A stretch of 64,000 nucleotides of DNA from the NCBI RefSeq assembly GCF_003258515.1, contig NZ_QGEH01000001.1, forward strand, positions 806,001-870,000. The letters run 5' to 3'. A program made the translations under genes and the position numbers. The stretch is from Marinobacter bohaiensis. Lineage in GTDB: Bacteria > Pseudomonadota > Gammaproteobacteria > Pseudomonadales > Oleiphilaceae. Of this stretch, positions 1 to 64,000 are shown piece by piece (positions within the stretch are counted from its first letter, which is position 1; every line of letters begins with the position of its first letter). The notes beneath the pieces were generated by a model. The model searched no databases. It saw only the letters and a program-made list of their open reading frames with translations, and was not told where the DNA came from.

Positions 1-187
1 GGGCCGGTGGTGGAGATGGCGCCGGACGCGGCCTGAAGGATGCGAGGCAGGGCCTGAAATGTAGCCGAAACTTCAGTTTCGGAGGGGCCGTCCAGGCCCC
101 GGCGCAAGACGACGGCAGGCCGGCGGCCTGCTCCGAAGCTAAAGCTCCGGCTACAGGCAGGCAAGGTGAGCCTCGTGAAAAAGACCG
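1..187. other. Left edge, no complete gene
   Basis: No complete gene is visible. Positions 1-36 read in frame on the plus strand as GPVVEMAPDAA followed by a stop, so this could be the last residues of a gene entering from the left, but eleven codons cannot prove it. The rest is occupied by the inverted-repeat element at 60-155. astE ends at 188 on the other strand. Confidence 0.4.
60..155 (-). repeat. 96-bp REPIN-like inverted repeat, copy 1
   Basis: Two imperfect inverted arms of 25 bp (60-84 and 131-155) flank a 46-bp GC-rich centre. Read on the minus strand the first arm starts TGTAGCCGGAGCTTTAGC and ends TTCGGAG; the other arm is its near complement. A second element of the same total length, arm sequence and centre lies at 37646-37741 on the opposite strand. 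Two REP-like hairpins in inverted orientation with a fixed spacer is the REPIN arrangement. It sits just downstream of astE and could also act as a transcription or mRNA 3'-end signal. No RAYT transposase is in the window. Confidence 0.75.
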
Positions 188-1204
188 TCAGGCCTTCTCC
201 CGCACCAGCAGCCCCACCCGCTGCCCGACAGGCACGTTGCGGTTGGGGAAGACGATGGCCTCCGGCCTGTCGCCCACCCTGTACTGCGTTTCGTCGTCTT
301 CCCAGATCACGGTGCCCGGTTTGTAGGGCGTGAAGTTGGAGACGTCGTCCGGCACGTGGAAGCGGAACCGGTCGCCGGTGTTGAGGATCTCGTGGACCAC
401 TTCGAACACGGTCAGCTCATCCGAGTCGCGGGGTGGCGGTGTTGGCTCGTCGGCGATCAGGCGGCGCAGGGCGTTTTCGATGCCCTTGAAGCGCAGCAGG
501 TCGTTCTGACCGAATGGCCGCACCTTGCCCAGCTCGATGGTGAAGCTTTCCGCACCCAGGTGGCTGGACGAGAACGATGAGAAGGTCGTGCCCGCCTTGT
601 GTTGCAGCAGCAGCGTATGGACGTCCGCTTCCAGCAGGAAGTCGCACTGGCTCTGCGGCACCTGGCGACCCGCGACGAACGGGTAGAGGGCGAACTTCTC
701 CCGCAGGGAGGGGCGGATGGCCGTGTGCAGGTCGTAGTGGACCACGTCCTGGGCGTTGCCAGCGAAGTCCCGGCAAGCCTGCTCCAACTGAGCGGCGCGG
801 GTCGCCTCATCGCTGCCGGCATACTCCGCTTTGGCGTGGGCGCCGCTGAACAGCCGGTTCATGTTGTGTTCGACGAAACGGTCGCCGGCGACCATGGACG
901 GCGGGTTGCCCAGAATCAGCAGGGTGCGCCGGCCCAACGCCCAGCGGCCGTCGATCAGCTCGTTGAGCAGTCCGTTGACCACTTCGATGGGGGCGGTTTC
1001 GTTGCCGTGCACACCGGCGGAAATGATCAGGCGGCGATCGTCGGCGTCGGCCGGAATCAGGTCCAGCAGGCCGGTGTCCAGGCGTCGGATCACGGTGCCG
1101 TCGGCCAGTTTGACTTCGGCCGGCGCCGAGGATTCACTGGCGTGGGCCAGGGTGTGGGCGAGCCAGTCCGGCTCGCCCTCAAACAGGATGGTACGGATAA
1201 ACAT
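188..1204 (-). CDS. astE: Succinylglutamate desuccinylase
   Basis: Last enzyme of the arginine succinyltransferase (AST) pathway: a cytoplasmic zinc hydrolase that splits N-succinylglutamate into glutamate and succinate. The 338 residues match the family length. The zinc-binding signature GVHGNET places His66 and Glu69 as ligands, His160 (HYDLH) is the third, and Glu224 in FTIELGK is the expected catalytic glutamate. The gene is the last of a five-gene minus-strand run behind a basic-amino-acid importer, with only 11 bp from the upstream permease, so imported arginine or ornithine and its breakdown appear co-transcribed. The other ast genes are not in the window. The REPIN-like element lies directly downstream. 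Confidence 0.93.
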   Translation of the reverse strand: MFIRTILFEGEPDWLAHTLAHASESSAPAEVKLADGTVIRRLDTGLLDLIPADADDRRLIISAGVHGNETAPIEVVNGLLNELIDGRWALGRRTLLILGNPPSMVAGDRFVEHNMNRLFSGAHAKAEYAGSDEATRAAQLEQACRDFAGNAQDVVHYDLHTAIRPSLREKFALYPFVAGRQVPQSQCDFLLEADVHTLLLQHKAGTTFSSFSSSHLGAESFTIELGKVRPFGQNDLLRFKGIENALRRLIADEPTPPPRDSDELTVFEVVHEILNTGDRFRFHVPDDVSNFTPYKPGTVIWEDDETQYRVGDRPEAIVFPNRNVPVGQRVGLLVREKA

Positions 1205-1215
1205 GTCTCAGGCCC

Positions 1216-1935
1216 TTAACTCAGCGGCTTGAGGTGGCGCAGCATTCGCTTCTCCAGCAGGCGGAAGCAGAACACGATGGTAAAGGTCAGGGCCATGTAG
1301 ATCAGGGCCACGGCGATGAAGGCATCAAACGGCGCGTAGAAGCGGGAGTAGATGTCACGCGCGGCGCCGGTCAGGTCCACGATGGTCACCACGCTGGCGA
1401 TGGCACTGGCGTGCAGCATGAAGATCACTTCGTTGGAATAGGCCTGCAGGGCACGGCGGGCGGCGCTGGGCAGGATGATCCGCTGCATGCGTTTCATCCA
1501 GGACATGCCGTAAGCCTTGGCCGCTTCCACCTCGCCATAGGGCGTGGCTTCCAGGGCGCCGCGGATGATCTCCGTGGTGTAGGCCGCGGTGTTCAGCACG
1601 AACGCCAGCAGGGCCGGGTAGAACGGATCCTTGAAGATCACCCACCAGAAGGTGTCCTGGATGCCCTCAATCTGGGCGATGCCGTAGTAGATGATGTAAA
1701 GCTGGATCAGCAGCGGCGTGCCGCGGAACAGGTAGGTGTAGAGCCATACCGGGCCGGACACGAACGGGTTATGCACAGTGCGCATCACCGCCAGCGGAAC
1801 GGAAAGCACCAGGCCGATGACCAGCGACAGGAAAACCAGTTGTACGGTAGTCACCAGGCCATCCCAGTAATGCAGCATGGTGGTGGCGGTGAACACCTGG
1901 TTCTGGTTGAGAAGCTCGGTAATGAATTCTGGCAT
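1216..1935 (-). CDS. Basic amino acid ABC transporter permease (ArtM/HisM/AotM type)
   Basis: Inner-membrane permease subunit, 239 residues, of a polar/basic amino-acid ABC importer. It has the HisMQ-family layout of about five membrane segments and the cytoplasmic EAA loop near residues 130-150 (GALEATPYGEVEAAKAYGMS) that docks on the ATPase. The start codon follows the preceding permease stop by 4 bp, and its ribosome binding site (GGGGGAC) lies inside that gene's 3' end, so the two permeases are translationally coupled. Together with the ATPase, binding protein and astE it suggests arginine/ornithine or histidine uptake. The exact substrate cannot be read from the sequence. Confidence 0.9.
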   Translation of the reverse strand: MPEFITELLNQNQVFTATTMLHYWDGLVTTVQLVFLSLVIGLVLSVPLAVMRTVHNPFVSGPVWLYTYLFRGTPLLIQLYIIYYGIAQIEGIQDTFWWVIFKDPFYPALLAFVLNTAAYTTEIIRGALEATPYGEVEAAKAYGMSWMKRMQRIILPSAARRALQAYSNEVIFMLHASAIASVVTIVDLTGAARDIYSRFYAPFDAFIAVALIYMALTFTIVFCFRLLEKRMLRHLKPLS

Positions 1936-1939
1936 TTGC

Positions 1940-2644
1940 TCAGTCCCCCTTGACGATACCGACGCTGACCCGGGAATTGAGCCACTTGATAAAGAGTTCG
2001 GACACGGCCGTCAGCAGCAGGTACATGATCGCTACCGGCACAAAGAACTTGAAGGGCGCGTGTTCGGCCTTGCTGGCCTGTTCGGCGATGCGGACCATGT
2101 CGGTCAGGCCGATGATGGAGACCAGGGCCGTGGTCTTGAGCAGCACCTGCCAGTTGTTGCCGATACCGGGCAGGGCGTGGCGCAGCATCTGCGGGAACAT
2201 GATGCGGCGGAAGGTGTGCCAGCGGCTGAAGCCGTACGCCTTGCCTGCTTCAATCTGACCGCTCTCAACGGCCAGGAAGGCACCGCGGAAGGTTTCGGTC
2301 ATGTAGGCGCCGAAGATCAGGCCGATGGTAAGCACACCGGATATGAACGGATCGAACTGGATAAACCAGTCGATTTCGAATTCGTAGTAGAGAAAGTCGG
2401 ACAGGCTGTTCACCATGACCTGGCCGCCGTAGTACAGCAGCAGCATCATGACCAGATCCGGTACGCCGCGGATAACGGTGGTGTAGAAGGTCGCGCCAGC
2501 GTACAGGCCGCGATTGCCGGAAAGCTTGGACGAGGCGCCGATCAGTCCGAGGACTACCGCAAGCACCAGCGACAACAACGCCAGTTCAGCGGTAACCACT
2601 GCGCCTTTCATTAATGAAGGGCCGTAGCCGTGCAGGTCGAGCAT
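1940..2644 (-). CDS. Basic amino acid ABC transporter permease (ArtQ/HisQ/AotQ type)
   Basis: Second inner-membrane permease of the same importer, 234 residues. It carries several hydrophobic segments and an EAA-type coupling loop (ESGQIEAGKAYGFSRW) in its second half, as in HisQ/ArtQ. In this transporter family the two permeases form a heterodimer that is energised by a HisP-type ATPase. It lies 57 bp downstream of the binding-protein gene and 4 bp upstream of the partner permease. The ATG at 2644 gives the normal HisQ N-terminus (MLDLHGYGPSLMKG). Confidence 0.9.
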   Translation of the reverse strand: MLDLHGYGPSLMKGAVVTAELALLSLVLAVVLGLIGASSKLSGNRGLYAGATFYTTVIRGVPDLVMMLLLYYGGQVMVNSLSDFLYYEFEIDWFIQFDPFISGVLTIGLIFGAYMTETFRGAFLAVESGQIEAGKAYGFSRWHTFRRIMFPQMLRHALPGIGNNWQVLLKTTALVSIIGLTDMVRIAEQASKAEHAPFKFFVPVAIMYLLLTAVSELFIKWLNSRVSVGIVKGD

Positions 2645-2701
2645 GGATAGGTCCGTGTTGGGGACAGGCCGCCGGCAGCGTTGCCGGCGGCCGTGCCGGG
2701 T

Positions 2702-3472
2702 TTACATCTTGATGTCGTAGGAGAAGTACTTCTTCATGATGGTGTCGTAAGTGCCATCATTTTTCAGAGTCTCCAGGGCGGCGTTGATCTGCTCGGCCAG
2801 ATCCGCGTCGCGTTTGCGCATGGCAACGCCCACGCCTTCACCCAGCTTCACCGGCTCGCCGATTTCGTGGAAACCTTCACGGCCCAGCAGAGTCTGCTCG
2901 CCCACCGGGTAGTCGACGAAGACCATGTCCAGGCGCTCGCCTTCCAGGTCCAGGACCATGTCGTCGGCGGTGGTGTAACGCTTGATTTCCACGGTGCCGC
3001 TCATGTTCTCGGTGACGTAGGTGTCCATGGTGGTACCGCGCTGGACGCCGACGATCTTGCCTTTCATGGCGTCCATGTCAGACGGGTCGGTGTTTTCGTC
3101 GTTCTTGGCGAACCAGCCACCCGGGGTGATGTAGTACGGCTCGGAGAACAGCACCTTCTCGGCGCGCTCCGGGGTGATGGACATGGAAGACATGATGGCG
3201 TCGAACTTGCGCGCCAGCAGCCCCGGGATCATGCCGTCCCAGGACTGGATGACGAAGTCACAGTTGGCTTCCAGTTCCTTACACATGGCTTCGGCCAGTT
3301 CCACTTCGAAACCGGTCAGGGTGCCATCCGGGTTTTTGTATTCGAACGGCTCGTAGGGCACGTCGAATGCAATGCGAATGTCTTTCCAGTCGCGTGCCTG
3401 GACGGAGCCCGCTGCGACGGCCAGGGCACAGGTTGCTGCAACAATCAGCTTTTTCATGAGTCGCTTCTCCAT
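2702..3472 (-). CDS. Periplasmic basic amino acid binding protein (ArtJ/HisJ/AotJ type)
   Basis: Periplasmic substrate-binding subunit (SBP_bac_3 family), 256 residues. The N-terminus MKKLIVAATCALAVAAGSVQA is a classical Sec signal peptide with cleavage after AQA at about residue 26. The mature part shows the family features: a YEPFEYKNPDG substrate-loop region, DGMIPGL, MSSMSITPERAEKVLFS and the C-terminal INAALETLKNDGTYDTI. An earlier ATG gives MEKRLMKK; the ribosome site and signal peptide fit either choice. It lies between the ATPase and permease genes, and the operon ending in astE favours arginine/ornithine as ligand, an inference. Confidence 0.9.
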   Translation of the reverse strand: MEKRLMKKLIVAATCALAVAAGSVQARDWKDIRIAFDVPYEPFEYKNPDGTLTGFEVELAEAMCKELEANCDFVIQSWDGMIPGLLARKFDAIMSSMSITPERAEKVLFSEPYYITPGGWFAKNDENTDPSDMDAMKGKIVGVQRGTTMDTYVTENMSGTVEIKRYTTADDMVLDLEGERLDMVFVDYPVGEQTLLGREGFHEIGEPVKLGEGVGVAMRKRDADLAEQINAALETLKNDGTYDTIMKKYFSYDIKM

Positions 3473-3573
3473 TGTTTTGCCTTTTTATCCAGTGATTCGG
3501 GATCACTGTTTTCTCTTTTTTCTGAACGCTTTCCGGCGGGCCAATCCCGCCGTGGTTGGAACAGAACGGGTGA

Positions 3574-4344
3574 TCAGAACTTGGGCGCCAGGAACTGCTT
3601 CATGCGCTCCGAGTCCGGATTGTCGAAGACTTTTTCCGGCGTCCCCTGTTCTTCAATGCGGCCCTGATGCAAGAACAGGACCTGGGACGACACATCACGG
3701 GCAAACGCCATCTCGTGGGTCACGACGATCATGGTGCGGCCTTCCTCGGCCAGGCTCTGCATAACGCGCAGCACCTCGCCGACCAGTTCAGGGTCGAGGG
3801 CGGAAGTGGGTTCGTCAAAGAGCATGACTTCCGGCTCCATGGCCAGGGCCCGGGCGATGGCCGCGCGCTGCTGCTGGCCGCCGGACATCTGCGACGGATA
3901 ATAGTCCTTGCGCTCGTAGATGCCGACCTTGTGCAGGTAGGCTTCGGCGCGCTCGATGGCCTCTTTCTTGGGTACCTTGAGCACGTTGATCGGGGCTTCA
4001 ATGATGTTCTCGAGCACTGTCATGTGGGACCAGAGGTTGAAGCTCTGGAAGACCATCGACAGCTTGGCGCGCATCAGTTCCACCTGCTTGTTATCGGCGG
4101 GAATGCGGACACCCTTGCGGTTGGTTTTGAACCGGATTGGTTCACCGTGGACGATGACGTCCCCGGAGGTGGGCGTTTCCAGCATGTTGATACAACGCAG
4201 GAAAGTACTCTTGCCGGAGCCGGAACTGCCGATCAGCGACACCACATCGCCTTTGCGGGTTTCCAGGGAGATTCCCTTGAGAACTTCGTTGTCATTGAAG
4301 GTTTTGTGGATGTCTTTGCAGATCAAGGGCGCATTGTCCGCCAT
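3574..4344 (-). CDS. Basic amino acid ABC transporter ATPase (HisP/AotP type)
   Basis: ATPase of the importer, 256 residues, first gene of the five-gene operon. Walker A GSSGSGKS is at residues 39-46, the ABC signature SGGQQQR at 154-160 and Walker B VMLFDEPT at 173-180, followed by the D-loop SALD and the switch histidine in VTHEM. The reading frame is open further upstream, but the ATG at 4344 (MADNAPLI) is chosen because AGGAG lies seven bases before it and it gives the family's usual length. Two 10-bp direct repeats lie 30-56 bp upstream of this start. Confidence 0.92.
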
Positions 4345-4373
4345 GAATGACTCCTGGGCCTGTCGGTAACGAT

Positions 4374-4400
4374 CGATATCTGAGTTGGACCGATATCTGA
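4374..4400. promoter_or_regulatory. Direct repeat upstream of importer operon
   Basis: Two exact 10-bp copies of CGATATCTGA start 17 bp apart (4374-4383 and 4391-4400), 30-56 bp upstream of the ATPase start codon. They lie where a promoter or regulator-binding site would be expected. The repeats do not resemble a standard ArgR box, and no regulator gene is adjacent. Confidence 0.35.
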
Positions 4401-4500
4401 AGTAAAGATAGTCGCATTCGAGTGGCTGCACTAACCCGCGGAAACACGAGCACGCGTGACGATTGGGCTGGCATCCGAAGCAGTCGGGAAAGGGGGAGAT

Positions 4501-4632
4501 CTACTCGTCGAGGACCTTGGCGAGGACGAGCTTGGCCACGGGCGATTGGCCGATGAGGGCTGCCGGCTGGAGTCGCGGGCGAATCACCGTGGGGATTGTC
4601 GATGGGTCTGTCGTCATCTGAAGGCTTTGCAT
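4501..4632 (-). CDS. Possible small ORF, unknown function
   Basis: A 43-codon frame (start MQSLQMTTD, end SPVAKLVLAKVLDE) whose C-terminal half looks protein-like, with an amphipathic VAKLVLAKVL segment. A longer start is possible at 4677. The ribosome site (GGAAAAAG) is weak and there is no conserved neighbour evidence, so it may be chance. It would lie upstream of the importer operon on the same strand. Confidence 0.18.
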   Translation of the reverse strand: MQSLQMTTDPSTIPTVIRPRLQPAALIGQSPVAKLVLAKVLDE

Positions 4633-5088
4633 CTGCTTTTTCCAGCAGCCGCGACCGGGATCGCCGGCGGGCCGCATTGCCCTTCTCTTTTTTGGACCGT
4701 CTTGCCCCGGCCTGGGTCAGCGGCTCTTTTAAAGCGCGTGGCTGACACCGATTGCTTACCGGGAGTGCGGTTGAATAGCGCCAAGTTTTACGGACTGTTG
4801 CGATAAAAATCAATAGTTGGCCTGTTCGGCGTCAACATGCTTCGCGATGCGATGTATCACGGGCATCCTGAAAAGCATCGCTACATGAGCGGGTTAGGGA
4901 CTCCCGAAGCGGCGCGGAGTGCTTCCGCCCGGTGACAAAAAATAACCGATTCGATGGGCCAACCTGTTAAGGTGGAAAGCTGGCGTTTTAAGGTAAAACG
5001 TTGGTGTTGATCGGCCGTTTACGGCCGGACAGGGATGAAGCAGACGTGTAAGGGAGTACCCCAAAGAACAAGAACGGGTACACGTTGA

Positions 5089-5289
5089 ATGGTTTTTTCC
5101 GATAACGATGTCTTGCTTGAGCGCGGCCTGCTGCGGGTGACGGCGAGGGCCTGCGATCCCGACGAGTCGGTGACCCGGCGTGCCTATGATGTGGAAATCG
5201 CCGGGCAGGAGATTCTCAAGACGTTCCCCACCTTTGACGAGGCACGCCAGTTCCTCGATATGGTGGCGCCGGCCCCGGATGACTCCTGA
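5089..5289 (+). CDS. Small hypothetical protein, distantly B-family-like
   Basis: A 66-residue acidic protein (start MVFSDNDVLL, end APAPDDS) with no domain I recognise. Its second half, YDVEIAGQEILKTFPTF followed by DEARQFLDMV, lines up with the core of the small B-family proteins at 8095 and 9578 (Y-x-V/I-E-V ... F-D/E-A ... Y/F-L/F-D/E-M). It may be a diverged member of that family. The ribosome site is poor (GTTGA before ATG), so the start is uncertain; a TTG three bases upstream is also possible. Two short dyads precede it. Confidence 0.5.
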   Translation: MVFSDNDVLLERGLLRVTARACDPDESVTRRAYDVEIAGQEILKTFPTFDEARQFLDMVAPAPDDS

Positions 5290-5310
5290 AGGCCCGCGCC
5301 CGCGCTCCTG

Positions 5311-5550
5311 CTATTTTTCGCCCAGGATCGACAGCAGACTCTGGGCATGCTCTGCCGCCTCGATGCCCAGTTGGGTCAGATAGCCGCCGTCTTTCTGGGT
5401 GGTGAGGCCTTTATCGTACAGGCGCTCGGCCGCCGCGACCGCATCGAAGGTCGCCTCGTGACTGTGAACCTTGATACCTTCGCGGGTGGAATGCAGATTG
5501 AACAGGGTCAACAGGTTGAGTTCATGCAATTGGTCGGATGTGAAGGCCAT
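5311..5550 (-). CDS. TIGR02647 family small protein
   Basis: A 79-residue protein matching the conserved gammaproteobacterial TIGR02647 family, sometimes labelled DNA-binding; its function is not established. Visible family features are LHELNLLTLFNL at the N-terminus, EGIKVHSHE in the middle and LYDKGLTTQKDGGYLTQLG near the C-terminus, a winged-helix-like pattern. The frame is open to 5685, but the ATG at 5550 is preceded by AAGGACA at good spacing and gives the family length. It is transcribed convergently with the gene at 5089 and divergently from the lipoprotein at 5676. Confidence 0.8.
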   Translation of the reverse strand: MAFTSDQLHELNLLTLFNLHSTREGIKVHSHEATFDAVAAAERLYDKGLTTQKDGGYLTQLGIEAAEHAQSLLSILGEK

Positions 5551-5675
5551 GGCGTGTCCTTGTATTGTTGTTGACTCTATCCATAGTTGTAACTGACTGG
5601 CGCGGCTTCGCAAGTCTTTGCGGGCCTGACAGCTTGCCGCCGGTCCCGACCTTGCCGATTCAGGGAGAGAAAACC

Positions 5676-6350
5676 ATGACCCCATCGATTAACTCTGTGC
5701 GCCGATCCTATGCGGCCGTCCTGGTACTGCTGGCGCTGGTGCTGGTCGGCGGCTGCAGCTCGATGTATTACGACGCCATGGAGCAGTTGGGGTTCGAGAA
5801 GCGGGATATCCTGGTCGACCGGGTGGAAGAGGCGCGAGATGCCCAGGGCGAGGCGCAGGAGACCTTCCGTTCCTCGCTGGAGCGCTTCCAGAGTGTGGTC
5901 AATACGCCGGATACCGATCTCAAGGCGAAGTACGAGGAGATCCGCGATGCTTATGAAGACAGCGAAGCGGTGGCCGCCGACGTGCGCGACCGGATCGACG
6001 CCGTGGAAGACGTTTCCGGGGCGCTGTTCGAGGAGTGGGAGGACGAGCTGGATCGCTATGAAAGCGCGTCGCTGCGCCGTTCCAGCGAGCGTCAGTTGCA
6101 GGAAACCCAGCAGCGCTATGCCCAGCTCATTGACCGGATGCATCAGGCCGAATCGCGCATGGGCCCGGTGCTGGAAGCGTTCGAGGACCAGGTACTGTTC
6201 CTCAAGCACAACCTCAATGCCCAGGCCATTGGTTCCCTGGAAAGCGAACTGGGCCGCATCCAGCAGGATGTGGACGCGCTGATCCAGAACATGGAAGCCG
6301 CCATTGCCGAGTCCCAGTCCTTTATCGACAGCTTCCAGACAGCGCAGTAA
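5676..6350 (+). CDS. DUF2959 family lipoprotein
   Basis: A 224-residue lipoprotein of the DUF2959 family; the molecular role is unknown. The N-terminus has a basic region, a hydrophobic stretch and the lipobox LVGGC with the lipidated cysteine at residue 27. The mature chain is almost entirely charged and helical with heptad spacing (residues about 45-220), so long coiled coils are expected. The start is placed at 5676 because AGGGAGAG lies eight bases upstream; an earlier in-frame ATG at 5565 would bury the signal peptide. Serine after the lipobox cysteine (CSS) predicts outer-membrane sorting. Confidence 0.85.
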   Translation: MTPSINSVRRSYAAVLVLLALVLVGGCSSMYYDAMEQLGFEKRDILVDRVEEARDAQGEAQETFRSSLERFQSVVNTPDTDLKAKYEEIRDAYEDSEAVAADVRDRIDAVEDVSGALFEEWEDELDRYESASLRRSSERQLQETQQRYAQLIDRMHQAESRMGPVLEAFEDQVLFLKHNLNAQAIGSLESELGRIQQDVDALIQNMEAAIAESQSFIDSFQTAQ

Positions 6351-6369
6351 ACGGCGCTCCCGGTCCCGG

Positions 6370-7131
6370 TCAGCCGCTGGCCGGGATCGTCTGGCTCTCG
6401 CGCAAACTCTTGTAGGCGTTCAGGTCGAAGAAAGACACGTGCACGATGTGCCGGGTCGGGATGACGATGCGGAAATCCGACAGCCCGGCCATCCGCGCGC
6501 CTTCCTCCAGCAGTCCCTTTTCCTCGTAGTGGTGGTAGTAGTTGCGCAGCAGCACCAGCTCCAGATCGTCGTCGCGCCGGTAGCCACTCAGGGTGGGGAT
6601 GATGGAAATGGAGTCCAGTAGCGACGCCTCCGTGTGCACGTGGGTCACCAGCCCGATGTAGCACTTGCGGGTGTCCAGGGTCAGGGAGACCCACTGCTCG
6701 CCGCGCACGGCGTCGAGGAAAATGCCTTCCAGCTCATCCCCCAGACAGGCCTTGCGCAGCTTCTTCAGGCGCACGGCCGGGTGTCGGGTGCGGCGCTTGC
6801 TCGCGTAGCCGCTGACGGTGGCCAGGAAAAAGGCGAGCAGGGCGATCAGCAACTCCCGGGGCGTGATGGCCTGGCTGGTGTAGTCGCCGATGTTGCGGGT
6901 CAGATGATCCAGTGTGATGTCCAGGAGGGGCAGGGCGCCGGAGGGCAGGTCGAATGCGTCGATGAGCAGGACGATCAGGGTCGCCAGGATAACAAAGACA
7001 AACCCGTACAGGGCCACCGAGAAATAGCTTTCCCAGCCGGAAAGGCGCTTTTGCTGGTAGCGTGCCGGCAGGTGCAGGGACGTGAAGATGAAACCGCAGA
7101 CGAGGACAAACGCAACGTAAAGGACGCCCAT
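6370..7131 (-). CDS. Membrane protein with cytoplasmic C-terminal domain, unknown
   Basis: A 253-residue protein I do not recognise. Hydrophobic segments at about residues 2-22, 38-62 and 92-108 form an N-terminal membrane anchor. From about 113 (SKRRTRHP, positive-inside) a soluble domain of some 140 residues follows, with CYIGLVTHVH, SISIIPTLSGYRRDDD and FRIVIPTRHIVHVSFFDLNAY as its most striking stretches. It starts 5 bp after the small gene at 7137-7322 and the two are probably co-transcribed. Convergent with the DUF2959 gene. Confidence 0.7.
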   Translation of the reverse strand: MGVLYVAFVLVCGFIFTSLHLPARYQQKRLSGWESYFSVALYGFVFVILATLIVLLIDAFDLPSGALPLLDITLDHLTRNIGDYTSQAITPRELLIALLAFFLATVSGYASKRRTRHPAVRLKKLRKACLGDELEGIFLDAVRGEQWVSLTLDTRKCYIGLVTHVHTEASLLDSISIIPTLSGYRRDDDLELVLLRNYYHHYEEKGLLEEGARMAGLSDFRIVIPTRHIVHVSFFDLNAYKSLRESQTIPASG

Positions 7132-7136
7132 GCGCT

Positions 7137-7322
7137 TCAGGCGGTTTTGCGGTCGGGTTCGAAATCCTTGAGGCTTTGGAGTTGGGCGCGAATGGAGCGG
7201 ACGACCTCTTCGTTTTCGAGGTTCAGTTTGACATTGCCATCACGATCCACGCGATAGCGGCCGGCATCCTTACCGCTGCTGTCTTTCCCTTTTTTCCAAA
7301 ATCCGAAGAATCCCACGGACAT
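7137..7322 (-). CDS. Small basic hypothetical protein
   Basis: A 61-residue soluble protein (start MSVGFFGFWKKGK) with a basic, glycine-rich N-terminus and a conserved-looking helical tail (EEVVRSIRAQLQSLKDFE). No known domain. The ATG has AGGAG nine bases upstream. It ends 5 bp before the membrane protein at 6370-7131, so the two form a two-gene unit and may act together. Confidence 0.65.
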   Translation of the reverse strand: MSVGFFGFWKKGKDSSGKDAGRYRVDRDGNVKLNLENEEVVRSIRAQLQSLKDFEPDRKTA

Positions 7323-7641
7323 AAGAAACGTCTCCTGACTGATGATGGCAGCATAGCGAATGGGGCGCGGCGTTGTCTATTCCATGACCGGTACGCAACG
7401 TCGACCGTCAATCTGTTGCGAAGAGTCTTCACTGGCCAGTTTTTTCTTTTCATGGCAGATCAAAAGGCTAGGACTGGATGCGGGAATCCTTGCCGCGTCT
7501 TCATGAATTTCGGGTTGCACCCGGGTTGATCAGTTCTTAAGCTGTTTTTCCCCATGGAGGGATGATCAGAACAGAGAGGAATAAGGCGAGCGCCAAACCG
7601 AACAATACGAAAAACGTGCGGCCAGCACGGAGGCACCACCC
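7323..7641. other. Intergenic region before the small-protein array
   Basis: About 320 bp between the divergent genes at 7322 and 7642. No convincing promoter. The minus strand at 7537-7653 can encode a short hydrophobic tail (residues FFVLFGLALALFLSVLII before a charged end), discussed among the findings. Otherwise nothing is recognised. Confidence 0.4.
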
Positions 7642-7923
7642 ATGCTCGAACATTACCTCTGCAGTACCCTCCATTTGTCGCCCGGTCACCAACTCCGACC
7701 GGTTGAACCCGAAACCATGATGACCCGTTTGCCGGACGCCCCGGCGGGCAAGTGTCAGCACTTCTGCCTTCGTGACGACAGCAACCGTATCATCGCCCTT
7801 TTCGATGCACGACGGATGGCTGGCGGTTATTTCGGTTACCACAGGTATCACCCGGACGGCACGCACCTGTTGCATCGACTGTTTCGCATGAAGCAGCCGG
7901 TGGAGTATGAATTCCCGGTCTAG
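7642..7923 (+). CDS. Small protein A1 (paralogous FGY family)
   Basis: A 93-residue protein without a known domain. Its second half carries the motif shared with the proteins at 9109 and 9884: F-x-L-R-D-x-x-N-R-I-I-A-L-F-D-A, then GGYFGYHRYHPDG and L-x-x-R. The aromatic FGY turn between two predicted strands suggests a small beta-rich fold. The ATG follows GGAGG at eight bases. It is the first member of an alternating array A1-B1-A2-B2-A3. The N-terminal third is unlike its paralogues, so only the C-terminal core is conserved. Function unknown; no signal peptide or membrane segment. Confidence 0.65.
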   Translation: MLEHYLCSTLHLSPGHQLRPVEPETMMTRLPDAPAGKCQHFCLRDDSNRIIALFDARRMAGGYFGYHRYHPDGTHLLHRLFRMKQPVEYEFPV

Positions 7924-8094
7924 ATCGATCTGGAGATCGGACTGGATAGCGGCCGGTTTTGAGGGGCGACGATGTGTCGGCCCGCTGCCGCCGGTTGATA
8001 TAAAAAGCGCCTGCTCCGGCCGGGTCATTATGTCGGGGCAGTGGTTGAGATCAGGGACGATCTGGAACTCGATTGAACGTTCATAGTGAGTCCT

Positions 8095-8280
8095 ATGCGA
8101 TCCGTGATTCTCGAACATTTCTGTGTACAACTCGTCCAGGAAAAGCGTCAGGACGACGTTCCCCTCTACAGCATTGAGGTGGAAGGCGAAGGCTCGCTCT
8201 ACAGCCATGTCAGCTTCGAGGCTGTCATGCACTATTTTGAGATGCTGGTTCACCCCGCCGATACCGGAACCGTGGCCTGA
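8095..8280 (+). CDS. Small protein B1 (paralogous EVEGEG family)
   Basis: A 61-residue protein, same length as its paralogue at 9578. Both begin MRSV and share LY-x-(I/V)-EVEGEG-(S/T)-LYS, then SF-(E/D)-A, HY-(F/L)-(E/D)-ML and HP near the C-terminus. The start is placed at 8095 rather than at the GTG at 8086 because the DNA around the ATG (ATGCGATCCGT) is conserved between the two copies. It lies 171 bp after A1. No known domain; it looks like a small alpha/beta protein. Two terminator-like hairpins follow at 8386 and 8511. Confidence 0.65.
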   Translation: MRSVILEHFCVQLVQEKRQDDVPLYSIEVEGEGSLYSHVSFEAVMHYFEMLVHPADTGTVA

Positions 8281-8385
8281 GCTTCCTGGCTTCACGCAAA
8301 TGAAACACGACTGCGCCAGGATGGATCCTGCATCTGGTTGATCCCTGTTTGGCCTGGACCGGGAGGTCAGGGCTGAACGATTGTG

Positions 8386-8408
8386 GCCGGCGATTCTGCC
8401 GGCTTTTT
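8386..8408 (+). terminator. Intrinsic terminator after B1
   Basis: Stem GCCGGC/GCCGGC (8386-8391 and 8398-8403) with a six-base loop followed directly by TTTTT. About 105 bp downstream of the B1 stop codon. Confidence 0.6.
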
Positions 8409-8510
8409 GTCATCCAGCTGTCATCATCTGTCAGTAGCTTTATTCAGCAGTGCCAAGAGCCTCTGAAAAAGTTCAGTGCTCAGACTCTTCTGGAGTGGAC
8501 ATCGTTGCTT

Positions 8511-8535
8511 GCCAGGCTTTTGCCTGGCTTTTTTA
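8511..8535 (+). terminator. Strong intrinsic terminator
   Basis: Stem GCCAGGC/GCCTGGC (8511-8517 and 8522-8528), TTTT loop, then a run of six T residues. It cannot serve B1, which already has a terminator at 8386, so it may end an independent short transcript beginning near 8453. Confidence 0.7.
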
Positions 8536-9108
8536 TGTCTGCTTGAGGCCCTTTTCGCTCTGTAGCCATCGGCTGTGGTCCACTGACCCGAATAGCGTTG
8601 GCCATTTTCCTACATCCGCCTCATCCATTTCGTCTCAAACCCGGTTCGTGTTGTCGTTATTCTGGTGACGTCTCTAATGGATGGATTGCGTGTAACACAC
8701 CGACCAGAGAGATTGGTCTGTCGAGCCTGTCCGTATAGCAGTCGGACTTTTTTCATGGGTCGTTGATGCCCTGGGCCTGCCGGAGTCCCCCCGGAGGTCA
8801 CGTGAAAGGGCATCCTTTTTCTTCCCCGCACGTTCGAACGAAACCTTTTCCAGCCTGAGCGATTCTCCCCCGTTTCCTGGCATCTTCCCTTCCGGCGGCT
8901 GTTCCCGTTGCTGAGCCAGCCTTGCCCTTCGCCCGGCTTGTGGGTTGGTCGTGCTCCGGCCGTCATAAAAGTGTCATCGCATTGCCATTTGCCCAAAGCT
9001 ACCCTATGAAGCGCTGGCAGGAGAGCGTTCGCCACCCAGACAGATCCATGGACCATGGCCATGTGGCTGTGGCGCCCCGCATTTCACTGATGAACATCGG
9101 AGGCAAGC

Positions 9109-9360
9109 ATGATCGAAGAGCACCTGCGCGACTGTATCTATATTCCCCAAGGGCATCGGCTGGTCCGCCAGGCGGCGGATGCTGCAGAGGCCGACGAGGA
9201 CCGGGTATCAACCTGTCAGAGCGAACGGTTCCAACTGCTGGACGCCAGGGACAACCTGGTGTGCCGCTACAAGGCCTGGCAGGTCGACAACGACTTCTTC
9301 GGATACTTCGAATACGACACCGACGACACGCTGGTCGATCGCAAGACCGTGACCCTCTGA
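9109..9360 (+). CDS. Small protein A2 (paralogous FGY family)
   Basis: An 83-residue protein paralogous to A1 and A3. The shared core is FQLLDARDNLVCRYKAW followed by NDFFGYFEYDTDD and L-V-x-R-K. The N-terminus (MIEEHLRDCIYIPQGHRLV) also resembles A1 (MLEHYLCSTLHLSPGHQLR), so A1 and A2 are the closer pair. The ATG has GGAGG seven bases upstream, the same signal as A1. Acidic overall, no signal peptide. Function unknown. Confidence 0.65.
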   Translation: MIEEHLRDCIYIPQGHRLVRQAADAAEADEDRVSTCQSERFQLLDARDNLVCRYKAWQVDNDFFGYFEYDTDDTLVDRKTVTL

Positions 9361-9577
9361 CGCGTGCTGGCCACATGGCGCACCCGGCGCATCGTGGTAA
9401 CCACGTACCCCGGCGTGGCCCTGTTTCACCGGATTGTCACGCAGCGTCGTTTTAATGCACCTGGTTTCGGCTTATCTGTCGGTCGAAACGAACGTGTTGC
9501 CAATGAACGATGCTGGATGGCATCGACTGGACAGCCACGGATGGCTGGCTTTTTCAGCGATTCCGAACAGGTGCCCC

Positions 9578-9763
9578 ATGCGATCCGTACTGCACGATCA
9601 CGACGTGGTCCGATTGATCAAAGACGAAACCAATGCCAGTGAAACCCTCTACCGGGTCGAGGTGGAAGGTGAAGGCACGCTCTATTCGGCCGCCAGTTTC
9701 GACGCCGCCCTGCATTACCTCGACATGCTCATGCACCCGCTGATCGTTGAACCCGCCGCCTGA
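9578..9763 (+). CDS. Small protein B2 (paralogous EVEGEG family)
   Basis: A 61-residue paralogue of B1 of identical length, with MRSVLHDHD at the start and LYRVEVEGEGTLYSAASFD then AALHYLDMLMHP. The frame is open upstream to 9434, but the conserved ATGCGATCCGT context with B1 fixes the start at 9578. It lies 217 bp after A2, repeating the A-then-B order of the first pair. A hairpin with GGCTTTTT at 9530-9553 lies between A2 and B2 and may be a weak terminator. Confidence 0.65.
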   Translation: MRSVLHDHDVVRLIKDETNASETLYRVEVEGEGTLYSAASFDAALHYLDMLMHPLIVEPAA

Positions 9764-9831
9764 AACGCTGTCTGAATGCTTCGGGTTTCTGCGTTACCCA
9801 CCCATCTGTCTTCTTCCAAAACGTTGCTGTG

Positions 9832-9849
9832 AACGGGGCCGGCCCCGTT
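9832..9849. promoter_or_regulatory. 18-bp perfect palindrome upstream of A3
   Basis: AACGGGGCCGGCCCCGTT is perfectly self-complementary and ends 34 bp before the A3 start, next to its ribosome site (AGGGAAAGGGAG). It could be an operator or a leader hairpin. No similar sequence was seen before A1 or A2. Confidence 0.4.
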
Positions 9850-9883
9850 GCGCGGTAACCATAGAGGGAAAGGGAGTCCGATC

Positions 9884-10195
9884 GTGAAAGCGCTGATAAC
9901 GCACCTGCGCGAGAAACTGGAACTCAAACCAAGACAGACGCTCGTGGAAATGGATCGGATGCGAACGTCGGACGGTTCAGCGCGATTTCGCAAGAAAATG
10001 TTCGAACTCCGCGAAGATGGCGACCGGGTCATCGCGCTCTATGATGCCTGGATGATCGAAGAGCGCGGCAACGGCTTCTTCGGCTACTTCCGGTACAACG
10101 CGGATGGCGACCTGATGGGGCGCCGGACATTCATCATCCGCCGACGCCGGAAGCCGACGCGCACTGGGCCCGAAACCGAATCGTCCGGACACTGA
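9884..10195 (+). CDS. Small protein A3 (paralogous FGY family)
   Basis: A 103-residue member of the A family with a very basic C-terminal tail (RRRRKPTRTGPETE). The core FELREDGDRVIALYDAW plus GNGFFGYFRYNADGD and L-M-x-R-R aligns with A1 and A2. The N-terminus is different (MKALITHLREKLELKPRQ, helical and charged). A GTG start at 9884 is chosen because AGGGAAAGGGAG precedes it; the frame is open to an ATG at 9848 without a ribosome site. It ends the array; no third B gene follows. Confidence 0.6.
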   Translation: MKALITHLREKLELKPRQTLVEMDRMRTSDGSARFRKKMFELREDGDRVIALYDAWMIEERGNGFFGYFRYNADGDLMGRRTFIIRRRRKPTRTGPETESSGH

Positions 10196-10276
10196 ATATG
10201 ACACTTTGTTCACTTGTAAGGGCTGCCGAAATCCAGACAATACCCCGCTTTTGCTCGACCGAACGGGGACTTACGG

Positions 10277-10693
10277 GTGAAGTGGATAGTAGTTCTGGCG
10301 ATGCTGCCAGCGATAGTGTGGGCTGACTACGGCAGCGTGCGGGTGGACGAAGTGGTGCGGGTCTACGACGGCGACACCATCACCGTGAACGTCGGCGAGT
10401 GGCCGGCGCTGCTGGGTCATGAGATCGGCGTGCGCGTGAACGGCATCGACACCCCGGAAATCCGCGGCCGCTGCGAGAGCGAAAAGGCCCTGGCCTATGA
10501 AGCTCGCGACCTGGTCCGCCGCATCCTCGCGACCGCCCGCGACATCGAACTGCGCAACCTCGACCGCGGCAAGTACTTCCGCGTGGTGGCCGACGTCTAC
10601 GTCGACGGCCAGAACCTCGCCTCCCACGTGCTGGCGGCGAAGCTGGCTTATCCATACGACGGCGGAACCAAGCAGGGGTGGTGTGGCGCCTGA
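10277..10693 (+). CDS. Secreted staphylococcal-nuclease-like protein
   Basis: A 138-residue thermonuclease-family protein. A short hydrophobic N-terminus (MKWIVVLAMLPAIVWA) looks like a signal peptide, so it is probably periplasmic or secreted. The SNase core is intact: VRVYDGDTITV with the metal-binding DGD at 31-33, RVNGIDTPE with Arg53 and Glu61, and Arg102 in GKYFRVVADVY, matching the three catalytic residues of the family. The GTG start at 10277 has only a weak GGGGAC signal. It probably hydrolyses DNA or RNA. Downstream is a convergent membrane-protein gene. Confidence 0.85.
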   Translation: MKWIVVLAMLPAIVWADYGSVRVDEVVRVYDGDTITVNVGEWPALLGHEIGVRVNGIDTPEIRGRCESEKALAYEARDLVRRILATARDIELRNLDRGKYFRVVADVYVDGQNLASHVLAAKLAYPYDGGTKQGWCGA

Positions 10694-10714
10694 CCGGGAA
10701 AGGATCGAAAGCGC

Positions 10715-11128
10715 TTAGTAGGTCACCTGAATGCCCCGCTTCCGGATAAAACCGTCCGAGACAAACACACCGACAATCCCACCCACCGAAACCGCAAACG
10801 TGGCGATGAAAAGCGCGGGCAGGGCCAGCGGTCCGCTCAGCCAGCCATCGCCGAACAGGTAGAGCAGGGACGAGAGAATCGCCACCGCAAACGCCCACTT
10901 GTTCGTCAGGAAAAAGAACCCAATCTCGAAGGCCCAGACCGACTCCCGGGCCTTGTAGCGCGACAGTCCGAACGCCACGTAAGCAGCGGTGGCCAGCAAG
11001 GCCAGTCCGGCCACCACGAGTGTGTCCGGATTCAGCGGTGCCGCGACGAGCCAGACGTAGCCGATGCGTAGCGACAGCCCGGCCACGGCCAGCCAGAATA
11101 AAAACAGCGGACCCAGGATCAGTCCCAT
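10715..11128 (-). CDS. Small multi-pass membrane protein, unknown
   Basis: A 137-residue hydrophobic protein with about four membrane segments (near 2-28, 37-55, 75-92 and 95-122), ending FIRKRGIQVTY. No family recognised. Convergent with the nuclease gene, 21 bp between stops. The start at 11128 has AGGGAGGAAAGG just upstream, a good ribosome site. No neighbour suggests a role. Confidence 0.65.
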   Translation of the reverse strand: MGLILGPLFLFWLAVAGLSLRIGYVWLVAAPLNPDTLVVAGLALLATAAYVAFGLSRYKARESVWAFEIGFFFLTNKWAFAVAILSSLLYLFGDGWLSGPLALPALFIATFAVSVGGIVGVFVSDGFIRKRGIQVTY

Positions 11129-11280
11129 CCTTTCCTCCCTGAAGGCGCAATCCCTGATGAGCCGGTAAGCGTATCAGGCTCGCGCCTCCGTTACCGCGTT
11201 GGGCACATCAATTTCGTTCAATACCGCGTCCGGCCGTTATCGCATCCTGCGGCAACCTTTCATGCATGAAGAGAGCGACC

Positions 11281-11874
11281 ATGACTGTTTCGATCCTGCT
11301 GATGATGTCCGCCTTCGCGCTCGCCGCGTCCATTTCGCCGGGGCCGGTGAACCTGGTGTGCCTGAGCAGTGGCACCCGTTACCCGATTTCCCAGGGCCTG
11401 ATTTTTGTCACCGGCGCGACCCTGGGGTTCATTGCGCTGTTTATCGGCGTCGGGTTGGGGCTCTATTCCGTGCTGGCGCTGGTGCCTTGGCTGGAGGAGG
11501 CCTTGCGGTGGGGCGGGATTGGGTTCCTGCTGTACCTGAGCCTGCGCCTGTTTCTCGACGATGGCCGGTTGCCGGACCGGGAGGCGCGCGCCGCGCCGGG
11601 GTTCATGACCGGGGCGCTGATGCAGTGGCTCAACCCCAAGGCCTGGCTGGCGTCCGCCTCGGGCATCGGTGCCTACACCAACGGCAGCGAGCTGGACCAG
11701 GTGATCGTTTTCGCCGCGCTGTACCTGCCGATCTGCTGGCTGTCCCTGGGCAGTTGGGTCTACGCCGGCGCCTTCCTGCGGCGCCATATCCAGCGTCCGG
11801 TGGTGCTGGTTACGATCAACCGGGTGTTGGCGTTACTGCTGGCGGCGACCTGCCTGTACCTGTTGTTCGAGTAG
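11281..11874 (+). CDS. LysE/RhtB-family amino acid exporter
   Basis: A 197-residue inner-membrane exporter of the LysE family, which expels amino acids or derivatives. Six hydrophobic segments are visible, with the family landmarks SPGPVNLVCLSSGTRY near the N-terminus and FMTGALMQWLNPKAWL in the middle. An ATG at 11266 is in frame, but the ATG at 11281 is preferred because GAAGAGAG precedes it. Its 3' end overlaps the convergent AraC regulator by 42 bp. An exporter next to an AraC regulator is a common pair, so the regulator may control it. Confidence 0.88.
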   Translation: MTVSILLMMSAFALAASISPGPVNLVCLSSGTRYPISQGLIFVTGATLGFIALFIGVGLGLYSVLALVPWLEEALRWGGIGFLLYLSLRLFLDDGRLPDREARAAPGFMTGALMQWLNPKAWLASASGIGAYTNGSELDQVIVFAALYLPICWLSLGSWVYAGAFLRRHIQRPVVLVTINRVLALLLAATCLYLLFE

Positions 11875-12696
11875 GGGCTGGCGGTACTGGTTCGGCGTGG
11901 CCGCCATCAGTCGCTTGAAGGTGCGCTGGAAGTGGGCCTGGTCGGTGAAACCGGCGTCCAGGGCGGCCTCGGCAATCGGACGGCCGCGTTTGAGGGCCTG
12001 CTGACCGAGCTGGACGCGGCAGTTGATCTGGTAGGCGTGCGGAGGCAGGCCAAAGTGCTGCTTGAAGGCGCGCACCAGGTGCCCCGAGCTGTATCCCGAA
12101 CGCGCGCACAACTCGTCGAGCGACACCTCATCCGCCGCCCGCGCCTTCAGGTAGGCGGCCAGATCCTGCAACACCTCGGGTGCCTGGGCTACTGGCTCAT
12201 CGGGCCGCTCTGCCAGAGCCTGCATCAATGCCGTCAGGTATTCGACCAGCATCGTCTGCTTGTCCAGCAACGCCCGCTGCGAGTCCAGCAGGCACGCGGC
12301 CAGACGAACGTACCCGTCGTACCAGAGCGGATCCCTGAGCACGGCGGTGGCCATGTCCTGCCACTGCGGCGCGTCGAGCAACCCGGCGTCATAGCGCAGC
12401 GCCGTCAGCCAGTCCGTATCGACGTACATCATGAAATAGGCCCAGGGCCGGTTGTCGATCGGATTGCAGGCGTGGACCCAGTTGGGGTTCATCAGCACCA
12501 GTGTGCCGGCGTCGATGCGGTAAGTGTCCTTGCGGTAGAGAAAGGTGCTGAAGCCGTCAGTGATGGCGCCCAGCGACCACTGGGTGTGGCTGTGCGGCGC
12601 GTAACAGACCTGGCGACCGTCCTCGACCTTGCGCAGCTCCACGTGGGGCATGCGGTCATCGCGCCAGAATACTGGCCGGCAGGGATCCGTCTTCAT
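11833..12696 (-). CDS. AraC-family transcriptional regulator
   Basis: A 287-residue regulator. The N-terminal half is a cupin-like AraC ligand domain (residues about 20-140, including HSHTQWSLGAITDG and VLMNPNWVHACNP). The C-terminus carries two helix-turn-helix motifs: VSLDELCARSGYSSGHLVRAF and IAEAALDAGFTDQAHFQRTF followed by TPNQYR. The start at 12696 (MKTDPCRP) is preferred to 12735 because GAGGTG lies upstream. It converges on and overlaps the LysE-type exporter gene. The ligand is unknown, most likely a small amino-acid-like molecule. Confidence 0.87.
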   Translation of the reverse strand: MKTDPCRPVFWRDDRMPHVELRKVEDGRQVCYAPHSHTQWSLGAITDGFSTFLYRKDTYRIDAGTLVLMNPNWVHACNPIDNRPWAYFMMYVDTDWLTALRYDAGLLDAPQWQDMATAVLRDPLWYDGYVRLAACLLDSQRALLDKQTMLVEYLTALMQALAERPDEPVAQAPEVLQDLAAYLKARAADEVSLDELCARSGYSSGHLVRAFKQHFGLPPHAYQINCRVQLGQQALKRGRPIAEAALDAGFTDQAHFQRTFKRLMAATPNQYRQPLLEQQVQAGRRQQ

Positions 12697-12835
12697 CGGT
12701 GGGCACCTCGCTGCGGGATTGTTGTGTCGATTCATGCCGCGACTGACAGGTTAGCATAGCTTCGTCTGGCAATAGCCGGTGCAGTAAACTGATCGAAACC
12801 CGGAATGGTTGTTCACAGAAGCTCAGGGAGGACTG

Positions 12836-13267
12836 ATGTCGGTGACGGAAGAGTATAAAGAAGTAGACCGCGTGTTGTATGGGCATATTCTCAGCTTTCT
12901 CGGAGCGTTAACCGCGTTCGCCACCGCTGTTGTATTGCTGGTCGTGCAGGGAAGTGTTTCGGCGGGCCGGGGATTCGGTTTGATGGGTGTCATCATGCTC
13001 GTATTGGCGATTCCCTTCTGCTTTGCCGCGTTTGTTCTTAATCTGAAGTTGCTCCGGCGTGATCGAGTTCATCCGAAAAGCATCAAAGCAGTCGATAACT
13101 TCACCACGACGGCGATGTCGTTCGGGGTTGTCGGATTCTGGGGCATTATCGGTGCCTGGACCACCTTGCTGGGGCTCGTTTTTACTGCTGCTGTATTCGT
13201 TGCATTTGGGGCGACAGTCTTCGTCGCTCGGCGGTTTGATCGACTGAACCCGAGGGACGATGAATAA
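12836..13267 (+). CDS. Four-helix membrane protein, unknown
   Basis: A 143-residue protein with a short charged N-terminus (MSVTEEYKEVDRV) and four hydrophobic segments (about 15-37, 46-70, 90-110, 113-132), then a basic tail. GGGAGGACTG precedes the ATG at 12836. No family recognised. The codon choice looks less GC-biased at third positions than its neighbours, which may indicate more recent acquisition, but no mobility gene is near. Confidence 0.65.
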   Translation: MSVTEEYKEVDRVLYGHILSFLGALTAFATAVVLLVVQGSVSAGRGFGLMGVIMLVLAIPFCFAAFVLNLKLLRRDRVHPKSIKAVDNFTTTAMSFGVVGFWGIIGAWTTLLGLVFTAAVFVAFGATVFVARRFDRLNPRDDE

Positions 13268-13384
13268 CTGTAGTAACTGCTCCGAAAGGCATTTTTCGTC
13301 ACAATTCCTGCCGAATGTCGTCGAGATCCGGTCGGTGTCCCGACGATAGCCTTGTTCCTGTACCCGGACAATACAGGAGCGTTT

Positions 13385-13558
13385 ATGTCTTCGGATTCCA
13401 TAGCAAAGCAGTGGCTGGAGCTTTGCGACCAGGCCAACCAGGCGGAAACAAAGTATGCGTTTGAGCGGACCTTCCAGAATCTCAGGGAGATGCGGCGGAT
13501 TCAGAAGGAGCGGGATCGGGTGGGGCGTCAGTTGGCGCGCTGCTGCCCGGCCCAGTGA
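13385..13558 (+). CDS. Small helical hypothetical protein
   Basis: A 57-residue protein, mostly helical and charged (KQWLELCDQANQAETKYAF, then a basic run with REMRRIQKERDRVGRQLAR). CAGGAG lies seven bases before the ATG at 13385. It is followed by a bidirectional terminator at 13594. No domain recognised. Confidence 0.6.
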   Translation: MSSDSIAKQWLELCDQANQAETKYAFERTFQNLREMRRIQKERDRVGRQLARCCPAQ

Positions 13559-13593
13559 GGCGCGGGCCTTGCCAAAACAGAGGGCCAGAAACG

Positions 13594-13622
13594 AAAAAAG
13601 CCGCTCGATTGAGCGGCTTTTC
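13594..13622. terminator. Bidirectional intrinsic terminator
   Basis: AAAAAAGCCGCTC and GAGCGGCTTTT form an eight-base stem with a short loop, A-rich on one side and T-rich on the other. It can end transcription of the small gene on the plus strand and of tRNA-Phe on the minus strand. Confidence 0.85.
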
Positions 13623-13629
13623 AGAATGA

Positions 13630-13705
13630 TGGTGCCCGGAGGCGGAATCGAACCACCGACACGGGGATTTTCAATCCCCTGCTCTACCGACTGAGCTATC
13701 CGGGC
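13630..13705 (-). tRNA. tRNA-Phe (GAA)
   Basis: A complete 76-nt tRNA reading GCCCGGATAGCTCAG at the 5' end with the acceptor stem closing on CCGGGC and an encoded ACCA tail. The anticodon arm GGGGATTGAAAATCCCC carries GAA, so it decodes phenylalanine codons. D-loop (AGCTCAGTCGGTAGAGC) and T-loop (GGTTCGATTCC) are canonical. It has its own promoter at 13717-13745 and a terminator at 13594-13622. Confidence 0.98.
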
Positions 13706-13716
13706 AACGGGGGCGT

Positions 13717-13745
13717 ATTAAACCGGTTTCGATGGGTTGAGTCAA
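13717..13745 (-). promoter_or_regulatory. Sigma-70 promoter of tRNA-Phe
   Basis: Minus strand: -35 TTGACT (13740-13745), 17-bp spacer, -10 TTTAAT (13717-13722), then a GC-rich discriminator (ACGCCCCC) ending at the tRNA. An A/T-rich stretch with AATTTTT just upstream resembles an UP element. The GC-rich discriminator is typical of stringently controlled stable-RNA promoters. Confidence 0.8.
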
Positions 13746-13809
13746 GGCTGTTTTGCAGAAAAATTCCCAGACTTTTCAGGGGTGCTCAAACCTTGCGCAA
13801 CCTGCCGGT

Positions 13810-14085
13810 TTATTGCTCTTCCGGCGGCACAAAACCTTCGGCTTGCTCGAAGGGTTCGTTGTCGAGGAACTTCTCCATCTGAGCCTTGAGGTACTTCCGT
13901 GCGAACGGGTCCATCATGTTCAGGTGCTTTTCGTTGATCAGCATGGTCTGCTGGTTCTGCCACTCCTGCCAGGCCTGCTTGGAGACGCTGTCGTAGAGTT
14001 CCTGGCCCTTGGCGCCGGGCATGGGCGGGAAGTCCAGGCCTTCCATCTCTTTCTGGTATTTGCGGCAGAATACGGTGCGGCTCAT
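13810..14085 (-). CDS. yggX: Probable Fe(2+)-trafficking protein YggX
   Basis: A 91-residue cytoplasmic protein of the YggX family, linked to iron handling and protection of iron-sulfur clusters from oxidation. The family hallmarks are all present: [10 protein letters not shown] with Cys7, [27 protein letters not shown] and [12 protein letters not shown]. It follows mutY by 62 bp, an arrangement (mutY-yggX) conserved in gammaproteobacteria. MutY is itself a 4Fe-4S protein. tRNA-Phe lies 104 bp downstream with its own promoter. Confidence 0.95.
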
Positions 14086-14147
14086 GAGGGCTCCTGTATT
14101 GGGCGTTCCGGATTGGGATTGATGGTAACAGATCCGTCGGGTCTGGA

Positions 14148-15212
14148 TCAGATCAGCTGAGGCTGTTCGGGACGCGTCAGCAACTTGCGGATGGGGCTGG
14201 GAATGCCCAGCGTTGGCGCTTCTTCCCGACGTTGCCAGGCGAAGCTGTCGCCGTCCTGCACGGTGGTTTCGCCCAGGTGGCGCAGGCGCACCGGGTGGAT
14301 GTGCAGGTGGTAGTGGCTGAAGGTGTGGCGGAAGCCTTCCAGCGGTTCGGCGTCGCCGCAGCGCACGCCCAGTTCCCGCTCGGCCACTTCCGGCAGTTCG
14401 TCCAGGGTGATGGCGGTATCCAGTTCGGGCAGGCTCCATAGGCCGCCCCAGATGCCGCTGGGCGGGCGCCGTTCCATCAGCAGGTTACCGGCGTCGTCCT
14501 CGATCATCAGCAGCCAGGCCTCTTTCTCGGGCTTGGCTTTCTTGGGTTTGGATTCGGGCAGGGCGTCGGTCAGACCTTCGGCCAGGGCATCGCAGTCGCT
14601 GGAGACCGGACAGGCGCCGCAGTCCGGTCTGCGCCGGGTGCAGAGCAGGGCGCCCAGGTCCATGATGCCCTGGGTGTAGTCCCGCACGCGCTCGTGGGGC
14701 GTATGCCGCTCGGCGTGGGTCCAGAGTTCGCGCAGCACAGCGGTCTGCCCCGGCCAGCCGCGCACGGCGTGGTAGCGGGCCAGCACACGTTTGACGTTGC
14801 CGTCGAGGATGGCGGCGCGGATGCCGTGGGCCTGGGCCAGTATGGCGGCGGCGGTGGAGCGGCCGATGCCGGGCAGGGCCTCAAGCTGCTCCTGTTCTTG
14901 CGGGAACTCGCCGTCGTGGTCGCGAACCACCGCCTGCGCCGCTTTCTGCAGGTTGCGGGCGCGGGCGTAGTAGCCCAGGCCCGACCAGTGCCGCAGCACG
15001 TCGTCCACCGGCGCCTCCGCCAGGCTTTGCACGTCCGGGAAGCGGGCCATGAACGCCTGGTAGTAGGGGATGACGGTGGTCACCTGGGTCTGCTGCAGCA
15101 TGATCTCGGACACCCACACGCGGTAGGGCGTCCGGTTCTCGTGCCAGGGCAGGGCCTTGCGGCCGTGGTCGTCGTACCAGGCGAGCAGCAGATCGGCGAA
15201 ACGGTCTGACAT
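14148..15212 (-). CDS. mutY: A/G-specific adenine glycosylase MutY
   Basis: A 354-residue DNA-repair enzyme that removes adenine mispaired with 8-oxoguanine. Catalytic Glu36 ([10 protein letters not shown]), the helix-hairpin-helix LPGIGRSTA near 113-121 and Asp137 (ILDGNVKRV) are in place. The 4Fe-4S ligands follow the C-X6-C-X2-C-X5-C pattern at Cys191, 198, 201 and 207. The C-terminal NUDIX-like domain (about 225-350) recognises 8-oxoG. The true start is at 15212, where the ATG overlaps the asmA stop by one base (TGATG); the longer open frame upstream is only asmA read out of frame. Confidence 0.96.
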
Positions 15213-17425
15213 CAGTTGAACAGCCCTTTCAGCGCGTCCTTGATCTTGTCGCTGCTTTCCTTGTCCAGCTTCTCGTCCAGTTTTTCGCCGAGCTTCTCGT
15301 CGATGGCCTTGTTCACTTCTTTGGTCGCCTTTTTCTTGGCGGCGCTGGCGGCCATGTCCTTGAGGTTGTCGCGGAAACGCGAGCCGTCGAAGGAGCAGAG
15401 CTTGGCCGGTTCGCCGGAAATGTCGCCGCGGCATTCTACCGGAATCACCACGCCTTCCACATACTCGGTCACGCGGCAGGCTTCATCCCGGTGGATCTCG
15501 CCGACGATGCGCAGGCCCAGTTCGTAGTCCAGATTGCTCGCCGCCAGGTCCACATTGCCATCGCCATTGAGCTGCATGCCGGCCAGGGCGGCGGTGAGGT
15601 CGGTGTTGGTGATGGTGTTGCCGTCGATCTTGAGTACGCCGTGCATGTCGTTGAACGGCGTGGTGGTGCCCCAGTCGCTGGTGGACAGGCTTTCCTGGTT
15701 GGCCAGGGCAATGCCCTGGCAGGCCATGCGGGTCAGGTTCATGTCGTTGAAGCTGCCCTCGGCCAGGTTGAACTTGATCTCGCCCTTGGCGTTGTTGCGC
15801 AGGGCGGACATGCGGTTGCCCTGCGTCGTGATGTCGGCGGTCAGGTTGGCGCCGCCGGACAGCATTTTCATGTCGGCCAGATCGGTGAGCAGATCCAGGG
15901 TCTGGATGTTGTTGGCGCGTTCGCTGATTTTCCAGGTGGGGTTGTCCTTGCGCGCATCCAGGGTGGCGGTGACGTTGAAGTCGCCGTCGTAGAGTTTGCC
16001 GGCAAACGGGTCCAGCTTGATCAGTCCGTTCCTGGCGGACACCTTGGACTGGATCTCGGTGATGGTCAGGTTGCTGGCGATGAGCTGGTCCAGGCCCAGG
16101 TCGATGTCCAGGTCCAGGCCGCGCAGTGTGTCCAGCGGCAGCAGATCGGATTCCTCACCCGCCGCGGCCGCCGTCGAGCCGGACGGTTGCTCGCCGCCGG
16201 ACTCGCCGGCATCCGCGCTGCCGGCGTCGCCTTCTTCCGCCTCCGGGGGCAGGTAGCGGTCGACGTTGATCGCGTCGCCCTGCAGCTTAAGGTCGATGGC
16301 GGTGTTGGCCAGGCCCAGGCCGAAGTTGCCGTTGAAGGTGGTGTCGTCCAGCACCAGTTTCAGGTTGCTGAGGTTGACCTGGCCGCCTTCGCCGCCGATG
16401 TCGGTGGAGAACGAGGCTTTCTTGAGCACGTCCGGATCGCGGGTCTCGATGGCCGGCTGGCCCAGGGTGCTGAGCAGGTCGCGGATGGAGAATTCGGCCA
16501 GGGCCAGGTTGCCGTCCAGCTTGGGCTGGTCGCCGAAGCCGGCCACGTCGACGTTGGCGGTCAGTTCCAGGCCGGCCAGGGTGGCAACGAAGTCGGACAG
16601 GGACGCGGTTTCGTTCTCCAGGTTGGCAGCGGCGTTGCCGGTGAAGCCCGCATTGACGGTCTTGCCGCCCACCGCTTCGCCGCTCAGCTCGAAGGTGCTG
16701 TCCAGGTCCTGCATCTGGAACTGGTTGAGGGCTTCGTTAGCGGTGAGTTGGGCGGAGAGCTGCGCGTTCACCGCCAGTTCCGGCGCGTTGGTGGTAAAGC
16801 GGAAGCCCAGGTCGAGCGGGAAGGTCTGGCCCAGGGCGATGTCCTGGGCGGTCAGGGAGAAGTCCTCCAGGGTGACGGACTGGCCGCTGGCCTCGTCGCT
16901 GTAGTGCACCTGGGCGTTGGTGATGGCCACTTCCTCGACGTTGAACTTGAGCGGCTCGCTGTCGCCGGTGGCGGCTTCTTGCGTTGGTTCTTCGGCGGGG
17001 GCCGGTTCGGTCGGCGCGGTCTCTTGCGCCGGCTCACCTTCCGGCATGATGCGCTCCCAGTTGCCCTGACCCTGGGCGTTCTTCACCAGCCGGGCGTCGA
17101 GGCCATCGAGGGTGAACACGTCCACCGCCGGCGCCATGGTGATCAGCGACCAGAAGTCCACTTCCGCCTGCAGCCGGTCCAGCCTGACCAGGCGCTGGCC
17201 TTCCAGCTGCGCTTCCACGTCGTTCACTTCCAGGCCGATGGGAATGAACGACCAGCTGATGTCGCCGTTCAGGGACAGGTCGAGGTTGGTCCGGCTCTCG
17301 ACGGCTTTCTCGATCTGGGGCTTGTAGGCGTTGGGATCGATGATCGTGGTGGCGACCACAATGGCCAGGGCCATCAGCACAATGATGGCAATCACGGCGA
17401 TCAGGAGATAGCGAAGCGCTTTCAT
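15212..17425 (-). CDS. asmA: AsmA family envelope protein
   Basis: A 737-residue AsmA-type protein: a single N-terminal membrane anchor (residues about 4-28, LLIAVIAIIVLMALAIVVA) and a long periplasmic region. AsmA-like proteins are implicated in lipid transport and outer-membrane homeostasis. AsmA landmarks include IDPNAYKPQIEKAV and GDISWSF near the N-terminus and, near residue 570, the C-terminal AsmA core. Two low-complexity acidic/Pro-Ala inserts (about 128-155 and 390-425) separate subdomains. The ATG at 17425 is preferred over 17494 because AAGGAT precedes it. It is translationally coupled to mutY. Residues after 690 are Lys-rich and helical. Confidence 0.9.
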   Translation of the reverse strand: MKALRYLLIAVIAIIVLMALAIVVATTIIDPNAYKPQIEKAVESRTNLDLSLNGDISWSFIPIGLEVNDVEAQLEGQRLVRLDRLQAEVDFWSLITMAPAVDVFTLDGLDARLVKNAQGQGNWERIMPEGEPAQETAPTEPAPAEEPTQEAATGDSEPLKFNVEEVAITNAQVHYSDEASGQSVTLEDFSLTAQDIALGQTFPLDLGFRFTTNAPELAVNAQLSAQLTANEALNQFQMQDLDSTFELSGEAVGGKTVNAGFTGNAAANLENETASLSDFVATLAGLELTANVDVAGFGDQPKLDGNLALAEFSIRDLLSTLGQPAIETRDPDVLKKASFSTDIGGEGGQVNLSNLKLVLDDTTFNGNFGLGLANTAIDLKLQGDAINVDRYLPPEAEEGDAGSADAGESGGEQPSGSTAAAAGEESDLLPLDTLRGLDLDIDLGLDQLIASNLTITEIQSKVSARNGLIKLDPFAGKLYDGDFNVTATLDARKDNPTWKISERANNIQTLDLLTDLADMKMLSGGANLTADITTQGNRMSALRNNAKGEIKFNLAEGSFNDMNLTRMACQGIALANQESLSTSDWGTTTPFNDMHGVLKIDGNTITNTDLTAALAGMQLNGDGNVDLAASNLDYELGLRIVGEIHRDEACRVTEYVEGVVIPVECRGDISGEPAKLCSFDGSRFRDNLKDMAASAAKKKATKEVNKAIDEKLGEKLDEKLDKESSDKIKDALKGLFN

Positions 17426-17724
17426 GGCGGCAGTATCCTTACGGCTCGAATGGGTTGTCGGCAAGGGTCCGGGCGCGGACAGCAAAGCGCCCATAACGAA
17501 ACTTTGTCAATTTTGCCATACGTTTAGCATACGATAGGGGATGCAATCCGCCCACTTCAGCGGCCCAATCAGCGGCGAATCTTTCCGAATGTTCATTTAA
17601 TCGGCAAACCCGTTAAACTGTCGATCATCGGGCAGGGCCGTTACAGGTCTGCTGTCTCGGCGAGTAGCACGGTCGGTGCGACCGGTCCGGCATAATAAAG
17701 ACAAATCAACGAAAGGAGTTTCGG

Positions 17725-18186
17725 GTGGCCATTACCATTGCGATCGAACTGAACCGCGAGATCGATATTCCAGGCAGCTACGACGAGGTTTTCGAACTGC
17801 TGGCGGACGTGCCGCGCTCGGCCAGCCACTTCCCCAAGGTCGATCAGTTGGTGGACCTGGGCAACAACACCTACCGCTGGGAAATGGAGAAGATCGGCAT
17901 CGACAAGCACTCCATCCAGTCGGTCTACGCCAGCCAGTACCAGTCCGACAAAGAGGCCGGCAGGATCACCTGGACGCCGGTCAAGGGCGAGGGCAACGGC
18001 GTGGTGCAGGGATCCTGGACGCTCACTGCCAAGGGCGACGACGTCACCCGCGCCAGCTTCCAGACGACAGCGGAACTGACCCTGCCCCTGCCCGGCCTGC
18101 TCAAACTGGCCATCAGCCCGGTGGTGAAGCACGAGTTCAACGGGTTGGTGGATACCTACATGAACAACCTCAGGAAAGCGTTCTAG
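17725..18186 (+). CDS. SRPBCC (START-like) family protein
   Basis: A 153-residue protein of the SRPBCC/polyketide-cyclase-like superfamily, small hydrophobic-ligand pockets. The N-terminus reads as the usual first strand and helix (IDIPGSYDEVFELLADV), followed by the curved sheet and a long C-terminal helix (VVKHEFNGLVDTYMNNLRKAF). The GTG start at 17725 has AAGGAG upstream. It lies between asmA (divergent, about 300 bp away) and the his genes. No role can be assigned. The 300-bp gap upstream contains no other gene. Confidence 0.75.
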   Translation: MAITIAIELNREIDIPGSYDEVFELLADVPRSASHFPKVDQLVDLGNNTYRWEMEKIGIDKHSIQSVYASQYQSDKEAGRITWTPVKGEGNGVVQGSWTLTAKGDDVTRASFQTTAELTLPLPGLLKLAISPVVKHEFNGLVDTYMNNLRKAF

Positions 18187-18258
18187 ACCGCTCCGGATCT
18201 CACCGTTCCAAAGAGTTCCCGGGCGCGGTTCCGGCAATCGCGTTGATAGACGCAATGT

Positions 18259-18299
18259 GGTGTCAATCAAGTGAGATTGACACCGTAACGCGGTATACT
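18259..18299 (+). promoter_or_regulatory. hisB promoter with 26-bp perfect dyad
   Basis: A perfect inverted repeat with 10-bp arms, GGTGTCAATC and GATTGACACC, spans 18259-18284 around a six-base centre. A -10 hexamer TATACT lies at 18294-18299, about 42 bp before the hisB start. The dyad therefore covers the -35 region, where no good -35 hexamer is seen at normal spacing. It looks like an operator; the regulator is unknown. Confidence 0.55.
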
Positions 18300-18340
18300 C
18301 TGCCCTGTTCATTTTGACGGCTTTTCTTGATGGAGTCCCC

Positions 18341-18934
18341 ATGGCCGAACGCAAGGCGCGGGTAGAGCGCAATACCCTCGAAACCCAGATCACTGTTTCC
18401 GTAAATCTCGACGGCACCGGCGAATCCCATTTCGACACCGGCGTGCCTTTCCTGGAACACATGATGGACCAGATTGCCCGTCATGGTCTGGTGGATCTGG
18501 AAATCGTAGCCAAGGGCGACCTGCACATCGACGACCACCACACGGTTGAGGACATCGGCATCACCCTGGGCCAGGCCTTCACCAAGGCCGTGGGCGACAA
18601 GAAGGGCATCCGCCGCTACGGTCACGCCTACGTGCCGCTGGATGAAGCCCTGTCGCGGGTGGTGATCGACCTGTCCGGCCGTCCCGGCCTGACCATGGAA
18701 GTGCCGTATACCCGGGCCAGCGTCGGTGGCTTCGACGTGGACCTGTTCGAGGAATTCTTCCACGGTTTCGTCAACCACTCGATGGTGACGCTGCACATCG
18801 ACAACCTGCGCGGCAAGAACTCCCATCACCAGATCGAGACCGTCTTCAAGGCGTTCGGTCGCGCCCTGCGCATGGCCATCGAACCGGATGAGCGCATGGC
18901 GGGCGTCATCGCCTCCACCAAGGGTTCTCTCTAA
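18341..18934 (+). CDS. hisB: Imidazoleglycerol-phosphate dehydratase
   Basis: Monofunctional 197-residue IGPD, which dehydrates imidazoleglycerol phosphate to imidazoleacetol phosphate in histidine synthesis. The metal-binding motifs are visible: [35 protein letters not shown] and GKNSHHQIE. It lacks the N-terminal phosphatase domain of the enterobacterial HisB, as in pseudomonads and their relatives. The ATG at 18341 follows GGAG at seven bases; an earlier in-frame ATG at 18314 has no ribosome site. First gene of hisBHAF. Confidence 0.97.
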
Positions 18935-19007
18935 CCGCGTTTCCAATGATTCCGGCCGCGGCCCGATCGGACGGCGGCGGCCCTTCCTCTCCGGAGTTGT
19001 CCTGACT

Positions 19008-19667
19008 ATGAAGTCCGTTGCCATTATCGACTACGGTATGGGTAACCTGCACTCGGCCAGCAAGGCCGTGGAACACGTGGCGCCGGACATGCGCGTCCAC
19101 GTCACCGACGATGAAGCCGTTATCCGTGAAGCCGACCGCGTGATCCTGCCGGGTGTCGGCGCGATCCGCGACTGCATGGCCGAGATCCGCCGCCAGGGGG
19201 TGGATACCCTGGTCCGGGATCTGGTCGACGAGGGCCGCCCGCTGCTGGGGATCTGCGTCGGCATGCAGGCGCTGATGGCCCGCAGCGAGGAAAACAACGG
19301 CGTGGAGGGCATTGGCCTGTTCCCGTCGGAAGTCCGCTACTTCGGTGACGACCTCAGCGAGGCCGGTGAGCGTCCGGGCGAGCGTCTGCGTCTGAAGGTG
19401 CCGCACATGGGCTGGAACCAGGTCTGGCAGACCCAGGACCACCCGATCTGGCACGGCATCGAGGACGGTGACCGCTTCTACTTCGTGCACAGCTACTACG
19501 CCGAGGCCGAGGGCAATGCCGACATCGCCGGGCGCACCCGCTACGGCGTGGACCTGGCCGCCGCGGTGGCCCGCAATAATGTCTTCGCCACGCAGTTCCA
19601 CCCGGAGAAGAGTCATCGGGCCGGCCTGCAGCTGTTGAAAAACTTCGTACAATGGTCCGGCCGCTGA
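19008..19667 (+). CDS. hisH: Imidazole glycerol phosphate synthase, glutaminase subunit
   Basis: A 219-residue class I glutamine amidotransferase that supplies ammonia to HisF. The triad is intact: nucleophile Cys83 in [11 protein letters not shown], and His198 and Glu200 in TQFHPEKSH. The oxyanion-strand PGVGA motif is at 49-53. The ATG at 19008 is used, since upstream codons run into the hisB 3' region. It lies 73 bp after hisB and 36 bp before hisA. Confidence 0.96.
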
Positions 19668-19703
19668 CACCGGCCCCACAACCCGAACTGGATTGATACC
19701 ACC

Positions 19704-20441
19704 ATGCTGATTATTCCCGCCATCGACCTGAAAGACGGCAAATGCGTGCGCCTGCGCCAGGGCCGCATGGACGATTCCACGATCTTCTCCGAGAACCCGG
19801 TGGACGTGGCGGCCCGCTGGGTCGACGCCGGTGCCCGTCGCCTGCATCTGGTGGACCTGAACGGCGCCTTTGCGGGTGAGCCGGTCAACGGCGAGATCGT
19901 CAACGCCATTGCCAAGCGCTTCCCGGACCTGCCGATCCAGATTGGCGGCGGCATCCGCTCGGCGGAGACCATCGAGGCCTACCTCAAGGCGGGCGTGCAG
20001 TGGGTCATCATCGGCACCAAGGCGGTGAAAGAGCCCGAGTTCGTCACCGAGATGTGCAAGCGCTTCCCGGGCCACATCATCGTCGGCCTGGACGCCAAAG
20101 ACGGCCTGGTGGCCACCGATGGCTGGGCGGAGGTATCTGAAGTCAAAGCCACCGACCTGGCAAAGCAGTTCGCCAACGACGGCGTCGACAGCATCGTCTA
20201 CACCGACATCAGCCGCGACGGCATGATGCAGGGCGTCAACGTCGAGCAGACCGCACACCTGGCGGAATCCTGCGGCATTCCGGTGATCGCCTCCGGCGGC
20301 GTCACCAACATGGACGACATCCAGCGCCTGTCCGCCGAGGCGGACCGCGGCATCCTGGGGGCCATCACCGGCCGGGCCATCTATGAAGGCACCCTGGACG
20401 TGGCCGAAGCCCAGGCCTGGTGCGACCAGCAGGAGCAATAA
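19704..20441 (+). CDS. hisA: Phosphoribosylformimino-AICAR ribotide isomerase
   Basis: A 245-residue TIM-barrel isomerase (ProFAR isomerase). Catalytic Asp8 is in [11 protein letters not shown] and the second aspartate in [10 protein letters not shown] near residue 128. The two phosphate-binding loops, GGGIRS and ASGGV, are present. It is followed two bases later by hisF. Confidence 0.97.
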
Positions 20442-20443
20442 TC

Positions 20444-21217
20444 ATGTCCCTGGCCAAACGCATCATCCCATGCCTGGACGTGGATAAGGGCCGCGTGGTG
20501 AAAGGCGTGAACTTCGTCGATATCCGCGACGCCGGCGACCCGGTGGAAGTGGCCCGCAAGTACAACGAGCAGGGCGCCGACGAGATCACCTTCCTCGACA
20601 TCACCGCCAGCCACGAAAGCCGTGACACCACCTACGAAACGGTGGAACGCATGGCCAGCCAGGTGTTTATCCCGCTGACCGTGGGTGGCGGCGTGCGCAC
20701 GGTGGACGATATCCGCAAGCTGCTCAACGCCGGGGCCGACAAGGTCAGCATCAACACCGCGGCGGTGTTCAACCCGGACTTCGTGCGCGAGGCGGCCGAG
20801 CGTTTTGGCCGTCAGTGCATCGTGGTGGCGATCGACGCCAAGCGCGTCAGCGAGGAGGGCGAGGCGCCGCGCTGGGAGATCTTCACCCACGGCGGCCGCA
20901 AGCCCACTGGGCTGGACGCGGTGGAATGGGCGAAGAAAATGGTCGACCTGGGCGCCGGCGAGCTGCTGCTGACCAGCATGGACCGGGACGGCACCAAGGT
21001 CGGCTTCGATCTGGGCCTGACCCGTGCGGTGAGCGATGCGGTGAGCGTGCCGGTGATCGCCTCCGGCGGTGTCGGCGAGCTGCAGCACCTGGCGGACGGT
21101 GTCACCGAGGGCGGTGCCGACGCGGTGCTGGCGGCGTCGATCTTCCACTTCGGGCAGCACACCATTCCCGAGGCGAAACAGTTCATGCAGGCGCAGGGCA
21201 TCGAAGTCCGGCTCTGA
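20444..21217 (+). CDS. hisF: Imidazole glycerol phosphate synthase, cyclase subunit
   Basis: A 257-residue TIM-barrel cyclase, partner of HisH. It carries Asp12 in [14 protein letters not shown] and the second catalytic aspartate in VVAIDAKR near residue 131, with the phosphate loops VGGGVRT and ASGGVGE. The start at 20444 lies 2 bp after the hisA stop, so the pair is translationally coupled. The stop is followed by a terminator-like hairpin. Confidence 0.97.
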
Positions 21218-21230
21218 GGCCTTGTGCGTA

Positions 21231-21260
21231 CCCGGAGGGCGCCCGCTCTCCGGGCTTTCC
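21231..21260 (+). terminator. Terminator-like hairpin after hisF
   Basis: CCCGGAG (21231-21237) pairs with CTCCGGG (21248-21254), then CTTTCCCC. The T-run is short, so this is a weak intrinsic terminator or mRNA-end hairpin. It lies between the convergent hisF and yibQ genes. Confidence 0.5.
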
Positions 21261-21274
21261 CCTGAATTCTCCGT

Positions 21275-22120
21275 CTATTCCCCGTCGACCTTTCTCTTCG
21301 CCAGCGGTAGATGCACCGGCTGCTTGATGTCCACAAACATCGGCGCGTTATTGTGGCGCATGGCCCACAGGCCGCTGACCGTGGCCACGGCGATGCCCTG
21401 TTCGTCCAGTTCCGGCAAGTGCTTGACCAGATAGTCCACCGTCACCTTGTGCGGGTGGCCGATGGCGATGGCGGTGCCCTTGCGGCGGGCAATGTCGATC
21501 AGGTGTTTGAACTGCTTATCGACGAAGGCCTCGGTCTGCTTGTGGTCCAGGAACACGTCCCGGCTCAGGTTGGGCACCTGTGCGCGCTGGGCGCTGTCTG
21601 CAGCCACGGTGGAGGCGATGGTGCGGCTGTCGACGAAGTACAGCGGGTACTGGAACAGCTCGCCCATGACCCAGTCCATGTGATCCCGGTTCTGGGTCAG
21701 CAGGCTGCCCATGTGGTTGTTGACGCCCTGCACGTAGGGAATGGACTTCAGCGCCCGGCGCAGGGTCTGCACGGTGGTGCGCTGGTCCATGTCGGCGTAG
21801 AGCCCGCCGCCGCCGAGACCGATATGGTGGGTGTTGGCCATGGGCGCGTGCAGCATGATTTCCTTGCCGCGGGCGTGGGCCGATTCCGCCAGGTCGTGGG
21901 TGTACGGCCGGTAGGGCAGGAAGGCCAGGGTGATCGGCTGATCCAGATCGATCAGGCGCTGGCCCTGGATGCGGTCGTGCCCCATGTCATCGATGATGAT
22001 GGCGATGGTGGGCGGCGGCTGCTCGCCCGACGCCGAGGCATCGGCGAACGGTAGCAGGGTGGTGCCGACAACGGTCAGCAGGGCGCCGAGCAGGCGTCGA
22101 TGACGTCCTTTCAAACTCAC
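21275..22120 (-). CDS. Divergent polysaccharide deacetylase (YibQ family)
   Basis: A 281-residue periplasmic protein of the divergent polysaccharide deacetylase family (DUF610, YibQ). After a signal peptide (about 1-30) the deacetylase fold shows [11 protein letters not shown] with the conserved Asp pair, [19 protein letters not shown] and GVNNHMGS. Its biochemical role is not settled. It is the last gene of gpmI-envC-ctpA-yibQ and its ATG overlaps the ctpA stop by four bases, so it is translated with the wall-processing protease. Confidence 0.88.
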
Positions 22121-23490
22121 TCCTTGATGGCTTTGCTCTGATCGAGGATTTTCAGGCCCTTGAGCAGGTTGAGGCTGGTCCGCAGCTGGTAGTCGCGGGA
22201 CACCAGTTCGTCCCGCGCCGGAGCATCGCCGTTGTCCTCGCTCTCGCCTTCGCCGTTTTCCAGGTGCCCGCTGAGGTCCGCTTCCGTAAAGAAGGGCTGG
22301 TTCTCGACTTCGGTCAGCCGGCCCTGGCGCACGACGATGTCCGGGTGGATACCCTTGGCCTGGATGGAGCGCCCGCTGGGCGTGTAATAGCGGGCCGTGG
22401 TCAGTTTGATGGCGTGGGTCTCGTCCAGTGGAACGACCGTCTGCACGGAGCCCTTGCCAAAGGATTCGGTGCCCATGACCACGGCGCGGTGGTGGTCCTG
22501 CAGGGCGCCGGCGAGAATCTCCGAAGCGGAGGCCGAACCGCCGTTGATCAGCACCACGATGGGGGCGCCGTCGGTTTCGTCCCCCGGTTGGGCGGAGAAG
22601 CGCAATTTGGAGCTCTGGATGCGCCCCTCGGTGTAGACGATCAGGCCCTCGTCCATAACCGCGTCCGCCGCTTCCACCGCCGCTTGCAGGACGCCGCCGG
22701 GGTTGTTGCGCAGGTCGATGATCAGGCCGTTCAGGGAGCCGCCGTTCCTGTCTTCGAGGCGGTTGATGGCATCGACGAACTCGCGTCCGGTTTCCGCCTG
22801 GAACTGGGTGAGGCGCAGGTAGCCGTAGCCAGGCTCGAGCATCCGGCTCTTGACGCTGGTGACCTTGATGATCGCCCGCTCGACGTCGATTTCGATGGGC
22901 GCGCCGCCCTCGTCATCACGGACGATGGTCAGTGTGAGGGTGGTGCCCGGTTCCCCGCGCATCAGCGACACGGCTTCTTCCAGCGTCATGCCTTTGACCG
23001 GCTGGTCGCCCAGCTTGATGATGACGTCGCCGGCCTGCACGCCGGCTTTCTGGGCCGGAGTGTCGTCGATGGGCGAGATCACCCGGATGAAACCGTCTTC
23101 CATACCCACTTCGATGCCCAGTCCGCCGAACTCGCCGCTGGTGCTTTCTTCCAGTTCTTCGTAGGCCTGGGGTTCCAGGTAGGCGGAATGCGGGTCGAGG
23201 CCGGACAGCATGCCCTTGATGGCGTTCTCCAGCAGGGTCTTGTCGTCGACTTCCTCCACATACGCCTCACGGATACGCCCGAACACCTCGGTGAACTTGC
23301 GCAGCTCGTCCAGCGGGAGCTGTTTTTCCGGATTGGGCAGGCGAACCGTGACGTCCTTGCCATCGATTTCGCCCGGCAGCAGGGTCTCGCCCGTTTCCGG
23401 ATCCGTGTCGCCCAGGGCCAATGCCGGCAGGACCAGCAGGCAGGCGGCAAATGCCAGAACGGTCGGGGCGTTGCGTCTAGCCAGTTTCAT
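22117..23490 (-). CDS. ctpA: Carboxy-terminal processing protease (S41 family)
   Basis: A 457-residue periplasmic serine protease. Signal peptide at 1-26, a PDZ domain at about 110-200 (GGLGIEVGMEDG, VQAGDVIIKLGD), then the tail-specific S41 catalytic core. The nucleophile serine is in GGSASASE (residues 318-324) and Lys346 in FGKGSVQ completes the Ser/Lys dyad. CtpA-type proteases trim or degrade peptidoglycan-associated proteins. It sits between envC and yibQ with a four-base overlap with the latter, a conserved block for cell separation and wall remodelling. Confidence 0.93.
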   Translation of the reverse strand: MKLARRNAPTVLAFAACLLVLPALALGDTDPETGETLLPGEIDGKDVTVRLPNPEKQLPLDELRKFTEVFGRIREAYVEEVDDKTLLENAIKGMLSGLDPHSAYLEPQAYEELEESTSGEFGGLGIEVGMEDGFIRVISPIDDTPAQKAGVQAGDVIIKLGDQPVKGMTLEEAVSLMRGEPGTTLTLTIVRDDEGGAPIEIDVERAIIKVTSVKSRMLEPGYGYLRLTQFQAETGREFVDAINRLEDRNGGSLNGLIIDLRNNPGGVLQAAVEAADAVMDEGLIVYTEGRIQSSKLRFSAQPGDETDGAPIVVLINGGSASASEILAGALQDHHRAVVMGTESFGKGSVQTVVPLDETHAIKLTTARYYTPSGRSIQAKGIHPDIVVRQGRLTEVENQPFFTEADLSGHLENGEGESEDNGDAPARDELVSRDYQLRTSLNLLKGLKILDQSKAIKE

Positions 23491-23571
23491 GCAGTCATTC
23501 CTGTACTCGCAGCGATTTATTATGGAGGACCGGGCGCCTGCGCAACAGTCGTCACGGCAGACACAGTCGCC

Positions 23572-24867
23572 TTATTGATGGGCAAGCCACTTCCGGGGAT
23601 TCTGTGGCGTGCCGTTGTGCCGGATCTCGAAGTAGAGTTGTGAGTGCGAGTCCGTGCCGCTCTCTCCGGCAATGGCGATGGTCTCGCCGGCCCTGACCCA
23701 ATCGCCCGGGCTCTTGAGCAGGCTGGAGTTGTGACCGTAGAGGCTCATGTAACCATCACCATGATCAATAATGGTCAGAAGCCCGAAGCCGCGCAACCAG
23801 TTGGCAAAAACCACGCGTCCGTAATGCACCGCTTTGACGTCGGCTTCCGGCTGGGTGGCGATCAACAGGCCGTTGTGACGCAGGCGGCCGTTGCGCAGGC
23901 TTTCGCCGTAGCCAACAGTGACCTTACCACGCGCCGGCCAGGGCAGTTTAGCGCGCAGCGAGGCGAACGGCTGCGACTCGTCGGGGGTGGGGATATCGGC
24001 GATGGCCGCTTCCACTTCCTTGAGGAGTTTTTCCAGTCGCTCCCGGTCGGCAACCAGGTCTTCCCGCTGTGAGCGCTTGTCCGAGATGTCGGATTTGAGC
24101 AGGGCCAGGGTGCGCTGGCGGGTCTGGCGCTGGTCCTCCAGCTTGTCCTGGCGTTCGGCCACCGAGGCTTCGGTTTTCCTGAGATCCAGGCGGGCGGCGA
24201 CGACCTGTTCGCGGGTGTCCTTGAGCTGGTTGAGGGTGCGGTGAAAAGCTTCCAGCTGGCTGACGGTGTGCTGGCTGAGGTATTCGTGATAGGTCATGAT
24301 CCGCGCCAGTTTCTGCGGATCGATCTCGTTGAGCAGCACTTTCAGAGCCGGGGCGTCGCCGGCCATCCAGGCAGCGCGGATCTGGGCCTCCAGGGCGCTG
24401 CGCTTGGACGCCAGCTCCCGTTCCAGCTTGGCCTGTTGCGCGCTCAGCTCCTCCAGCCGGGCCTGTTGCTGTGCTGCCTTCTGCTGGAGGGCGCGGCGCT
24501 CTTTCTTGAGCTGCCCGATCTGCCGTTCGGTGCGCGCCAGGGTCTGCTCCAGCTCGCCCTGATCGTCCTCGGCGTCTTCCAGCCAGTCGTCGATATCCGC
24601 GATCTGTTCCTTGAGCTCTTCCACCTGTTCGCGCGAGACGTCGTCGTCCTGGGCGCTGGCGGGAAGTGGAAGCGCGCTCAGCAGTAGCAGGCCGAGCATG
24701 CCTGAGCGCAGGACGCGCAAGCGCTGGCACCGCGGTGGCTGCTGTTCGTTTACCGGGAGCGCGGGCGCCCAGCGACGAAACCGGCGAGCCGCGCTGCGAA
24801 GTGAAAGCAGGCGGCAGGCCGGTCGGATCGTGGGCAAAGCGTCCAGCGCTTGAGCTACAACGGACAC
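23572..24867 (-). CDS. envC: Murein hydrolase activator EnvC
   Basis: EnvC-type activator of septal amidases. A signal sequence with a hydrophobic core (MLGLLLLSALPLPASA) is followed by long coiled coils (about 75-310; EELKEQIADIDDWLED onward) and a degenerate LytM/M23 domain (about 320-431). The M23 zinc ligands are lost, as expected for EnvC, which activates amidases rather than cutting murein. The start is unclear: 24867 is the first ATG but gives an unusually long N-terminus of about 56 residues before the signal peptide, so the true start may lie near 24700. The stop is firm. It follows gpmI by 25 bp. Confidence 0.9.
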   Translation of the reverse strand: MSVVAQALDALPTIRPACRLLSLRSAARRFRRWAPALPVNEQQPPRCQRLRVLRSGMLGLLLLSALPLPASAQDDDVSREQVEELKEQIADIDDWLEDAEDDQGELEQTLARTERQIGQLKKERRALQQKAAQQQARLEELSAQQAKLERELASKRSALEAQIRAAWMAGDAPALKVLLNEIDPQKLARIMTYHEYLSQHTVSQLEAFHRTLNQLKDTREQVVAARLDLRKTEASVAERQDKLEDQRQTRQRTLALLKSDISDKRSQREDLVADRERLEKLLKEVEAAIADIPTPDESQPFASLRAKLPWPARGKVTVGYGESLRNGRLRHNGLLIATQPEADVKAVHYGRVVFANWLRGFGLLTIIDHGDGYMSLYGHNSSLLKSPGDWVRAGETIAIAGESGTDSHSQLYFEIRHNGTPQNPRKWLAHQ

Positions 24868-24892
24868 CGGGGGCGCGCGTCTTGAACGGCGT

Positions 24893-26431
24893 TTACGGCA
24901 GTTCGACCAGCGAGTGGCCGGTCATTTCCGCCGGCTGCTCCAGTGCCATCAGCGTCAGCAGGGAAGGCGCCACGTCGCTCAGGGCGCCGTCGTCCTTCAG
25001 CGCGATAGCGCGGCTGCCCATGTACACCAGCGGCACCGGGCCGGTGGTGTGGGCGGTGTGCACCTGGCCGGACTCGGGGTCGGTCATCTGCTCGCAGTTG
25101 CCGTGGTCGGCGGTGATCAGGGCCTCGCCGTTGACGTCTTTCAGCGCGGCGTCGATCTTCGTCAGGCACTGATCGATGCACTCGGCGGCCTTGATCGCGG
25201 CTTCGTAACTGCCGGTGTGGCCGACCATGTCGCCGTTGGCGTAGTTGCAGATCACCAGGTCGTACTTGCCGCTGCGGATGGCCTCGCACAGCTTGTCGGT
25301 CACCTCCGGTGCGCTCATTTCCGGCTGCAGGTCGTAGGTGGCGACGTTCGGCGACGGCACCAGGATGCGGTCCTCGCCCTGGTAGGGCTCTTCACGGCCA
25401 CCGCTGAAGAAGAAGGTGACGTGGGCGTATTTTTCGGTCTCGGCGATGCGCAGCTGGGTCTTGTCCAGCTTTTCCATGTACTCGCCCAGGCTGTTGACCA
25501 GCTCTTCGGGCGGGTAGGCGCAGGACGTCTTGATGGTGGCGGCGTACTCGGTGAGCATGACGAAGTCCGCCAGGGCCGGGCGTTGCTTGCGCTCGAAACC
25601 GTCGAAATCGTCTTCCACGAAGGCGCGGGTCATTTCCCGGGCGCGGTCGGCGCGGAAGTTCATGAAGATCACGCTGTCGCCGTCCTGGACGAACGCGTCC
25701 GGCTCGCCGGCGGCCTGGATGCGGGTGGCCTTGACGAACTCGTCGTTCTCGCCGCGCTCGTAGGCTTCGTGCAGACCTTCCACCGGGGTATCGGTGACGA
25801 ACTCGGCCTCACCGGAGGTGATCAGGTTGTAAGCGGCTTCGACGCGGTCCCAGCGATTGTCCCGGTCCATGGCAAAGTAGCGGCCGACGATGGAAGCGAT
25901 GCGGCCCACGCCCATCTCGCGCAGCTTGCCGTCGACTTTTTTCAGGGACGGCTCGGCGCTGCGTGGCGGCATGTCGCGGCCGTCCAGGAAGGCGTGGATG
26001 TAAACGGTCTTGGCGCCGCGCGAGCGGGCGACTTCGGCGGCGGCGAGGATATGGTCCTCGTGGGCGTGGACGCCGCCCGGCGACAGCAGGCCCATCAGGT
26101 GGACGGCCTTGCCGGCGTCCACGGCCGTGTCGATGGCGCCGGTGATGACCGGATTGTCGGCGAAGGCGCCGTCGCTGATGTCTTTATCGATGCGGGTCAG
26201 GCTCTGGTAGACGACGCGACCGGCCCCGAGGTTCATGTGTCCGACCTCGGAGTTCCCCATCTGGCCCTTGGGCAGGCCCACGAACATGCCGGAGGTGTTG
26301 ATCAGCGTCTGCGGCTGTTCCTGCATGAGCTTGTCCCAGAACGGGGTGTTGGCGTTGCTGATGGCATTATCGTCAGACGGGTCGCGGTGGCCCCAGCCGT
26401 CGAGAATAATCAGTGCAGTCGTCTTTCGCAT
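24893..26431 (-). CDS. gpmI: 2,3-bisphosphoglycerate-independent phosphoglycerate mutase
   Basis: A 512-residue glycolytic enzyme interconverting 3- and 2-phosphoglycerate, manganese-dependent and cofactor-independent. The N-terminus [13 protein letters not shown] carries the first metal aspartate and Ser61 in [16 protein letters not shown] is the phosphoserine nucleophile. Later metal motifs [13 protein letters not shown] and ITADHGNCE are present. It heads the gpmI-envC-ctpA-yibQ block and is divergent from yibN. Confidence 0.97.
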
Positions 26432-26514
26432 AGCGTTGATTGCCTGGTCGTCCTGAATGGAGTTTGGAGTGCCGAGTCTACCTGTTTTCGGCGGGGCAGG
26501 CTAATGGCGGCGCC

Positions 26515-26543
26515 TTCTGTCGCCGCCTGCGGGTGTGTATAAT
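26515..26543 (+). promoter_or_regulatory. Probable sigma-70 promoter of yibN-secB
   Basis: A perfect -10 hexamer TATAAT at 26538-26543 lies 40 bp before the yibN start. At 17-bp spacing the -35 position reads TTCTGT (26515-26520), a weak match. Confidence 0.5.
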
Positions 26544-26583
26544 CGCGCATCAATTCGTCCGCTGGCTTCGGCAGGTAGTATTA

Positions 26584-27006
26584 ATGGAAAGAGTCTTTGA
26601 ATTCGTCGTCAATCACTACATTCTCGCCTCCATCTTTGTGGTGCTGCTGATTGCACTGCTGCTTCTGGAAACCCGTCGCGGGGGCAAGAAGGTCAACGCC
26701 CAGGCGCTCATTAATCTGCTCAACAAGGATCAGGCCGTGGTCGTCGATATCCGCGACCGCAAGGACTTCGCCAACGGCCATATCTCCGGGTCGATCCACA
26801 TGCCGCTGAACAACCTCAAGGATCGCGCCGCCGAGCTCAAGAAACACGAAGGCAAGCAGGTGGTGATCGTCGACAAGATGGGCCAGCACTCGGCGTCCGC
26901 TGTGCGTCAGCTCAACGCCGAAGGTTATACCGATGTGGTACGCCTGGGTGGCGGCATTGCCGACTGGCAGGGCAACAACCTGCCGCTGAAGAAAAAGAAG
27001 AAGTAA
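26584..27006 (+). CDS. yibN: Membrane-anchored rhodanese-like protein (YibN family)
   Basis: A 140-residue protein with an N-terminal membrane helix (about 11-28) and a rhodanese domain (about 35-135; VVVDIRDRKDFANGHISGSIHMP). The catalytic-loop cysteine of sulfurtransferases is replaced by Asp97 (VVIVDKMGQHS), so it should not be an active sulfurtransferase. The same loss is typical of YibN relatives. It ends with a KKKKK tail. The ATG at 26584 is chosen because it starts the membrane helix. It precedes secB; the glutaredoxin often found between them is absent. Confidence 0.88.
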   Translation: MERVFEFVVNHYILASIFVVLLIALLLLETRRGGKKVNAQALINLLNKDQAVVVDIRDRKDFANGHISGSIHMPLNNLKDRAAELKKHEGKQVVIVDKMGQHSASAVRQLNAEGYTDVVRLGGGIADWQGNNLPLKKKKK

Positions 27007-27198
27007 GCAGGAAAAACAAGCCGGTGCGTGGCCGTGGGCAGCCAGTTGAATTTGCTGCCCGGTTGGCGCACTGTTGCACTCGACATCAACGGGCCGCGGC
27101 CCGCCGGGGCATCTTCGGATCCTAATGGCGGACGCACACGATAACGAGAGCGGAGCGGCGTCACGGCTGACTCCGGACAAGAACCGAAAGGAAGAAAG

Positions 27199-27702
27199 AT
27201 GGCTGAAAACGATCAGGCCGCAGGCAGCGCCAACACCAACGAGAACCAGCCCCAGTTCGCACTGCAGCGGATCTACATCAAGGATCTGTCGTTCGAGTCC
27301 CCCAATTCGCCGACCCTGTTCCAGGAGCAGTGGCAGCCGCAGGTCAACCTGGACCTGAACACCGCCCATACCCAGGTCAGCGACACCCAGTACGAAGTGG
27401 TGCTGTCCATGACCGTGACCGCCAAGGTGGGTGAGAAGGTGGCCTACATCGTCGAAATCCAGCAGGCCGGCGTATTCATGGTCAAGGGTATCGAGGGGCC
27501 GCAACTGGGTCAGATGCTGGGTGCCTACTGCCCGAATATCCTGTTCCCGTATGCGCGTGAGTCCATCGACAACATCGTGGGCAAGGGCAGCTTCCCGGCC
27601 CTGATGCTGGCCCCGGTGAACTTCGACGCCATCTACGCCCAGGCGCTCAAGCGCCAGCAGGACGAAGCAGCGGGCGAAGCCGCTGAAGAGCAGAAGCACT
27701 GA
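27199..27702 (+). CDS. secB: Protein-export chaperone SecB
   Basis: A 167-residue cytoplasmic chaperone that holds preproteins unfolded and delivers them to SecA. Family landmarks include [39 protein letters not shown] and [30 protein letters not shown]. The N- and C-termini are longer and more acidic than in E. coli, normal for this group. GGAAGAAAG precedes the ATG. It is downstream of yibN by 192 bp. Confidence 0.96.
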
Positions 27703-27712
27703 TCCTGACCTC

Positions 27713-27742
27713 GGGGCCGGCTTTCAGCTGGCCCCAGGCTTC
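27713..27742 (+). terminator. Intrinsic terminator after secB
   Basis: GGGGCC (27713-27718) pairs with GGCCCC (27730-27735), followed by AGGCTTCTTTT. A moderate hairpin with an interrupted T-run ten bases after the secB stop. Confidence 0.6.
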
Positions 27743-27891
27743 TTTTGCGCCTTCCTCGCGCGTTTTCCTCTTTCCCGTTCGTGTCCGCAATTAAAGAGCC
27801 AGCCGTTCCCGTAGCGGGGATGTTGGCGTATTGTTGAGCCTTCCTGTTTAACCCGGCCGTCGAGCCCGACAGCAAACACCTCCGAGTCGTC

Positions 27892-28356
27892 ATGTTCCAT
27901 ATCGTCCTGCACGAACCCCAGATTGCCCCCAATACCGGCAATATCATCCGTCTGGCCGCCAATACCGGCTTCCGGCTGCACCTGATCGAGCCGTTGGGGT
28001 TTGATTTCGAGGAGCGCAAGCTCAGGCGGGCGGGGCTGGACTATCACGATCTGGCGAATGTCAGTCGCTACCGGGATTTCGAGGACTTTCTGGCGCAGCA
28101 TCCGGGCAAGCGGATCTTTGCCATGACCACCAAGGCCAGCGCGCACTACAGTGAGGTGACGTTCAGGGAAGGGGATTGCCTGCTGTTTGGCAGCGAAACC
28201 ACCGGGTTGCCCGCGGACATCCGCGGCGGTTCCGCCATTGAGCAGGCCTTGCGCCTGCCCATGTGCAACACCTCCCGCAGTCTGAACCTGTCCAACGCCG
28301 TGTCCGTCGTGTGTTACGAGGCCTGGCGTCAGGTGGGGTTCAAGGGAGGTGTCTGA
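27892..28356 (+). CDS. trmL: tRNA (cytidine/uridine-34-2'-O)-methyltransferase TrmL
   Basis: A 154-residue SPOUT-family RNA methyltransferase that 2'-O-methylates the wobble base of leucine tRNAs. It contains the trefoil-knot motifs [30 protein letters not shown] and, at the C-terminus, [20 protein letters not shown]. It stands alone, convergent with pntB. Confidence 0.94.
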
Positions 28357-28362
28357 GACCTC

Positions 28363-28399
28363 CGTGTGAGAACGGCCGCGTTCGCGACGTTCTCACACG
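28363..28399. repeat. 12-bp perfect inverted repeat between convergent genes
   Basis: CGTGTGAGAACG (28363-28374) and CGTTCTCACACG (28388-28399) are exact complements around a 13-base loop. They begin 7 bp after the trmL stop and end 23 bp before the pntB stop. It probably acts as a shared, T-poor terminator. Confidence 0.6.
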
Positions 28400-28422
28400 A
28401 TCTCTTCCAATAGGCGGCGTTA

Positions 28423-29820
28423 TCAGTCGCCTGAGGTCAGGTTGCTGAGCAGACGGCTGGTGCTTTCGTGCGCATCGCCGAACAGCATCTGCGTGTTCTC
28501 CTTGAAGAACAGCGGGTTTTCCACACCGGAGTAGCCGGCGGACATGCCGCGCTTGAGCACTACCACCTGACGCGCTTTCCAGACTTCCAGCACCGGCATG
28601 CCGGCAATCGGGCTGCCCGGGTCTTCCGAGGCGCTCGGGTTGACGGTGTCGTTGGCGCCGATGACCAGGACCACGTCGGTCTCCGGGAAGTCGTCGTTGA
28701 TCTCATCCATTTCCAGCACGATGTCATAGGGCACGTGGGCCTCGGCCAGAAGCACGTTCATATGCCCCGGCAGACGTCCGGCAACCGGATGGATCGCGAA
28801 GCGCACGTTGGTGCCCCGCTTGCGCAGGAACTGGGTGATCTCGCTGACCGCGTTCTGGGCCTGGGCGACGGCCATGCCGTAACCCGGGGCGATGATTACC
28901 GAATCGGCGTTGCGCAGCTCGTCGGCGACTTCATCGATGGAGGTTTCGTTGATGGTCAGGTCGCCGTCCACTGCAGCGGAGCTGGAACTGGTCTGACCGA
29001 AGCCGCCGAGGATGACGCTCACGAACGAGCGGTTCATCGCCTTACACATGATGTAGCTCAGGATCGCGCCGCTGCTGCCCACCAGGGCGCCGGTGACGAT
29101 CAGCAGGTCGTTGCCCAGCATGAAGCCGATGGCCGCGGCGGCCCAGCCGGAGTAGCTGTTGAGCATGGACACCACGACCGGCATATCGGCGCCGCCGATG
29201 GCCATGATCAGGTGGATGCCCAGGATGGCGGCCAGAGCCGTCATGATGGCCAGGGCCAGCAAGCCTTCGATCATGCTGTTGGTGGTCAGGAACCAGCCTC
29301 CCAGGCCAACGCACGCGGCGATGATGAGCAGGTTCATGACGTGGCGGCCCGGCAGGGTCAGCGCCTTGCTGGCGATGCGGCCGTCAAGCTTGCCGCAGGC
29401 GACCAGCGAGCCGGTGAAGGTCACGGCACCGATGAAGATGCCCAGGAACACTTCCACCAGTTTGATGGTGTGCTCGGCGCCGTGGGTGTCCACCAGCGGC
29501 TCGACATAGCCGGCAAAGCCGACCAGCACCGCCGCCAGGCCCACGAAGCTGTGCAGCAGGGCCACCAGTTGGGGCATCTGGGTCATTTCCACCCGGTTGG
29601 CGATGACGATGCCAATGGCGGCGCCGATGGTGATGGCGATCAGGGTGGTGACCCAGCCATCGCTCATGCCGCCGACGGTGGCGGCTATGGCGATGAGGAT
29701 ACCGGCGATGCCGTAGACGTTACCGCGACGGGCGGTTTCCTGGTGGCTCAGGCCGCCCAGGCTCAGGATAAACAGAATGCTTGCGCCCACGTAGGCGACT
29801 GTGATCAATCCTTGTGACAT
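28423..29820 (-). CDS. pntB: NAD(P) transhydrogenase subunit beta
   Basis: A 465-residue inner-membrane subunit of the proton-translocating transhydrogenase that uses the proton gradient to reduce NADP+ with NADH. The N-terminal half holds about eight membrane segments and the C-terminal domain binds NADP(H), with [15 protein letters not shown] and [12 protein letters not shown]. It starts 11 bp downstream of pntA. The family length and layout are normal. Confidence 0.95.
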
Positions 29821-29831
29821 GGACGCTCTCC

Positions 29832-31400
29832 TTACCGATGGAACATCTTGAGCATGCGATAGGTGACCCGGAAGCCACCCCCGATGTTGATACAGGCAAT
29901 CAGGACCGCGACGAACGCGATAATGCCGATCACCAGATTCTGCGCCTGGGCCAGGTGCAGGATCGCGCCCAGCACGATGATGCCGCTGATGGCGTTGGTC
30001 ACACTCATGAGAGGGGTATGAAGCGAGGCGGTCACGTTCCAGATCACCTGCCAGCCGACGAAGCAGGCCAGCACGAAGACCGTGAAGTGTGACAGGAAGG
30101 ACTTCGGTGCATAGGCACCGATGCCGTACAGGGCGGCGACGGTGGCCACCAGCAGGGCGCCTTTCCAGAATGCCTTGGCGCCGGACTTGCCGCTGTCGGC
30201 GTCCTCGGCTGCCGGCTGTGCGGCGGCTTGCGGCTGGGCCGGTTTAGGCGCGGGTTTCTCCGGCTGCGGTGCCGGCCAGGTCACCTTGCCTTCGTGGGTG
30301 ACGGCCACGCCGCGGATGACGGTGTCTTCCATGTCGACCTGGATCTCGCCGTCTTTCTCTGGCGTCAGCTCGCTCAGCAGGTGCCAGAGGTTGGTGGCGT
30401 AGAGGTCGGAGGAGACGCTGGCCATGCGGCTCGGCAGGTCGGTGTAGCCGACGATGCTGACGCCGTTCTCGATCGCCACTTCACCCGGCTGGGTCAGTTC
30501 GCAGTTGCCACCTTGTTCAGCCGCAAGATCCACGATTACGCCGCCCGGCTTCATGGCGCGAACCATGTCCGCGGTAATCAGGCGCGGGGCCGGCTTGCCC
30601 GGGATCAGGGCGGTGGTGATGATGATGTCGACTTCCTTGGCCTGTTCCATGAACAGGGCCATTTCCGCCTCGATGAACTCCTTGCTCATCTGCTTGGCAT
30701 AGCCGCCGCTGCCGCTGCCGTCTTCCTCGAAGTCCAGCTCCAGGAAGTCGGCGCCCATGCTTTCCACCTGCTCTTTCACTTCCAGGCGGGTGTCGAAGGC
30801 GCGCACGATGGCGCCCATGCTGCGGGCCGCACCGATGGCTGCCAGACCGGCGACACCGGCACCGATGACCATGACCTTGGCGGGCGGCACCTTACCGGCC
30901 GCGGTGACCTGACCGGTGAAGAAGCGGCCAAAGCGGTTGGAGGCTTCCACGACCGCGCGGTAGCCGGCAATGTTGCCCATCGCGCTCAGGGCGTCCATCT
31001 TCTGGGCGCGGCTGATGCGGGGCAGGGCGTCGATGGAGAAGGCGGTGACGTTCCTGGACGCCAGTGTCTCCAGCAGCTCGGGGTTCTGGGCCGGCCACAG
31101 GAAACTCAGCAGGTAGCTGTCGTCCTTGAGCAGGCTGGTCTCGTCCAGGTCGGCCTGCTCGTTGAAGCGGGGCCCGCGGACTTTCAGGATGAACTCGGCG
31201 GCGGACCAGAGGTCCTGCGCGTTATCTGCGATCTCGGCCCCTGCCTGGCGATAGGCGTCGTCATGATACGTCGCAGCGGCGCCTGCGCCGGTCTCCACGA
31301 CGACCGTATGGCCAAGCTTGATCAGCTTGCCGACGGAGGCCGGTGTGGCCGCCACCCGGTTTTCGCCGGGGTAGCACTCTTTGGGGATGCCAATTTTCAT
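29832..31400 (-). CDS. pntA: NAD(P) transhydrogenase subunit alpha (fused form)
   Basis: A 522-residue fused alpha subunit. Residues 1-370 are the NAD(H)-binding domain ([31 protein letters not shown] with the Rossmann glycine pattern). A Pro/Ala/Gln-rich linker (about 378-410) leads to the membrane part with four segments (about 420-510). In many relatives these are separate PntAA and PntAB proteins; here they are one chain as in E. coli. The ATG at 31400 has AGAGG eight bases upstream. pntA-pntB form an operon. Confidence 0.95.
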
Positions 31401-31735
31401 GTGCAAACCTCTTTATGACTGTCTGTTACCGGTGCCCGTTTTTTGTTCGGCCGTAAAGCCCGTGCGAGGCTGGCCGGGTGTCTTTCATTTCAGGTTATTG
31501 TTTTTATGTTGTTTTTGTTCTTGTGGTCGATCCGGCAGCGCTGGGCATTTGCGTCGCTCGCCGGGCTCGTTCGTCTGACGAGGGGGTGCGTTTGTACCAC
31601 ATACCGGTAACTACGCATAGACATAAATCGACCGCGCTGCCCTCTTTTGGGGCGGAATGTCGATTATGGGCGAAAGGCTGACGCGCGTGGATAGCCCGTC
31701 TGACGTGGGGAGGCGGTTAATTCGGAGAAGGCGGG
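31401..31735. other. Promoter-bearing gap upstream of pntA
   Basis: About 335 bp with no gene. It must hold the pntAB promoter; an A/T-rich patch around 31495-31530 and 31595-31630 is the likeliest site, but no clear -10/-35 pair was found. The thiolase terminator occupies the right edge. Confidence 0.4.
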
Positions 31736-31765
31736 AAAAAAGCCGGCGGCGGGCGCGCCGCCGGC
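31736..31765 (-). terminator. Intrinsic terminator after thiolase gene
   Basis: Minus strand: GCCGGCGGC pairs with GCCGCCGGC (31757-31765 and 31742-31750) around a six-base loop, followed by TTTTTT (31736-31741). It begins ten bases after the thiolase stop. Confidence 0.9.
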
Positions 31766-31774
31766 CCTCCGGGG

Positions 31775-32953
31775 TTAGCGTTCGACCGCCAGCGCAACGC
31801 CCATGCCGCCGCCGATGCACAGGGTCGCGAGGCCTTTTTTCGCATCACGACGCTGCATTTCGTGCAGCAGGGTGACCAGGATGCGGCAGCCGGAGGCGCC
31901 GATCGGGTGGCCCAGGGCGATGGCGCCGCCGTTGACGTTGACCTTGTCGGTGTCCCAGCCCAGGTCGCGGTTGACCGACAGGGCCTGGGCGGCGAAGGCT
32001 TCGTTGGCCTCGATCAGGTCCAGCTCGTCGACGCCCCAGCCGGCGCGCTCCAGGCAGCGGCGTGTGGCCGGAATGGGGCCGGTGCCCATGATCTGCGGGT
32101 CGACGCCGGCGCTGGCGTGGGCGCGAATGGTGGCCAGCGGTGTGAGGCCTAGTGCCTGGGCCTTCTCGGCGCTGCACACCACCACGGCGGCGGCGCCGTC
32201 GTTGATGGACGAGGCGTTGCCGGCGGTCACGCTGCCGTCTTTCTTGAAAGCGGGCTTGAGTTTGCCCAGGCCTTCGCCGGTGACGCCATCACGCGGGCCT
32301 TCGTCGCGATCCACCACCAGCGGGTCGCCCTTGCGCTGGGGCACGCTGATGGGCACGATCTGGCCGTCGAAATAGCCGGCTTCACGTGCGGCCACGGCTT
32401 TCTGCTGGGAGGCTGCGGCAAACGCGTCCTGCTCTTCCCGGGTCAGCCCGTATTTCTCCACGATGTTCTCGGCGGTCACACCCATGTGGTAGCCGTTGAA
32501 GGCGTCCCAGAGGCCGTCGTTGACCATGGTGTCCACCAGTTTCCAGTCGCCCATGCGCTGGCCGTTGCGACTGTTGGGCAGCACGTGGGGCGCCTGGCTC
32601 ATGCTTTCCTGGCCCCCGGCGAGAATCACGTCCGCGTCGCCGCAGCGGATGGCCTGGACGGCCATGTGGACCGCTTTCAGACCGGACCCGCACACCTTGT
32701 TGATGGTCATGGCGGGCACGTGGTCGGGCAGACCGGCGTGGATGGCGGCCTGGCGCGCCGGGTTCTGGCCGCAGCCGGCGGTCAGAACCTGTCCCAGGAT
32801 GACTTCGTCCACCTGATCGCCGGCGATCCCGGTCTCGTCCAGCAGGGCCTTGATGACGGCCGAGCCCAGTTGATCCGCCCGCAGGCTGGCGAGTCCGCCG
32901 CCGAACGTGCCGATCGGGGTACGGCGGGCTGCCGCGATGACTACGTCGCGCAT
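31775..32953 (-). CDS. Acetyl-CoA C-acetyltransferase (biosynthetic-type thiolase)
   Basis: A 392-residue thiolase that condenses two acetyl-CoA to acetoacetyl-CoA or runs in reverse. Catalytic Cys88 ([11 protein letters not shown]), His349 ([10 protein letters not shown]) and Cys379 (LCIGGGMG) are in the standard positions. The length and motifs match the PhaA/AtoB branch, which can feed polyhydroxyalkanoate synthesis or degrade short chains. No partner phaB or phaC gene is adjacent, so the specific pathway is open. It is monocistronic with a strong terminator. Confidence 0.9.
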
Positions 32954-33011
32954 GGTGCTCTCTCCTCAGGGAAATGTGTTGGCATTCTATCTGAAATTGT
33001 GACGGTTGCGA

Positions 33012-34187
33012 CTAATCGTATGGTGACGACCCGTCCGGCGATGGCGCCGCCGGATCGTTGGCTGCCGGCGGCGCCAGCACCTGCCGGATGCGCTCCAGCC
33101 GGGTCTGGCGAATGGCCTCACCCAGGGCCTTGCCGGTGTAGCCTTCCGCCATCAACGCCTGGGGATCCACGGTCTTGGCCTGTCGCAGGGCGATTTCGAC
33201 AGGGCCCCGGTCCAGCACCTGGCCGCGGGCCTGGCCCAGCGCTTCGGCGGCGTCCAGCAGGTCGGCGAAACGTTCCGGACGGCGCCAGGCGTCGGTCCGG
33301 TCGAGCAGGGCCATCAGCAGGTCGGCATCGCGCGGGGCGTCTTCCAGCAGATCGTCGACGGTGTCGGCCAGCAGGCGTGCCAGGTCGCGACAGTCGTTGG
33401 GCGTCTTGAGGCGTTCGGAGAGGGTGTCGACGAGATTGCCGTCGCCCAGCCCTGCCACCAGGGCCGCATAGCGCACAGCGATGCGATCCCCGTGACGGCT
33501 GGCGGCGTCCAGCGCCTGCAGGGTAGTGGGACGGCGCTGGCTGCCCAGCGCATCGGCCAGGGGCGGCATCAGCGTCTCCAGGGCGCCGCATTGCTGCAGG
33601 ACCCGGAAGAAGACGCCGGGGTCCGCCTCCAGCAGGGCGCGCTGGATTTCCTGCCAGACCCGTTCAGCCACCAGATGCTCGACTTCGCCGGCCTCGGCCA
33701 TGCTGCGCATCAGTGCCAGGGTGTCGTCCGCCACGCGGAAGCCCAGCGGCGCCAGGCGAGCGGCAAAGCGGGCGACGCGCAGGATGCGCAGCGGGTCCTC
33801 GGCAAAAGCCGGCGAGACGTGCCGCAAGCGGCGCGCTTCCAGATCCTGCCGGCCATTGAAGGGATCGATAATCTGTCCGTCCCCGGCCTGGGCCATGGCG
33901 TTGATGGTCAGGTCCCGGCGGCGCAGGTCGTCTTCCAGGGTGACGTCCGGTTCGCTGTGGACGACAAAACCGTGGTAGCCCTGTCCCTGTTTGCGTTCGG
34001 TGCGGGCCAGGGCGTATTCCTCCCCGGTTTCCGGATGGAGGAAGACCGGAAAATCCGCGCCTACCTGCTTGAAGCCCCAGTCGAGCATTTCCTGTGGAGT
34101 GGCGCCCACGACGACCCAGTCGCGATCCTTGACCGGGCGGCCGAGCAATTGGTCCCGGACGGCTCCCCCCACGAGATAGATATCCAT
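33012..34187 (-). CDS. cca: CCA tRNA nucleotidyltransferase
   Basis: A 391-residue class II CCA-adding enzyme that completes tRNA 3' ends. The nucleotidyltransferase motif GGAVRDQLLGRPVKDRDW carries the catalytic DxD, followed by RRDLTINAMA and the nucleotide-selecting region (EDPLRILRVARFAARL). E. coli Cca has a C-terminal HD phosphohydrolase; here the expected His-Asp pair is missing (YAALVAGLGDGN), so that activity is probably lost. It lies between the thiolase and the TraF_2 gene on the same strand. Confidence 0.92.
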   Translation of the reverse strand: MDIYLVGGAVRDQLLGRPVKDRDWVVVGATPQEMLDWGFKQVGADFPVFLHPETGEEYALARTERKQGQGYHGFVVHSEPDVTLEDDLRRRDLTINAMAQAGDGQIIDPFNGRQDLEARRLRHVSPAFAEDPLRILRVARFAARLAPLGFRVADDTLALMRSMAEAGEVEHLVAERVWQEIQRALLEADPGVFFRVLQQCGALETLMPPLADALGSQRRPTTLQALDAASRHGDRIAVRYAALVAGLGDGNLVDTLSERLKTPNDCRDLARLLADTVDDLLEDAPRDADLLMALLDRTDAWRRPERFADLLDAAEALGQARGQVLDRGPVEIALRQAKTVDPQALMAEGYTGKALGEAIRQTRLERIRQVLAPPAANDPAAPSPDGSSPYD

Positions 34188-34305
34188 AGCGCATCCCGCA
34201 ATAACGATAGGGCGATTATCGGGATCATCGAACGAGGGGGCAACCCGTTCGCGGGATTGGCCGGACTGGCGGCGTGGGGCGTGACGACTGCTGGAGGCCC
34301 CTTAG

Positions 34306-35538
34306 CTAGAAGGCGGCCCCCAGCTCCACGGCGGCGCCGACCTCGGTGTCGCTGACCAGGCCGGACAGCTCCAGGTGAGCGCCATAGGGCGAGAAACCCA
34401 GGCCGAATGTGTACAGGGTGTCTTCTTCGACGCCGCTGTTGTCGTCGTTGCTGGCCAGATTGTGGCGGAGGCCGGCGCGCAGCTGTACGGCGCGGAATAC
34501 GTCCAGCTCGCCGCCCAGGGCGGCCCACTGGGTGTCGTCACCGAAACCGAAGGCTTCCGCCTCGGTCAGATCGATCTCGGCGGTGACCGCATGGATGTCG
34601 CCATGATGGGCGATGCCCGCGGTGACGCGGGGATCGAGCTCGAAGGTTCGGCCGGAGCGGGAATCCAGGTCCATGGGGATGATGTTGCGTACCGACAGGC
34701 CGGCGGTCCACGCCTGACTCTCGCCGAAGCGGTAAGCGGCGCCGAGGTCGGCGTTGAAGCCGCTCTTGTCGGTCTCGTTCTCGTCGGCATCGAAGTCGTC
34801 GTCTTCAAAGTCGCTGACCCGCCGGCTGTACTCGTAGGTCCGCAACTGGACGTACTTGGGCGACAGGCCGAAGGCGAGCTGGTTGTCGTCGCTCATCTGG
34901 AAAGCCTTGGCGAAACTGACCCCGACTTCCCCGACCGCGGCGGCATAGGCGGTGCCCTCGGAGGTGAGGATGTCGCCAATGTCGGTGATGGTGGTGGCCA
35001 GTGCCGGATTGTTCTGAATGGCTTCCAGCAGCGCCAGGTCGCTGTCGGATACGTCGCCGCGACCGGTGGCGCGTACGCTGGCGTTGGTGAATACGCCGAC
35101 CGAGACGCCCGAGGTCGGCAACGCCAGGCTCAGGCCGACGCCGGCGTCGGCGCGCATGGTGTCCCGGTTAAGCGCTTCGAGCTGGGATTGCAGGCGCCCG
35201 GCGCTGTCGGAAATGGCTGCGGTGTCCAGGGTGTCGATCTGTGCGTTGATGGTGTCGATGGTGTCCTGAATGTCGTCGATCTGGTCGATCACCTCTTCGT
35301 CGTCCGCCAGTCGGGCGTTGATTGACGGCAGGATGAGCCCGAATTCGTCGGCCCAGTCGTGTTGGCCCATGGCCAGCATGGCGGGGTTGGCGGTATTGGC
35401 CGAGGCGGGGTGGGCGACGGCGACACCGGTGCCGCCCATGGCGAACGAGCGGGCGGTGGTGAAACTCTGTGGCGCGGCCACGGCGCCGGTGGTGGTGGTG
35501 GCAAGGCTGACGGCCAGGGCGATGCGGCGATGGATCAT
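34306..35538 (-). CDS. TraF_2 family outer-membrane beta-barrel protein
   Basis: A 410-residue exported protein of the TraF_2 family (often annotated conjugal transfer TraF). A signal peptide (about 1-22, ending AVAAP) is followed by ARSFAMGGTGVAVAHPASANTANPA, the FadL-like start of these barrels, an internal coiled coil (about 80-125, IDQIDDIQDTIDTI) and many alternating strands. The C-terminus ends in GAAVELGAAF, an outer-membrane barrel signature with terminal Phe. No conjugation genes are nearby, so the name should not be taken to imply a mobile element. Function unknown. Confidence 0.78.
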   Translation of the reverse strand: MIHRRIALAVSLATTTTGAVAAPQSFTTARSFAMGGTGVAVAHPASANTANPAMLAMGQHDWADEFGLILPSINARLADDEEVIDQIDDIQDTIDTINAQIDTLDTAAISDSAGRLQSQLEALNRDTMRADAGVGLSLALPTSGVSVGVFTNASVRATGRGDVSDSDLALLEAIQNNPALATTITDIGDILTSEGTAYAAAVGEVGVSFAKAFQMSDDNQLAFGLSPKYVQLRTYEYSRRVSDFEDDDFDADENETDKSGFNADLGAAYRFGESQAWTAGLSVRNIIPMDLDSRSGRTFELDPRVTAGIAHHGDIHAVTAEIDLTEAEAFGFGDDTQWAALGGELDVFRAVQLRAGLRHNLASNDDNSGVEEDTLYTFGLGFSPYGAHLELSGLVSDTEVGAAVELGAAF

Positions 35539-35825
35539 GGAAGATCTCCGGATTGTCTGAGTCGAGCTTCCTCCGGGCGGAGTGGCGGACTATAGACCAG
35601 GCTCCGGCGCCGGAATGTGGTCACATGGTTACGTCGCGTGGCTTTTCGCTTCGTCTTACGATAGACCATCCGGCCGGCTGCCGCGTCGGCTGCGGAGAGT
35701 TTTTGCCGCCTGCCGTCCCGGAGTGTCCGGGCTCTCCGGGATTATGGTTTCATGATAGGGAGTTAGCGTTCCTGGCGTGATTCTTTCATGGCAGGGATGA
35801 AAATGCGTTTTTGCCGGAGAAAGAC

Positions 35826-36365
35826 ATGAAGCGTTTTGTAACCAGCCTGTGCCTGGCTGCGATCGGCCTGACCGGTTGTGCGTCCTCGTCGACGGAGGAC
35901 CGACAGAGGGCGATCGCCGCCGAGCGACTGGAGCCGATCGTGGTCCGGGTCAGTGGATTCGGCACCTACGCGGATGCCACCAACGACCGCCTGGACACCC
36001 GCAAGCGGCTGCTGGCACGGCGCGCCTCCAAGCTGGATGCCTACCGGGCGCTGGCGGAGCGGGTCTACGGCACGGTGATCTACGGTAGCTCGACAGTGAA
36101 CGACTTTGTCCTCAACAACGACAACTTCCGCTCCTACGTGGACAGCTACATTCGCGGCGCCAAGCTGGTGGCGGTCAACGAACACAGCGATGGCGTGGTG
36201 GAGTCGGTGATGGAGCTCAAGCTGGAGTCCCGCTTCCGCGCCTGCGTGGCCCTGTCCGAAGACCGCGAGGTGCCTGAGCGCTGCCCGATTCCCATGCCCA
36301 TGGGCAACGACAGTCGCGGTGATGTGCACGCCGAGACGGTCGATTCGCTGTACTACCTGGAATGA
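35826..36365 (+). CDS. FlgP-like LPP20 lipoprotein
   Basis: A 179-residue lipoprotein of the LPP20 family. The signal peptide ends in the lipobox LTGC with Cys18, and the mature part shows the LPP20 repeat pattern (RRASKLDAYRALAERVYGTVI, SYIRGAKLV). In Vibrio, FlgP is an outer-membrane lipoprotein around the flagellar H-ring/basal disk and works with FlgO and FlgT. The next gene is FlgT-like, which supports a flagellar role here. GGAGAAAG precedes the ATG. FlgO is not seen. Confidence 0.82.
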   Translation: MKRFVTSLCLAAIGLTGCASSSTEDRQRAIAAERLEPIVVRVSGFGTYADATNDRLDTRKRLLARRASKLDAYRALAERVYGTVIYGSSTVNDFVLNNDNFRSYVDSYIRGAKLVAVNEHSDGVVESVMELKLESRFRACVALSEDREVPERCPIPMPMGNDSRGDVHAETVDSLYYLE

Positions 36366-36412
36366 GTCGGAAGTCTGGAATGAGACGAGCGGTTGCAAAG
36401 AGGCCGGCTGGA

Positions 36413-37612
36413 ATGAAGCGGATGAGTCGTTGGTTTGCCATTATCTCGGGCCTGCTGCTGAGCGGCAGTGTTGCCGCCGCCTGGGTGCAGGGCACCGGAC
36501 AGGCCGTGATTGTTGGTGATGACGTGGGTGCCGCCCGGGAACAGGCGCGCAACGCCGCCCTGCGTGACGCGGCCCTGCGCTACGACGCGCGGGTGGCCAG
36601 CGAGGACACCATGCACAACGGCGTGCTGACCGATTCCCGCCTGAGTGTGGCGTCGCAGGCGCGAGCCCGTCAGGTGCGGGTGCTGGAGGAGAATCGCCGC
36701 GGCAACCTGCTGCGCATGACCATCGAGGCGGACATGAGCGCCGACCAGGCTTGCCAGGCCCGGGATGCGGCCCGCTTGCGCAAGCGGGTGGCGATTACCG
36801 GATTCCCGATTGCCGATACCGATCACACCCGTATGGGGCGCGTGGCCGATGCCAGCGAGGTCCTGCCGCGGCAGTTGCAGGAGCGCCTGCAGGCGGATGG
36901 TCAGGTGCAGGTATTCGGTGCGACCGGTGTGCAGATGTTCCCGGACGTGCCCAATGCGCCGACCCGGCAGCGCTTCGACAACAGCCTGACCAACGTGATC
37001 CAGCTGGCGCGGGAACTGGATGTGCAGTTTGTCGTTACCGGTGTGATCCGCGACATGCGTCTGTCCGATCCGGAAGCCTGGGGAACCTCGATTCTCGATC
37101 GCATGCAGCGTGGTCTGGGGGTGGCGAACCAGGAGCGGCAATTCGTCGCCGATCTGATGGTGTACGACGGCTACAGCGGCTCGCCGGTGTTCCAGAAGCG
37201 TTTCGCGACGAGTGGCACCTGGGATGCGGATATGACCGACAATACCGGCTTCGGTTCGACCGCTTTCCGGGCCACCGATTACGGGCAGGCCGTGGAGCGG
37301 ACTCTGGGGCAGATGGAACAGGCGGTGAACGCCGCCCTGGCGTGCCAGCCGTTCATTACCCGCATCAGCCGGGTCGACGGCCAGAAGGTCTACCTGGCGT
37401 CCGGCGCCACGGCGGGGCTGCGCCCGGGCGATCAGCTTCAGCTCTACCGCAGTTTCCGCTTCTTCGACGCACCGGACTCAACGCCCGAGTTGACCGACTC
37501 CGGTATGACCATGACCGTCAATCACGTGCATCCGGATTTCAGCAGCGGTCTGATGCCGGATGTCGGTGCCGTGCACAACCTGCAGCGGGATGATATTGCG
37601 ATTATCTGGTGA
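36413..37612 (+). CDS. flgT: FlgT-like flagellar H-ring protein
   Basis: A periplasmic protein of about 400 residues resembling FlgT, which assembles the H-ring on the flagellar basal body in Vibrio. After a signal peptide (MKRMSRWFAIISGLLLSGSVAAA) come an N-terminal domain (about 30-110), a middle TolB-N-like domain (about 115-290, RVAITGFPIADTDHTRMG) and a small C-terminal beta domain (about 320-399). The start is ambiguous: ATGs at 36362 (overlapping the flgP stop), 36380 and 36413 are all in frame, and the last gives the best signal peptide. It is co-transcribed with the flgP-like gene. Confidence 0.82.
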   Translation: MKRMSRWFAIISGLLLSGSVAAAWVQGTGQAVIVGDDVGAAREQARNAALRDAALRYDARVASEDTMHNGVLTDSRLSVASQARARQVRVLEENRRGNLLRMTIEADMSADQACQARDAARLRKRVAITGFPIADTDHTRMGRVADASEVLPRQLQERLQADGQVQVFGATGVQMFPDVPNAPTRQRFDNSLTNVIQLARELDVQFVVTGVIRDMRLSDPEAWGTSILDRMQRGLGVANQERQFVADLMVYDGYSGSPVFQKRFATSGTWDADMTDNTGFGSTAFRATDYGQAVERTLGQMEQAVNAALACQPFITRISRVDGQKVYLASGATAGLRPGDQLQLYRSFRFFDAPDSTPELTDSGMTMTVNHVHPDFSSGLMPDVGAVHNLQRDDIAIIW

Positions 37613-37645
37613 GGGCGGCGTTGCTGAGGGGTATTAGAGGCGTCA

Positions 37646-37741
37646 TGTCGCCGGGGCTTTAGGTTCGGAACAGGCTTGTGGCCAGCCAGAGGTTGCCCGG
37701 GGCCCTTTTACGGGCCCTCCGAAGCTGCAGCTTCGGCGACA
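37646..37741 (+). repeat. 96-bp REPIN-like inverted repeat, copy 2
   Basis: Two 25-bp imperfect inverted arms (37646-37670 and 37717-37741) around a 46-bp centre. The left arm begins TGTCGCCGGGGCTTTAGGTT and the right ends CTTCGGCGACA. It matches the element at 60-155 in length, arm sequence and the centre motif TTGC-CCGGGGCC, but on the opposite strand. It fills the gap between convergent flgT and sufE. Confidence 0.75.
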
Positions 37742-37766
37742 TTGGAGATGCGGTCGAGCGTGGGAA

Positions 37767-38231
37767 TCAGACCCCGGCCGCTTCCTTCGCCGCAATGTCC
37801 CGGATCTTGCCGACCATGGCGCGCAGGCCGTTGCCGCGGGTCGGGGAGATGTGGCGGAACAGGTCGAGACGTTCGAACAGCTCGTCCACGTCCACCGACA
37901 GCAGGTCGCGCGGGGACTGGGCGTTCAGGGCGATGAGGATGATGGCGGCAAGACCGCGTACGATCATGGCGTCGCTGTCGATCAGCAGGAACAGGCGGCC
38001 GCTGTCCGGATCCGTGTAGTGGATCAGCCACACCTGGCTCTGGCAGCCGTGCACGTAGTTTTCCTCGACCCGCTCCTCATTCGGGAACGCCGGCAGCTGG
38101 CGGCCCAGGTCGATGATGTAGGCGTAGCGCTCTTCCCAGTCGTCGAGGAATTCGAACGCCTCATGGACGTCCTCCAGGGTGACTTTCTGGCCCAGGGGGT
38201 TGTCGAGGAACGATTGCTTGGCTGCTGTCAT
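37767..38231 (-). CDS. sufE: Cysteine desulfuration protein SufE
   Basis: A 154-residue sulfur acceptor that takes persulfide from SufS and passes it to the SufBCD scaffold. The sulfur-accepting Cys63 is in VHGCQSQVW, with the family motif LDDWEERYAYIIDLGRQLP upstream. It is the last gene of the suf cluster, 73 bp after sufT on the same strand. Confidence 0.94.
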   Translation of the reverse strand: MTAAKQSFLDNPLGQKVTLEDVHEAFEFLDDWEERYAYIIDLGRQLPAFPNEERVEENYVHGCQSQVWLIHYTDPDSGRLFLLIDSDAMIVRGLAAIILIALNAQSPRDLLSVDVDELFERLDLFRHISPTRGNGLRAMVGKIRDIAAKEAAGV

Positions 38232-38304
38232 AGGTATCGGGTGTAGCGTTGTCAGGATTTGCAGAGAGTGAACCGCATCGGGGTGGATGGCGCAAGGGGA
38301 GGCC

Positions 38305-38847
38305 TTACAGCATCCCCAGTTCGAGTTTGGCTTCGTCCGACAGCATGTCGTTGTTCCAGGGCGGGTCGAAGGTCAGCTCCACGGTGACCTTGTCCACGTT
38401 GGGCACGTGTTCCACCTTGCGTTTGACGTCGTCGGTGATTACCGGACCCATGCCGCAGCCGGCAGCGGTCAGGGTCATCCGGATGTAGACCTGGTTGCCC
38501 TCGTCGGTCCCGTTAGTGATCTGGCAATCGTAGATCAGCCCCAGCTCCACCACGTTGACCGGAATCTCCGGATCGTAGCAGCTGCGCATGGCCTCCCACA
38601 CCTGATTCTCGTTCACCGAACCGTCTTCCGGCGTGTCGTAGCTGCTCTGCGGCGGTTCCTTGCCCAGGGCGTCGGCGTCGTGACCTTCCACCCGCGCCAG
38701 GTTGCCGTTGACCGCCACCGTGAACGTGCCGCCCAGGGACTGGGTGATGGTCACAAAGGTATCCGACGGAATCATGATCTCCGTGCCGGACGGCACCAGT
38801 CGGGCTTCCACTTCGCGCTTGGTCAGGACAACTTCGCGTTCGGCCAT
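38305..38847 (-). CDS. sufT: Iron-sulfur cluster assembly protein SufT
   Basis: A 180-residue protein with a C-terminal MIP18/DUF59 domain (about 85-180). SufT helps mature Fe-S enzymes, especially under high demand. Visible landmarks are YDPEIPVNVVELGLIYD, MTLTAAGCGMGPVI with the conserved Cys, and VELTFDPPWNNDMLSDEAK. The N-terminal part (about 1-80) is the SufT-specific extension. It lies 29 bp after the sufA-like gene. Confidence 0.92.
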   Translation of the reverse strand: MAEREVVLTKREVEARLVPSGTEIMIPSDTFVTITQSLGGTFTVAVNGNLARVEGHDADALGKEPPQSSYDTPEDGSVNENQVWEAMRSCYDPEIPVNVVELGLIYDCQITNGTDEGNQVYIRMTLTAAGCGMGPVITDDVKRKVEHVPNVDKVTVELTFDPPWNNDMLSDEAKLELGML

Positions 38848-38876
38848 GGGGGAATGTCGCCTCGCTTATCGGTGAA

Positions 38877-39230
38877 TCAGGAGATGGAGAAGCTTTCGCC
38901 GCAACCGCACTCGGCGGTGGCGTTGGGATTGCGGAAATGGAACATGGAGTTCAGTCCTTCCCGAATGAAGTCGATCTCGGTGCCGTTGACGACCGCCAGG
39001 TGCTTGCGCTCGACGTAGACGTCCACATCATCGACGGTGAAGATGGCGTCGTCCTCACCCTGTTCGGTGACCCATTCGGTCTCGTACATGAAACCCGAGC
39101 AGCCGCTCTTGCGGACGGCCAGGCGGATGCCGCGGGCCTCCGGGTGCTTCTCAAGCTGCTTGCGCACGTGTGACACCGCGGCGGGTGTCAGGGTCACGCC
39201 CACGCTGGGGGTAAAGGTTTCAGCCGTCAT
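38877..39230 (-). CDS. sufA: A-type Fe-S carrier (SufA-like)
   Basis: A 117-residue A-type iron-sulfur carrier that receives clusters from SufBCD and hands them to apoproteins. Its three cluster-binding cysteines, Cys44 (SGCSGF), Cys108 and Cys110 (CGCG), match the family. It sits between sufS and sufT, so SufA is the likely identity; IscA or ErpA cannot be excluded from sequence alone. Confidence 0.9.
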   Translation of the reverse strand: MTAETFTPSVGVTLTPAAVSHVRKQLEKHPEARGIRLAVRKSGCSGFMYETEWVTEQGEDDAIFTVDDVDVYVERKHLAVVNGTEIDFIREGLNSMFHFRNPNATAECGCGESFSIS

Positions 39231-39253
39231 CGATTCGCCTCCCGATCAATCCG

Positions 39254-40501
<1,248 letters not shown>

Positions 40502-40506
40502 GTCGC

Positions 40507-41796
40507 TCAGGCTCCCTCGAACGCTTGTTCGATAAACCGGTTCAGACGCGCCTGTACGGTTTCCCGCACCGCCTCGACCGGAATCTGCTCGATCAGTTCG
40601 TTGATGAACGCCATGGAGAGCAGGGTGTTGGCCTCGCGCCGGTCGATGCCGCGGGACACCAGGTAGAACAGGGCGGTGTCGTCCAGCTGGCCGACGGTGG
40701 CGCCGTGGGCGCATTTGACGTCGTCGGCGTAGATTTCCAGCTCCGGCTTGGTGTCGATTTCCGCACCGGTGGAGAGCAGCAGGTTCTTGTTGCTCATGTT
40801 GGCGTTCGACTTCTGCGCATCCGGGTGAATGTGGATGCGGCCATTGAAGATGGCGTGGGACTCGTCCGCGGCGATGTTGCGATAGGTTTCCTCGCTGTCG
40901 CAGTGGGCGGCCACGTGTTCAATGGTGGTGTGGTTGTCGAAATGCTGTTTGCCCTGGGTCACGGCGACGCCGTTGAGGCGGCAGTTGGCGCCGGACTCTT
41001 CCAGGCGCACCTGCAGGTCGTGCCGGCGCAGCGGGCCGCCGAAGCCGACGCAATGGCTGTCCAGGCGGGCGTGGCCGAGCAGGCGCACGCCGGTGGCGCC
41101 GATGTGGTAGGTGTTCTCACCTTCCAGGGCCAGACGCACGCTGGTGATGTTGGCGCCGTCCGCCAGGCTGAATTCGGTGACGGTGTCCACCAGGGCCGGT
41201 TGTTCGCCGGTGGAGATGTATTCCTCGACCAGGGTCATCTGGCTGTTGGCGCCGGCGTCCACGTAGATGCGCGGGTAGACGGAGCCGGACGCTTCGGCGT
41301 CGGTCTCGGCGATCACGAACAGCGGACGGTCGAGCACCGCGCCCTGGCGCAGGCGGATGAACAGGCCGTCCTCGAAACGGGCGGTGTTCAGGCGCGCCAT
41401 CTGCACGGCCTTGCTGTCCAGGGTGTTGTCCAGGCGCTCGGCCAGGGACTGGGCGGTGACTTCGTCCAGATCGGCGAAGCTGCGGATCTCGATGCCGTCC
41501 ACGTCCGGGAAATCACTCGCTTCCGGCACCACCACGCCGTTGTGAATGACCACGTGGTAGCCGTCCATCGCCAGGGCCGGGCCGGCCTTGTAACCGGACG
41601 GCAGGTTGGCCGCGAGGGTGTCGTCCAGCTTCAGGTAACGGCTGGAGTACTTCCAGTTCTCGGTCCTGCGCGTCGGTAGCGGCATGTCCACCAGGGCGCT
41701 CCCGCGCTGTTCACGCAGCTTGCGCAGCGGTTCCGGCAGCTTGGCGCCGGACGCCTCGAGAAACGCGCCGGAAAGGGTCGGTGCTGCTTTCATCAT
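40507..41796 (-). CDS. sufD: Fe-S cluster assembly protein SufD
   Basis: A 429-residue scaffold subunit forming SufBC2D. The C-terminal SufB/SufD core is clear (IRLALEGENTYHIGATGVRL, HAIFNGRIHIHPDAQKSNA, CAHGATVGQLDDTALFYLVS with the conserved Cys-Ala-His). The start at 41796 has GGAGG six bases upstream. It is flanked by sufC (11 bp) and sufS (5 bp), a tight unit. Confidence 0.95.
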   Translation of the reverse strand: MMKAAPTLSGAFLEASGAKLPEPLRKLREQRGSALVDMPLPTRRTENWKYSSRYLKLDDTLAANLPSGYKAGPALAMDGYHVVIHNGVVVPEASDFPDVDGIEIRSFADLDEVTAQSLAERLDNTLDSKAVQMARLNTARFEDGLFIRLRQGAVLDRPLFVIAETDAEASGSVYPRIYVDAGANSQMTLVEEYISTGEQPALVDTVTEFSLADGANITSVRLALEGENTYHIGATGVRLLGHARLDSHCVGFGGPLRRHDLQVRLEESGANCRLNGVAVTQGKQHFDNHTTIEHVAAHCDSEETYRNIAADESHAIFNGRIHIHPDAQKSNANMSNKNLLLSTGAEIDTKPELEIYADDVKCAHGATVGQLDDTALFYLVSRGIDRREANTLLSMAFINELIEQIPVEAVRETVQARLNRFIEQAFEGA

Positions 41797-41807
41797 AACC
41801 AACCTCC

Positions 41808-42575
41808 TTAGCCGGCCTCGACTTCGTCTGCGTCCTTGATACCGAGCCAGCCGTAGCCGCGCTCTTCCAGTTCCAGAGCCAGCTCGCGACCGCCGGACTT
41901 GACGATCTTGCCGGCGGCCAGCACGTGCACGTAGTCCGGCACGATGTGGTTCAGCAGACGCTGATAATGCGTGACCATCAGTACGGCGCGCTCCGGGGAG
42001 CGCAGGGCGTTGACGCCGTCGGCGACCACCTTGAGGGCGTCGATGTCCAGGCCGGAGTCGGTTTCGTCGAGGATCGCCAGACGCGGCTGCAGCAGCAGGG
42101 CCTGGAGGATCTCGTTGCGCTTCTTCTCACCGCCGGAGAAGCCTTCGTTGACGCCGCGCTTGAGGAACGCCGGGTCCAGGTCCACCTGCTTGGTGGTTTC
42201 CTTGGCCAGCTTCATGAAATCGACCGCGCTGAGCTCTTCCTCGCCGTGATGGGCGCGCATGGCGTTGACCGCGGTGCGCAGGAACTGCAGGTTGCTGACG
42301 CCGGGGATTTCCACCGGGTACTGGAACGCCAGGAAGATGCCTTCGCGGGCGCGCTCCTCGGTTTCCAGTTCCAGCAGGTCCTTGCCGTCGAGCGTGATTT
42401 CGCCGCCGGTGACCTCGTAGGCTTCGTTGCCGGCCAGGATCGCGGACAGGGTGCTCTTGCCGGAGCCGTTGGGGCCCATGATGGCGTGAACTTCACCCGG
42501 TTTGATGTCCAGGTCGATGCCCTTGAGGATTTCCTTGCCGTCGACGGCGGCGTGCAGGTTACGAATGCTCAGCAT
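41808..42575 (-). CDS. sufC: Fe-S cluster assembly ATPase SufC
   Basis: A 255-residue ABC-type ATPase of the SufBCD scaffold. Walker A GPNGSGKST is at about 35-43, the signature reads FSGGEKKRNEI near 146-156 and Walker B is LAILDETDSGLD near 170-181. It has no membrane partner; it powers structural changes in SufB and SufD. Confidence 0.97.
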   Translation of the reverse strand: MLSIRNLHAAVDGKEILKGIDLDIKPGEVHAIMGPNGSGKSTLSAILAGNEAYEVTGGEITLDGKDLLELETEERAREGIFLAFQYPVEIPGVSNLQFLRTAVNAMRAHHGEEELSAVDFMKLAKETTKQVDLDPAFLKRGVNEGFSGGEKKRNEILQALLLQPRLAILDETDSGLDIDALKVVADGVNALRSPERAVLMVTHYQRLLNHIVPDYVHVLAAGKIVKSGGRELALELEERGYGWLGIKDADEVEAG

Positions 42576-42646
42576 GGATTGTGATCTCTCTCTGAATTCC
42601 TGAATTCTGTGTGCGTGGTCGTTCGCAGGCCGTTAAGCCGGGCCCG

Positions 42647-44095
<1,449 letters not shown>

Positions 44096-44663
44096 GATCG
44101 TCGCTCCGTCTCTCTCAGGTGCGGTCTTCGGTTGCGAGCCCGCAGACTCTGTTAACTGTTGCGAGCGCCGCGATGTAAAGGCGCCCTCGTAATCAATTGG
44201 CCCAATGGCTCGGGCGCAATGACGCCGGGGATTTGTCTCTCACCGTGCGGCACTGGGCCCTTATCGTTCTTATGGGGTGGTCTTCTGGGGGAGGATTGTA
44301 CAATATCAGAGTAAAATAGTCAGGTATTAAATGGTCGTACCGGCATGGCCGCTCCCGGAAGCCCGCCGACGCTGCCAGACCTTCCGAAGGCCGCGTATTA
44401 TAACGCAGTTTGAGCCAATTGGTTACTTTCTGGCTGATGCGGTCAGCGCATGATCCGGATGCGGCTAATCAGGGGGATAAAGGAATTCAATGTTAGTGGC
44501 CGGGAGGTCTGGTGTCCTGTCTGGTCAATTCGCGTATTTGCTCTATCCTGTGTCACCCGTTGACGCTGTGCTGTGAATGACGGTTCCTTCCGAGAACGCC
44601 GCCGGGTGGGAAGGGCTTTTGCGGCCTTGACTGTTTTTTTGAATCCGAGGAGTTGCCCGTCCC
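44096..44663. other. Regulatory gap between sufB and the AEC carrier
   Basis: 568 bp without a gene. It contains the sufB promoter and IscR-like site (44295-44327). A second possible minus-strand -10 (TATAAT at 44397-44402, with TAACCA 17 bp upstream) could be a second start. The 44096-44290 stretch is the suf leader. No iscR or sufR gene is present here. Nothing else is recognised. Confidence 0.6.
44295..44327 (-). promoter_or_regulatory. suf promoter overlapped by type-1 IscR-like site
   Basis: Minus strand: a 25-bp element at 44303-44327 with left half ATACCTGACTA and right half ACTCTGATAT closely follows the type-1 IscR consensus (ATA-YY-GACTA ... AGTC-RR-TAT). The promoter is built into it: -35 CTGACT (44318-44323), 17-bp spacer, -10 TACAAT (44295-44300). 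Binding would block RNA polymerase, so [2Fe-2S]-loaded IscR would repress suf, a plausible feedback loop. The iscR gene itself is not in the window. Confidence 0.75.
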
Positions 44664-45584
44664 ATGGCCGTTGTCCTGTCCCTGTTCGTCAAACTCCTGC
44701 CGCTCTACATCACGGTCCTGCTGGGCTGGATCGCCGGGCGCTATCTCGAAGCCAGCGGGCGTCACATCGCCGGCATCATGCTCTACATCGTGACCCCGTC
44801 GGTGATCTTCTCCGGGGTGATGGCCGCGCCGCTGACGCCGGAAGTGCTGCTGATGCCGGCCATCGTGTTCGCGTTCTGCGTGCTGGTCAGCCTGCCGCAC
44901 ATGGCCGTCGGCCGGCGCCTGCTCAAAGACGGCAGCGCCAACATCGTGCCGCTGGCGGTGGGCACCGGCAATACTGGTTACTTCGGCATTCCCGTGGCCT
45001 TGCTGCTGTTCGGGGAAGAGGGCGTGGCGCTCTACATCGTCTGCATGCTGGGCACCACGCTGTTCGAGAATTCGGTGGGCTACTATCTGGCCGGCCGCGG
45101 CCGCTACAGCGCGCGGGACTGCCTGGTCCGGGTGGTCCGGCTGCCGGCGATCTACGCCTTTGCCCTGGGGGTGGTGCTTAACCTGAGTGGCTTTGCCATA
45201 CCGGACGTGTTCGTGCCGCTGTTCGATAACTTGCGCGGCGCCTACAGTATCCTGGGCATGATGATCGTGGGCATGAGCATCCTCAATTTCCGTGGCCTGA
45301 TGGGCAACGTGCGGTTCACCGGGCTGGCGTTCTTCGGCAAGTTCGTGGTCTGGCCGCTGGCGGCCCTGGCGTTCTGGTTTGTCGACAGCCACTGGCTCGG
45401 TTTCTACGATGACGCGGTCTATCGCGCCATCTTCCTGGTATCCATCACGCCCATGGCGGCCAACACCGTGGTCATCGCCACCCTGCTGGATGCCTCGCCC
45501 CGTCAGGCGGCGGGCACCACGCTGCTGAGTACCCTGTTTGCGCTGATCTATATCCCGGTGATGGTGGCGATCTTTCTGAGTTAG
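44664..45584 (+). CDS. AEC family transporter
   Basis: A 306-residue inner-membrane carrier of the auxin efflux carrier family, with about ten hydrophobic segments in two halves. The conserved discontinuous helix of the second half reads [19 protein letters not shown]. Substrates in this family are small carboxylates such as malate or malonate, or are unknown. GAGGAG lies nine bases before the ATG. It is convergent with the photolyase gene and overlaps it by four bases. Confidence 0.85.
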
Positions 45585-47104
45585 TCGAACAGAGACAGCT
45601 GGTTGTCGCCGGCGCCGGCTTTGCCGCGAACCTTCGGGCGGCTCTGGCGGGGTCCCTTGCGGCTGCTGTGGCGTTCGAGCACCCGGTCGGTTTCCTGCTG
45701 CGTGACGTGCTCACGGCGGAATTCGGCCACCGCCAGCCGTGCGCTGCGGGCGGCCAGGTCATGGTCGCACACCGGCTCCGGATAACGCTCGCCCCCGTAG
45801 AGACCGTGCTGATGCGCGGTCATGTGCCAGGGGCTGTGGATGAAGTCGTCGGGCACGCCTTCCAGTTCCGGGATCCAGCGCCGGATGAAGGTGCCCTGCG
45901 GGTCCAGCTTGCGGGACTGCAGTTCCGGGTTGTAGATGCGCAGGGCGTTGATGCCGGTCAGGCCACTCTGCATCTGGGCCTGCGGGTAGTGGATGCCCGC
46001 TTCGAAATCGGTGAACAGGCGCGCCAGGTGCAGGGCCGGATCGCGCCAGTGCAGCCACAACTGGTAGCTGGCGACGGCCATCAGCATGGCGCGCATGCGG
46101 AAGTTGATCCAGCCGGTTGCCTGCAGCGCCCGCATGCAGGCGTCCACCAGCGGCCAGCCGGTTTCGCCCCGGGCCCAGCGGTCCAGCCGTTCCCGGTCGT
46201 TGGGGCCGGACTTCAGGTTCTCCAGCTCGCGATGGATGGCGCGGAATTCCAGCTCCGGCTCGTCCTCCAGCTTCTGGATGAAATGGCAGTGCCAGTGCAG
46301 CCGTGAGCGGAAGCTGCGCAGGCTGCGCTGACGGCGGGGCAGGCTGGACGGGTGCTCGCCGTTGTCGCGGCTGGCCTGATAGATCTGACGCAGGCTCAGC
46401 GTGCCGTAGGCGATGTGCGGGCTTAGCCGGGAGCAACCACTGACGGCGCTGTTGGGGCTGGAGATGTTGTACTGATAGCCGATACAGCGGCGATTGAGAA
46501 AGGATGTGAGTAACCGCTCACCCGCCTCGCTGCCACCGGCCTGGCGGTCCGGGCAGTCGCTTTCGTCGGCGCAGGGCGGTGGGGTCAGATCGAGCGCGCC
46601 CGGCTCGTCGTTGCCCGCGGCCATCAGCCGCTCCGGGCTGACGACCGGTTCGCTCCGCATCAGCCCGTTCCACGCCTGGTCCCAGAGATCCCGGTCCGGC
46701 AGGCGCCGTACCACGCCAAACTGGGACCATTCGCGGAATGCGATGCCGCGTTCCGTGCACCAGTCGATCACCCGCCTGTCGCGCCGGAAAGTCCAGTCGT
46801 TGCCGGTTTCCTCGTGGGCCAGGACCCGTTTGATGCCGTGGGTCTGATGGAGTCGCTCAAAGACCGCCGTCACCTCGCCGCGCTCGACCCGCAGCGGCGC
46901 GCCCAGCCGCGTCAGTTGGCGATGCAGCGATGCCAGACTGTCGGCGATGAAGGCCCACTGGCGCCGGCTGGTGTCGGGCAACTGCCAGTAGTCCGGTTCG
47001 ACCACGTACAGCGGCAAGACCGGCTCGCCGTATTCGGCGGCGGCCGCCAGCGGGGCGTGATCCTGAATCCGCAGGTCGCGCTTGAACCAGACCAGCGTTG
47101 TCAT
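45581..47104 (-). CDS. Cryptochrome/deoxyribodipyrimidine photolyase family protein
   Basis: A 507-residue FAD-binding photolyase/cryptochrome-family protein. The N-terminal antenna-binding Rossmann fold begins [18 protein letters not shown]; the C-terminal FAD domain has [24 protein letters not shown] and [21 protein letters not shown]. This subfamily usually pairs with DUF2256, as here, where the two genes overlap by four bases. Whether it repairs DNA or acts as a photoreceptor is not clear. The start at 47104 replaces the longer frame to 47215 because that is where the protein pattern begins. Confidence 0.88.
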
Positions 47105-47256
47105 GACGCGGTATTCCGCAAGTGGCCGCGTTGGCGACGACAGCGTTCGCTGCAGTAGCGCACGCGCTCCCAGTCCCGCGCCCATTTGCGGCGCCAGGCA
47201 AAGGGGCGCTCGCACACGGGGCAGATTTTCTCAGGCAGATGGGGCTTACTGTGCAT
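47101..47256 (-). CDS. DUF2256 zinc-ribbon protein
   Basis: A 51-residue protein of the DUF2256 family, with four cysteines in two pairs (CPVCERPF and YCSERCRRQ) that should bind zinc. It is often encoded immediately before the cryptochrome-type photolyase and here overlaps its start by four bases, so the two are co-translated. Its role is unknown but probably connected to the photolyase. Confidence 0.88.
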
Positions 47257-47405
47257 CGCAACTAACCTGTGACGACGTATCCTGAAGTGGAACGGTAACC
47301 CGGAATACGCGACGCTGCCCGGTCCGGATTGATCCATTCTGACTGAACTTTCAGGCCGGCAACGGGACTATGGCTGAGAAGGGCGAACAGGCGCGGGGAG
47401 GCGAT

Positions 47406-47963
47406 ATGCGAGGTGTGATTGTCTTGTTCCTGATGTGGGCGCTGCCCTGGACGGGCGAGGCGGCTTTTCGCTGCGGCACCAGCCTGGTCGATGAGGGCGA
47501 CTGGCCGGTCGAGGTCCGCGAGAAATGCGGTGAACCGGATTACGTGGCGATCTACCCCCAGGCGGCGCTGCCCGGCATCGGTATCGTCCAGACCGTCGAG
47601 CACTGGTATTACAACCCGGGACCACGGAGCTTCGTGCGCCGGCTGATTTTCCGCAACGGCAAGCTACGCCAGGAAGAGAGCCTGGGCTACGGTTTCCTGC
47701 CCGGTGCTCCGGGCAACTGCTCGCCGCGGATGCTGCGCGAGGGCATGAACGAGTTCGAGATCGTCCGCCGCTGCGGCGAGCCGCTGTCCAAGCGCGTCGA
47801 GTGGGTTCTGCCCCGGCGTCGCGTGGATCACTACAGCGGGTACTCGGCCTATCCCCAGGAGGAATGGCTGTACGAATTCGGCCCCAACGAGTTCCGCCGC
47901 GTCGTCACCTTCCGCGAAGGCCGTCTCATCCGGGTGGAGACGGCGGGCAAGCCCGGCCAATAG
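47406..47963 (+). CDS. DUF2845 family exported protein
   Basis: A 185-residue protein with a signal peptide (about 1-19, ending TGEAAF) and two DUF2845 repeats. The first repeat begins FRCGTSLVDEGDWPVEVREKCGEP and the second near residue 100 (NEFEIVRRCGEPLSKR), each with the VRxxCGEP pattern. Conserved cysteines suggest a disulfide-stabilised periplasmic protein. Function unknown. GGGGAGGCG precedes the ATG at 47406. It opens a plus-strand pair with the tandem HAD gene 70 bp downstream. Confidence 0.85.
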   Translation: MRGVIVLFLMWALPWTGEAAFRCGTSLVDEGDWPVEVREKCGEPDYVAIYPQAALPGIGIVQTVEHWYYNPGPRSFVRRLIFRNGKLRQEESLGYGFLPGAPGNCSPRMLREGMNEFEIVRRCGEPLSKRVEWVLPRRRVDHYSGYSAYPQEEWLYEFGPNEFRRVVTFREGRLIRVETAGKPGQ

Positions 47964-48033
47964 CGTCTATTTTTTCTGCTAGCAACACCCTCTTTAGGAT
48001 GCGATACCGCAACCGCTGACGGGAGAGACGCCT

Positions 48034-49728
48034 GTGCAGAGCGATGATCGGGGCCTGCATGAGACGGGCCTGACCCTACCCCGCGCCCTGTTGTTCGACT
48101 GGCACGGCACGCTGGTGGATACCCATGACGCTATGTTCAGCGCCATGGAGGAGATGCTGCCGCAGTTGGAGGATCTCGGGTTGGTGGATCAGCTGTTGCC
48201 GGAAGAACAGTGCAACACGCCGGAAGACGCCCGCCTGGTGCGTTACATCCGCATCTTCCGACGCTTGCACCCGCGCATCCTGGCGGAGCGGCGGGTGTCC
48301 CGCACCGACATTTTCAACGCGATCTTCGGCGACAACCGCGACGCCAAGTCGATCGCGCACCACGCCTACAACCAGTGCTACCGCCAGTATTTCGGTCAGG
48401 TGAAGCCGTTTCAGGAAGGGGTGCAGGCTTACATGGAGGCCTGCCGCAAGCTGGGCATCAAGCTGGTGGTGGCCACCAACCGCAACCGCGAGTTCCTCGA
48501 TACCGAGCTGGCCACGCTGGAGGAGGGCCGCTGGCGGGACCTGTTCGATGCCACCGTCTGCGCCGACGACGTGGTGCACTACAAGCCTGACCCGGAGATG
48601 ATCTACAGCGCCGCGCAAAAGCTGGGCATGCCCGTCGGCAAGGACATCTGGTACGTGGGCGACGGCTATACCGATATGGTGACCGCCAACAACGCCGGCG
48701 TGACGCCGATTTTCTACAATGGCGCTGCCTGGGAAACCGAGCGTATCGCCGGCTGGTTCCGGCGCCAGGATCGTCCGGCGCGGGTGCTGGAGAGCTTCGA
48801 GTCGCTGATGGACGAGCTGGCCGCGTTCCCCGGCGATACCTTCGCCTGTGAGGTGGCCGACGTACGCCCACCCGCTTACCCGCCGCCGCAGCCGCCGGAG
48901 CGGCGGGTGGAGCCGGACTGGCACCCGGCCGTCGCCAAGCTGATCCGCCCACAGGTGATCCTGTTCGACTGGCACGCCACGCTGGTGGATACGCTCGACG
49001 CCATGTACCACGCGGTGGACGACATGCTGCCGGAGTTTCACGCGCTGGGTCTGATGGGGCGCATGCTGGAGCCGGAAGACAGCAAGACGCCGGAAGACGC
49101 CAAGCTGGTGGCCTACGTACGGGAGTTCGCGCGCCTGCATCCCAAGGTACGTGCTGATCGCAAGATCTCCCGCACCGACATTTTCGAGGTGCTGTTCGGT
49201 GAGGACCAGGACGCCAAGGACATCGCCCACGCGGCCTTCAATCGCCACTACCGCAATCACTACGGCACGGTGGACGCGTTCGAGCCCAAAGTGAGCGACA
49301 TGCTGGCCAGTCTCCGCAACCTGGGTATCCGTGTGGGCGTGATCACCAACCGCGATCGCGAGTTCTTCGAACACGAGCTGGCGGCGGTGGAAGGCACTGG
49401 CTGGCGGCACCTGTTTGATACCGAGGTCTGCGGCGACGACACGCCGCTGCGCAAGCCGCATCCGGACCAGTTGATCCTGGCGGCGGAGAAGCTGGACTAC
49501 CCGGTTGGCCCCAGTATCTGGTACGTGGGCGATAGCACCACCGACATCATCGCCGCCAAGCGCGCCGGGGTGACCGGGGTCTTCTTCAACGGCGCCCTGT
49601 GGGACCTGCCCTGGCTGCACAGCATTTTTCCCGGCACCCACGGCCATCCCCACAAGCCGGACGTGGTGGTCAATGATTTCTCGGAATTCTGGGCGCTGGT
49701 GCTGGCCTGCGAGGTGGGGCCGCCGTGA
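48034..49728 (+). CDS. Tandem HAD-superfamily protein with altered motif I
   Basis: A 564-residue protein made of two homologous HAD domains (about 18-270 and 308-560, roughly 50% alike) joined by a Pro-rich linker. Each keeps the cap and core landmarks: RTDIF-(N/E)-x-(I/L)-FG, the motif II TNR, motif III lysine in YKPDP and RKPHP, and motif IV WYVGDGYTD / WYVGDSTTD. Motif I, however, is FDWHGTLVDT and FDWHATLVDT: the nucleophile Asp22/Asp312 is kept but the second aspartate (+2) is His24/His314. In ordinary HAD phosphatases that residue is the general acid. GGGAGAG precedes the GTG start. Internal duplication of a HAD domain is unusual. Confidence 0.82.
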   Translation: MQSDDRGLHETGLTLPRALLFDWHGTLVDTHDAMFSAMEEMLPQLEDLGLVDQLLPEEQCNTPEDARLVRYIRIFRRLHPRILAERRVSRTDIFNAIFGDNRDAKSIAHHAYNQCYRQYFGQVKPFQEGVQAYMEACRKLGIKLVVATNRNREFLDTELATLEEGRWRDLFDATVCADDVVHYKPDPEMIYSAAQKLGMPVGKDIWYVGDGYTDMVTANNAGVTPIFYNGAAWETERIAGWFRRQDRPARVLESFESLMDELAAFPGDTFACEVADVRPPAYPPPQPPERRVEPDWHPAVAKLIRPQVILFDWHATLVDTLDAMYHAVDDMLPEFHALGLMGRMLEPEDSKTPEDAKLVAYVREFARLHPKVRADRKISRTDIFEVLFGEDQDAKDIAHAAFNRHYRNHYGTVDAFEPKVSDMLASLRNLGIRVGVITNRDREFFEHELAAVEGTGWRHLFDTEVCGDDTPLRKPHPDQLILAAEKLDYPVGPSIWYVGDSTTDIIAAKRAGVTGVFFNGALWDLPWLHSIFPGTHGHPHKPDVVVNDFSEFWALVLACEVGPP

Positions 49729-49738
49729 CGGGTGTTGT

Positions 49739-50953
49739 TCATGGATCCCGGGTCAGGGCCCATTCGATGTCGATGCCCAGCGCCACGGCGCCCAGCAGGT
49801 CATCGCTTTGCGGATCATGCAGGGCCCGGGACACGATCACCTGGAAGTGGTTTGAGGACGCGTCATAGCGCACCGGGCCCAGGTAGAGCTGATCACCCGG
49901 TTCGACGGCCACCCGACGGAACTTGTCCTCGTCGCCCTGCCAGTAATCGCTGGTGAGCTGGCTCATGGCCACCAGCGCGCCCTGGGCGTCCATCACCAGA
50001 ATCTCCGACACCAGTCCGTCCTGCTGTTCCTGCCATTGCTGCAGCGCCCGGGACAGGGGCCGCTGCTCAATGTCCCGGGCCAGGTCGCTGGAACCGACCG
50101 GCTGGGCGGCGCGCCATTGCTCGTCCAGCTGCAGGATGGCGGCCAGCGTCTGGCCTGAACGCCGGTCATAGGTCGCGCTGATCACGTCCACCTCGGCATG
50201 CAGCTGGTTGAAGAGCCGTACGGCCAGGTCCCGGATGCGGCGGGCCTCGTCGGCCTCCAACTGAAAACCAGCGGTGACGCAGTCCTCGAGGTTGGCGTTG
50301 AAGCGGGACAGGAAGTTCGGGTTGGCCTGCAGGAAAGCCTGGTTGAAATAGGTGCCCAGCGGTGCAAAGCGTATGAAGCGGCTGGTCAGTCTGGGTAGGG
50401 GCGTGCCTTCGGGATGGCGGTCGCGCCAGTCATCCATGATGCGCTGGTCCACCACCAATGCGTCGATGCGGCCGCGGTTGACCAGGGCCACCAGTTGATT
50501 CAGTGACGCTACCTGCATGGTCACGTTGTAGCCCCGGTCCTGTATCCAGTGGGCCTCGTTGCTGCCGGCAATGGCACCCAGCCGTGCATCGTCCAGAGCC
50601 ACATCACCGAGGGCGTAGAGGTACCATTTTTCCAGGGCGAGCGGTGCGGACAGGGTGGCAACGGGGTCCAGGGTGTCGGACGAACTGATACCCAGGTACC
50701 CGTCAATCAGGCCTTTTTGGAGGGCGTGAATGGCCCGGCGCTGGGGCACCATGCGGATACTTGGACGCCACCGGGTTTCACCCAGAGCGCAGCGCAGGGC
50801 TTCGATGGTGGTGCCATGAACGGTGCCGTCAATGGCGTACTGGTAGGGAGGTGCGGCCGAGGCAAAAAGCTGCAGGGTCTGCTGGGCCAGCGCCGCGGCG
50901 GGGCCGAACAGGCAAACGAGTGTGATGGCCAGAACCTGATGCTTCAACCTCAT
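49739..50953 (-). CDS. Periplasmic binding-protein/PDC-domain fusion
   Basis: A 404-residue exported protein with a signal peptide (about 1-24, ending ALAQQ). Residues about 25-230 form an SBP_bac_3-like domain (LFASAAPPYQYAIDG, AIHALQKGLIDGYLGIS, VNRGRIDALVVDQRIMDDW). Residues about 285-404 look like a PDC/Cache sensor domain (EILVMDAQGALVAMSQLTSDY, GDQLYLGPVRYDAS, DDLLGAVALGIDIEWAL). There is no transmembrane segment or signalling domain after it, so the sensor would be free in the periplasm. AGGGACAGGG precedes the ATG at 50953. Ligand unknown. Confidence 0.78.
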   Translation of the reverse strand: MRLKHQVLAITLVCLFGPAAALAQQTLQLFASAAPPYQYAIDGTVHGTTIEALRCALGETRWRPSIRMVPQRRAIHALQKGLIDGYLGISSSDTLDPVATLSAPLALEKWYLYALGDVALDDARLGAIAGSNEAHWIQDRGYNVTMQVASLNQLVALVNRGRIDALVVDQRIMDDWRDRHPEGTPLPRLTSRFIRFAPLGTYFNQAFLQANPNFLSRFNANLEDCVTAGFQLEADEARRIRDLAVRLFNQLHAEVDVISATYDRRSGQTLAAILQLDEQWRAAQPVGSSDLARDIEQRPLSRALQQWQEQQDGLVSEILVMDAQGALVAMSQLTSDYWQGDEDKFRRVAVEPGDQLYLGPVRYDASSNHFQVIVSRALHDPQSDDLLGAVALGIDIEWALTRDP

Positions 50954-51074
50954 ACCCTGTCCCTGGCGTTCGAGCGTCCTCAACAAGGGGGCTGTCAGTA
51001 GCGTAGCACTGGTACGTTTGTTCTGCTTTGAAGCGCCTGTTATCAGTTTAGCCGTTCAACGGCTCGCAGCGTGG

Positions 51075-52607
51075 TCAGAGCCTGTCCAGATGGGCCAGAA
51101 TCCAGTCCGCCCGTTGCAGGATGGCTTCACGCCGTTCCGGCTTCTGCCGATCCCAGTTGCGGTACATCATGCCCATGCGCGGGTTACTGCGGAACGCCTC
51201 GCGGTGCCGGTCGATAAAGTGCCAGTACAGGGCGTTGAAGGGACAGGCGTCGTCTTCGGTGGCGCGGCTCACATTGTAGCGGCAGTCGCTGCAGTGGTTG
51301 GACATGCGCTGGATGTACTTGCCGCTGGCAGCGTAGGGCTTGGAGCCCAGGTAGCCGCCGTCGGCGTGCATCACCATGCCCAGGGTGTTGGGCAGTTCCA
51401 CCCAGTCGTAGGCGTCGGCGTAGACCGCCAGGTACCAGTCGCAGATGTCCTCCGGTTTGACGCCGGCCAGCAGGGCGAAGTTGCCCGTCACCATCAGCCG
51501 CTGGATGTGGTGGGCGTAGGCGTTGCGCCGGGTGGCGTCGATGGCCTTGTGCATGCAGCGCATGCCGGTGTCCCCGGTCCAGTAGAACCAGGGCAGGTCG
51601 CGGGTGTTGCCGAGTCTGTTTTCAGTGGCGTAGTCGGGCATCAGCAGCCAGTAGATGCCGCGCACGAACTCGCGCCAGCCGATGATCTGACGCACGAACC
51701 CTTCCACCGCGTTGAGCGGCGCCTGGCCGCTGTAGTAGTGCTGGACCGCCGCTTCGCACACGCCCAGCGGGTCGAGCAGGCCGCAGTTGATGTAGGGCGA
51801 AAGCACCGAATGGAACAGCCAGTCCTCGTCGTCGGCCATGGCGTCCTGGTAATCACCGAAGCAGGGCAGGGCGAAGTCGAGAAAGTGGGCCAGGGCTTCT
51901 TCCGCGTCGGCGGCGGTTACCGCGAAGTGGAAATCCTCGGCGCTGCCGAAATGGTCGGCAAACTCGCGCTCCACCAGGTCGATCACCTCGCGGGTGATGG
52001 CGTCCGGGGCCACCCGGAACGGCCCCGGTGCGGGTGGCTTGCCGTTCCATTTCTTGCGGTTGTCGGCGTCGAAGTTCCACTGGTCGCCCTCGGGGCCGCC
52101 CTCCGGCGTCATCAGCAGGCCGGTCTTCTTGCGCATTTCCCGGTAGAAGAACTCCATGCGCAGCTGCTTGCGGCCCTCCGCCCAGCGGGCGAATTCGTCC
52201 TTGGTGGCGATGAAGCGGTCATCGGGGCGGATTTCCACGGGAATTCCCAGTCTCTTATGCCATTGGCAAATATCGTCGTGCAGGCGCCATTCGCCGCACT
52301 CGGTGGTGATCAGTTTGTCCGGACGATGGGCTTCCACCTGTTCGGCCACCACGTCGCGCAGCGAGTCGTGTGAACTGTCCGAATCATAGGCGTGGTAATG
52401 AATGTCCCAGCCGGCATCCTGCAATTCCCGGGCGAAATGCCGCATGGCGCTGAACAGCAGGATGATCTTCTTCTTGTGGTGATTGGTGTAGCTGGCCTCG
52501 TCCCGGACCTCAGCCATGACGATGCGATCCTGCTGCGGGTCGGCATCCTGCAGGGCGCTGATGTCAGGGGTGAGCTGATCGCCCAGGATCAGGATCAGGT
52601 GGCGCAT
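51075..52607 (-). CDS. Fe-S bacterial cryptochrome/(6-4) photolyase (PhrB-like)
   Basis: A 510-residue member of the FeS-BCP/deoxyribodipyrimidine photolyase-related family, founder of the bacterial (6-4) photolyases. The N-terminal antenna domain starts MRHLILILGDQLTPD. Four cysteines at 351, 439, 442 and 455 (CMHKAID; HCSDC; ACPFNALYW) match the 4Fe-4S ligands of PhrB. FAD-binding landmarks include RQIIGWREFVRGIYW and HHIQRLMVTGNFALL. The second ATG (52607) is used because AGGAG lies right at the first. It is distinct from the photolyase at 45581. Confidence 0.94.
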   Translation of the reverse strand: MRHLILILGDQLTPDISALQDADPQQDRIVMAEVRDEASYTNHHKKKIILLFSAMRHFARELQDAGWDIHYHAYDSDSSHDSLRDVVAEQVEAHRPDKLITTECGEWRLHDDICQWHKRLGIPVEIRPDDRFIATKDEFARWAEGRKQLRMEFFYREMRKKTGLLMTPEGGPEGDQWNFDADNRKKWNGKPPAPGPFRVAPDAITREVIDLVEREFADHFGSAEDFHFAVTAADAEEALAHFLDFALPCFGDYQDAMADDEDWLFHSVLSPYINCGLLDPLGVCEAAVQHYYSGQAPLNAVEGFVRQIIGWREFVRGIYWLLMPDYATENRLGNTRDLPWFYWTGDTGMRCMHKAIDATRRNAYAHHIQRLMVTGNFALLAGVKPEDICDWYLAVYADAYDWVELPNTLGMVMHADGGYLGSKPYAASGKYIQRMSNHCSDCRYNVSRATEDDACPFNALYWHFIDRHREAFRSNPRMGMMYRNWDRQKPERREAILQRADWILAHLDRL

Positions 52608-52664
52608 GGACATCTCCTTTCGATTCGCCTTTGAGTACGCCCGAAAGGCCTTTCCGGTTCAGGG

Positions 52665-52705
52665 CTGATCCAGGTCAAGGTGGCGACAATGTGACCCGAT
52701 ACACT
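52665..52705 (+). promoter_or_regulatory. FNR/ANR-type box and promoter before hemN
   Basis: CTGATCCAGGTCAA (52665-52678) matches the FNR consensus TTGAT-N4-ATCAA at 8 of 10 defined positions. A -10-like TACACT lies at 52700-52705; with transcription starting near 52712 the box centre falls at about -41, the class II activation position. This fits the oxygen-independent enzyme encoded downstream. Confidence 0.6.
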
Positions 52706-52735
52706 GTGCCCAGACTTCGCATTCCGGTACCTCCC

Positions 52736-54160
52736 ATGTCGACGCATCCCCCACTCAAGCTCGTTCCATCGACGCCCGGCACCGCCCGGCCAGCCTGGGA
52801 CGACCAACTGATCCAGCGCTACGATCTCAGCGGCCCTCGCTATACCTCATACCCGACGGCGGTGGAGTTCAGCGACGCGTTTACAGCGACGGACATGGCG
52901 GATGCCGCCCGGGGCAGTGCCGATAACGGCGGCCCGCTGTCGCTTTATGTGCACGTGCCGTTCTGCGCGCGACTTTGTTACTACTGCGCCTGCAACAAGG
53001 TGCTGACCCGGCGCCGGGAAGCGGCCGAACCCTACGTGACGCGGCTGCTGAAGGAAGCCCGGATGCAGGCGGACCTGTTCGGGGCCGGGCGCCGGGTCCA
53101 GCAGTTGCACTGGGGCGGCGGCACGCCGACGTTCCTGCCGCCCGACCAGATGGGGCGCCTGATGGCGGGACTGCGCGACATCTTCGACCTGGAGCTGGGC
53201 GACGGGCGCGATTTCAGCATCGAAATCGACCCGCGCGAGCTGACCGACACCTCGCTGGCGCAACTGCATGCCCTGGGCTTCAATCGCATCAGCCTCGGCG
53301 TGCAGGACTTCAACGCACGGGTGCAGAAAGCGGTGAACCGGCTTCAGCCGCGCCGCATGGTGGAGGACATCCTGTGTGAGTCCCGGTCACAGGGCTTTCG
53401 CTCGATCAATTTCGACCTGATCTATGGCCTGCCGCACCAGACGCCCGACACCTTTGCCCGCACCGTCGATGAGGTGTTGGCGATGCGTCCGGACCGGCTG
53501 TCCATCTTCAGCTACGCGCACCTGCCGCAGCGCTTCTTCTCGCAGACCCGGATTCGCAGTGAAGACCTGCCGTCGCCGGCGGACAAACTGGCGATTCTGC
53601 ACCAGACCATCGACACCCTGATCGGCGCCGGCTACCAGTACATCGGCATGGATCATTTTGCCCTGCCGGACGATCCGCTGGCCGTGGCCCAGCGCGAGGG
53701 CCGCCTGCACCGCAACTTCCAGGGTTACACCACCCACGGGGACTGCGACCTGGTGGCGCTAGGGGTCTCGGCCATCGGCCAGACCACCGACGCCTACTTC
53801 CAGAACGCGCACGATCTCGACGCCTGGGAGCAGAGGATCGATGCCGGTGAGTTGGCGACGATCCGGGGTGTGGCGCTGACGAACGACGACCGCATCCGGC
53901 GCTGGGTGATCGGCCAACTGATTTGCCAGTTCCGGCTGGACTACGCTGAATTCGAGGCGCGCTGGCAGCGGCCGTTCGGGCTCTGTTTCGTCGAGGCCCT
54001 GCACCGGCTGCGGGAGATGGAAGCCGATGGCCTGGTGACCATCGGCGGTGAGTCGTTGGAGGTGAAAGCGCCGGGGCGCCTGCTGATCCGCGCCATCTGC
54101 CAGCTGTTCGACGCCTACCGGGTGGAAGACGCGGGGCAGCGGTTTTCGCGGATTATTTAG
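52736..54160 (+). CDS. hemN: Oxygen-independent coproporphyrinogen III oxidase
   Basis: A 474-residue radical-SAM enzyme that converts coproporphyrinogen III to protoporphyrinogen IX without oxygen. The 4Fe-4S/SAM motif CxxxCxxC is at Cys77, Cys81 and Cys84 (PFCARLCYYCACN), after SLYVHVPF. The HemN signature YPTAVEF and RYTSYP at the N-terminus separates it from HemW. The ATG at 52736 (MSTHPPLK) is preferred; the frame is open to 52631. It stands behind an FNR-like box. The extra N-terminal 20 residues are Pro-rich. Confidence 0.93.
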   Translation: MSTHPPLKLVPSTPGTARPAWDDQLIQRYDLSGPRYTSYPTAVEFSDAFTATDMADAARGSADNGGPLSLYVHVPFCARLCYYCACNKVLTRRREAAEPYVTRLLKEARMQADLFGAGRRVQQLHWGGGTPTFLPPDQMGRLMAGLRDIFDLELGDGRDFSIEIDPRELTDTSLAQLHALGFNRISLGVQDFNARVQKAVNRLQPRRMVEDILCESRSQGFRSINFDLIYGLPHQTPDTFARTVDEVLAMRPDRLSIFSYAHLPQRFFSQTRIRSEDLPSPADKLAILHQTIDTLIGAGYQYIGMDHFALPDDPLAVAQREGRLHRNFQGYTTHGDCDLVALGVSAIGQTTDAYFQNAHDLDAWEQRIDAGELATIRGVALTNDDRIRRWVIGQLICQFRLDYAEFEARWQRPFGLCFVEALHRLREMEADGLVTIGGESLEVKAPGRLLIRAICQLFDAYRVEDAGQRFSRII

Positions 54161-54171
54161 GTGGCTTAAGG

Positions 54172-54276
54172 CCCCCCTCTCCCCCGGCCCACTCCCGCCA
54201 AGGGAGAGGGGAGCTTCTCAGCTAACTCGGGGTAAAACTCCCTCTCCCCTGGCGGGAGAGGGTTGGGGAAAGGGGG
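54172..54276. repeat. Palindromic G/C-rich repeat between convergent genes
   Basis: Two approximately 39-bp arms (54172-54211 and 54238-54276) are near inverted repeats built from CCCTCTCCC and GGGAGAGG blocks around a 26-bp centre. This sequence type (CCCTCTCCC-GGCGGGAGAGGG) recurs as extragenic palindromes in gammaproteobacteria. It sits between convergent hemN and the desaturase gene and probably ends both transcripts. Confidence 0.7.
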
Positions 54277-54304
54277 CGGTGTGCCCCCCAAGGATTCAGG
54301 CCAA

Positions 54305-55387
54305 TCAAACCGCCTGCGCCTCCAGCTTCACCCGCACCCGGTCCGGCAGTGAGTAGTGGGCAATGCGCTTGAGCACGGTCCAGTACTGCTTGCCGAAGCT
54401 CCCGGTGTTGTACTTCAGCCCGTACTTCCTGCAGACCGCTTCCACCCGCGGCGCAATCTCGCGGTAGCGGTGCGCCGGGATGTCCGGGAACACATGGTGC
54501 TCGATCTGGTGACTCAGGTGGCCGCTGAGGATGTGCACCCACTTGCCGCCGGTGAAATTGCTGGAACCGGTCAACTGGCGCAGGTACCACTGGCCCCGTG
54601 ACTCGTTCTCGATGGACGCTTCACTGAAGGTTTCCGCATCTTCCGTGAAGTGGCCGCAGAAGATCACCGTCGACGACCACAGGTTGCGGACCAGGTTGGC
54701 GCACACGTTGCCGGCCAGCACGATGGGAAACACCGGGAAGGTCAGCGCCGGGAAGAACACGTAGTCCTTGAACGCCTGGCGCCCGCCCTTGCGGAAGAAG
54801 TCCCGCAGGAACGCCTTCTTGTCCGACAGCTTGATTTCGCGGCGGCGGATGCGTTCGCTCTCCAGCTCGTGCAGGCCCACGCCCCACTGGAAGAATACGG
54901 TCAGCATCAGGTAGTTGATGAACTGCAGCAGGTGCCAGGGCTTCCACTTCTCGTCATCGCTCAGGCGCAGCACCGCGTAGCCGTAGTCCCGGTCCTTGCC
55001 GATCACGTTGGTGTAGGTGTGGTGCTCGTAGTTGTGGGTCTGGCGCCAGGAGTCGCCGGTGCACACGGTGTCCCACTCGTAGGTCTGGGAATGCAGCGAC
55101 GGATCGTTCATCCAGTCGTACTGGCCATGCATCACGTTGTGGCCGATCTCCATGTTCTCGATGATCTTGGCGACGCCCAGCGACGCTACACCGGCGACGA
55201 ACACCGGCGGGATAAAGCCGAAGGGCATCAGCACCCGGCCGCCGATTTCCAGCGTGCGGTGCAGGCGGATGATGCGACGGATGTAGCGGGCATCGCGCTC
55301 GCCCAGGTCGGCCCGCACCTCATCACGGATGGCGTCCAGGTCCCGGGCCAGGTCGTCCAGTTGGCTTTGGGTCAGTTGCGTTGTCAT
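54305..55387 (-). CDS. Membrane fatty-acid (acyl-CoA) desaturase, DesB-like
   Basis: A 360-residue membrane di-iron desaturase introducing a double bond into acyl chains. The three histidine boxes are intact: HNVMH at 83-87, HNYEHH at 118-123 and HQIEHH at 293-298. Hydrophobic stretches near 52-75, 155-175 and 210-245 anchor it. It is preceded by its ferredoxin-reductase gene (64 bp), and the TetR regulator is divergent beyond. This matches the desaturase/reductase/DesT arrangement of Pseudomonas. Confidence 0.93.
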   Translation of the reverse strand: MTTQLTQSQLDDLARDLDAIRDEVRADLGERDARYIRRIIRLHRTLEIGGRVLMPFGFIPPVFVAGVASLGVAKIIENMEIGHNVMHGQYDWMNDPSLHSQTYEWDTVCTGDSWRQTHNYEHHTYTNVIGKDRDYGYAVLRLSDDEKWKPWHLLQFINYLMLTVFFQWGVGLHELESERIRRREIKLSDKKAFLRDFFRKGGRQAFKDYVFFPALTFPVFPIVLAGNVCANLVRNLWSSTVIFCGHFTEDAETFSEASIENESRGQWYLRQLTGSSNFTGGKWVHILSGHLSHQIEHHVFPDIPAHRYREIAPRVEAVCRKYGLKYNTGSFGKQYWTVLKRIAHYSLPDRVRVKLEAQAV

Positions 55388-55450
55388 ATCTCGCTCCTTG
55401 CCGGCTTTGTGCCGGTCGCTTGATTCGCTGTGAAGGCGTGCCGGTGGCGA

Positions 55451-56560
55451 TCAAAGGTCCACGGTGACCGGACCCTGGGGCACGGAAATGCACAGCTGGA
55501 TGGTTTCCTCGCCGGGGCCGGAGGCCTTGCCGGTGAGGCGGTTGACGACGGTGCCCTCGGTCTTGCGGCAACTGCACTGGTGGCAGATGCCCATGCGGCA
55601 ACCGTAGGCCGGGTTCAGCTCGGCGGCTTCGGCGATCTCCAGCAGCGGGGCGTCGCCGTCGGAATCCACGTGAATGTCGCTGCGGGCGAAGGTGACCGCG
55701 CCGCCCAGGGGCGTGTCGGCGGCCACCGCGGTCGGCGCGCTGAAGAAGGTGCAGCGGATTTGCTCTTCCTGCACGCCGTAACGCGCCAGCAGCGCGTTGG
55801 CCCGATCCATCAGGCCGGGCGGTCCACACAGGTAAGCGTCGCGAGCCGCGAAGCCGGGCACCGCGTCCAGGTGCTGCTCGTTGAGCAGCGCCGCCTCGCC
55901 CTGCTCCTCGGTGGCGAACACATGCAGGCTCAGCGCCGGCCAGCGGGCCGCGAGAGCGTAGAGGGTTTCGGCACCGATCACGTCGGCCTGGGTGCGTACG
56001 TAGTAGAGCAGGGTAACCGGCGCCCGGTAGTCCCGCTCCGCCAGGCTCACCAGGTGGCTCAGGGCCGGGGTGACGCCACTGCCGCCCATGATGTAGAGCA
56101 GCGGTTTCGGTTGCCCGGATGGGGGCAGATCGAACTCGCCGAACGCCTGGCTGATGCCCAGGATCGTGCCGGGGCGCAGGTGGTCGTGCATCCAGTGGGT
56201 CACGTGGCCGCCCGGATGGCGCTTGACGGTCAGCGTCAGGGTGCCGTCGGTGCGCCACTGGCTGGGCGCGCTGGAGATGGTGAAGGTGCGGTGCTGGCGC
56301 ACCCCGTCCACATCCACGATCACGTTGACGTGCTGGCCGGCGCGGAAGCCCTGCCAGCGCGCCGACGGGCGCAGGCGGAAGGTTCGGGTGTCCGCCGTCT
56401 CGTCGATCACATCCAGCAGCCTGGCGGGCACGAAACCGCGTACCCACATGGGGTTGAGCACCGCCAGCAGCGGGTCGAAAAACGCGCCCGGATCGTCGCG
56501 GTTGAACAGTTGCCGGCCGAGCCAGTGCAGGGCGCCTTGGGATCGGATGGTCGACAGCAT
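55451..56560 (-). CDS. Ferredoxin reductase of the desaturase system
   Basis: A 369-residue oxidoreductase that passes electrons to the desaturase. A FAD domain (about 45-150; RTFTISSAPSQWR), a NAD(P)-binding domain (about 155-275; LYIMGGSGVTPALSH, YLCGPPGLMD) and a C-terminal plant-type 2Fe-2S domain with Cys321, 326, 329 and 357. It is the first gene of the desaturase operon; the intergenic region upstream holds the dyad and the TetR gene. Confidence 0.93.
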   Translation of the reverse strand: MLSTIRSQGALHWLGRQLFNRDDPGAFFDPLLAVLNPMWVRGFVPARLLDVIDETADTRTFRLRPSARWQGFRAGQHVNVIVDVDGVRQHRTFTISSAPSQWRTDGTLTLTVKRHPGGHVTHWMHDHLRPGTILGISQAFGEFDLPPSGQPKPLLYIMGGSGVTPALSHLVSLAERDYRAPVTLLYYVRTQADVIGAETLYALAARWPALSLHVFATEEQGEAALLNEQHLDAVPGFAARDAYLCGPPGLMDRANALLARYGVQEEQIRCTFFSAPTAVAADTPLGGAVTFARSDIHVDSDGDAPLLEIAEAAELNPAYGCRMGICHQCSCRKTEGTVVNRLTGKASGPGEETIQLCISVPQGPVTVDL

Positions 56561-56593
56561 CGTGGCTTCCTCCTGAAGGAATCGTTTATCGCT

Positions 56594-56630
56594 GTGTACA
56601 AGTGTTCACAAGTTGTGAACGACTGTACAC
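56594..56630. promoter_or_regulatory. 37-bp nested dyad, candidate operator
   Basis: Two nested inverted repeats share one centre at 56612: outer arms GTGTACA (56594-56600) and TGTACAC (56624-56630), and inner arms GTTCAC (56604-56609) and GTGAAC (56615-56620). It lies 34 bp before the reductase start. A further GTGTACAC is at 56801-56808, 47 bp before the TetR start, suggesting autoregulation. A DesT/FabR-type regulator is the natural binder. Confidence 0.75.
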
Positions 56631-56854
56631 ATGGCGATCTTGAGCTGTCAATTGCCGAATGGATCAAGGGCGGTGCGGCTCTGGGGTGCTTAATGCGTTG
56701 TTTTCCCGGGTATTGTCGCCAGGTGTCTGAATCGCCGAAATAATCGGAATCGATGAATGGCCCCAAATGACAGTGCCGGTTTCTGTCGTGGGTGAGAAAT
56801 GTGTACACTCGTTTTTTCGGGTCGCGGTGGCCCGGCAGTCAGGACACGGCAGGC

Positions 56855-57496
56855 ATGACCCAGAAACCACGACGCAAACCGGGCGAGACCCGCGATAAAC
56901 TGATGGAGGCGGCCCTCACGCTCGTCGGCAAGGGGCGGCATTTCGCCAGCCTCGGGATTCGCGAAGTGACGCGCCAGGCGGGGGTGGTGCCCACGTCCTT
57001 CTACCGCCACTTCCGCAACATGGACGATCTGGGACTGCAGCTGGTGGACCAGCTCGGCCTGGTGCTGCGCCGCATGATGCGCGAGGCCCGGGGCAACGTG
57101 CTGCAGGCGGACCGGCTGATCGACGAGTCGGTGGGAATTTTCATCAGCCACGTGGAGGCCAACCGCAGCTTCTTCTTTTTCATGGCCCAGGGGCTGGCGG
57201 GGGAGAGCCGCGCCGTGCAGGACGCCATCCGCAGCGAGATGCGTTTCTTCGCCAGCGAATTGGCCAACGATCTGCGTCGCATGCGGCTGGCGGAGCACCT
57301 CAGCGACGGCGACCTGGAGATGACCTGCGACCTGGTTGTGCGCACCGTGGCCTTCACCCTGACCGATCTGCTGGGCGTCTCCCCGGACGACGACTATCAG
57401 GTGGACCAGATCCGCCAGCGCACCACCCGCTTCCTGCAGCTGATCTTCACCGGCGCTGCCCACTGGCAGAGCCGCGCGCCGGGAGACGCGTCGTGA
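56855..57496 (+). CDS. TetR-family regulator, DesT/FabR-like
   Basis: A 213-residue repressor. The N-terminal helix-turn-helix reads GIREVTRQAGVVPTSFYRHFRNMDDL (about 33-60) and the C-terminal domain is the all-helical TetR ligand domain. DesT- and FabR-type proteins sense the saturated/unsaturated acyl-CoA ratio and control the divergent desaturase genes, which fits the dyad between them. The ATG at 56855 (MTQKPRRK) is preferred to 56792. It overlaps the next gene by four bases. Confidence 0.9.
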   Translation: MTQKPRRKPGETRDKLMEAALTLVGKGRHFASLGIREVTRQAGVVPTSFYRHFRNMDDLGLQLVDQLGLVLRRMMREARGNVLQADRLIDESVGIFISHVEANRSFFFFMAQGLAGESRAVQDAIRSEMRFFASELANDLRRMRLAEHLSDGDLEMTCDLVVRTVAFTLTDLLGVSPDDDYQVDQIRQRTTRFLQLIFTGAAHWQSRAPGDAS

Positions 57497-57966
57497 TCCC
57501 CTGGCGCCGGTTCCTCGGGACCCTCGTGGCCCTGGGCGGGGTGGGGCTCTGGTTCGTGTTCTTTGCGCCGCAGAGCGGCCCGGAGCTGGATCAGACGCAA
57601 CGCCTCAACGCGTTTTCCCACCTGCTGGACGGCGTCTCTCATGACTGGTCGATGACGGACCTGCAGCGTCTGCAGCATCCGGCGGTCGCCGATGCCATCG
57701 ATGATCGCCAGTTGGTCGAGACGGGGCAGTCGCTGGGGCGCTTCGTCGGCTGCGGCCGGCTGGGCCTGGGTGATTTCGCCGACGACGCCCTCGACCAGCT
57801 ACCCCTGAACCGCCTCGACGCCGCGACCGTCCACCAGGGCAACGGCCTCTGCGCCTTCGAGTATGGGGAGGCGCAGGTGTTGCTGGGGTACGTGATGACG
57901 CAGGAGCGGCCGCAGCTGGTTTTGCTGGAGATCAGCGATGTGCGGCTATTTGGAGACACCCGCTGA
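57493..57966 (+). CDS. Single-pass membrane hypothetical protein
   Basis: A 157-residue protein with one N-terminal hydrophobic segment (about 5-26, FLGTLVALGGVGLWFVFFA) and a soluble, Leu/Asp-rich periplasmic part. Conserved-looking stretches are GRFVGCGRLGLGDFADD and GNGLCAFEYGEAQVLLGYV, with two cysteines that may pair. The GTG start overlaps the TetR stop (GTGA), and the 3' end overlaps the convergent wax ester synthase gene by 21 bp. No family recognised; it is co-transcribed with the TetR gene. Confidence 0.65.
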   Translation: MIPWRRFLGTLVALGGVGLWFVFFAPQSGPELDQTQRLNAFSHLLDGVSHDWSMTDLQRLQHPAVADAIDDRQLVETGQSLGRFVGCGRLGLGDFADDALDQLPLNRLDAATVHQGNGLCAFEYGEAQVLLGYVMTQERPQLVLLEISDVRLFGDTR

Positions 57967-59418
57967 GGACTTGCGTGTTCGCTTCGTGGCGGGTTTGCGT
58001 CGTGACGCCCTTTTGCCTGGCGTGGCGGGGTTGATCGATTGTTCCAGCTCCTCCAGAGCCTCCCCCGTATAGACCGCCAGTTTCTGCATGCTCGGCAGGG
58101 TATCCCGGCACCCGGTGAACCCGAAGTTCAGTGATCCCGCGTAGCTCAGGCAGGTGATGTTCAGCGCGCCGCCGTGGGCGATCAGGGATACCGGGTACAT
58201 GGCTTCCAGCTTGGCGCCTTCGTAGTACAGCGGCTGCTCCGGCCCCGGCACGTTGGAGATGGTGATGTTGAACGCCGGGCGCATGCGGCCGCCCAGGCCG
58301 GTCATCAGTTGCAGGATATAGGGCGACATCAGCAGCATGGTGTACTGGTTCAGCACCGCGCGCGGCAGGCTCTGCAGGTGGGCCTTGGCGCTCGCGGTGG
58401 AGGCTTTGATGGCGGCGAGTCGGTCGCCGGGGTCGGCCTCGTTCGTGCCCAGGCTGGCGATCATGAAACTGATGGCGGTGCCGGTGCCTTCGTCGTCGGC
58501 GGGGCGGATGTTCACCGGGATGCCGGCGGTCAGTGGCTGATCCGGCAGGACGGCCTGCTCCAGCAGGAAGCGTCGCATGGCCGTGCCACACAGGTAGAGC
58601 ACGATGTCGTTCAGGGAGGCGTCGGCCTGCTTGGCGAGGGTCTTCAGGCGCTCCAGGTCATACTGCTGGGTGGCAAAGCGGCGCTGGCCGGTGACGCGGC
58701 CATTGAGCAGGGAGCTGGGGCCCACGAACGGCGGCGTGAGGCGGTCGTCGGAATGCCGGGCGGCGTGCACCAGGCGACCCAGGGCGCCGATCAGTTTCGG
58801 CGTACTGTCCACCTGGATTTTCAGGGCTTCCAGCGCTTCGTTGAAGGCCCAGTTCAGCGTCGCGGTGCGGTCGCTGGTCTGGCGTCGGCCGCGCTCGGGG
58901 CGTACCGCCCAGGGCACCCGCATGTTGGTGTCATCAGGACTCTTCGACAGCACCCGTTGCATCAGGCGCACGCCACTGATGCCGTCGATCATGGAGTGGT
59001 GCATCTTGGTGTAGAGGCCGAACCGGTTGTTCTCCAGCCCCTCGATGATGTGGCACTCCCAAAGCGGCCGCGAGAAATCCAGCGGGTGGGAATGCAGTCG
59101 CGACACCAGCACCCCCAGCTCCCTTTCGCCGCCCGGTTTGGGCAGGGCGGAATGGCGCACGTGGTAATCCAGATCGATGTGGCGGTCGGTGATCCAGTAG
59201 GGCGCCACCAGCCGGCCCAAGGCGCCGGTGTAGGCGAGCTTCTGGCTCCACGGCGGCGCCACCTCACAGTCGCTTTTCATGCGCGCCACGGTGTCCCGCA
59301 GGAAGGTTTCGGGGGCGTTTTCCGGTAACGAGAAGATCTGCAGGGTGCCCACGTGCATGGGGGTGTCGTCGGATTCCACCGCCAGCCAGGCGGCGTCGAG
59401 GGTATTCACGCGCTTCAT
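57946..59418 (-). CDS. Wax ester synthase/diacylglycerol acyltransferase (WS/DGAT)
   Basis: A 490-residue bifunctional enzyme joining acyl-CoA to a fatty alcohol or diacylglycerol, producing storage wax or triacylglycerol. The active-site HHxxxDG is HHSMIDG at 140-146; the PLW motif (SRPLWECHII) at about 117-126 and the ND motif (DASLNDIVL) near 275 are present. The C-terminal 30 residues are very basic. Such enzymes are hallmarks of Marinobacter, Alcanivorax and Acinetobacter. It lies next to the desaturase locus, so lipid storage and unsaturation are neighbours here. Confidence 0.95.
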   Translation of the reverse strand: MKRVNTLDAAWLAVESDDTPMHVGTLQIFSLPENAPETFLRDTVARMKSDCEVAPPWSQKLAYTGALGRLVAPYWITDRHIDLDYHVRHSALPKPGGERELGVLVSRLHSHPLDFSRPLWECHIIEGLENNRFGLYTKMHHSMIDGISGVRLMQRVLSKSPDDTNMRVPWAVRPERGRRQTSDRTATLNWAFNEALEALKIQVDSTPKLIGALGRLVHAARHSDDRLTPPFVGPSSLLNGRVTGQRRFATQQYDLERLKTLAKQADASLNDIVLYLCGTAMRRFLLEQAVLPDQPLTAGIPVNIRPADDEGTGTAISFMIASLGTNEADPGDRLAAIKASTASAKAHLQSLPRAVLNQYTMLLMSPYILQLMTGLGGRMRPAFNITISNVPGPEQPLYYEGAKLEAMYPVSLIAHGGALNITCLSYAGSLNFGFTGCRDTLPSMQKLAVYTGEALEELEQSINPATPGKRASRRKPATKRTRKSSAGVSK

Positions 59419-59830
59419 GTTGATCCTTGTTCGTCTGGGGTGCCGCGTGCGGCTGTTTTTGTTGGTATGGCGGGAGTATAGCGGGCGTGGCCGGCCGGTG
59501 CAGCGAGTGGGATCAAATTTGGTTTCGGTAGGCCGGGGAAGGTGAAAAGGGCAAAAAAAAGCCCGGTGACTGCGGGCCGACGGTCAGGGTGGGGACGGTC
59601 GGTGCAGCTCCGGGCAGCAGGTTGGAGACGCAACTGGGCGAGCCGTGCGGGGCTCGCCCCCGGGCGTCGCATCGGCGCCCGGCGACATCGGAGGACGGGG
59701 GTCCCGATGTCGAATTAAGTTCACCCTAACGCGCTCAATCCATGTCCGCACGTTAAAATCCGTTAAGTGACAGCATCTTAAGATTCATGTCACCTCCGGG
59801 TACGGATATGGCCGGTGAGCCCTGGGCGGT
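59419..59830. other. Gap between WS/DGAT and HD gene
   Basis: About 410 bp with no protein gene. The middle (59553-59717) is the structured RNA candidate. The rest is the wax ester synthase leader on the left and an A/T-rich stretch at 59715-59800 that may hold promoters on the right. Confidence 0.5.
59553..59717 (-). ncRNA. Candidate structured small RNA with three abutting hairpins
   Basis: On the minus strand three strong hairpins follow each other without spacers: 59683-59712 (9-bp stem CGACATCGG/CCGATGTCG), 59660-59682 (7-bp stem CCGGGCG/CGCCCGG) and 59636-59659 (9-bp stem GGGCGAGCC/GGCTCGCCC). A 60-nt single-stranded-looking stretch follows, then an intrinsic terminator: GCCCG/CGGGC (59561-59577) with eight T residues (59553-59560). 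No protein frame fits. A start near 59720 is guessed from A/T-rich sequence (TTGAGC ... TAATTC). I do not recognise a known family; it could also be the 3' UTR of the HD gene. Confidence 0.45.
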
Positions 59831-60421
59831 CTACTCCTCCATGGCCGCTTTGTAGAGGGACTTGCGCGGCTTGGCGAATACCCGGCGCACCATCGGCGCG
59901 AAATAGCTCAACGGTAAGGTTTCCGCTTCCGGATCGAAGGCCGGTGAGTCGTACTTGCTGACGAACTCGAGCGTGCGCTTGTAATGCGGGTGATCGAGGA
60001 AGTTGTCGCGCAGGTTGCGGTCCATCCCCAGGTGATGGAAGAAGTAGTAGCCCTGGAAAATCGCATGGTGCTTGACCATCCAGTGGTTTGCTTCGCTGAC
60101 AAAGGGTTCCAGCAGCACCGCAGCCACATCAGCGTGGTTGTATGTGCCCAGCGTGTCGCCGATGTCGTGCAGCAGGGCGCAGACCACGTATTCCTCGTCC
60201 TTGCCGTCGTGGTGGGCGAGGGTAGCGGTCTGCAGACAGTGGGTCATGCGATCCACCTGGAAGCCGCCGAAGTCGCCTTCCAGCAGTGTCAGGTGATTCA
60301 TGATCCGGTCCGGCAGGGATTGTGCGAAATCGCCGAAGGACGCGGCGATGGTGTGCCAGTCCTCGGCGGTGCCGTCCTTCATGTGGGTGAACTGCGCGCG
60401 GGCGTCGGTTGTTGTGCTCAT
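59831..60421 (-). CDS. HD-domain protein, possible di-iron oxygenase
   Basis: A 196-residue HD-superfamily protein. The metal ligands are readable: His61 (MTHCLQTATLA), His85 and Asp86 (ALLHDIGDTLG), then His96, His118/119 (WMVKHHAIFQ) and Asp158 (SKYDSPAFDP). More histidines than a simple HD phosphohydrolase needs makes a PhnZ- or MIOX-like mixed-valent di-iron oxygenase possible. The gene follows the class II aldolase by 14 bp on the same strand, so the two form an operon opposite a Crp-family regulator. Substrate unknown. Confidence 0.75.
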   Translation of the reverse strand: MSTTTDARAQFTHMKDGTAEDWHTIAASFGDFAQSLPDRIMNHLTLLEGDFGGFQVDRMTHCLQTATLAHHDGKDEEYVVCALLHDIGDTLGTYNHADVAAVLLEPFVSEANHWMVKHHAIFQGYYFFHHLGMDRNLRDNFLDHPHYKRTLEFVSKYDSPAFDPEAETLPLSYFAPMVRRVFAKPRKSLYKAAMEE

Positions 60422-60435
60422 GGGGCTCTCCTGGC

Positions 60436-61206
60436 TCAGTCGCGGTAGCTGGGATCGATGCGGTCGAGCTTGCGCAGTAGCCCGGGCCAGGCCAGCTGTC
60501 CGCCCATGCCCCTGGTCACTTGCGCGGCCTGCTGTTTGATGGTGTCGACGATGCCGCCGGGGATGGGCGTCAGCTCGCGGTTGCCGGCCAGGGCGCCGAT
60601 CTGGATCTCGCAGGCCCGCTGCAGGATAAACATGCCCAGGAACGCGTCGGCGATGGAGCTGCCCACGGTGAGCAGACCGTGGTTGCGCAGGATCATGAAG
60701 CTGGCTGCGCCCAGGTCCGCCTGCAGCCGCGCCTTCTCATCCTCGCGCAGGGCCACGCCTTCATAGTCGTGATAGGCCAGGCTGGCGAGGGGGAACAGGC
60801 TCTGCTGGGACAGCGGCAGCAGGCCGTCCGTCTGTGCGGAGACGGCCACGCCGGCGGAGGTGTGGGTGTGCATGACGCAGGCGGCGTCCTCGCGTACGGC
60901 GTGGATGGCGCTGTGGATGGTGAAACCGGCAGGGTTGATGTCGTGATCGTCGGGATCGAGCTTGTTGGCCTCCTGGTCCACCCGGACCAGGCTGGAGGCG
61001 GTGATTTCCTCGAACATCAGGCCGTAGGGGTTAATCAGGAAGTGGTGCTCGTCTCCGGGAATGCGGGCGGAAATGTGGGTGAAAATCAGGTCGTCCCAGC
61101 CGTACAGGGCAACCAGCCGGTAGGCGGCGGCCAGGTCGACGCGCAGCTGCCATTCCTCGGCGCTGACCTTGTCCTGCTTGGATTGGAATGCCAGTGATGC
61201 GGACAT
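60436..61206 (-). CDS. Class II aldolase/adducin family protein
   Basis: A 256-residue zinc-dependent protein of the class II aldolase/adducin fold. The conserved zinc site is visible as VMHTHTSAG and ILRNHGLLTVG, with FTHISARIPGDEHHFLINPYGLMFEEI at the N-terminal phosphate-binding region. The proton-donor region reads GFTIHSAIHAVRED, closer to adducin-like members than to fuculose aldolase, so the reaction is uncertain. It heads an operon with the HD gene and is divergent from a Crp-family regulator. Confidence 0.85.
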   Translation of the reverse strand: MSASLAFQSKQDKVSAEEWQLRVDLAAAYRLVALYGWDDLIFTHISARIPGDEHHFLINPYGLMFEEITASSLVRVDQEANKLDPDDHDINPAGFTIHSAIHAVREDAACVMHTHTSAGVAVSAQTDGLLPLSQQSLFPLASLAYHDYEGVALREDEKARLQADLGAASFMILRNHGLLTVGSSIADAFLGMFILQRACEIQIGALAGNRELTPIPGGIVDTIKQQAAQVTRGMGGQLAWPGLLRKLDRIDPSYRD

Positions 61207-61285
61207 AATGGACCTCTCTCGTTGTTGGACTTGTTCTGAGTCTGTCCTGCGAGTGTAGGTCGTTGCCGGCGGCCAATTCTGTCAA

Positions 61286-61361
61286 TCGGTTTACATTCGG
61301 CGGCACCGGGTTGCGGTGTTTTCAGTCCATCTCAGGCGTGAGCTTGGTTTACACTGGGCGG
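61286..61361. promoter_or_regulatory. Direct repeats between aldolase operon and Crp-like gene
   Basis: Two 18-bp direct repeats, TCGGTTTACATTCGGCGG (61286-61303) and TTGGTTTACACTGGGCGG (61344-61361), match at 15 of 18 positions and start 58 bp apart. The second ends immediately before the regulator's ATG. They could be binding sites or duplicated promoter sequence. They are not palindromic, unlike a classical CRP site. Confidence 0.4.
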
Positions 61362-62054
61362 ATGACCGATATCCGCCACGCCATCCGCCAGTGCCCGATT
61401 TTCTCCGGCTTCCCCGACCACGCCATCGAGGAGGCGGCCCGTCATGCCCGGGTCCGTTCGTTCCGAACGGACGAGCAGATCTACGAAAAAGGCTCCCTGC
61501 AGTCGGGCCTCTGCGTGATCGCCGAAGGCAGCGTGCGCATCTGTTCGGTCAACGCCGAGGGCCGTGAAGCGGTGTTGATGATCTTCGATCACGGCAGCTG
61601 GTTCGGCGACACCGTGTTTTCCCCCAACACGCCCCGGGTTTACGGTGCGCGCGCCCACGAGTCGGCGGTGATTGTGGATCTGGACGGCGAGCGTTTTCAC
61701 GATCTGATGCGGCGTTACCCGCAAAGCTACCCAGTGGTGCTCGACCTGCTCAGCCAGCGTCTGTGGGCCACCATGTCGCTGATCGAGGACGACGCCCTGC
61801 GCGGAATGCCCGCCCGCGTCGGTCGGCGGTTGCTGTTCCTGGCGCAGATGCACGATGGCAACCGCATCCGCTCCGATGCGGTCAGTTTCCGCCTGACCCG
61901 GGAACACCTGGCCAGCATGATGGGCATGACCCGCCAGGGGGTGCACAAGGTGCTCAAGGACTTTGCCGGCGAGGGACTGATCGAGTTCCGCTATGGGCGG
62001 GTCACCGTGACCAACCCCCTGGCTCTGGAGCGTTATCTGACCGGCCTGGGATGA
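61362..62054 (+). CDS. Crp/Fnr-family transcriptional regulator
   Basis: A 230-residue regulator with an N-terminal cyclic-nucleotide-binding-like domain (about 15-130) and a C-terminal winged helix (about 150-225; LTREHLASMMGMTRQGVHKVLKDF). It lacks the four cysteines of FNR, so an oxygen-sensing cluster is not expected. The ATG at 61362 (MTDIRHAIRQ) is preferred to 61263. It is divergent from the aldolase-HD operon and is the likely controller of it. Confidence 0.87.
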   Translation: MTDIRHAIRQCPIFSGFPDHAIEEAARHARVRSFRTDEQIYEKGSLQSGLCVIAEGSVRICSVNAEGREAVLMIFDHGSWFGDTVFSPNTPRVYGARAHESAVIVDLDGERFHDLMRRYPQSYPVVLDLLSQRLWATMSLIEDDALRGMPARVGRRLLFLAQMHDGNRIRSDAVSFRLTREHLASMMGMTRQGVHKVLKDFAGEGLIEFRYGRVTVTNPLALERYLTGLG

Positions 62055-62261
62055 GGGTTCCGGGCTGTAACCAAGCGAAACAGCCTGCCGCTTTCATTCG
62101 CAATGCAAAACAGTGAAGATTTGACACTGACAAAAACGACCAGATGGATTGGCCATTTCGCTCATGGTGGAGCTCGTTCGGCCGGCCGTTTTCTGTCGAC
62201 CCCAAAAGGTCGTCAACGACCGCTAATAACATCATCCTTCGCGGATAGAGGACTCTTCGCA

Positions 62262-63050
62262 ATGCACCAACCATCCGGTTCCGGCACGTCCGGATCCATC
62301 TCCGGCCGCCTGCTGCTGGCGCTGTCGGGGCTGCTGTTGACCCTGTTCATCGCTTCCGCCGCCCACGCGGAAGGCCCCTTCCGGATCTTTACCGAGAACT
62401 ACCCGCCCTATAACGCCTCCACCACCGGCCAGAGCTTCGCCCACAACGAAGATGACATCACCGGTATCTGCACCGATATGGTCAAGGCCATGATGGCCAA
62501 CACCGATATCGACTATGAAATGAAGATGCGCGACTGGAGCTTCGCCTATAAGTGGGTCCAGGAGCACGCCAACCACGGTCTGTTCTGCACCGCCCGCACC
62601 GACGAGCGTGAGGACGACTTCCAGTGGGTGGGCCCGCTCGCCTCGATTCGCTGGACGCTGTTCGCCGCACCGGATTCCGACATCGAGCTGGATTCGCTGG
62701 ACGACGCCCGACAGTACCGAATTGCTGGCTACAAGGGCGACGTCATGTCCGATTACCTGATCGAGCAGGGCATGGATGTGCTGACCTCGCGCAACAGCAA
62801 CCAGAATCCCCAGCGTCTGGCGCTGGGGCAGGTCGACCTGTGGGTCACCGACGGGTTGGTGGGGCCGTTGATCGCCGAGGAACAGGCAGACATTACCGGA
62901 CTGCGGCCGGTTCTGGTGTTCCGTGAGACCCCCATGTACCTGGCGGTCAGCAACCAGACCGACCCGGCCGTAGTGGCTGAACTGCAGGCGGCGCTCGACA
63001 AAGCCCGCGATGATGGCACCATCGATGCCATCGAGAAGCGCTACCGGTAA
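62262..63050 (+). CDS. Periplasmic SBP_bac_3-family binding protein
   Basis: A 262-residue exported solute-binding-like protein. The signal peptide (about 10-38, LLLALSGLLLTLFIASAAHA) is followed by FRIFTENYPPYNAS, DITGICTDMVKAMM, DLWVTDGLVGPLI and MYLAVSNQTDP, the typical order of extracellular solute-binding family 3. No permease or ATPase is adjacent, so it may be an orphan receptor. The ATG at 62262 follows GAGGA; the longer frame from 62103 has an atypical N-terminus. Confidence 0.85.
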   Translation: MHQPSGSGTSGSISGRLLLALSGLLLTLFIASAAHAEGPFRIFTENYPPYNASTTGQSFAHNEDDITGICTDMVKAMMANTDIDYEMKMRDWSFAYKWVQEHANHGLFCTARTDEREDDFQWVGPLASIRWTLFAAPDSDIELDSLDDARQYRIAGYKGDVMSDYLIEQGMDVLTSRNSNQNPQRLALGQVDLWVTDGLVGPLIAEEQADITGLRPVLVFRETPMYLAVSNQTDPAVVAELQAALDKARDDGTIDAIEKRYR

Positions 63051-63105
63051 TGCTCCTGGCGGGCGCTTCAGGCGTCCGCCGAGATGGGGGGCAGTCGAGA
63101 CGGGG

Positions 63106-63816
63106 TCAATCGAGATAGTACTCAACCGTCGATACGACGCGGACGACCTTTGCCGGCTGCTGCTCCTCGGTAATGCCGGGCGCCTGGTCCCGGGGCAGGA
63201 TCTGGAACACGCCCTGATTGGCGCGACGCAGGTCGCCCAGTTCGGTCCCGGCGTCCCGGGCGAACTGCTGGGCGGCTTCCCGCGCCGAGGCGGTGGCTTC
63301 GGCGATCATCGCCGGTTTGATGGTGTTGAGATCGTTGAACAGGTAGGTGGGGCCGGCGGGCCCGTAATCGCTGGAGAGCACCACGCCCGAATCCACCAGG
63401 TCGCTCACCGCCTGGCCGGCCTGGCGCACCTTGTCGATGTCGGTTGTGCGCACCATCAACGTCTGGTTGATGATGAAGCGTTTGCCGCTGCTGTTGTTCT
63501 GGTAGGGGTTGGCCTGGGTGTCGGTGACGTCCAGCCGCTGCAGTTCCACGGCTTCGGCATCGATGGCCTGGAGCTTGAGGAAGGCGACGATGGTCTCGCG
63601 GCTCTGGCGGGCCTGTTGCTGGGCATCGGCAAGGGTGTCGCCGGTGGCGATGAAGCGGATCGGCCAGAGCGCCAGGTCGGCTTCGACTTCCTTCTCAGCC
63701 ACGCCCTTGACCGTGACAAAACGGTCGCCGGTGTGCATTTCCCGCAGGCCGTCGGCCCCGATGGCCGCGGCAATGATCAGCGCCACGCCGATCACGATAC
63801 TGGATGTCAGCTTCAA
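63106..63816 (-). CDS. SIMPL domain-containing protein
   Basis: A 236-residue protein with an N-terminal membrane anchor or signal (about 5-24) and a SIMPL (YggE-like, DUF541) domain. The family's VTVKGVAEKEVEADLALWPI start and the NQTLMVRTTDIDKVRQ strand are visible, as is the C-terminal VVSTVEYYL. These proteins form periplasmic oligomers; the role is loosely linked to oxidative stress. Convergent with the binding-protein gene. Confidence 0.85.
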   Translation of the reverse strand: MKLTSSIVIGVALIIAAAIGADGLREMHTGDRFVTVKGVAEKEVEADLALWPIRFIATGDTLADAQQQARQSRETIVAFLKLQAIDAEAVELQRLDVTDTQANPYQNNSSGKRFIINQTLMVRTTDIDKVRQAGQAVSDLVDSGVVLSSDYGPAGPTYLFNDLNTIKPAMIAEATASAREAAQQFARDAGTELGDLRRANQGVFQILPRDQAPGITEEQQPAKVVRVVSTVEYYLD

Positions 63817-64000
63817 CTGGATGGCTCCCTGTAGCGTAGCCGGTTAGCCCGGCTGTCAGGCTAACCAACTGAGTGGCAGCCGTTTTTTCGACTCCTTGCG
63901 GCGACGCCGGGGTGGAGTCGCAAGGCCTAGACTGCTATAACCGTCTGGAGCATGCAATTGAATCCGGTCATGCGTGTGCGGTCCCTCCAGGGTACCGTTA
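63817..64000. other. Right edge, no gene
   Basis: No gene. CCTTGCG (63894-63900) and CGCAAGG (63919-63925) form a hairpin. A TATAAC at 63936-63941 could be a -10 of a gene that begins beyond the window. Confidence 0.4.

Follow-up and report, generated by a model that had tools for sequence, protein, structure and literature searches.

Two families of very small proteins, here called A and B, alternate in an array of five genes within the window, by which we mean the whole 64,000-nucleotide stretch of DNA that was analysed, and both families appear to be undescribed in every library searched. Their members evolve under purifying selection, they occur together and side by side in related genomes more often than expected, and the B genes of the array type are preceded by a hairpin that is a candidate binding site for CsrA/RsmA. 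As the best explanation of the whole we tentatively propose a lineage-specific pair of non-enzymatic partner proteins, with B under CsrA/RsmA control, and hold it with less than even confidence. It should be noted that both the regulatory device and lineage-specific small proteins are of kinds that are already known.

A six-gene cluster

An earlier note on this DNA had described five plus-strand genes alternating between two families (A1-B1-A2-B2-A3, 7642-10195), and all five open reading frames are present at those positions. The five are real, but the set was one gene short: an iterated HMM search recovered a third B-family member, B0, 2.4 kb upstream of the array (family profile E = 4e-22), so that the window holds a cluster of six genes, three A and three B. 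The cluster and the genes around B0 are the following.

3574-4431, minus strand: amino-acid ABC transporter ATPase gene
5089..5289, plus strand: B0, 66 aa, family B, divergent from the transporter ATPase gene
5311-5541, minus strand: TIGR02647/DUF5669 gene, between B0 and A1, unrelated to A and B
about 5565-6350, plus strand: gene between B0 and A1, unrelated to A and B, which we take to encode a DUF2959 lipoprotein
6370-7131 and 7137-7322, both minus strand: two conserved genes without a known domain, between B0 and A1
7642..7923, plus strand: A1, 93 aa, family A, divergent member
8095..8280, plus strand: B1, 61 aa, family B
9109..9360, plus strand: A2, 83 aa, family A, with orthologues in sister species
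9578..9763, plus strand: B2, 61 aa, family B
9884..10195, plus strand: A3, 103 aa, family A, GTG start, basic tail, with an orthologue in genome G004

The resemblances on which the two families had been founded are borne out. A1, A2 and A3 are roughly 20-34% identical and share ten invariant columns, FGY..Y among these, and a profile of A2 finds A3 in its own genome (E = 4e-6). B1 and B2 are of equal length and 46% identical as proteins, and their DNA is alike at the start (85% over 40 nt), as had been claimed, and also centrally (77% over 26 nt). The GGAGG ribosome site reported upstream of A1 and of A2 is found in both places. The gaps of the array were searched for decayed extra copies without a match, and their DNA matched no related locus by blastn or tblastx; no repeat recurs across them as integron-type recombination sites would, and a sigma-70 promoter scan gave no score above chance.

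Several features around these genes may be recorded here. Two terminator-like hairpins (8385-8404 and 8511-8528) lie 3' of B1, where a gap of 828 bp holds no detectable gene and has no match in related loci. A small exported-looking nuclease gene with a YDGDTI motif (10277-10693), which has a weak PADLOC match to 'SNc+LTD', begins 81 bp 3' of A3 on the same strand and was not noticed beside A elsewhere. The minus-strand pair at 6370-7131 and 7137-7322 has no Pfam match and is syntenic in G004 (L161 11798-12898).

Selection and predicted folds

Profiles made from the array proteins find members in many other genomes, and in both families dN/dS lies between about 0.04 and 0.43 for orthologous pairs with finite dS. 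For example, dN and dS are 0.06 and 0.76 for B2 of G002 and G005, 0.05 and 0.75 for A of G003 and G004, and 0.06 and 1.37 for A of M. maroccanus and M. guineae. The earlier note had named two refuting outcomes, a lack of homologues in other genomes and a ratio near one, and neither is seen; in orthologous pairs dN is far below dS, whereas the copies within the window have diverged so far that synonymous sites are close to saturated or past saturation. Such purifying selection in species pairs indicates that A and B are translated, and we regard it as close to certain that they are real genes.

Neither family has a Pfam, NCBIfam or PHROGs match above cut-off or below E = 0.02, nor any match in PADLOC, in keeping with the earlier statements that they contain no known domain and no toxin motif. 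Being unmatched in these libraries, conserved and under purifying selection, they deserve the description of undescribed small-protein families that had been proposed for them. No literature on the A or B proteins was found, and pMAQU02, a plasmid that carries both (see below), is named in a single, unrelated paper.

The AlphaFold2 model of A2 (mean pLDDT 87.5) is built from one helix, one short strand and an antiparallel sheet of four strands, and that of B2 (mean pLDDT 82, with only eight sequences used) has four strands and then a helix. Solved structures searched by sequence with A and B gave no credible match, and Foldseek searches with the two models returned nothing below E = 0.1. At the level of common arrangements, the A fold matches the KhtT N-domain, SnoaL-like proteins and immunity proteins, and the B fold matches MmoD, YkuJ and PC4-like entries; as modelled, both are common small beta arrangements that are uninformative on function. 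Of the solved folds, that of MmoD (6d7k_H), an inhibitory subunit belonging to soluble methane monooxygenase, ranks first for the B model: the rmsd over 56 residues is 2.7 at 11% identity, and the Z of 6.7 is within the range of common arrangements. Unlike MmoD, the B genes have no monooxygenase genes noticed near their loci. We think it very improbable that B binds nucleic acids as a domain built like PC4, perhaps a transcription cofactor: the predicted topology agrees and the PC4-type entries 4bhm, 5a4o, 5a4n and 2l3a are among the fold matches, but these matches are weak, with a best Foldseek E of about 1 and a Z of 3.2-3.5 for the entries named, and the B proteins are acidic (pI 4.2-4.7).

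Distribution and co-occurrence

To describe the distribution of the families, we scanned 151 genomes of one bacterial family, which comprises Marinobacter and its sister genera; the window's genus is set apart from Marinobacter here as a sister genus. The profile search suggested by the earlier note finds A in 45 of the 151 genomes, spread over three genera, and B in 28, spread over four, the main other genus with members being Marinobacter. Both families occur together in 18 genomes, where a hypergeometric test that takes no account of relatedness expects 8.3 (p = 3e-5), and the count of neighbours that had likewise been suggested gives nine genomes with A and B within about 1.3 kb on the same strand, where 0.03 would be expected by chance. 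B is absent from 27 of the 45 genomes with A, and A from 10 of the 28 with B; since each is also found alone, the pairing is strong and not obligate. We consider it quite likely that A and B are functionally linked.

Beyond the family, all members found in an order sample of 391 genomes belong to the one bacterial family, and a class sample of 274 genomes yielded only a single weak A match (E = 5e-4), which lies in a 408-aa frame. Judged from these searches, A and B are confined to one bacterial family. A phage origin was rejected: tblastn against 50,697 phage records came back empty, and a scan of viral contigs with A gave no confirmed relative.

Close homologues are carried by the conjugative plasmid pMAQU02 of M. 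nauticus VT8, namely MAQU_RS21045 / WP_011783571.1 for A (profile E = 1.5e-36) and MAQU_RS21040 / WP_011783573.1 for B (profile E = 2.9e-24), both annotated as hypothetical only. They share one strand, as in the window; unlike the window, the plasmid has one A and one B with a hotdog-like gene between them and CHAD and TerB-like genes before them, and no array. The earlier observation that no mobility gene is seen needs qualifying because of these plasmid homologues. The families recur in Marinobacter, an important oil-degrading genus, and are also found on this conjugative plasmid of VT8, a laboratory strain with a sequenced genome.

History of the array

The flanks of the array are matched in the sister species G004, with mutY and a yggX-like gene on one side and, on the other, two conserved unknown genes, a DUF2959-like gene, B0 and the amino-acid transporter; with these flanks (L161) G004 has a single A gene. 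Orthologues of B0 adjoin the transporter ATPase gene in 11 genomes, the window counted in. This fixed place of B0, together with the presence of A alone in many Marinobacter genomes, again indicates that neither family needs the other as a partner in every case. On the tree of A proteins, A2 clusters with the single-copy A genes of sister species in the genus, and A3 and A1 cluster with A3 of G004, A1 being a long branch of unsure placement. At another locus, G002 has the order B-A-B, and G005 has B-B without the A.

The synteny with G004, the groupings in the A tree and the arrangements in G002 and G005 show that the array is an old local expansion and not a fresh tandem duplication; on these comparisons it is placed at an ancestral mutY-to-transporter locus and derived from at least two old A lineages. 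The earlier note took the copies to have evolved after duplication; from the separate groupings of A2 and of A3 and A1 the copies are not recent, and the alternation does not stem from a recent duplication of an A-B unit. In G004, A had at first looked fused to a 446-aa protein (L144 6071-7411), which was rejected: the extension is just an open frame upstream, and the real gene is the A3 orthologue.

Small, diversified proteins in arrays could also be a toxin-antitoxin or toxin-immunity set whose members neutralise partner toxins or protect against them, a reading that we consider quite unlikely. The small size, the arrays and the divergent copies would all suit it, as would gain and loss (G005 has the pair B-B and not the A), carriage on a conjugative plasmid and the likeness of the A model to immunity proteins, the last of these at noise level (Z 4.3-4.5). 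Against it, the families match no toxin or defence family, are restricted to one bacterial family and often occur each without the other, and B0 is syntenic in 11 genomes in the manner of a housekeeping gene.

Candidate CsrA/RsmA sites upstream of the B genes

A conserved hairpin upstream of the B genes, which is absent from the earlier note, points to their regulation. In all six array-type B genes of the window's genus (B1, B2 and four in G002 and G005), CANGGANG lies in an ANGGAN hexaloop hairpin whose GGA is at -36 to -40 from the start codon; the loop is closed by a C-G pair and the stems have 3-5 pairs. This form agrees with the consensus for CsrA/RsmA sites. Such a hairpin between -45 and -30 is present in 1 of 931 control upstream regions. 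The corresponding features of the window are as follows.

8048..8063, plus strand: B1 leader hairpin, AGATC-AGGGAC-GATCT, with CANGGANG in the ANGGAN hexaloop and GGA at -40; candidate CsrA/RsmA site
9502..9577, plus strand: conserved B2 leader, with two GGA hairpins and a T run
9508..9525, plus strand: B2 leader hairpin 1, CGATGC-TGGATG-GCATCG, GGA at -63
9532..9547, plus strand: B2 leader hairpin 2, CAGCC-ACGGAT-GGCTG, with CANGGANG in the ANGGAN hexaloop and GGA at -39

The stems of B1 and B2 are wholly different (AGATC/GATCT versus CAGCC/GGCTG) and the DNA upstream of B1 aligns poorly with the other leaders; the motif and its distance are nevertheless equal. About 80 nt are conserved upstream of B2 and the four B genes of G002 and G005, and a second GGA hairpin at -61 to -65, which may offer the CsrA dimer a further site, is found in five of the six leaders, B1 being without it. 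When a leader model is made from the other species only, it recovers the B2 leader at E = 3.6e-16, and the window's second-best match has E = 0.29. Paired positions covary at a few places, and because only five sequences were compared these statistics are weak; the six leaders are, moreover, not six independent events. Folded together, both B2 hairpins are clearly better than shuffled sequence (z = -3.3), and the B1 hairpin in isolation is no better (z = -0.5).

CANGGANG is the Rsm motif, to which RsmA/E/I bind in Pseudomonas putida (PMC6849547), and each of six genomes of the window's genus has one csrA gene above cut-off. The arrangement resembles CsrA/RsmA-controlled leaders such as that of cfcR in P. 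putida, in which the motif likewise sits in the loop of a short hairpin close to where the open reading frame begins and csrA is present in the genome. It differs from leaders of that type in that the main candidate site of the B genes is about 40 nt upstream, clear of the ribosome site and the start codon, and in that the predicted target is a protein of an undescribed family. From the placement and form of these candidate sites, we think it likely that CsrA/RsmA controls B1 and B2, the window's B genes of the array type.

The hexaloop hairpin was not seen upstream of A, of most B0 orthologues or of the Marinobacter B genes. The window's B0 has a weak version only, and A1 carries CANGGANG at its ribosome site, a place in which a GGA would be present in any case. 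The leader matches no known RNA family in Rfam, and none of its matches at other genes in the genus was convincing; the best of these (E = 0.007) was discarded, as it sits inside a long minus-strand frame.

The hairpin at 9532-9547 also scores as terminator-like and is followed by TTTTT, which raises the alternative that the leader is itself the product, a short CsrA/RsmA-sequestering RNA ending at the hairpin and T run, with B made by read-through only. Five of the six leaders have the two GGA hairpins and the T run that this alternative calls for, but the B1 leader has neither the T run nor the second GGA hairpin, the other species have stems of only 3-4 pairs, which make weak terminators, and an Rfam match is lacking; we give it very little credence, less even than a PC4-like B.

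Under the preferred reading of CsrA/RsmA control of B, the protein would bind the hairpin of the B1 and B2 mRNAs about 40 nt 5' of the start codon, and the B2 mRNA would offer a further GGA hairpin about 24 nt upstream of the main site. With these candidate hairpins in its mRNAs, B output would depend on the Csr/Rsm switch, so that the amount of B would follow the change between growth and starvation or biofilm life. The leader hairpin would then be a precise handle on the timing of B production.

Neighbours in Marinobacter and possible roles

Of 23 Marinobacter loci from the genome scan, 10 have an orphan ParA-like ATPase gene less than about 5 kb from A (one of them a partial match), and nine of these ten genes are on the same strand as A; the loci fall in about four related species groups. 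Small proteins beside an orphan ParA-like ATPase recall ParA partners of the McdB type, a likeness of gene position; unlike that type, A and B of the window's genus have no ATPase gene next to them, and the ParA orthologue there stands beside thrS without A or B. For this reason the link to ParA and storage is kept as a lead only, and the association may be just a shared ancestral neighbourhood.

A and B also belong to longer same-strand runs. The order CHAD, TerB-like, A, hotdog-like, B is found in M. maroccanus and on pMAQU02, M. guineae has TerB-like, A, hotdog-like, B, and M. nauticus has A, hotdog-like, B, TerB-like; 'hotdog-like' is what the gene's sequence suggests, Pfam giving no match above cut-off. 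In pMAQU02, M. guineae and HL-58, the neighbourhood also includes genes for pyruvate kinase, acetyl-CoA hydrolase/transferase and acetoacetyl-CoA reductase. Attachment to polyphosphate granules is a known trait of CHAD proteins. In Herbaspirillum, a CYTH-CHAD protein was identified among the proteins of polyhydroxybutyrate granules (PMC3783465).

The strongest rival to a partnership is that A and B have separate and unrelated functions, standing together only through the ancestral mutY neighbourhood, with the array as a relic of local duplication. Each family is alone in many genomes, B0 has its own conserved place at the transporter, A/B loci near mutY recur in both genera and ParA is unlinked in the window's genus, all of which agree with independent roles. 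However, same-strand adjacency survives a change of neighbours (A-hotdog-B, B-ParA-A and ParA-B-A, and B-A-B in G002) and co-occurrence exceeds expectation; we consider independent roles less likely than not.

As we read them, A and B are probably cytosolic, go back to the common ancestor that Marinobacter shares with its sister genera, and have been kept together at linked loci. If they are partners, as we prefer, they would be small folded domains acting as adaptor- or inhibitor-like partners that bind each other or a shared target, and the extra copies of the array would be diversified partners. That both are non-enzymatic partner proteins, a view suggested by the small folds and the lack of an evident catalytic pattern, has in our estimation a little under an even chance. 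The likeliest target would be sought among the Marinobacter neighbours, the orphan ParA-like ATPase and the CHAD, TerB-like and hotdog-like genes, which may relate to carbon and phosphate storage, although we judge it unlikely that this machinery is what A and B act on. The fullest version is more doubtful still: A and B would make up a new module of two proteins, with CsrA/RsmA acting on B as its switch, and the module would couple the orphan ParA-like ATPase to storage bodies for carbon or phosphate, with the window's array as its diversified partners. If the link to ParA and storage is true, ParA-like ATPases would gain a partner system of a new kind. In any case, the array provides naturally diversified copies that are useful for finding a binding partner.

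Other genes recur around these loci. In two Marinobacter genomes (L148 and L156), a GAK-system CofD-like gene (TIGR04357) and a gene for HprK-related kinase B lie near or adjoin A or B, and the set of L148 also holds amphi-Trp. On pMAQU02, the region 1380-11442 (L199, NC_008739.1) contains ParA, pyruvate kinase, acetyl-CoA hydrolase, acetoacetyl-CoA reductase, CHAD, TerB-like, A, hotdog-like and B genes, and looks like a mobile storage-related island. Finally, a 561-aa protein with no clear Pfam match and a highly conserved N-terminal part (L063 10515-12200 and relatives) recurs beside A, B and the ParA gene in Marinobacter and is shortened on pMAQU02.

Follow-up and report, generated by a model that had tools for sequence, protein, structure and literature searches.

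What chemistry does a HAD protein carry out when a histidine stands where the phosphatases of the superfamily have an aspartate, and why would such a protein carry the altered site twice? The question is raised by an open reading frame at 48034-49728 (+) of the window, the whole 64,000-nucleotide stretch of DNA analysed. It encodes a tandem DWH-type HAD protein of 564 aa from a GTG start preceded by GGGAGAG. The host genome is 4.76 Mb and the nearest named homologues are those of Marinobacter. HAD phosphatases use the second Asp of motif I (position +2 from the nucleophile) as their general acid/base (PMC8069645, PMC12715507), and this residue comes close to defining them (PMC8069645).

Two HAD domains in one protein

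The protein consists of two C1-cap HAD domains, residues 17-270 and 307-560, joined by a linker (Table 1). The sequence-only reading of this DNA had placed the domains at residues 18-270 and 308-560, right to within one or two residues, and had described an internal HAD repeat with DWH(G/A)T in both copies and motifs II-IV kept, a description confirmed by the alignment of the halves and by the homologues. When the protein was split at 286 and residues 13-275 were aligned with C-half residues 18-277, 121 of 264 positions were identical (46 %), and the E value of 7e-86 indicates that the repeat is not due to chance.

The protein belongs to subfamily IA (C1 cap) of the HAD superfamily by profile cut-offs (PF13419/PF00702 and TIGR01549), motifs and fold. 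The two domains score 79.4 and 85.7 bits with Pfam HAD_2 (PF13419, cut-off 23.8) and 44.1 and 38.4 bits with TIGR01549 (cut-off 23.3). The AlphaFold models are of high confidence, with a pLDDT of 89 and a pTM of 0.82 for the tandem protein and of 94 and 0.90 for the C domain. In the C-domain model, helices 25-110 lie between strands 12-16 and 137-141, giving a Rossmann-like core whose helical cap is inserted between motif I and motif II. The tandem protein is a variant of the known HAD superfamily, not a new kind of system.

The linker contains a conserved E-x-D-W-H-P stretch (residues 293-298, 48910-48927), a third D-W-H located outside any HAD motif; its His297 is His in 96 of 97 tandem homologues.

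Table 1. Features of the tandem HAD gene, in window coordinates; fractions refer to distinct tandem homologues
Feature	Coordinates	Strand	Support
N-terminal HAD domain, residues 17-270 (core + C1 cap)	48082..48843	+	Pfam HAD_2/Hydrolase, AlphaFold model
Motif I, N half: F-D22-W-H24-G-T26 (D22-T26)	48097..48111	+	H24 His in 97/97
H24 codon CAC	48103-48105	+	
Cap Arg90 of S-R-T-D-I-F motif	48301..48303	+	97/97
Motif II, N half: T148-N149-R150	48475..48483	+	97/97
Motif III, N half: K184	48583..48585	+	97/97
Motif IV, N half: D210...D214	48661..48675	+	97/97 each
Pro-rich linker, residues 271-306	48844..48951	+	
C-terminal HAD domain, residues 307-560 (the half that evolves more slowly)	48952..49713	+	Pfam, AlphaFold models, identity comparison
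Motif I, C half: F-D312-W-H314-A-T316 (D312-T316)	48967..48981	+	H314 His in 97/97
H314 codon CAC	48973-48975	+	
Cap Arg380 of S-R-T-D-I-F motif	49171..49173	+	alignment of family domains and tandem homologues
Motif II, C half: T438-N439-R440	49345..49353	+	97/97
Motif III, C half: K474	49453..49455	+	97/97
Motif IV, C half: D500...D504	49531..49545	+	D500 96/97 (one Glu), D504 97/97

Conservation and origin of the histidine

We collected 106 full-length tandem homologues, 97 of which are distinct. Both H24 and H314 are His in all 97. With a single exception, one D500E, the two halves also retain the nucleophile Asp, the motif II Thr, the motif III Lys and the motif IV acids. A profile with motif I masked was then searched against all fetched loci. 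It returned 417 domain hits, of which 370 score at least 300 bits, one partial hit (L034) scores 188 and the remainder fall below 100, a gap that separates the DWH family from all other HADs. Counting distinct sequences and not independent genomes (the loci were fetched using family queries and some species are duplicated), 247 of the 249 domains scoring at least 200 bits have His at +2, and the other two have no motif I region, one being at a contig end (L033) and one fused or truncated (L034). This result rules out the suspicion that the His is a sequencing or alignment artefact absent from relatives, and it places the family outside the canonical HAD phosphatases as defined by Asp at +2.

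The His codon in the 247 distinct domains is CAC in 162 cases and CAT in 85, and the use of both indicates that the amino acid, not the DNA, is selected. The family alignment A2 was built partly from loci matched by a DWH-containing DNA pattern, and the later searches took their first look with A2 unmasked, which might in principle have let a member without His escape. Speaking against such a gap, the single-domain profile found the DWH family in 17 of 369 genomes of the class (presumably Gammaproteobacteria, following the taxonomy of Marinobacter), all at E 6e-109 or better, and nothing more down to 1e-22.

Other residues that are invariant and specific to the family lie in the cap or close to motif II: R86, R90, H109, R150 and R152, the Arg150 position being Lys in the relatives examined. 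Cap Arg90 is invariant in 247/247 family domains; such 247/247 figures come from alignment rows chosen by DWH and are no evidence for the His itself, unlike the masked-profile count. The other HAD genes of the host genome with a readable motif I have DLDGT, DWDGT, DMDGT or DRDGV, plus one DAFGV. The last (L273) has Phe at +2 (FDAFGV) and lies outside the DWH family. Judged by these comparisons, the His at +2 is real, old and under purifying selection.

Was the change made once and then duplicated? It had been suggested that the substitution, being common to both copies, is older than the duplication, and a phylogeny of single versus tandem DWH proteins had been named as the way to check this. 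In our tree the His family forms one clade against other HADs (SH-aLRT 97), and in a smaller tree, where 14 near-duplicate family rows were dropped and 5 of 25 outgroup rows kept, it is separated 100/100 from five DWD rows. The N halves form one clade that includes the N half of the distant genome G382 (97/85), and the C halves form another (65/85 with G382, 100/99 without). Both half clades lie within the His family, and the trees do not fix the exact order of N, C and single-domain lineages near the base. Since the single-domain members all carry His and lie outside both half clades, the phylogeny places the His first and the fusion later, in agreement with the suggestion; the fusion probably happened once.

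The closest non-His sequences by profile score are HADs with a DWDNT motif I (L178-L182, L184-L186, L188, L194, L195 and L197; two of these 12 have scores in another range, and the L183 row is of the DLD type). They come mostly from other classes of the phylum, and from this and the style of the sequences we take them to be alphaproteobacterial. In 12 of 12 rows they share with the DWH family the Trp after the nucleophile together with Ser89, Glu158, Trp167 and Trp206 (N-half numbers), and these last four residues are largely missing from 13 DLD-type rows. Their cap stretch R..RS.RDSF...FG resembles the R..SRTDIF..FG of the DWH family. They differ in having Asp at +2, a smaller cap in which the D65-R86 region is absent, and a single domain. 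A change from D to H takes one base (GAY to CAY). The sister relation of DWH and DWD proteins is read from profile scores and shared residues, and is of a kind that an outgroup-rooted tree cannot show.

Distribution and genomic setting

A phylum-wide draw found the DWH family in 5 of 398 genomes, all from the same order as the window. By order, the family is present in 31 of 85 genomes of one other order, 7 of 9 of another, and 3/3 and 1/1 genomes of two very small orders. Outside Marinobacter and its relatives, most members are single-domain, His-bearing proteins of other Gammaproteobacteria. The full-length tandem is found in 26 of the 58 relatives searched (host genome counted), is in pieces in two more, and is also present in the more distant G382 (L118/L160).

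In one draft genome (L034, 1098-2139) the tandem gene is fragmented: the beginning of an N half overlaps, out of frame, a shorter ORF that ends like a C half. Perhaps the assembly is wrong here or the two repeats have recombined. Another genome (G269) has two unlinked, diverged single-domain DWH genes (L117 and L127).

We found no family member on plasmids (63 records matched, all below 60 % identity, the best row at 28.7 %), on phages (8 matching records, all ~26 %) or on viral contigs, where none matched, and a mobile or viral origin was rejected on these grounds.

The genes around tandem members and around single-domain ones were clustered in three rounds without yielding a conserved neighbour, and the neighbourhood was dropped as a clue to the substrate. 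In the window the tandem gene sits between a DNA photolyase gene (45581-47215 (-)) and a photolyase-related (DPRP) gene (51075-52613 (-)), and a HemN-like radical SAM gene lies at 52631. Among the 79 loci spanning at least 13 kb, photolyase lies within 6 kb of the tandem gene in 28, DPRP in 38 and HemN in 38. For the non-Marinobacter loci (16 inspected, 15 with data), these genes are seen only at L067 (Tamilnaduibacter), and the strands differ; we therefore read the proximity as genus synteny of Marinobacter. Upstream and co-directional is a DUF2845 gene (47370-47963 (+), two stretches), which accompanies the HAD gene in 7 of the 79 loci.

A different arrangement is seen in one gammaproteobacterial family (L203, at 7721-8215, L206 and L208), where a single-domain DWH gene overlaps the end of a putative dihydrofolate reductase gene by 4 bases. 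A putative thymidylate synthase gene lies upstream in two of the three, where the contig reaches; both enzyme names are read from sequence and are not profile-based. Elsewhere the dihydrofolate reductase arrangement occurs only at L132, more loosely.

Reaction at the DWH sites

The best explanation, to which we give about an even chance (roughly 0.5), is that the protein is a stand-alone Mg2+-dependent C1-cap (subfamily IA) phosphohydrolase made of two fused domains, both catalytically equipped. Asp22/Asp312 would attack a small phosphorylated metabolite at its phosphoryl group to form a phospho-aspartate. His24/His314, replacing the usual Asp, would protonate the leaving group and would then activate the water that releases phosphate. 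The enlarged cap with the invariant Arg90/Arg380 and His109/His399 would close over the site and select the substrate. Both sites would turn over, with the slower C half retaining the ancestral specificity and the faster N half representing a diverged second site.

With the nucleophile, Thr, Lys and metal ligands kept, the phosphoryl-transfer and Mg machinery is intact. Since the other residues of Mg-dependent catalysis are kept and a proton-shuttling residue takes the place of the Asp, a phosphohydrolase using His would be the simplest reading. The family-specific Arg and His invariants of the cap and motif II region suggest a defined, probably anionic substrate. Also in favour are the C1-cap structure, which matches mostly phosphatases, the best sequence profiles, which are phosphoglycolate phosphatases though under cut-off, and the nearest non-His relatives, which are canonical-looking DWDNT proteins. 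Counting against are the closest solved structure, 3kzx, which has Tyr at +2, and the absence of a passed profile and of a conserved neighbour among those searched.

The 3kzx entry is a HAD-IA hydrolase of Ehrlichia chaffeensis and the best PDB match by sequence (E 2.9e-21). It resembles the DWH family in its D-W-x motif I with no Asp at +2 and differs in its Tyr (FDWYNTL) and single domain. Among the matches listed by VIA-align it also ranks first (Z 21.7, rmsd 5.5, 197 aligned), followed within about 2.5 Z by dehalogenases, phosphoglycolate phosphatases, the MtlD phosphatase (the phosphatases at Z about 20) and phosphonatase, where Z values within 1 are tied. Phosphonatase and dehalogenase also fit the fold, at Z about 19-21. 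With Foldseek the top entries among the matches listed are CbbY and phosphoglycolate phosphatase; for both programs, families beyond the matches listed may fit as well. Phosphatases, dehalogenases and phosphonatase score alike, and the fold therefore does not decide the chemistry.

Neither half passes any curated single-enzyme profile. The best-scoring ones are phosphoglycolate phosphatases (TIGR01449, PRK13222), all under cut-off, with 61.2 and 89.2 bits against 180 for TIGR01449; these enzymes have the same C1-cap fold, and the DWH family is without their canonical +2 Asp. An annotation is thereby corrected: the profile hits hint at phosphoglycolate phosphatase, yet the protein does not qualify.

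One alternative is a phosphoryl-transfer enzyme in which the His is not an acid/base. The phospho-aspartate could be long-lived and hand its phosphate to another acceptor, as in a mutase or phosphotransferase. Alternatively, the leaving group could be so good that no acid is required (acyl-, enol- or aryl phosphate, anhydride), and the His would help to bind the substrate. The intact phosphoryl-transfer residues, together with a +2 carboxylate that is invariantly gone, fit this idea, as does the alignment of TIGR01990 (beta-phosphoglucomutase), which begins with its position 45 on residue 88, at the S-R-T-D loop. In beta-phosphoglucomutase this is the place of the substrate loop, which contains Arg49. 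However, the N half reaches only 31.7 bits with TIGR01990 against a cut-off of 189.4, the C half is not among the matches listed, and beta-phosphoglucomutase itself retains the +2 Asp. We consider this alternative somewhat unlikely.

It is also conceivable, and compatible with the other readings, that catalysis is confined to one half while its partner has a regulatory or structural role. The N halves indeed diverge faster, with a mean identity of 0.61 compared to 0.72 for the C halves and a lower value in 151 of 153 pairs (18 tandem proteins). The active-site residues are nevertheless all kept in the N halves (97/97), and we regard such a division as unlikely.

The sequence-only reading had also raised a non-phosphatase activity, considered here as hydrolysis of C-P, C-halogen or C-N bonds, from the observation that dehalogenases and phosphonatases lack the +2 Asp. 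The observation is borne out by the alignments (DAYGT in haloacid dehalogenase IVA, with Tyr at +2, and DWAGT in phosphonatase, with Ala), and both enzymes are among the structural matches. The activity itself fares less well. Phosphonoacetaldehyde hydrolase (phosphonatase) shares the DW-x-GT motif I and the C1 cap and can be aligned over residues 17-225, but the halves score 50.1 and 49 bits with TIGR01422 against a cut-off of 220, which nothing in the host genome passes. For the cap lysine of phosphonatase the DWH family offers no conserved equivalent: no candidate for a Schiff-base Lys was found among the columns at least 95 % conserved in 247 domains, where the only Lys is K184/K474, although the pairwise alignment is weak in that region. 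L-2-haloacid dehalogenase has the same fold, but TIGR01428 gives 44.7 and 32.5 bits against 125.4, and motif IV of dehalogenase IVA is without the first, metal-binding acid, whereas the DWH family keeps GDxxxD. From these comparisons the phosphonatase and dehalogenase readings appear less likely than a phosphohydrolase, and we judge a non-phosphatase hydrolase improbable.

Pseudoenzymes usually lose the nucleophile, Lys and motif IV acids. A catalytically dead HAD serving as a binding or scaffold protein is highly improbable here, the nucleophile, Lys and motif IV acids being invariant or nearly so, even though P. aeruginosa PA2803 (PcrP) is described in PMC12632274 as a HAD without catalytic residues that has a non-catalytic function.

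A search of the open-licence PMC literature turned up neither a HAD carrying His at +2 nor comparable tandem HAD domains, and the DWH family is undescribed within the searchable papers of that collection. We tentatively propose that a gammaproteobacterial clade of HADs has permanently swapped its carboxylate acid/base for an imidazole and, with the enlarged cap and Arg90, His109 and Arg150, represents a distinct catalytic type. The Marinobacter lineage would have fused two such sites whose specificities are diverging, maybe acting on the same substrate or catalysing consecutive steps. A large natural His clade whose nearest-known relatives are DWD proteins one base change away would offer a testable switch of the acid/base, and perhaps a switch of the reaction.
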